This document shows positions 1 to 16,070 of a DNA stretch of 16,070 nt, in pieces. The DNA lies in assembly GCA_025458365.1 (NCBI GenBank), contig JALOSP010000008.1:1-16070 (forward strand), in the 5' to 3' direction. Under the pieces are notes generated by a model that was not told where the DNA came from, ran no database searches, and saw nothing but the letters and a program-made list of their open reading frames with translations. The stretch is from Hyphomonadaceae bacterium (GTDB taxonomy: Bacteria > Pseudomonadota > Alphaproteobacteria > Caulobacterales > Aquidulcibacteraceae). The translations under genes and the position numbers were made by a program. The first letter of the stretch is position 1; every line of letters starts with the position of its first letter.

Positions 1-444
1 CCTGTCAATCAGTCCCCGGCCAACCCCGATCCGTCCGCCCACGCCCGCCTGATCCGCGAGACCTCCGATGTGCGAGCCCAATTGTCAGCCGCGGCGAGTG
101 CAGCTGACGGCACGTTGGGCAACGATCTGCGCCGGATGGACAAGGCAACACGCGCCGTGGTGGACTCGCTGGAGAAAGACCCGTCCAACCTGTCGCATGT
201 GCAACGGATGTTCACCTATTACCTACCGTCGGCAGCGCAGTTGCTGAATGCCCGGCGCGAGGTGGCCGGCACCGGCAACACTGCCCATCAAGGCGAAATC
301 GACGGGATGTTCTCGCGGCTGGCTGACGCGTTCGAGGACTTTGTGGCCCGAATCAACGGAACCGACATCCGCAGCCTGGAAATCGATCTGAAGCTGCTGG
401 AACAGTCGCTGGATGCGGAATTCGACACGGTGAAAAAGGGCTGA
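1..444 (+). CDS. XpaC-like protein (5-bromo-4-chloroindolyl phosphate hydrolysis family), C-terminal part
   Basis: The frame is open from base 1, so the gene starts upstream and only the last 147 residues are visible. A GTG at 70 is in frame but has no clear ribosome binding site, and coding sequence continues before it, so I do not treat it as the start. The visible part is helical and charged. It carries an arginine/phenylalanine-then-YYLP segment (RMFTYYLPSAAQLLNARREV), which is the typical signature of the XpaC family, in which this segment is followed by a conserved Leu-rich helix. Family knowledge: XpaC-like proteins often lie beside telA (toxic-anion/tellurite resistance) genes and their biochemical role is poorly defined; telA would lie outside this window. 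The stop (TGA 442-444) is 17 bp from the convergent stop of the DedA gene. Assignment rests on motif recognition only. Confidence 0.68.
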   Translation, partial: PVNQSPANPDPSAHARLIRETSDVRAQLSAAASAADGTLGNDLRRMDKATRAVVDSLEKDPSNLSHVQRMFTYYLPSAAQLLNARREVAGTGNTAHQGEIDGMFSRLADAFEDFVARINGTDIRSLEIDLKLLEQSLDAEFDTVKKG

Positions 445-461
445 GCCGACACAACCAGGCG

Positions 462-1001
462 TCAAACCGCCGCGCGCCCGCGCCACCAGCGCACTGCAAG
501 AACCATGAGCAAACCCATAACCACGAGAGCAGCAAGCGCCCAGCCCGCCCGGGCGACGACCATGGGCCCGGCGATGCTGCCCAGAGCATGCAGCGCGGCA
601 AATGCGACCGCGACATAAAGCCCGGCTGATGCCGTCATCCAGGCCAGGAACTGGACAAACCCGACCTTGAACCAGCCGGCAGCCAGATAGAGCGGGATCC
701 GCGTTCCCGGCACAAAGCGTGCCGTCATCATGGCAATGCCGATCCGGTTCCTGACGGTATCACCGAGCGTGCTGACCGCCGGTTTGGACGCCAGACGTGC
801 CGCCCAGGCATGGGCGTGGGCCAGCCTGCCAACCCAGTATTTCCAGACATCCGAGGCACACAGTCCAGCCCAGACCGTGAAGAACAGGGCGACACGGTGC
901 TCGGGCATAGCCAAAGCTGTCGCGGCAGCGGCAAACACCGCGGCATCTTCTTGCACGAAAGGCCCGAAAGCTGCCGCGAGGAAAGCTGCGTGGTCCTGCA
1001 C
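462..1001 (-). CDS. DedA/VTT-domain (SNARE-associated) integral membrane protein
   Basis: A 179-residue membrane protein. Family knowledge: DedA/VTT proteins act in membrane homeostasis, some as undecaprenyl-phosphate or phospholipid flippases. Visible motifs in order: an N-terminal re-entrant-type segment with F-x-x-ED (residues 15-19), D51 in the SDVWKYWVGR segment, the family R-F-x-P-G-x-R motif at residues 95-101 followed by IPLYLAAG, then hydrophobic helices at about 110-145 and 150-171 and a basic tail RWWRGR. I chose GTG at 1001 because a purine-rich GGAGGGGGAA stretch lies just upstream and the family motif begins about ten residues in. In-frame ATGs at 1085 and 1112 would add 28-37 residues of non-membrane sequence and run into the gshB leader. 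It is divergent from gshB and convergent with the XpaC-like gene. Confidence 0.72.
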   Translation of the reverse strand: MQDHAAFLAAAFGPFVQEDAAVFAAAATALAMPEHRVALFFTVWAGLCASDVWKYWVGRLAHAHAWAARLASKPAVSTLGDTVRNRIGIAMMTARFVPGTRIPLYLAAGWFKVGFVQFLAWMTASAGLYVAVAFAALHALGSIAGPMVVARAGWALAALVVMGLLMVLAVRWWRGRAAV

Positions 1002-1091
1002 TGCGGCTTCCCCCTCCCCTGCCAATCGCGCCGCGTGACAGGCGATCAATGATCCCGCACATTGCAGCGCGCTGACGCGTCGCATAACAGA

Positions 1092-1106
1092 GTGATGGCG
1101 TATCAC
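1092..1106. promoter_or_regulatory. GTGAT-N5-ATCAC dyad between dedA-like gene and gshB
   Basis: A perfect 5-bp inverted repeat with a 5-bp centre lies 15 bp before the gshB start in the divergent intergenic region. It could be an operator for either gene. The GTGA/TCAC half-sites are separated by seven bases, not the six of a CRP/FNR site, so I do not assign a regulator. A dyad this short can occur by chance. Confidence 0.2.
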
Positions 1107-1121
1107 AAGCATGAGTGACTG

Positions 1122-2096
1122 ATGACCGGACCCCTGCGCGTTGCGATCCAGATGGATCCGATCGAATCCATATCGATTGGCGGCGATACGACCTTTGCGA
1201 TGGCCCTCTCCGCCCAGGCCCGCGGCCACAGGCTGTGGGTCTATGGCCCCGGAGTGCTGGGCTGGCATCAAGGACGGATCATGGCGCCCGCGCGCCCTGT
1301 CACAGTGCGTGACGAGCCTGGCAATCATGTGAACATGGGTGACGAGGTGATGCTGGATCTGGCATCGGACGTCGATGTCGTCCTCATGCGACAGGATCCG
1401 CCATTCGACATGGCCTACCTCACCGCCGCCCATCTGCTGGAATGCCTGAAAGGCACAACGCTTGTGGTGAATGATCCGTTCTGGGTGCGCTCAAGCCCGG
1501 AGAAAATCTTCCCGCTGATGTTTGCAGACCTGATGCCGCCGACACTGGTCAGCCGGGATCGCAGCGCGATCCGCAGCTTCTTCGACGTCCACAAGGATAT
1601 CGTGGTCAAGCCATTGTTCGGCAATGCCGGAGCAGGTGTGTTCCGGATCAAGCCCGGTGACGGCAATCTGGGCGCCTTGCTGGACATGTTCTTTGGCACA
1701 TCGCGCGAGCCGGTGATGGTCCAGGCCTTCATTCCTGACGTGTTTGCCGGTGACAAGAGGATCCTGATTGTGAATGGCGAACCGGTCGGCGTGCTCAACC
1801 GGATTCCCCAAGGTGACGATATCCGCTCCAATCTCGCGGCGGGGGGAAAGCCTGCCCATGCCGAATTGAGCGATCAGGACAGGGCAATCTGCGCCAGGCT
1901 AGGCCCTGTGCTGCAGGAGCGCGGCTTGCTGTTTGTCGGGATCGACGTGATCGCCGGGCGCTTGACCGAGATCAATGTCACATCGCCAACAGGTGCACGG
2001 GCCATCATGTCCATGACGGGGGTTGATGCGACCGCCCTGATGTGGGATGCGATTGGCACACGGGTCGGTACCGGGCGCCAAAACCAGCCTGGATGA
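1122..2096 (+). CDS. gshB: Glutathione synthase (ATP-grasp)
   Basis: Glutathione synthase joins gamma-glutamylcysteine and glycine using ATP, the second step of glutathione synthesis, in the cytoplasm. At 324 residues it is close to the usual ~315. Family blocks visible in order: QMDPIE near residue 10; RQDPPFDMAYLTA at 90-102; VNDPFWVRSSPEKIF at 116-130; DLMPPTL at 136-142; the ATP-binding KPLFGNAGAGVF at 163-174 (most relatives have GNGGAGVF, so one Gly is Ala here); GDKRI at 210-214; NRIP and RSN around 226-237; and the C-terminal GIDVI...TEINVTSPTG at 273-291. ATG 1122 is the first usable start because the ATG at 1111 hits a stop after three codons. No good Shine-Dalgarno is visible. It is followed co-directionally by yifB after 128 bp; gshA is not in the window. 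Confidence 0.95.
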   Translation: MTGPLRVAIQMDPIESISIGGDTTFAMALSAQARGHRLWVYGPGVLGWHQGRIMAPARPVTVRDEPGNHVNMGDEVMLDLASDVDVVLMRQDPPFDMAYLTAAHLLECLKGTTLVVNDPFWVRSSPEKIFPLMFADLMPPTLVSRDRSAIRSFFDVHKDIVVKPLFGNAGAGVFRIKPGDGNLGALLDMFFGTSREPVMVQAFIPDVFAGDKRILIVNGEPVGVLNRIPQGDDIRSNLAAGGKPAHAELSDQDRAICARLGPVLQERGLLFVGIDVIAGRLTEINVTSPTGARAIMSMTGVDATALMWDAIGTRVGTGRQNQPG

Positions 2097-2141
2097 TCAC
2101 TGTTCAGCGATAGTCCACAGGACGGACGCGGGCAGAATCAG

Positions 2142-2160
2142 TTAAAATACACCCTATGAT
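2142..2160 (+). promoter_or_regulatory. Possible yifB promoter (-10 TATGAT)
   Basis: TATGAT at 2155-2160 matches five of six bases of the sigma-70 -10 consensus in the AT-rich gap between gshB and yifB. No good -35 lies at 16-18 bp. A start near 2167 would give a leader of about 58 nt. The element is immediately followed by a hairpin with a seven-T loop (2156-2174). Confidence 0.3.
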
Positions 2161-2174
2161 CTTTTTTTGATCAT
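2156..2174. repeat. Inverted repeat ATGATC-T7-GATCAT upstream of yifB
   Basis: A perfect 6-bp inverted repeat flanks an uninterrupted run of seven T (2162-2168). The arms overlap the proposed -10 of yifB. It could be an operator, or a weak terminator for gshB if the T run acts as the loop edge. The T run is in the loop rather than after the stem, so a classical intrinsic terminator is unlikely. Confidence 0.4.
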
Positions 2175-2224
2175 GATATGTTCTGCTTATGCTTCCCGGT
2201 TGTGGAAGTTTCGGGGGCGGAATG

Positions 2225-3817
2225 ATGGTCGCAAGGGTTGTCACTTGGTCATTCAATGGTGTGGAGGCCCGGCGCGTTGATGTGCAGGTCCAGATCACCG
2301 ATTGCGGAACGCTGGGCTACTTCTCGATTGTCGGTTTGGGCGACAAGGCGGTGGCCGAGAGCCGCGAGCGTGTACGCTCGGCCTTCGCCTCCATCGGCCT
2401 GGCGATCCCGGCCAAGCGGGTCCTTGTCAATCTCGCTCCTGCCGACCTGCCCAAGGAAGGCGCGCATTATGACGCGCCAATCGCAATCGCCATTCTGGCC
2501 GCAATGGGGGTCATCCCGTCTGACGCGACAGAACGGCTGGCCGTAATCGGTGAATTGGGGCTGGATGGAAGCTGGCAAGCTGTCGCCGGCGCCCTGCCCG
2601 CTGCCATGGCCAGTGTGGCGGAGGGCTTGACCCTCATGTGTCCTGCAGGCGCTGCAGAAGAGGCGGCATGGTCTGGCGGACAGGTTCTGGCTGCCCATTC
2701 GCTCATGGGGGCGATCAACCATCTGCGCGGCATCGCACCCTTGGACGCAGCCATGCGTGGCGCACTGGACGAAGGGGGTGCAGGCCCCGACCTGAAAGAT
2801 GTGCGCGGACAGGAACAGGCCAAGCGGGCACTCGAAATCGCCGCTGCAGGCGGCCACAATCTGCTGTTTGTCGGACCACCCGGCGCAGGCAAATCCATGC
2901 TGGCCAGCCGCCTGCCCGGACTTCTGCCACCGCTGGATGCGCGCGAATTGCTGGATGTTTCGATGATCCATTCGGTCGCCGGCATGCTGGAGCGCGGACG
3001 TCTGACCCGGCGCCGCCCTTATCGGGCACCGCACCACTCGGCGTCGATGGCAGCGCTGACTGGCGGAGGACCGCGGGCAAGGCCGGGCGAAGTCTCGCTC
3101 GCCCATCTCGGGGTGCTGTTTCTCGATGAACTGGCAGAGTTCCACAGCCAAGCGCTGGACGCCTTGCGTCAGCCATTGGAAACCGGCGAAGTCGTTGTTG
3201 CAAGGGCCAGCCGCCACGTCACCTACCCGGCCAGATTCCAGCTTGTGGCCGCCATGAACCCCTGCCGTTGCGGCGCTGCCGCAGGGCGGACCTGCGGCAA
3301 GGCTCCCAAGTGCATGATGAGCTACCAGTCCCGCATCTCAGGCCCGCTGCTTGACCGGATCGATATCCAGCTCGACATTCCGGCGGTCAGCGCGGCAGAC
3401 CTTGCCGCACCACCTGCCAGCGAAGGCAGTGCAGACGTGGCAGCACGCGTCGCTGCGGCAAGAGCCTTGCAATCACAGCGGGCTGAGGCGCTGATGGCAG
3501 GCGGAAACGGTGCCATCGTCGGGACGACCAATGCGACGCTGGCTGGATCGGCCCTCGATGAGGTTGCAACGCCAGATGCTGCCGGGTTGGAACTGCTCAG
3601 ACGCGCTGCCGATGCGATGCGGATGTCGGCGCGGGCCTATCACCGCACCTTGAAAGTGGCCCGCACCATCGCCGATCTCGATGGCGTGGCCGATGTCCGC
3701 CGGATCCATATTGCCGAGGCCCTGTCCTACCGCCGGGCCGACCCTGGCATGCCGCAGGCCCTGGCTGCAGCACCAGCCAGGACAAGTTCGGGTCGGGCGC
3801 ACGCGGTCTCAGGCTAG
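2225..3817 (+). CDS. YifB/ComM-family Mg-chelatase-like AAA+ ATPase
   Basis: A 530-residue AAA+ ATPase of the YifB/ComM family. Known role in naturally transformable relatives: ComM is a hexameric helicase promoting branch migration during DNA integration; in non-competent species the role is unclear. Layout: an N-terminal ChlI-like/Lon-S5-fold domain (MVARVVTWSFNGVEARRVDV, then NLAPADLPKEGAHYDAPIA around 79-97), Walker A GPPGAGKS at 217-224, PYRAPHHSAS at 275-284, Walker B VLFLDE at 297-302, then a cysteine cluster NPCRCG...CGKAPKC as in the family, and the C-terminal helical lid ending in a helix around ALSYR. I chose ATG 2225 because it gives the family N-terminus MVARV and sits six bases after GGGGGC; ATG 2222 adds one Met, and ATG 2189 adds a glycine-rich leader unlike relatives. 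It follows gshB in the same direction. Confidence 0.93.
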   Translation: MVARVVTWSFNGVEARRVDVQVQITDCGTLGYFSIVGLGDKAVAESRERVRSAFASIGLAIPAKRVLVNLAPADLPKEGAHYDAPIAIAILAAMGVIPSDATERLAVIGELGLDGSWQAVAGALPAAMASVAEGLTLMCPAGAAEEAAWSGGQVLAAHSLMGAINHLRGIAPLDAAMRGALDEGGAGPDLKDVRGQEQAKRALEIAAAGGHNLLFVGPPGAGKSMLASRLPGLLPPLDARELLDVSMIHSVAGMLERGRLTRRRPYRAPHHSASMAALTGGGPRARPGEVSLAHLGVLFLDELAEFHSQALDALRQPLETGEVVVARASRHVTYPARFQLVAAMNPCRCGAAAGRTCGKAPKCMMSYQSRISGPLLDRIDIQLDIPAVSAADLAAPPASEGSADVAARVAAARALQSQRAEALMAGGNGAIVGTTNATLAGSALDEVATPDAAGLELLRRAADAMRMSARAYHRTLKVARTIADLDGVADVRRIHIAEALSYRRADPGMPQALAAAPARTSSGRAHAVSG

Positions 3818-3818
3818 T

Positions 3819-3965
3819 GTATCGTGCCGAAAAGCGGGAACCGGTTTTCGACATAAAACGATGCTACATCCGGATACTAGACCATCATGATGTATCATGG
3901 AAACGGCAGGATGGTCTAGATCCATGTGCTCCTGTTTCGATGATTCCATCAAAACCGGAGCACAT
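3819..3965. repeat. Compound extragenic palindrome cluster (three consecutive hairpins)
   Basis: Three inverted repeats lie end to end, beginning two bases after the yifB stop. (1) 3819-3864: outer arms GTATCGT/ACGATGC (one G-T pair) enclosing CGAAAA (3828-3833) and CGG (3835-3837), paired with CCG (3841-3843) and TTTTCG (3845-3850) around a GAA loop. (2) 3877-3919: a perfect 10-bp pair CTAGACCATC/GATGGTCTAG. (3) 3924-3965: ATGTGCTCC/GGAGCACAT with an inner stem GTTTcGATG/CATCaAAAC, forming a 42-nt hairpin with two mismatches. The AAAAGCGGGAACCGGTTTTC core resembles alphaproteobacterial extragenic repeat families. Hairpin 1 may also stop yifB transcripts, although it has no T-tract. Open reading frames across it are not credible genes. 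The rest of the gap, 3966-4048, shows nothing further. Confidence 0.75.
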
Positions 3966-4048
3966 TGATCTGACACCGGTCTTGCCGGGCGGCGGGCCTG
4001 GAACCGGGCGTGTGGAGCGTGTGACTTCCCGTTGGTTCGAAACGCGCC

Positions 4049-4879
4049 CTACAGCACGAAGTCCGCCCACACCGGAACATGGTCGCTTGGCCTGTCCCAG
4101 CTTCGGGCATCTCGCAGAATCGAAAAGCTTTCCGGCTGGACTGCCGAAGTCATTGCGCCACCAGTCCAGATATGGTCCAGCCTGCGGCCACGGTCATTCT
4201 TCTGCCAGTCCGGCGAGCGGTAGCTCCACCAGCTTGACAGTTTGATCTGCGGGCCATGCGCCATCCGCGCCACGTCGCTCAGGGCGCCTTCAGCGAGGAT
4301 CGCCCGGACCATATCGGTCTCCACCGGGGTATGGCTCACGACCTTGAGCAGGGCCTTGTGCGACCACACATCGTGTTCTTCGGGCGCCACATTGATATCA
4401 CCGGTGACAATCAGGCTGTCGCCTGCCCGGGCACGGTAATGGGTCCGCATCCGGTCGAGGAAGTCCAGCTTGTGGGCAAACTTGGGATTGATTTCGGTGT
4501 CCGGTTCATCGCCTCCGGCGGGCACGTACAGACAGTGCAATTCAGGCCCCGCCCCGTCGCCGATCCGCACAGCGGCAACCCGCGCCTCCCCGGCACGGCA
4601 GAAGTCCGGCCCGTCAACTGCAACAAGCGGCACCCGTGATGCGATGGCAACGCCATGCCACCCCTTCTGGCCGCGGACATGAATGTGGTTCAACCCCGCG
4701 GCCTGCAAGGCGGCAAATGGAAACTCTCCATCCCTGCACTTGATTTCCTGCAGGCAAAGGACATCGACCCCAGACGCGGCGATCATGGTTTCAACCAGTC
4801 CAGCGCGCAACCGCACCGAGTTGATATTCCAGGTCGCGATGCGCAAGCGAGACGGGTCTGTGTGCGAAGTTGGGCTCAT
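4049..4879 (-). CDS. xth: Exodeoxyribonuclease III family DNA repair nuclease
   Basis: A 276-residue member of the exonuclease III / AP endonuclease family, which cuts at abasic sites and removes 3' blocks in base excision repair. All family catalytic positions are visible: N18 in TWNINS, E45 in LQEIK, Y118 in LYVPAGGDEP, D161 and N163 in TGDINVAP, D235 in RRLDHIW, and H267 in PSDHVPV. The YVPAGG variant of the tyrosine loop is, from memory, typical of the alphaproteobacterial subgroup. E. coli XthA is 268 residues. ATG 4879 is the first in-frame start; no strong Shine-Dalgarno is visible. It lies 67 bp downstream of the hybrid kinase on the same strand, so the two could share a transcript, with no obvious functional link. 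No convincing SOS box is seen upstream. Confidence 0.92.
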   Translation of the reverse strand: MSPTSHTDPSRLRIATWNINSVRLRAGLVETMIAASGVDVLCLQEIKCRDGEFPFAALQAAGLNHIHVRGQKGWHGVAIASRVPLVAVDGPDFCRAGEARVAAVRIGDGAGPELHCLYVPAGGDEPDTEINPKFAHKLDFLDRMRTHYRARAGDSLIVTGDINVAPEEHDVWSHKALLKVVSHTPVETDMVRAILAEGALSDVARMAHGPQIKLSSWWSYRSPDWQKNDRGRRLDHIWTGGAMTSAVQPESFSILRDARSWDRPSDHVPVWADFVL

Positions 4880-4946
4880 GTCCGGCTCGGCTGGTCAGGG
4901 TCTTCCGGCCTCATAGAGCGTTTGGCTGCGCCACGCCAGACAAGGC

Positions 4947-6917
4947 TCATCCTGTGGCAGATTGGTCCGCGGCGTGGCCCTGATCCCATGTCTCTGGCTT
5001 GCTCAGCGCCTGCTCGATGGCCGCAAACAGGCGCTCGGGCCGGATCGGTTTGGCCACATGGTCATCCATCCCGGCATCGAGGCACTCGCGCACATGGTGG
5101 GTCATGGCATTGGCCGTCAAGGCCACCACCGGTGTCCGCCGTCTGCCAGTTGCCGCCTCGCGTGCCCTGATCTGGCGGGTTGCATCGTGACCGCACATCA
5201 CTGGCATCTGAATATCCATCAGGATCAGATCGAAGTGCTCTTGCTCCCACATGGCCAGCGCTTCTGCCCCGTCATGGGCAAAGACTGCCTCAAGGCCGAT
5301 GTGTTCCAGCATCAGCTGCAACACGAGGCGGTTGTGCGCGTTGTCGTCGGCCGCGAGGATCCGCAAGTCCTGGCCGCCCGGCTCGTCCATGGCCTCGCCA
5401 GCATCCGGACTGTCAGCGGGTACAAGGCTGTCCTGCTCGGCGGCAGCAGACCCGATCTGAGGCGACAGCACCACAGATTGCGGCCGGTGTGCCACTTGCA
5501 GGTCCAGCGACACCCGAAACAGGCTGCCAGTGCCGGGCTGACTCTCGACTTCGATCCGGCCGCCCATGGTTGAAATCAATTGCTGGCAGATGGCCAGCCC
5601 AAGCCCGGAACCGCCAAACCTGCGGGTCGTGCTGGCATCGGCCTGGGAGAACCGGTCGAACAGGCGGCTGCGTGCCTCCTCGTCCATGCCGATCCCGGTA
5701 TCGCGCACTTCAATGCACAGGGTCCGCACGCCTTTGTGTGGCATCGACACGTCGAGGTCGATCATCACACCGCCTCTTTCAGTGAATTTCACCGCATTCG
5801 ACACCAGGTTATACAAGACCTGGCGCAGGCGCGTTGGGTCACCCTGACACCAGCCATCCACGTCGCCTGTGGCCCGCACAGCCAGACTGATGCCCTTCTC
5901 ATGGGCGCGGCTGGTGAACACGGCTTCGGCTGACCGGACAATGGAGTCCGCCTGGAAGGGGATATTTTCAAGCTCCATCTTGCCGGATTCAATCTTGGCA
6001 AGGTCAAGCACATCGTTGAGCAAAGCGAGCAGTGTCGAACCGGACTCTCGGACCACGCTCAGCATGCGGGATTGCCGTTCATCGAGCGCCGTCCTCGACA
6101 GCGCTTCTGCCATGCCGAGCACTCCATTCAGCGGCGTGCGAATTTCATGGCTCATCTGCGCAAGGAACGCCGATTTGGCGCGGTCTGCTGCCTCGGCTGC
6201 GGACTTGGCTGCTTCCAGATCGCTGGTCCGCTCGGCGATCCGCACCTCCAGTTCGACCGCATGGGCACCCAGCTCACGGTGCGCTTGCGACAGCTCGACA
6301 GCCTGTTCGCGAAACAACTTGCCAACCCGCCACCAGCACGAACCGGCGAGCGCCACGCAAAGGAACAGCACCAGCAGACTGGCGATCATGAATTGGCCAG
6401 CCTGGCGTTGTTCGCGTGCAAGGGCGCTGGTCAGATCATCCCGCAACGTCTTCAAAGCCTGGGCCGCATGACCGGCGAGGCTTGCATAGTGCGCAACCAC
6501 CAACATGCTGATGCCGGTTTGTGCCCGGCCATTGGCCGCAAACGCCACCGCGCCCAGCTCGATCTCGCCTTTCAGCCGGACAAGATCATAGATCGCGGCC
6601 ACCGTGTCGCTGGAGGCGCCACTGGGCACACTGGCGACCGCTTCCAGCAACTGGTCCACGCGCCGGTCGTTGGCTGCCTCAAAGCGACTCAGATCGCCTT
6701 GGGCATGCAGGAGCACGCTCCTCTGGGCCATGTTGGTGGCTCGGATGTCAGTTTCGACCGCGTCAGACCAGAGCCTTTCGAAACGGCTGATCGCCTCGGC
6801 CCCCTGACTCAGGCGATGAATCGAATGACTGGCCAGCAAAGCACCGATCAAGGCGCCAGCCAGGCTGAACAGGATCGCTGTCAGTATCCACGATTTGATA
6901 GACCGGGTCATGGGCAT
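4947..6917 (-). CDS. Membrane-bound hybrid sensor histidine kinase with receiver domain
   Basis: A 656-residue hybrid kinase. A transmembrane helix (about 9-30) and a second one (about 175-195) bracket a ~145-residue periplasmic region predicted to be helical and reminiscent of four-helix-bundle sensors. A coiled coil (about 200-248) leads straight into HisKA with phosphoacceptor H257 in SHEIRTPLNG; I see no HAMP or PAS domain. The ATPase domain has the N box N370/N374, the G1 box DTGIG at 406-410 and the G2 box GGSGLGL at 435-441. A linker then leads to a receiver domain with acidic D524/D525, phosphoacceptor D568 in MDIQMP and K623 in VAKP. All key residues are intact, so it should autophosphorylate and relay internally to D568. 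There is no response regulator or Hpt gene beside it, so its output partner must be elsewhere (orphan kinase). ATG 6917 or 6911 are both possible starts. Confidence 0.92.
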   Translation of the reverse strand: MPMTRSIKSWILTAILFSLAGALIGALLASHSIHRLSQGAEAISRFERLWSDAVETDIRATNMAQRSVLLHAQGDLSRFEAANDRRVDQLLEAVASVPSGASSDTVAAIYDLVRLKGEIELGAVAFAANGRAQTGISMLVVAHYASLAGHAAQALKTLRDDLTSALAREQRQAGQFMIASLLVLFLCVALAGSCWWRVGKLFREQAVELSQAHRELGAHAVELEVRIAERTSDLEAAKSAAEAADRAKSAFLAQMSHEIRTPLNGVLGMAEALSRTALDERQSRMLSVVRESGSTLLALLNDVLDLAKIESGKMELENIPFQADSIVRSAEAVFTSRAHEKGISLAVRATGDVDGWCQGDPTRLRQVLYNLVSNAVKFTERGGVMIDLDVSMPHKGVRTLCIEVRDTGIGMDEEARSRLFDRFSQADASTTRRFGGSGLGLAICQQLISTMGGRIEVESQPGTGSLFRVSLDLQVAHRPQSVVLSPQIGSAAAEQDSLVPADSPDAGEAMDEPGGQDLRILAADDNAHNRLVLQLMLEHIGLEAVFAHDGAEALAMWEQEHFDLILMDIQMPVMCGHDATRQIRAREAATGRRRTPVVALTANAMTHHVRECLDAGMDDHVAKPIRPERLFAAIEQALSKPETWDQGHAADQSATG

Positions 6918-7035
6918 GACACCAAGCTGTCACACGAGATTGACCGCAAGGTTAACGCAACTGCTTAGAAACCTCTTATAGAACAGTAACTTTGAACTGC
7001 CTTCATCGACCAGGTAGTGAGCGCTGGCCGGATGT

Positions 7036-7893
7036 TCACATCGAAGTCTTGAGCGGCAGCAACCCTTCAAACTGGGCCGCGCCGCCTTGGGCCTTGGCCT
7101 GGAACGCCTGCATCATATGGGGCGGCGCAAACATCCCGGCCTGCCAGGTGGCGATGTAATCCAGCCCGTCGCGGATCGAGTGGTCGCGGGCGTAGTTCGC
7201 CATCACCTTCGACCCCGCCACGGCCAGCGGCGCTTTGGAGGCGATCTCGCGCGCGGTCTCCATGACGTGGGCCATCAGCGCGTCGTGGGTATCGAACACC
7301 TCATTGACCAGCCCGATCTCGCGGGCACGTTCAGCGGGCAGACGCCGCCCGGTATAGGCCAGTTCACGCATCCAGCCTTCCGGGATCAGCTTGCACAGGC
7401 GCGGAAAGGTGCCAACATCGGCAGTCATCCCCAGATTGATCTCCTGGATGCAGAAGAAGGCATCGCGGGTTGCCCAGCGGATATCGCAAGCGCTCACAAA
7501 GTCCACAGCTCCGCCAATGCACCCCCCCTGGATCGCCACCAGAACCGGGATGCGGGCCTCGTCGAGACAGGAGAACGTGTCTTGCAAATGCTTCACGTGC
7601 AGCCGGAACGCCTCGCCGCGCAGATGCGGATCATTGCTCGGCGCACCAGCCACACCCTCCCCGTCCGTGAAAACCGCCAGGTCCATGCCGGCGCTGAAAT
7701 GCTTGCCCGTGGACGAGATCACGATCACGCGGGCCAGCGCCTTTGTGTCGATTTCCCGGACGATCCCGGGCAATTCGTTCCAGAAAGCACGGTTCATGGC
7801 GTTCATCGCATCCGGCCGGTTCAGCTGGATATGGGCGATATTGCTGTCGATTGTGACCTTGAAACAGGTGCTGGTGGTGTCGGCGTCAAACAT
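7036..7893 (-). CDS. Crotonase-family enzyme, likely delta(3,5)-delta(2,4)-dienoyl-CoA isomerase
   Basis: A 285-residue enoyl-CoA hydratase/isomerase (crotonase) fold protein. The oxyanion-hole segments are FSAGMDL (about 66-72) and QGGCIGGAVDF (about 122-132). Three acidic residues, D131 (AVDF), E151 (QEINL) and D159 (ADVGT), have the same 20 and 8 residue spacing as the catalytic D176/E196/D204 of mammalian ECH1, the peroxisomal/mitochondrial dienoyl-CoA isomerase; the flanking ACDIR and ADVGT also match. That favours isomerisation of 3,5-dienoyl-CoA in unsaturated fatty-acid beta-oxidation over simple hydration. I chose ATG 7893 because AGGAG sits seven bases upstream; ATGs at 7911 and 7914 precede that ribosome binding site. 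It is a single gene, divergent from the DUF4197 gene. Confidence 0.85.
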   Translation of the reverse strand: MFDADTTSTCFKVTIDSNIAHIQLNRPDAMNAMNRAFWNELPGIVREIDTKALARVIVISSTGKHFSAGMDLAVFTDGEGVAGAPSNDPHLRGEAFRLHVKHLQDTFSCLDEARIPVLVAIQGGCIGGAVDFVSACDIRWATRDAFFCIQEINLGMTADVGTFPRLCKLIPEGWMRELAYTGRRLPAERAREIGLVNEVFDTHDALMAHVMETAREIASKAPLAVAGSKVMANYARDHSIRDGLDYIATWQAGMFAPPHMMQAFQAKAQGGAAQFEGLLPLKTSM

Positions 7894-8025
7894 GGGTGTG
7901 CTCCTGATCATCATCTTCAGCTATTCGCCGCACGCAGGAACTACAGACCGGTCAGGCAGGTTATTGCACTCACTGGTCCTTAAAACCGGCCAACGTTGCG
8001 CGCTGCTGGTGTTTGGCCATGGTTG

Positions 8026-8040
8026 TGGCACACTGTGCCA
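8026..8040. promoter_or_regulatory. TGGCAC-N3-GTGCCA palindrome upstream of DUF4197 gene
   Basis: A perfect 6-bp inverted repeat with a 3-bp centre lies 23 bp before the start of the DUF4197 gene, in the 170-bp divergent gap with the crotonase gene. It is operator-like. It contains the TGGCAC of a sigma-54 -24 element, but the required GC at -12 is not in register. Confidence 0.35.
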
Positions 8041-8063
8041 GATTGTCGAGAGGGAGACGTGCC

Positions 8064-8867
8064 ATGCAGCATCCACCACTTGAAAGCCGCAAACAGTCCC
8101 GCAGGTTCATGTTGACCGGCGCACTGGCAGGCAGCGCAGCGGCTTTCTCCGGACAGGCCTATGCCCAGGATGGAAGGCGCGTTCTGGAAGGCTTGCTCGG
8201 CGCTGCGTCGAACCGGCGGGGCGCCAGCCTCAACCCGGCTGATGCGGACGCAGGTCTCCGCGAGGCGCTGATCAATGGCGCGATTGCTTCTGCCTTGCGG
8301 CTGGGCCGTGTGGACGGGTATTGGGGCGACCAGACGGTCCGTATCCCGCTGCCCGGCTCGGTAGGAAGTCTCCAGCGCAGGCTGCGCCCGATCGGACTGT
8401 CAGCACCGCTGGATGACCTGCAACTGAAGATCAACCGGGGTGCCGAAACGGCAGCGCCCATGGCCGTGGATATCTTCCGCGACGCTATCCGCGGGTTGAC
8501 GATTACCGATGCCGTCCAGGTGGTCCGCGGCGGCCCGACGGCAGCAACCACGCTGCTGGACACGCGGACCCGTCCCCAACTTACCGAAATCTTCACCCCT
8601 CCGGTTCGTGGAGGCATGGACCAGTCGGGTGCATCCCAGGCACTGGATGGTGTTGAGGCGCGCTATGGCCGCCAGCTCGGCAGTGCAAGTGCGATCTTTG
8701 GCCGGTCGCAAACAGCCAGCGGCAGCCTGAAGGACCAGTTTGTCGGCTTTGCCGTGGGCAAGGCGTTGGACGGGCTGTTCCGATACGTTGGCGAGGAAGA
8801 GCGTGCGATACGGTCTGATCCGGCCCGCCGCTCCAGCGAGCTGCTGCGACGGGTTTTCGGCGGTTGA
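8064..8867 (+). CDS. DUF4197 family protein with Tat-like signal peptide
   Basis: A 267-residue protein of unknown function. The N-terminus has twin arginines (R13-R14 in SRRFMLTG), a hydrophobic stretch to about residue 29 and an AYA site at 32-34, so it is probably exported through Tat or Sec and released to the periplasm. The mature part shows DUF4197 signatures: LREALINGAIASAL, GYWGDQTVRIPLP, LDDLQLKINRGAETAAP, and DAIRGLTITDAVQVVRGGPTAAT. The conserved AATxYF segment of relatives reads AATTLLDTRT here. I chose ATG 8064 because GAGGGAG is seven bases upstream; an in-frame ATG at 8013 lacks this and would bury the signal peptide. It ends 30 bp from the convergent phaR stop. No function can be inferred from the neighbours. 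Confidence 0.82.
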   Translation: MQHPPLESRKQSRRFMLTGALAGSAAAFSGQAYAQDGRRVLEGLLGAASNRRGASLNPADADAGLREALINGAIASALRLGRVDGYWGDQTVRIPLPGSVGSLQRRLRPIGLSAPLDDLQLKINRGAETAAPMAVDIFRDAIRGLTITDAVQVVRGGPTAATTLLDTRTRPQLTEIFTPPVRGGMDQSGASQALDGVEARYGRQLGSASAIFGRSQTASGSLKDQFVGFAVGKALDGLFRYVGEEERAIRSDPARRSSELLRRVFGG

Positions 8868-8897
8868 CTGTGTCTGGGGAAATCGGGGCGGGGTTGA

Positions 8898-9521
8898 TCA
8901 GGATGGCAGGTCGCGCGCAGCGAGCTTCTCAAGCTGTTCCTGCATTGCGGCCATCTGGGCCTTGAGGGCTTCCAGTTCCGCATTGGGCTTTAAGGTCCGT
9001 TCCGGTGCTTCGCCGGCTGACCCGGCCCGGGCAGTGCTGCCAACCTTTGGCCAGAAAGCGTCAAGCCCGGCGGCCCCGGGGACCATGTCCTGAAACGACC
9101 GGGCCGCCTCGCCCATCAGGGCAAGGTTGCGATCCATGGCAGACTTGAACATGTCACTCACCACTTGCGGCGACCCTGCTCCGGTCAGCACCTTGGTCCA
9201 CTGGTCCTTGGCCTCGGTGAAGGTCTTCATCGACATGTCGAGATAGTCTGGAAGCACCCCGCCGACCCCACCACTGTACTGCCGGATCAGATCCCGCAGG
9301 AAGCCGACAGGCAGGAGGCCCTCGCCCGCGCTTTCGGATTCTACAATGATCTGGGTCAGGATCTGCCGGGTGATGTCGTCACCGCTGCGAGCATCCTCAA
9401 CGACAAAGTCATGCCCGTCACGGACCAGGGCCGCCACGCTATCCAGAGTCACATAGGTGCTGGTCGCCGTGTTGTAGAGGCGCCTGTTCGCGTACTTCTT
9501 GATGATGATCGTTTCGCTCAT
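8898..9521 (-). CDS. phaR: Polyhydroxyalkanoate synthesis repressor PhaR
   Basis: A 207-residue regulator. Known role: PhaR represses phasin and PHB genes and is released when it binds nascent PHB granules. The N-terminal DNA-binding domain (about 4-63) has the diagnostic [20 protein letters not shown] and [20 protein letters not shown]. The PHB-accumulation domain follows (about 69-101, [16 protein letters not shown]...), with a second amphipathic helical region to ~135 and a C-terminal coiled coil at about 175-203 ([20 protein letters not shown]). ATG 9521 gives the standard N-terminus MSETIIIKK. The frame stays open to 9665, but the extension looks non-coding and no ribosome binding site supports it; none is strong at 9521 either. 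It is divergent from phaA, consistent with a PHB regulon. Confidence 0.93.
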
Positions 9522-9782
9522 GGTCTGGTCATGTCCGTCTGCGGCGCTTCGGGACACGGTGACCGAACCGGCCACACGCGCGGGCCAGCCGAAGCCACAC
9601 CGTCCCCCTGTACAAGCGTCATGTCGCGCTGCAACATGGGCCGCGCAAGGGGCGCGATGCCGCATGGGCAGTCTGTCGCAGGCAGGACGCGTCGCATCCT
9701 TGCATCAGAAGTGTTAGCAAGCGCAAAACAGGGTTGGCACGCGCCAGCTGATATTCAATCCCGTTTGGAAGGACAACGACCC
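9522..9782. promoter_or_regulatory. Divergent phaR-phaA intergenic region
   Basis: This 261-bp gap must hold promoters for both genes. I see no clear sigma-70 pair. Two candidate PhaR-type dyads lie on the phaA side: CTG-TCG-CAG at 9673-9681, and CTTGC (9699-9703) paired with GCAAG (9717-9721) across 13 bases. PhaR sites in other alphaproteobacteria are TTGC/CTGC-based dyads, so these are plausible but unproven operators. Confidence 0.35.
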
Positions 9783-10961
9783 ATGGCCAGCACAGATATT
9801 ATCATCGCATCGGCGGCCCGCACCGCTGTGGGCTCGTTTTCTGGCGCATTCGCCAGTGTTCCCGCCCATACCCTGGGCGCCACAGCGATCAGTGCGGCCA
9901 TCGCGCGTGCCGGGCTCGACGCCGGGGCGGTAGAAGAAGTGATCTTTGGACAGGTCTTGACAGCTGCACAGGGCCAGAACCCGGCACGTCAGGCCAGCCG
10001 GGCGGCCGGTGTCAGTGACGGCGCACCTGCCTGGCTGATCAACCAGGTCTGCGGGTCGGGTCTGCGCACGGTGGCACTGGCAGCCCAGCAGGTGATGACC
10101 GGGGCAGCGGGCATTGTTGTTGCAGGCGGTCAGGAGAGCATGAGCCTGTCGACCCATGCGGCTTTCTTGCGGGCGGGCCAGAAAATGGGCGATCTCGGCA
10201 TGGTCGATACCATGATCCGCGATGGCCTGTGGGACGCGTTCAACGGCTATCACATGGGCACCACGGCTGAAAACGTGGCCGAGCAATGGCAGATCACCCG
10301 TGACGAGCAGGATGCTTTTGCCGCAGCCAGCCAGAACAAGGCGGAAGCCGCCCAGAAGGCCGGGCATTTTGCTGGCGAGATCACGCCCGTCACGGTCAAG
10401 GGCCGCAAAGGCGACACCATCGTCGATGCTGACGAATACATCCGGCATGGCGCCACGGTGGAAGCGATGGCGGCACTGCGCCCAGCCTTCAAGAAGGACG
10501 GCACCGTTACGGCCGGCAATGCCTCTGGCATCAATGATGGTGCCGCGGCTCTGGTCATCATGAGTGCTGCAGAAGCAGACCGGCGCGGGATCACGCCGCT
10601 GGCCCGGATTGCCAGCTTTGCTACTGCGGGGGTTGATCCTTCAATCATGGGGACCGGGCCGATCCCGGCGTCACGCAAGGCGCTGGAAAAGGCTGGATGG
10701 ACGGTGAACGACCTTGACCTGATCGAAGCGAACGAGGCCTTTGCGGCCCAGGCCATCGCGGTCAATCGCGACATGGGATGGGACACAGCCAAGGTCAACG
10801 TCAACGGCGGAGCCATTGCCATCGGCCATCCGATCGGCGCATCGGGCGCGCGCGTGCTGGTGACCCTGTTGCACGAAATGGCCCGCCGCGACGCGAAAAA
10901 GGGGCTGGCGACACTTTGCATCGGCGGCGGGATGGGTGTTGCGCTGACTGTCGAGCGCTAG
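9783..10961 (+). CDS. phaA: Acetyl-CoA acetyltransferase (beta-ketothiolase)
   Basis: A 392-residue biosynthetic-type thiolase condensing two acetyl-CoA to acetoacetyl-CoA, the first step of PHB synthesis, and reversible for ketone use. The catalytic residues are all present: the acylated C90 in [10 protein letters not shown]349 in [13 protein letters not shown] and the proton-transfer C379 in TLCIGGGMG, one residue offset from the Zoogloea enzyme. GGQESMS (about 117-123) and the NEAFAAQ motif are also intact. I chose ATG 9783 because GGAAGGA lies nine bases upstream and the protein then starts at the usual [17 protein letters not shown]; the frame is open further upstream without coding character. 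Divergence from phaR supports the phaA label, but phaB does not follow (the next gene is convergent cysH), so an atoB/catabolic role is possible. Confidence 0.92.
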
Positions 10962-10969
10962 ATCAATGT

Positions 10970-10995
10970 GCGTCTGGACAGATCCGTCCAGACGC
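10970..10995. terminator. Bidirectional hairpin between phaA and cysH stops
   Basis: A perfect 10-bp inverted repeat GCGTCTGGAC / GTCCAGACGC with a six-base loop sits in the 41-bp gap between the convergent stops, and an outer GATCA/TGATC pair (10961-10965, 11000-11004) frames it. Its position suggests termination in both directions. Neither side has a T-tract, so it may instead be an RNA-stabilising 3' stem, or a Rho-assisted terminator. Confidence 0.5.
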
Positions 10996-11002
10996 GACCT
11001 GA

Positions 11003-11704
11003 TCAAACGTGCAAGCCGCATTCCTTGGTCGCCGCGTCGGTTTCCCACCACCAGCGGCCCATGCGTGGATGTTCACCGGGTTTCAGCGCCCGTGTGCAGG
11101 GATCGCAACCGATCGAGACATACCCGCGCTGATAGAGCGTGCTGATCGGCACCTCCCAGGTGGCCGTGTAGTCGAGCACGTCCGACCATGACCAGTCTGC
11201 CAACGGGTTGTACTTCGGCACGCTGCGGGCATGGTCGTGCTCACGCGCTTGAAGCCCGGCGCGCGAATCGGCCTGTTCACGGCGCATGCCGGTGATCCAT
11301 GACGAGGCACCGGCAAGCGCGCGATCCAGCGGCACCACCTTGCGCAGCGCGCAACAGGTCTTGCGTGCCTCCAGACTGTCATAGAAGCTGTAGGCCGAGC
11401 CTTGGGCGGCGACAAAACCGGCCACATCGGAGGCCTCGGGCGCAAACACCTCGATCTCGATCCCGAAGTGGGCCTGGGCGCGCTCCAGCAACTCGTGGCT
11501 GGCGGCGGGCAGCATGCCGGTATCGAGCGTGACGATCCGCACCGGCAAGCCAGCGCGCACCAACAGATCAGTCAGCACCATGTCTTCGGCCGACAGCGAA
11601 TTGGCAAGCACCGCGCCCGGTGTCGCAGCGGCTTCCACCAGCAAATCAAGTGCAGCCTCAGCCTTGCTGCGTGAATCATGGATCGGCTTCAGATCGGCAG
11701 TCAC
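11003..11704 (-). CDS. cysH: Assimilatory APS reductase (Fe-S type CysH), thioredoxin-dependent
   Basis: A 233-residue sulfonucleotide reductase that makes sulfite from activated sulfate for cysteine synthesis. The nucleotide-binding N-terminal part has NSLSAEDMVLTDL (about 35-47) and TLDTGMLP (about 59-66). Cysteine pair C117-C118 (KTCCALRK) and C200-x-x-C203 (GCDPCTR) are the four ligands of the [4Fe-4S] cluster seen in APS reductases; the PAPS-only E. coli type lacks them, so APS is the likely substrate. The catalytic cysteine is C229 in the C-terminal KECGLH. I chose GTG 11704 because GGAGGG is seven bases upstream; ATG 11725 overlaps that site. It lies 97 bp downstream of the RibD-like gene on the same strand. 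The other cys genes (cysDN, cysI) are not in view. Confidence 0.92.
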   Translation of the reverse strand: MTADLKPIHDSRSKAEAALDLLVEAAATPGAVLANSLSAEDMVLTDLLVRAGLPVRIVTLDTGMLPAASHELLERAQAHFGIEIEVFAPEASDVAGFVAAQGSAYSFYDSLEARKTCCALRKVVPLDRALAGASSWITGMRREQADSRAGLQAREHDHARSVPKYNPLADWSWSDVLDYTATWEVPISTLYQRGYVSIGCDPCTRALKPGEHPRMGRWWWETDAATKECGLHV

Positions 11705-11801
11705 GGGATGTCCCTCCAGCCCCATGACGTGTCGGTCAGCCGGCGGCGGGCTTCAAGCAGGCAAGACTGAACCCTCAGTTGAGATCGGCTCAGGCCTCGC
11801 G

Positions 11802-12500
11802 TCACCACGCTGCGGGATCGGCGGGGGGCAACAGGTCTGCAAGACTGACGCGCAGATCAGCTGCACGGTCGGCCATCAACAAGCCCCGCCCTGCCAAGGC
11901 CAGCGCCAGAGGCGAGCCCTGGCGGACCCAGACCCGGCTGAACCCCTCGCCACCCATCCGGTCCAGCGCCGTCTCGAACGTCTCGCCCTGGCCAAGGGCG
12001 AAGGGCGCCTCGAAGCCATTCCCGTCATCACTGGCCGCGACCATCGGCCTGCCAGTTGCCAGCCGGGTGAGGAACCCCTGATGCAGCGCCCCGGCCAGCT
12101 CAGCCCGGCAACCGACGGATACCGCGATACCCTGTGCTGCAAGGCGGGCCACGCCGTCACCGGCGGTGCGCGGGTCAGGATCGATGATGGCCACCACAAC
12201 ACGAGCGACGCCCGCCTCGATCAGGCCCGCGCTGCACGACGGCCCGCGCGGGCTGACATGGGCGCACGGCTCCAGCGTGACATAGAGGGTGGCACCGCGC
12301 GCTGCATGGCCGGCGGCGGCAAGGGCAACGGCCTCAGCGTGGGGCCTGCCACCGGGCTGTGTGACCCCTGTAGAGATGATTTCACCATCGCGCACCAGCA
12401 CCGCGCCGACGGTCGGATTGGGACAGGTGCTGCCCAGGAGCGGGACTGCGGCAGCAACCGCCACCGCCATGAACCGGTCATCGGCGAGACCGGGGCACAT
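11802..12500 (-). CDS. RibD-like deaminase with truncated reductase domain
   Basis: A 232-residue protein. The first ~145 residues are a RibD-type cytidine-deaminase-fold domain: CPNPTVGAVLV (about 26-36), zinc ligand and acid in GGRPHAEAVAL, the second zinc site LEPCAHVSPRGPSC, then DPDPRTAGDG and the usual end GFLTRLATGRPMV. Normal RibD (about 360 residues) continues with a ~210-residue NADPH reductase domain. Here fewer than 90 residues remain: AASDDG resembles the start (AASLDG) of that domain, and the text then jumps to what looks like its C-terminal part (ETALDRMGGEGFSRVWV), where the cofactor-site EGG reads RQG. The nucleotide-binding core is missing, so reductase activity is very unlikely; deaminase activity is possible. 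ATG 12500 overlaps the gpmA stop (TGATG). It is not in a riboflavin operon, so it may be a paralogue. Confidence 0.72.
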   Translation of the reverse strand: MCPGLADDRFMAVAVAAAVPLLGSTCPNPTVGAVLVRDGEIISTGVTQPGGRPHAEAVALAAAGHAARGATLYVTLEPCAHVSPRGPSCSAGLIEAGVARVVVAIIDPDPRTAGDGVARLAAQGIAVSVGCRAELAGALHQGFLTRLATGRPMVAASDDGNGFEAPFALGQGETFETALDRMGGEGFSRVWVRQGSPLALALAGRGLLMADRAADLRVSLADLLPPADPAAW

Positions 12501-13219
12501 CAGGGCAGCGCGGGCAGCGGTGTTGCGCGCTCGGGATCAAGATAACGCACGCCAACTGGCCGCAGCGCCTCATCCAGATCGATCAGCAACGGGTTGCCAG
12601 TCGGGATTTCGACCTCGGTGATTGTGGCATCAGGGACTGCAAACAAATGCTTGACCAGCGCCCGCAGGCTGTTGCCATGGGCGGCGATGATCACATTGCC
12701 CTGCCCCAGCGCGGGGGCAATCGTGTCCTGCCAGTAGGGCAGCACCCGCTCAAGCGTGGTTTTCAGACTTTCGGTTGCAGGCAGAAGGTCTTGCGGGACG
12801 GTCGCATAGCGCGCGTCATGGGCAGGATGGCGCGGATCGGATGCTTCAAGCGCAGGCGGCGGAATGTCATAGGACCGGCGCCAGATGTGCACCTGGGCGG
12901 CGCCATGGCGCTCGGCGGTCTCGGCCTTGTTGAGACCGGTCAGCGCGCCATAGTGGCGTTCATTGAGGCGCCAGGATTTTTCCTCTGGCAGCCAACATGC
13001 GTCCATCGCGGTCAATGCCAGCCACAGCGTGCGGATCGCGCGGGTCTGCATCGAGGTGAATGTGCTGGCAAAGGTGAGGCCGGTCGCGGCAATCAGCGCG
13101 CCTGCGGCGCTGGCTTCAGCTTCGCCGCGCTCGGTCAGCGGTACATCATGCCAGCCGGTGAACCGGTTTTCGAGATTCCACTGCGACTGGCCGTGGCGGA
13201 TCAACACGAGGCTGGGCAT
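12500..13219 (-). CDS. gpmA: 2,3-bisphosphoglycerate-dependent phosphoglycerate mutase
   Basis: A 239-residue histidine-phosphatase-superfamily enzyme interconverting 3- and 2-phosphoglycerate in glycolysis/gluconeogenesis. Catalytic and binding residues are present: phosphohistidine H9 in [11 protein letters not shown]60 in MQTRAIRT, E87 in [14 protein letters not shown], and H181 in [14 protein letters not shown]; the dPGM-specific [13 protein letters not shown] block is at 20-32. ATG 13219 has AAAGGA about seven bases upstream. Its stop codon overlaps the start of the RibD-like gene by one base, so the two are translationally coupled, and cysH may follow on the same message. Upstream lies the hairpin-rich 516-bp gap; no clear promoter is seen there on this strand. 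Confidence 0.94.
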
Positions 13220-13298
13220 CTGGGGTTCCTTTGATTGGTCCTGACGAGGTCTTGTGCGCAGGCTGTGACCGAGACGGTCGGGCCGATCAAGTCCTCTT

Positions 13299-13326
13299 GA
13301 TCAATTTGCGTTTGGACGGAACCGTC
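13299..13326 (+). repeat. Second copy of the phaA-cysH hairpin motif (decayed)
   Basis: This 28-bp segment matches 10961-10988 at 24 of 28 positions, starting with GATCAAT and covering the left hairpin arm GCGTxTGGAC and the loop. The right arm is altered, so the long stem is lost, leaving GACGG-AA-CCGTC. It lies about 80 bp upstream of gpmA. Confidence 0.5.
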
Positions 13327-13522
13327 TGACAGAAAACAGCGTGATCAAGAGCGAGGGTCTGCTGCGGCATGAGCGCGCACCGGCGCGCTCTCTGACAGGA
13401 TCCAGCGGCTCTGTCGGGCATTTTACCGGCAGTAAGCCTCGCCCCGGAGCGATCTGGCTTAAATGCATATGCTCGCCAAGTGAGCATTGCAGATTCGCAT
13501 TTCGCACTTGCGTCATGCCGGT

Positions 13523-13551
13523 TTGACTTCCCAGGATGCCAGGACCATCTT
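13523..13551 (+). promoter_or_regulatory. Promoter of candidate small RNA, with dyad over the -10
   Basis: TTGACT (13523-13528) and CATCTT (13546-13551) are separated by exactly 17 bp. The -35 matches five of six bases; the -10 is weak (three of six). A start six to eight bases on falls at 13557-13559, exactly where the first RNA stem begins. A dyad GACCA-TCT-TGGTC (13543-13555) covers the -10 and could be an operator. Confidence 0.45.
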
Positions 13552-13557
13552 GGTCAT

Positions 13558-13644
13558 GACGCGAGAGCGTCAATGCCCTTTTGCAAGGGCGTTTCCTCCC
13601 TAGCATACCTTACAAAGCCGGGCTTCGCGCCCGGCTTCTTTTTT
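13558..13644 (+). ncRNA. Candidate trans-acting small RNA (~87 nt) with anti-SD motif
   Basis: The predicted transcript folds by eye into three separate hairpins: GACGC-GAGA-GCGTC (13558-13571, a GNRA tetraloop), GCCCTT-TTGC-AAGGGC (13575-13590), and the terminator AAGCCGGGC/GCCCGGCTT (13615-13637) followed by six T. Between hairpins 2 and 3 an unpaired linker (13591-13614) contains TTTCCTCCCT, complementary to Shine-Dalgarno sequences. Alphaproteobacteria have families of small RNAs (alpha-r14 'cuckoo' type, Rhodobacter CcsR type) built as hairpins with exposed CCUCCUCCC-like motifs that pair with mRNA ribosome binding sites; this architecture is similar. It is not 4.5S, tmRNA or a tRNA by conserved motifs. 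No reading frame in it is worth calling. Confidence 0.55.
13615..13644 (+). terminator. Intrinsic terminator, + strand
   Basis: A perfect 9-bp GC-rich stem AAGCCGGGC / GCCCGGCTT with loop TTCGC is followed by C and six T (13639-13644). No protein gene on the + strand ends nearby, so it most likely ends the candidate small RNA. Confidence 0.85.
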
Positions 13645-13682
13645 GTTGCGTTGCAACATTTCAGATGCAAGGCCGCTCCACG

Positions 13683-13711
13683 AAAAAGGGTGGCGCACAC
13701 GCACCACCCTT
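13683..13711 (-). terminator. Intrinsic terminator of the OmpA-family gene
   Basis: Read on the minus strand, AAGGGTGG pairs with CCACCCTT, with two further G-C pairs inside and a GTGT loop, and the stem runs into five T (complement of the A run at 13683-13687). It lies 25-53 bp past the stop of the OmpA-family gene and faces the + strand terminator at 13615-13644. Confidence 0.85.
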
Positions 13712-13735
13712 GATCCGATCACTTGGAACGCTGGA

Positions 13736-15166
13736 CTATTTCGCGTCGCTCGGAGCTGCGGGGGCTGCGGGGGCCGCACCTGCCGCCGTCACCGTGAACT
13801 CGATCCGGCGGTTGGCTTCATTGGCCGTCTGGTCAGCTGTCGGTTCTTTCAGCTTGGCCTCGCCATAGCCCACGGCAGACAGTGTTGTCGCCGCAACACC
13901 AGCCTCGACCCAGAACGCCTTGACTGCTTCGGCACGCGACTGGCTCAGCGCCTGATTGTTCTCGGGCAGACCGACCGTATCGGTGTGACCGCCCACTTCG
14001 ATCGTGTGGCTGGCACAGGCGGACGCGATTCCGGTCAACGCATTCAGCAGCGAACGCGAGCTGTCATTGATCACAGCCGAACCGGTTGTGAAATTGATTG
14101 TGCGTCCTGCCATCGTGTCACCGAAGGCCTTCTGGCAGGCGGCGACATCCGGGTTTGGACCCAGTGCGGCAAGCGCTGCACCAACCGGTGTGTCGGTTGC
14201 ACCGGTTACCGCGATATTGTCGATGACCCGGGCATCCTTGCCTTCCGCCGAAGCGGTCAATGCCGCCTGAAGGTCGGCGAGGGCGGTGTCCTTGGCGGCC
14301 TGATCCGGGGCTGTACCGCTTGCGATCACCTGTGTGGCCGATCCACCCAGCCCGAGCCAGGCAAAGGTGCCCTTCAGATTGTCACCGATTGCGGTCAGCC
14401 AGGCAGGCACAGCAGGTGCTGCAGGCGCAGCCGGAGCCGCTGCTACAGCCGTTTCTTCGGGGGCTTTGCCAATGAACAGCGAACTGCCCAGCCACGCCAG
14501 GCCGACAATGCCGACAAGCCCAACCAGCGGAACCAGCCAGCCACCGCCGGTCCGGTCAACTTCTTCCTCGTCGCCAGCAAGGCGACCGCGACCGGCATAA
14601 GCCCCCGCTGCACTCGAGTCTGAACCCGACCCCGACAGCGCGCCAAGCCCCTTGCCAACGCCACCGACCAGACCACCTGCAACCGCACCGGCAGCTGCAA
14701 GGCCAGCCGCACCAGCACCTGCTGCTGCACCGGCACCTTTGCCGACCATGTCAACCGCACCGCCGGCCACGTCACCGACCGCGCCAGTCAGGCCCGACAC
14801 GGCATCGCCAACGGCATCTGTTACAGCCCCGGCAACGCCCTTGGCTGCATCAACCGCACCGTCGGCCACGTCACCGACCGCGCCAGTCAGGCCTGACACG
14901 GTATCGCCAACGGCATCCGTCACGGCCCCGGCAACGCCCTTGGCTGCATCAACGGCACCACCGGCCGCATCACCGACGGCCTCGGTCACACTCGATACAG
15001 CCTCGCCAGCGGCTTCACCGGCTGCTTTGGCTGCACCCGCTGCAGCTGCAGCAGCACCTCCGACCAGCCCGCCGACCGCGCCCAGCGCGCCCTTGGCCGC
15101 TTTGGTCGCGCGCGTGGTTTTTTTCGCTGCCGCAGGTTTGCCAGCGTCTTGGTTGTCGTCAGACAT
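13736..15166 (-). CDS. OmpA-family protein with Ala/Gly-rich repeats and one transmembrane helix
   Basis: A 476-residue protein. There is no N-terminal signal peptide: it starts MSDDNQDAGKPAAAKKTTRA, followed by a low-complexity Ala/Gly/Val region (about 20-176) with a 33-residue repeat of the form GAVDAAKGVAGAVTDAVGD. A single membrane helix (about 210-232, WLVPLVGLVGIVGLAWLGSSLF) is followed by an Ala-Pro linker, a region that may be BON-like (about 290-325), and a C-terminal OmpA peptidoglycan-binding domain (about 356-459) with INFTTGSAVI, VGGHTDTVG, NNQALSQSRAEAV and ANRRIEF. Inferred topology: repeats in the cytoplasm, OmpA domain in the periplasm bound to peptidoglycan, anchored in the inner membrane. 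ATG 15166 has GGGGG six bases upstream; ATG 15172 is possible. It lies downstream of rpoH by 169 bp, a gap with only a weak TTGACT promoter hint. Confidence 0.82.
   Translation of the reverse strand: MSDDNQDAGKPAAAKKTTRATKAAKGALGAVGGLVGGAAAAAAGAAKAAGEAAGEAVSSVTEAVGDAAGGAVDAAKGVAGAVTDAVGDTVSGLTGAVGDVADGAVDAAKGVAGAVTDAVGDAVSGLTGAVGDVAGGAVDMVGKGAGAAAGAGAAGLAAAGAVAGGLVGGVGKGLGALSGSGSDSSAAGAYAGRGRLAGDEEEVDRTGGGWLVPLVGLVGIVGLAWLGSSLFIGKAPEETAVAAAPAAPAAPAVPAWLTAIGDNLKGTFAWLGLGGSATQVIASGTAPDQAAKDTALADLQAALTASAEGKDARVIDNIAVTGATDTPVGAALAALGPNPDVAACQKAFGDTMAGRTINFTTGSAVINDSSRSLLNALTGIASACASHTIEVGGHTDTVGLPENNQALSQSRAEAVKAFWVEAGVAATTLSAVGYGEAKLKEPTADQTANEANRRIEFTVTAAGAAPAAPAAPSDAK
14757..14980 (-). repeat. 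99-bp tandem repeat inside the OmpA-family gene
   Basis: Two adjacent 99-bp units (14757-14855 and 14856-14954) differ at seven positions, and a partial third copy runs to about 14980. Each encodes 33 residues, so copy-number change keeps the frame. Substitutions are mostly at third codon positions, suggesting selection on the protein. Confidence 0.85.
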
Positions 15167-15335
15167 GTTCATCCCCCGAAATTCTGCGAAGTCCCCGGCA
15201 TGGCCAGGCCAGCGAGCGCATCGTGCACCCGGCATGCGTGTTGAAACCCGCGACTGCCGTAAAGTCAAAGCCTATCGCCAGCCTTGCCGCACAATCGAAG
15301 CCCGGTTTTAGCAGTTTCCAATGGGAATGCGCGCT

Positions 15336-16070
15336 TCAGACCACTCCGCGGTCCCGGGCGACTGCCTGCATCGCCTTTTGCAATTTCTCGAAAGCCCGCA
15401 CTTCGATCTGGCGGATGCGCTCACGGCTGACCGCATAATGAGCCGCCAGTTCCTCGAGTGTAACAGGATCTTCCTTCAGGCGCCGCTCTTGAATGATGTG
15501 ACGCTCACGCTCGTTCAAGGTGGCCATCGCCTCTTGCAGCAAGGTCACGCGTTCATCGAACTCTTCGCGCGCCGCATAGACGGTCTCCTGGCTGGGCTCG
15601 TCCGATGAGAGCCATTCCTGCCATTCGGCGCCACCGTCTTCACCCACCCGGATGTTGAGTGATGCATCCGGGCCTGACAAGCGCCGGTTCATGGAGATCA
15701 CTTCATCATTGGTGACAGCAAGCTTGGTGGCGATCTCCTCGACCTGGTCAGGCCGCATGTCGCCGTCTTCGAGCGCCTGCATCTTGGACTTCATCCGGCG
15801 CAGGTTGAAGAACAGCTTCTTCTGGGCCGCGGTGGTGCCCATCTTGACGAGGCTCCACGAGCGCAGGATGAATTCCTGCATCGAGGCCTTGATCCACCAC
15901 ATCGCGTAGGTCGCGAGGCGGAAGCCGCGATCGGGTTCGAACTTCTTGACGCCCTGCATCAGCCCGACATTCCCTTCGGAAATGAGGTCAGCCACGGGCA
16001 GGCCATAGCCACGATACCCCATCGCGATCTTCGCGACGAGCCGCAGGTGGCTGGAAACGAGCTGGGCCGC
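15336..16070 (-). CDS. rpoH: RNA polymerase sigma-32 (heat-shock) factor, N-terminus outside window
   Basis: The frame is open to the window edge: codons before the ATG at 16022 read AAQLVSSHLRLVAKIA, which is standard sigma region 1.2/2.1, so that ATG is internal and the gene begins beyond 16070. The visible 244 residues include region 2 (LISEGNVGLMQGVKKFEPDRGFRLATYAMWWIKASMQEFIL split across 2.1-2.4), then SWSLVKMGTTAAQ and the RpoH box QKKLFFNLR, which separates RpoH from other sigma-70 factors, and region 4 with TLNERERHIIQ and the helix-turn-helix VSRERIRQIEVRAFEKL. It directs heat-shock chaperone and protease genes. Full alphaproteobacterial RpoH is about 295-300 residues, so ~50 are missing. 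No strong terminator follows; the OmpA-family gene is next on the same strand. Confidence 0.95.
   Translation of the reverse strand, partial: AAQLVSSHLRLVAKIAMGYRGYGLPVADLISEGNVGLMQGVKKFEPDRGFRLATYAMWWIKASMQEFILRSWSLVKMGTTAAQKKLFFNLRRMKSKMQALEDGDMRPDQVEEIATKLAVTNDEVISMNRRLSGPDASLNIRVGEDGGAEWQEWLSSDEPSQETVYAAREEFDERVTLLQEAMATLNERERHIIQERRLKEDPVTLEELAAHYAVSRERIRQIEVRAFEKLQKAMQAVARDRGVV

Follow-up and report, generated by a model that had tools for sequence, protein, structure and literature searches.

An alpha-r8 (MmgR/SuhB/Sis) small RNA gene with a changed neighbour gene and promoter in an alphaproteobacterial genome

Analysis of the window, the whole stretch of 16,070 nucleotides, placed a small RNA gene of approximately 88 nt at positions 13557-13644 on the + strand, with both ends predicted. 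From its match to the Rfam family RF00519, its match to a home-made model (R1) and the z-score of its fold, the gene was identified, with a probability of roughly 0.8, as the alpha-r8 (MmgR/SuhB/Sis) orthologue of this genome, an RNA that would act on ribosome binding sites. The alpha-r8 family is already known from the alphaproteobacteria, and as an RNA this member is ordinary; what differs here from the usual alpha-r8 state is the neighbour gene and the promoter, both of which have changed in a lineage-specific manner.

The whole window was compared with 4227 Rfam families, and RF00519 (suhB/mmgR) was the sole match at the gathering threshold. Positions 13568-13651 scored 48.3 bits against a cut-off of 41 (E = 1.8e-7), and the match spanned the entire model (1-77). 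Furthermore, the 10-mer UUUCCUCCCU of the window was identical, letter for letter, to the published alpha-r8 10-mer (PMC12559287). Since the score exceeded the curated cut-off and the linker was identical to the alpha-r8 10-mer, the RNA is not regarded as new. Model R1, which had 13 seed rows including the window's own RNA, matched positions 13557-13643. RF00519 was above its cut-off in all 60 genomes of the taxonomic family, the window's genome included; two of the 14 control genomes (Caulobacter vibrioides and Thermus composti) also gave a match, in one case over the cut-off. A search of open papers by title and abstract revealed none that describes this genome's copy; papers on the phylogeny of the family and on the control of mmgR may contain it. 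Two sequences, L233 (genome G005) and L238 (genome G013), represented a second alpha-r8-like type, with the core UUUCCUCCCCCGAGG and a differing 5' part. Among the matches listed, the alpha-r8 core pattern was also present on a contig (L123) labelled Burkholderiaceae (MAG), which is perhaps mis-binned.

A preliminary description of this DNA had regarded the RNA as alpha-r14- or CcsR-like, a reading to which the exposed CCUCCC-type motif lends itself. CcsR-like small RNAs carry a CCUCCUCCC-type motif; the motif in the window's RNA is UUUCCUCCCU. The Rfam comparison that the description had suggested did place the region in a family, but that family was RF00519 and none of ar14, ar15, ar35 or ar45. 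None of these four models was among the 15 Rfam matches obtained at E ≤ 5 between positions 13400 and 13800, where RF00519 was far ahead of the runner-up, SorX (RF02784), a weak resemblance only, with 30.1 bits against its cut-off of 46.6. The alpha-r14 or CcsR-like assignment is now barely plausible.

RNAfold predicted three hairpins for positions 13557-13645 (-38 kcal/mol, z = -4.89), and none of 200 shuffled sequences was equally stable. The first, SL1, is a 6-bp hairpin, TGACGC-GAGA-GCGTCA (13557-13572, + strand); the second, SL2, is AUGCCCUU-UUGC-AAGGGCGU (13573-13592, + strand), with its GCCC/GGGC core in the Rfam alignment. The alpha-r8 10-mer, the proposed pairing seed, follows at 13592-13601 (+ strand) between SL2 and the terminator. 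It occurs once in the window and was predicted to be mostly unpaired (mean probability 0.85), the last pair of the preceding hairpin, which is 8 bp long in the fold, using the first U of UUUCCUCCCU. The feature by which alpha-r8 RNAs are defined (PMC12559287), a weak hairpin with an unpaired 5'-UUUCCUCCCU-3' after it, is thus present, with the 10-mer at 13592-13601. A Rho-independent terminator, also expected of alpha-r8, was detected at 13615-13644 (+ strand) in both the fold and the terminator scan; its stem occupies 13615-13637 and is followed by a C and six T. The scan returned two terminator-like sites in the interval 13220-13735, compared to 0.5 expected. The second site was a perfect 7-bp hairpin, GATCAAG-TCCT-CTTGATC, at 13285-13302 in the gpmA leader region.

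Much of the preliminary description was borne out: a small RNA gene that stands alone, with a promoter place of its own, three hairpins, an unpaired linker that resembles an exposed anti-Shine-Dalgarno segment, and a terminator with six T on a strand where no protein gene ends, both flanking genes lying on the - strand. Its claim that the transcript start coincides with the first stem held in that SL1 lies at the predicted start; the stem begins at 13557, one base before the proposed start at 13558.

The description had also asked for covariation in the stems, and this was found in both of the alignments that were scored. When 13 near relatives (12 distinct sequences) were aligned by MAFFT, 94.4% of cells paired, compared to 88.6% in shuffles; double changes were seen in 5 pairs as against 1.3, and the score was 0.206 as against 0.091. 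The other alignment took in 59 matches (55 distinct) and was fitted to the model; because it was fitted to structure, it leans towards structure. In it, 95.8% of cells were paired, double changes occurred in 14 of 18 pairs, and the score was 0.559 compared to 0.129 for shuffled and 0.05-0.113 for slid alignments. Stems were counted on alignments A2 and A3; A1 was left out of these counts because it misplaced stems. The signal was carried by SL1, in which five of the six pairs had changed on both sides, and by the terminator helix, in which each of the 8 pairs had changed on both sides in some sequence (55 distinct sequences in each case). SL2 hardly varies, and was partly out of register in the model-fitted alignment (87.2% of cells paired). 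Both UUUCCUCCC of the 10-mer region and GGGCGTTTCCTCCC were invariant in the 53 sequences of the first alignment; two copies outside that alignment had a changed base before the core (TGGCG in L211 and CGGCG in L239). Terminator-like sites are common, as the second one at 13285-13302 illustrates; even so, given the family match, its presence in 60 of 60 genomes and the covariation, it is scarcely credible that the locus consists of a terminator plus chance hairpins and nothing more.

The promoter proposed in the preliminary description, TTGACT-N17-CATCTT, was confirmed as to its letters. The -35 element TTGACT (13523-13528, + strand) aligned with the TTGCTT/TTGA of nine relatives, and the -10 element CATCTT (13546-13551, + strand), which has only three of six positions in common with TATAAT, aligned with the TATATA/TATATT stretch of relatives from genus g13; the spacer is 17 nt. 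A consensus promoter scan returned no sites, so this pair of elements does not pass it. When the window was aligned by MAFFT with nine relatives from genera g5 and g13, the -35, the spacer, the -10 and position +1 were all in register, and this colinearity supports the proposed promoter and start, poor as the -10 is. The same description had read a dyad over the -10, GACCATCTTGGTC (GACCA-TCT-TGGTC, 13543-13555), as a sign of regulation. The dyad is present, at chance level: of 2268 hexamers sampled from the window, 500 overlapped a perfect dyad with 5-bp arms and a loop of 0-8. Moreover, L026 and L216, two g13 relatives, lack its left arm and have a whole or partial right arm. It was therefore rejected as an operator.

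The relatives have a promoter dyad of their own, YGCR-N1-YGCR (YGCR-N2-YGCR in g5 and g13), in the 50 nt that precede the stem region. It is a regulatory feature and does not define the family. It was intact in all 59 relatives (57/57, then two further), which are related to each other and hence are not 59 independent cases. Genome G005 was represented in this survey by the second of its copies, which at 40.4 bits falls slightly short of the cut-off, the other copy being of the divergent type. As background, the dyad was found in 179 of 11600 shuffled promoters and in 207 of 1799 flanking 50-nt windows. In the g5 and g13 sequences L009-L015, L026, L027, L037, L216, L217 and L221 the spacing was one base longer (YGCR-NN-YGCR) than in the remaining genera, as if the binding preference had shifted.

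In the window this dyad is degenerate. The best match to its core in the promoter (13523-13552) had five of eight positions, and the corresponding sequence, CCAGGATGCC (13531-13540), lies at about the place of the PhaR/AniA-like dyad of the relatives. An insertion of approximately 28 bp that would have shifted the operator upstream was considered and rejected, as the promoter stayed in register under MAFFT and the dyad is degraded at its own site. Further upstream, a dyad CGCACTTGCG (13503-13512) aligned with TGCACTTGCA of two g13 relatives; sites of this type numbered 15 in the window compared to 23 expected, which is not above chance. Among the matches listed from named records, 87 of 119 copies had the YGCR dyad (64 nt upstream), compared to 277 of 2843 flanking 64-nt windows. 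It was found in 48 of 57 copies linked to an FGase gene as against 30 of 51 without one (Fisher p = 0.005), the link being called with 22 queries and the reading frame under the match, and in 9 of 11 copies short of downstream DNA, all among the matches listed; one further copy was cut off. Since copies without the dyad do occur in named records, its absence from the window is unusual and not unique.

The YGCR dyad has the core of the PhaR/AniA consensus, PhaR being the PHB regulator, and the mmgR promoter of Sinorhizobium meliloti contains a site of this kind to which PhaR binds (PMC12542648). Of 58 promoters, only 11 conformed to the full 21-nt S. meliloti consensus, taken from the same source; for this reason that consensus was dropped as a test for the dyad in favour of the 8-position core, and the label "PhaR-like" refers to that core. 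A full match to the 21-nt consensus, TTTTGTTGCGTTGCAACATTT, does occur just after the terminator (13641-13661, + strand). It is the only one in the window, where 0.10 was expected, and 18 of 200 shuffled sequences had one; it may be due to chance. Of 57 other copies examined at this post-terminator place, only one had even the short core. The window also encodes phaR itself, the PHB accumulation regulator (8898-9521, - strand), divergent from a thiolase gene (9777-10961, + strand), so that this pair lies a few kb from an RNA whose family is tied to PHB. Two PhaR-like cores (9625 and 9688) are situated between phaR and the thiolase gene; such cores numbered 19 compared to 22.7 expected, which is not above chance. 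The PHB synthase gene, phaC, was present in the window's own genome.

Because the promoter dyad is degenerate, PhaR has probably lost much or all of its direct repression at the promoter core in this lineage. The wide retention of the dyad elsewhere (59 of 59 relatives, and 87 of 119 copies among the matches listed) points to PHB control as an old and general trait of alpha-r8, from which the window departs. A tentative extension, conceivable if doubtful, is that this lineage has uncoupled alpha-r8 from direct repression by PhaR, and hence from PHB sensing: the operator would have decayed within a promoter that is conserved in other respects, while the phaR, thiolase and PHB synthase genes were kept, and PhaR, if it acts, would do so via 13503-13512 or 13641-13661. 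If true, this uncoupling would be a case of natural rewiring in the feedback control of carbon storage. Among open papers searched by title and abstract, none surveyed alpha-r8 promoters for the PhaR-like site; papers on the family phylogeny and on mmgR control may contain such a survey.

The second change concerns the neighbour gene, which in alpha-r8 is usually, though not necessarily, FGase. Of the 61 copies above the cut-off, 51 share their contig with an FGase gene (PF05013) no more than 8 kb away, in all 51 cases downstream and convergent, with a median gap of 145 nt. For nine of the remaining ten copies an FGase match lay on another contig; the tenth copy is that of the window, in whose genome (64% complete) FGase was not found. 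Since the assembly is 64% complete, the gene may lie elsewhere. The preliminary description had suggested a check of the synteny between gpmA and the OmpA-family gene in relatives. Upstream, gpmA lay divergent and close to the RNA in all 14 genomes of g5 (nine) and g13 (five); downstream, FGase lay at a distance of 85-139 nt in the same 14, at the place that OmpA occupies here. The window retains gpmA (12500-13219, - strand), the upstream neighbour kept in both genera, and has the OmpA-family gene (13736-15166, - strand; start codon chosen by the analyst) at the place of the convergent FGase on an unbroken contig. Ahead of its OmpA domain, this gene has a long low-complexity stretch of Ala/Val/Gly/Asp repeats (14400-15100, - strand).

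The degenerate dyad, the weak -10 and the missing FGase would also be consistent with a decaying copy that is little expressed, its work being done by another copy. This was judged highly improbable: the structure and the 10-mer are intact, and the window's own genome (64% complete) contained no second match over the cut-off, the next scoring 25.6 bits at a contig edge.

As an orthologue of alpha-r8, the RNA is likely to be a trans-acting anti-Shine-Dalgarno regulator of ribosome binding sites, because its studied relatives (MmgR and SisA-D) bind Hfq and affect PHB storage or carbon use. By extension from these relatives, it would be bound by Hfq, the unpaired UUUCCUCCCU would pair with purine-rich ribosome binding sites, and, as long as preferred carbon is abundant, this pairing would reduce translation of the mRNAs that encode proteins of carbon uptake, catabolism or PHB granules; in the relatives, the PhaR/AniA-like promoter dyad would couple the RNA with PHB status. 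An Hfq gene was present in 39 of the 41 genomes that were searched for it, including all 37 good relatives; it was not found in the window's own genome (64% complete). When targets were sought as the 8-nt complement followed by ATG, there were two sites in the window's own genome and two in the reversed control. Neither of the former was retained: the next long open reading frame after the first, a transporter judging by its sequence, starts 117 nt further down, and the second is at the edge of a contig, where no gene is clear. Duplex energies for the start regions of 12 window genes likewise revealed no better pairing than background (best -13.1, compared to a background 10% quantile of -13.9).

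An RNA that is alpha-r8 by descent might instead mainly titrate Hfq or another small RNA, leaving ribosome binding sites uncovered. The predominant chimera of SisA in Caulobacter is indeed with another small RNA, CrfA, and the 10-mer of alpha-R8 pairs with CrfA, as determined by structure probing and compensatory changes (PMC12559287). CrfA, which is induced by carbon starvation, is the sponge in that pair, however, and SisA lowered 8 of 10 target mRNA reporters, with two only moderately affected (PMC12559287), so that titration as the main role is quite improbable. The assignment to alpha-r8 replaces a guess from raw sequence by a named and experimentally studied family, and so makes Hfq, together with the PHB and carbon genes, the partners to test.

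Among known systems, MmgR of S. meliloti was, according to PMC12559287, the only alpha-R8 member characterised before the work on Caulobacter. It limits both PHB and phasins, under the control of NtrC and AniA, and is not known to have a direct mRNA target (PMC8401924, PMC7143759). The window's RNA belongs to the same Rfam family, RF00519, and its genome likewise has phaR and phaC; in contrast to the PhaR-bound site of the mmgR promoter (PMC12542648), the promoter dyad of the window is degenerate. SisA-D of Caulobacter crescentus have the same 10-mer as the window's RNA, again with a weak hairpin ahead of it and a terminator after it; they differ in being present in four copies, with sisA beside FGase (PMC12559287), as opposed to one copy over the cut-off here and no FGase found. 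SuhB of Sphingopyxis granuli, which with Hfq represses thnR translation in carbon catabolite repression (PMC6563040), carries the name of the Rfam family. It is an Hfq-dependent repressor, and as described it is 61 nt long (PMC6563040), compared to approximately 88 nt for the RNA of the window.
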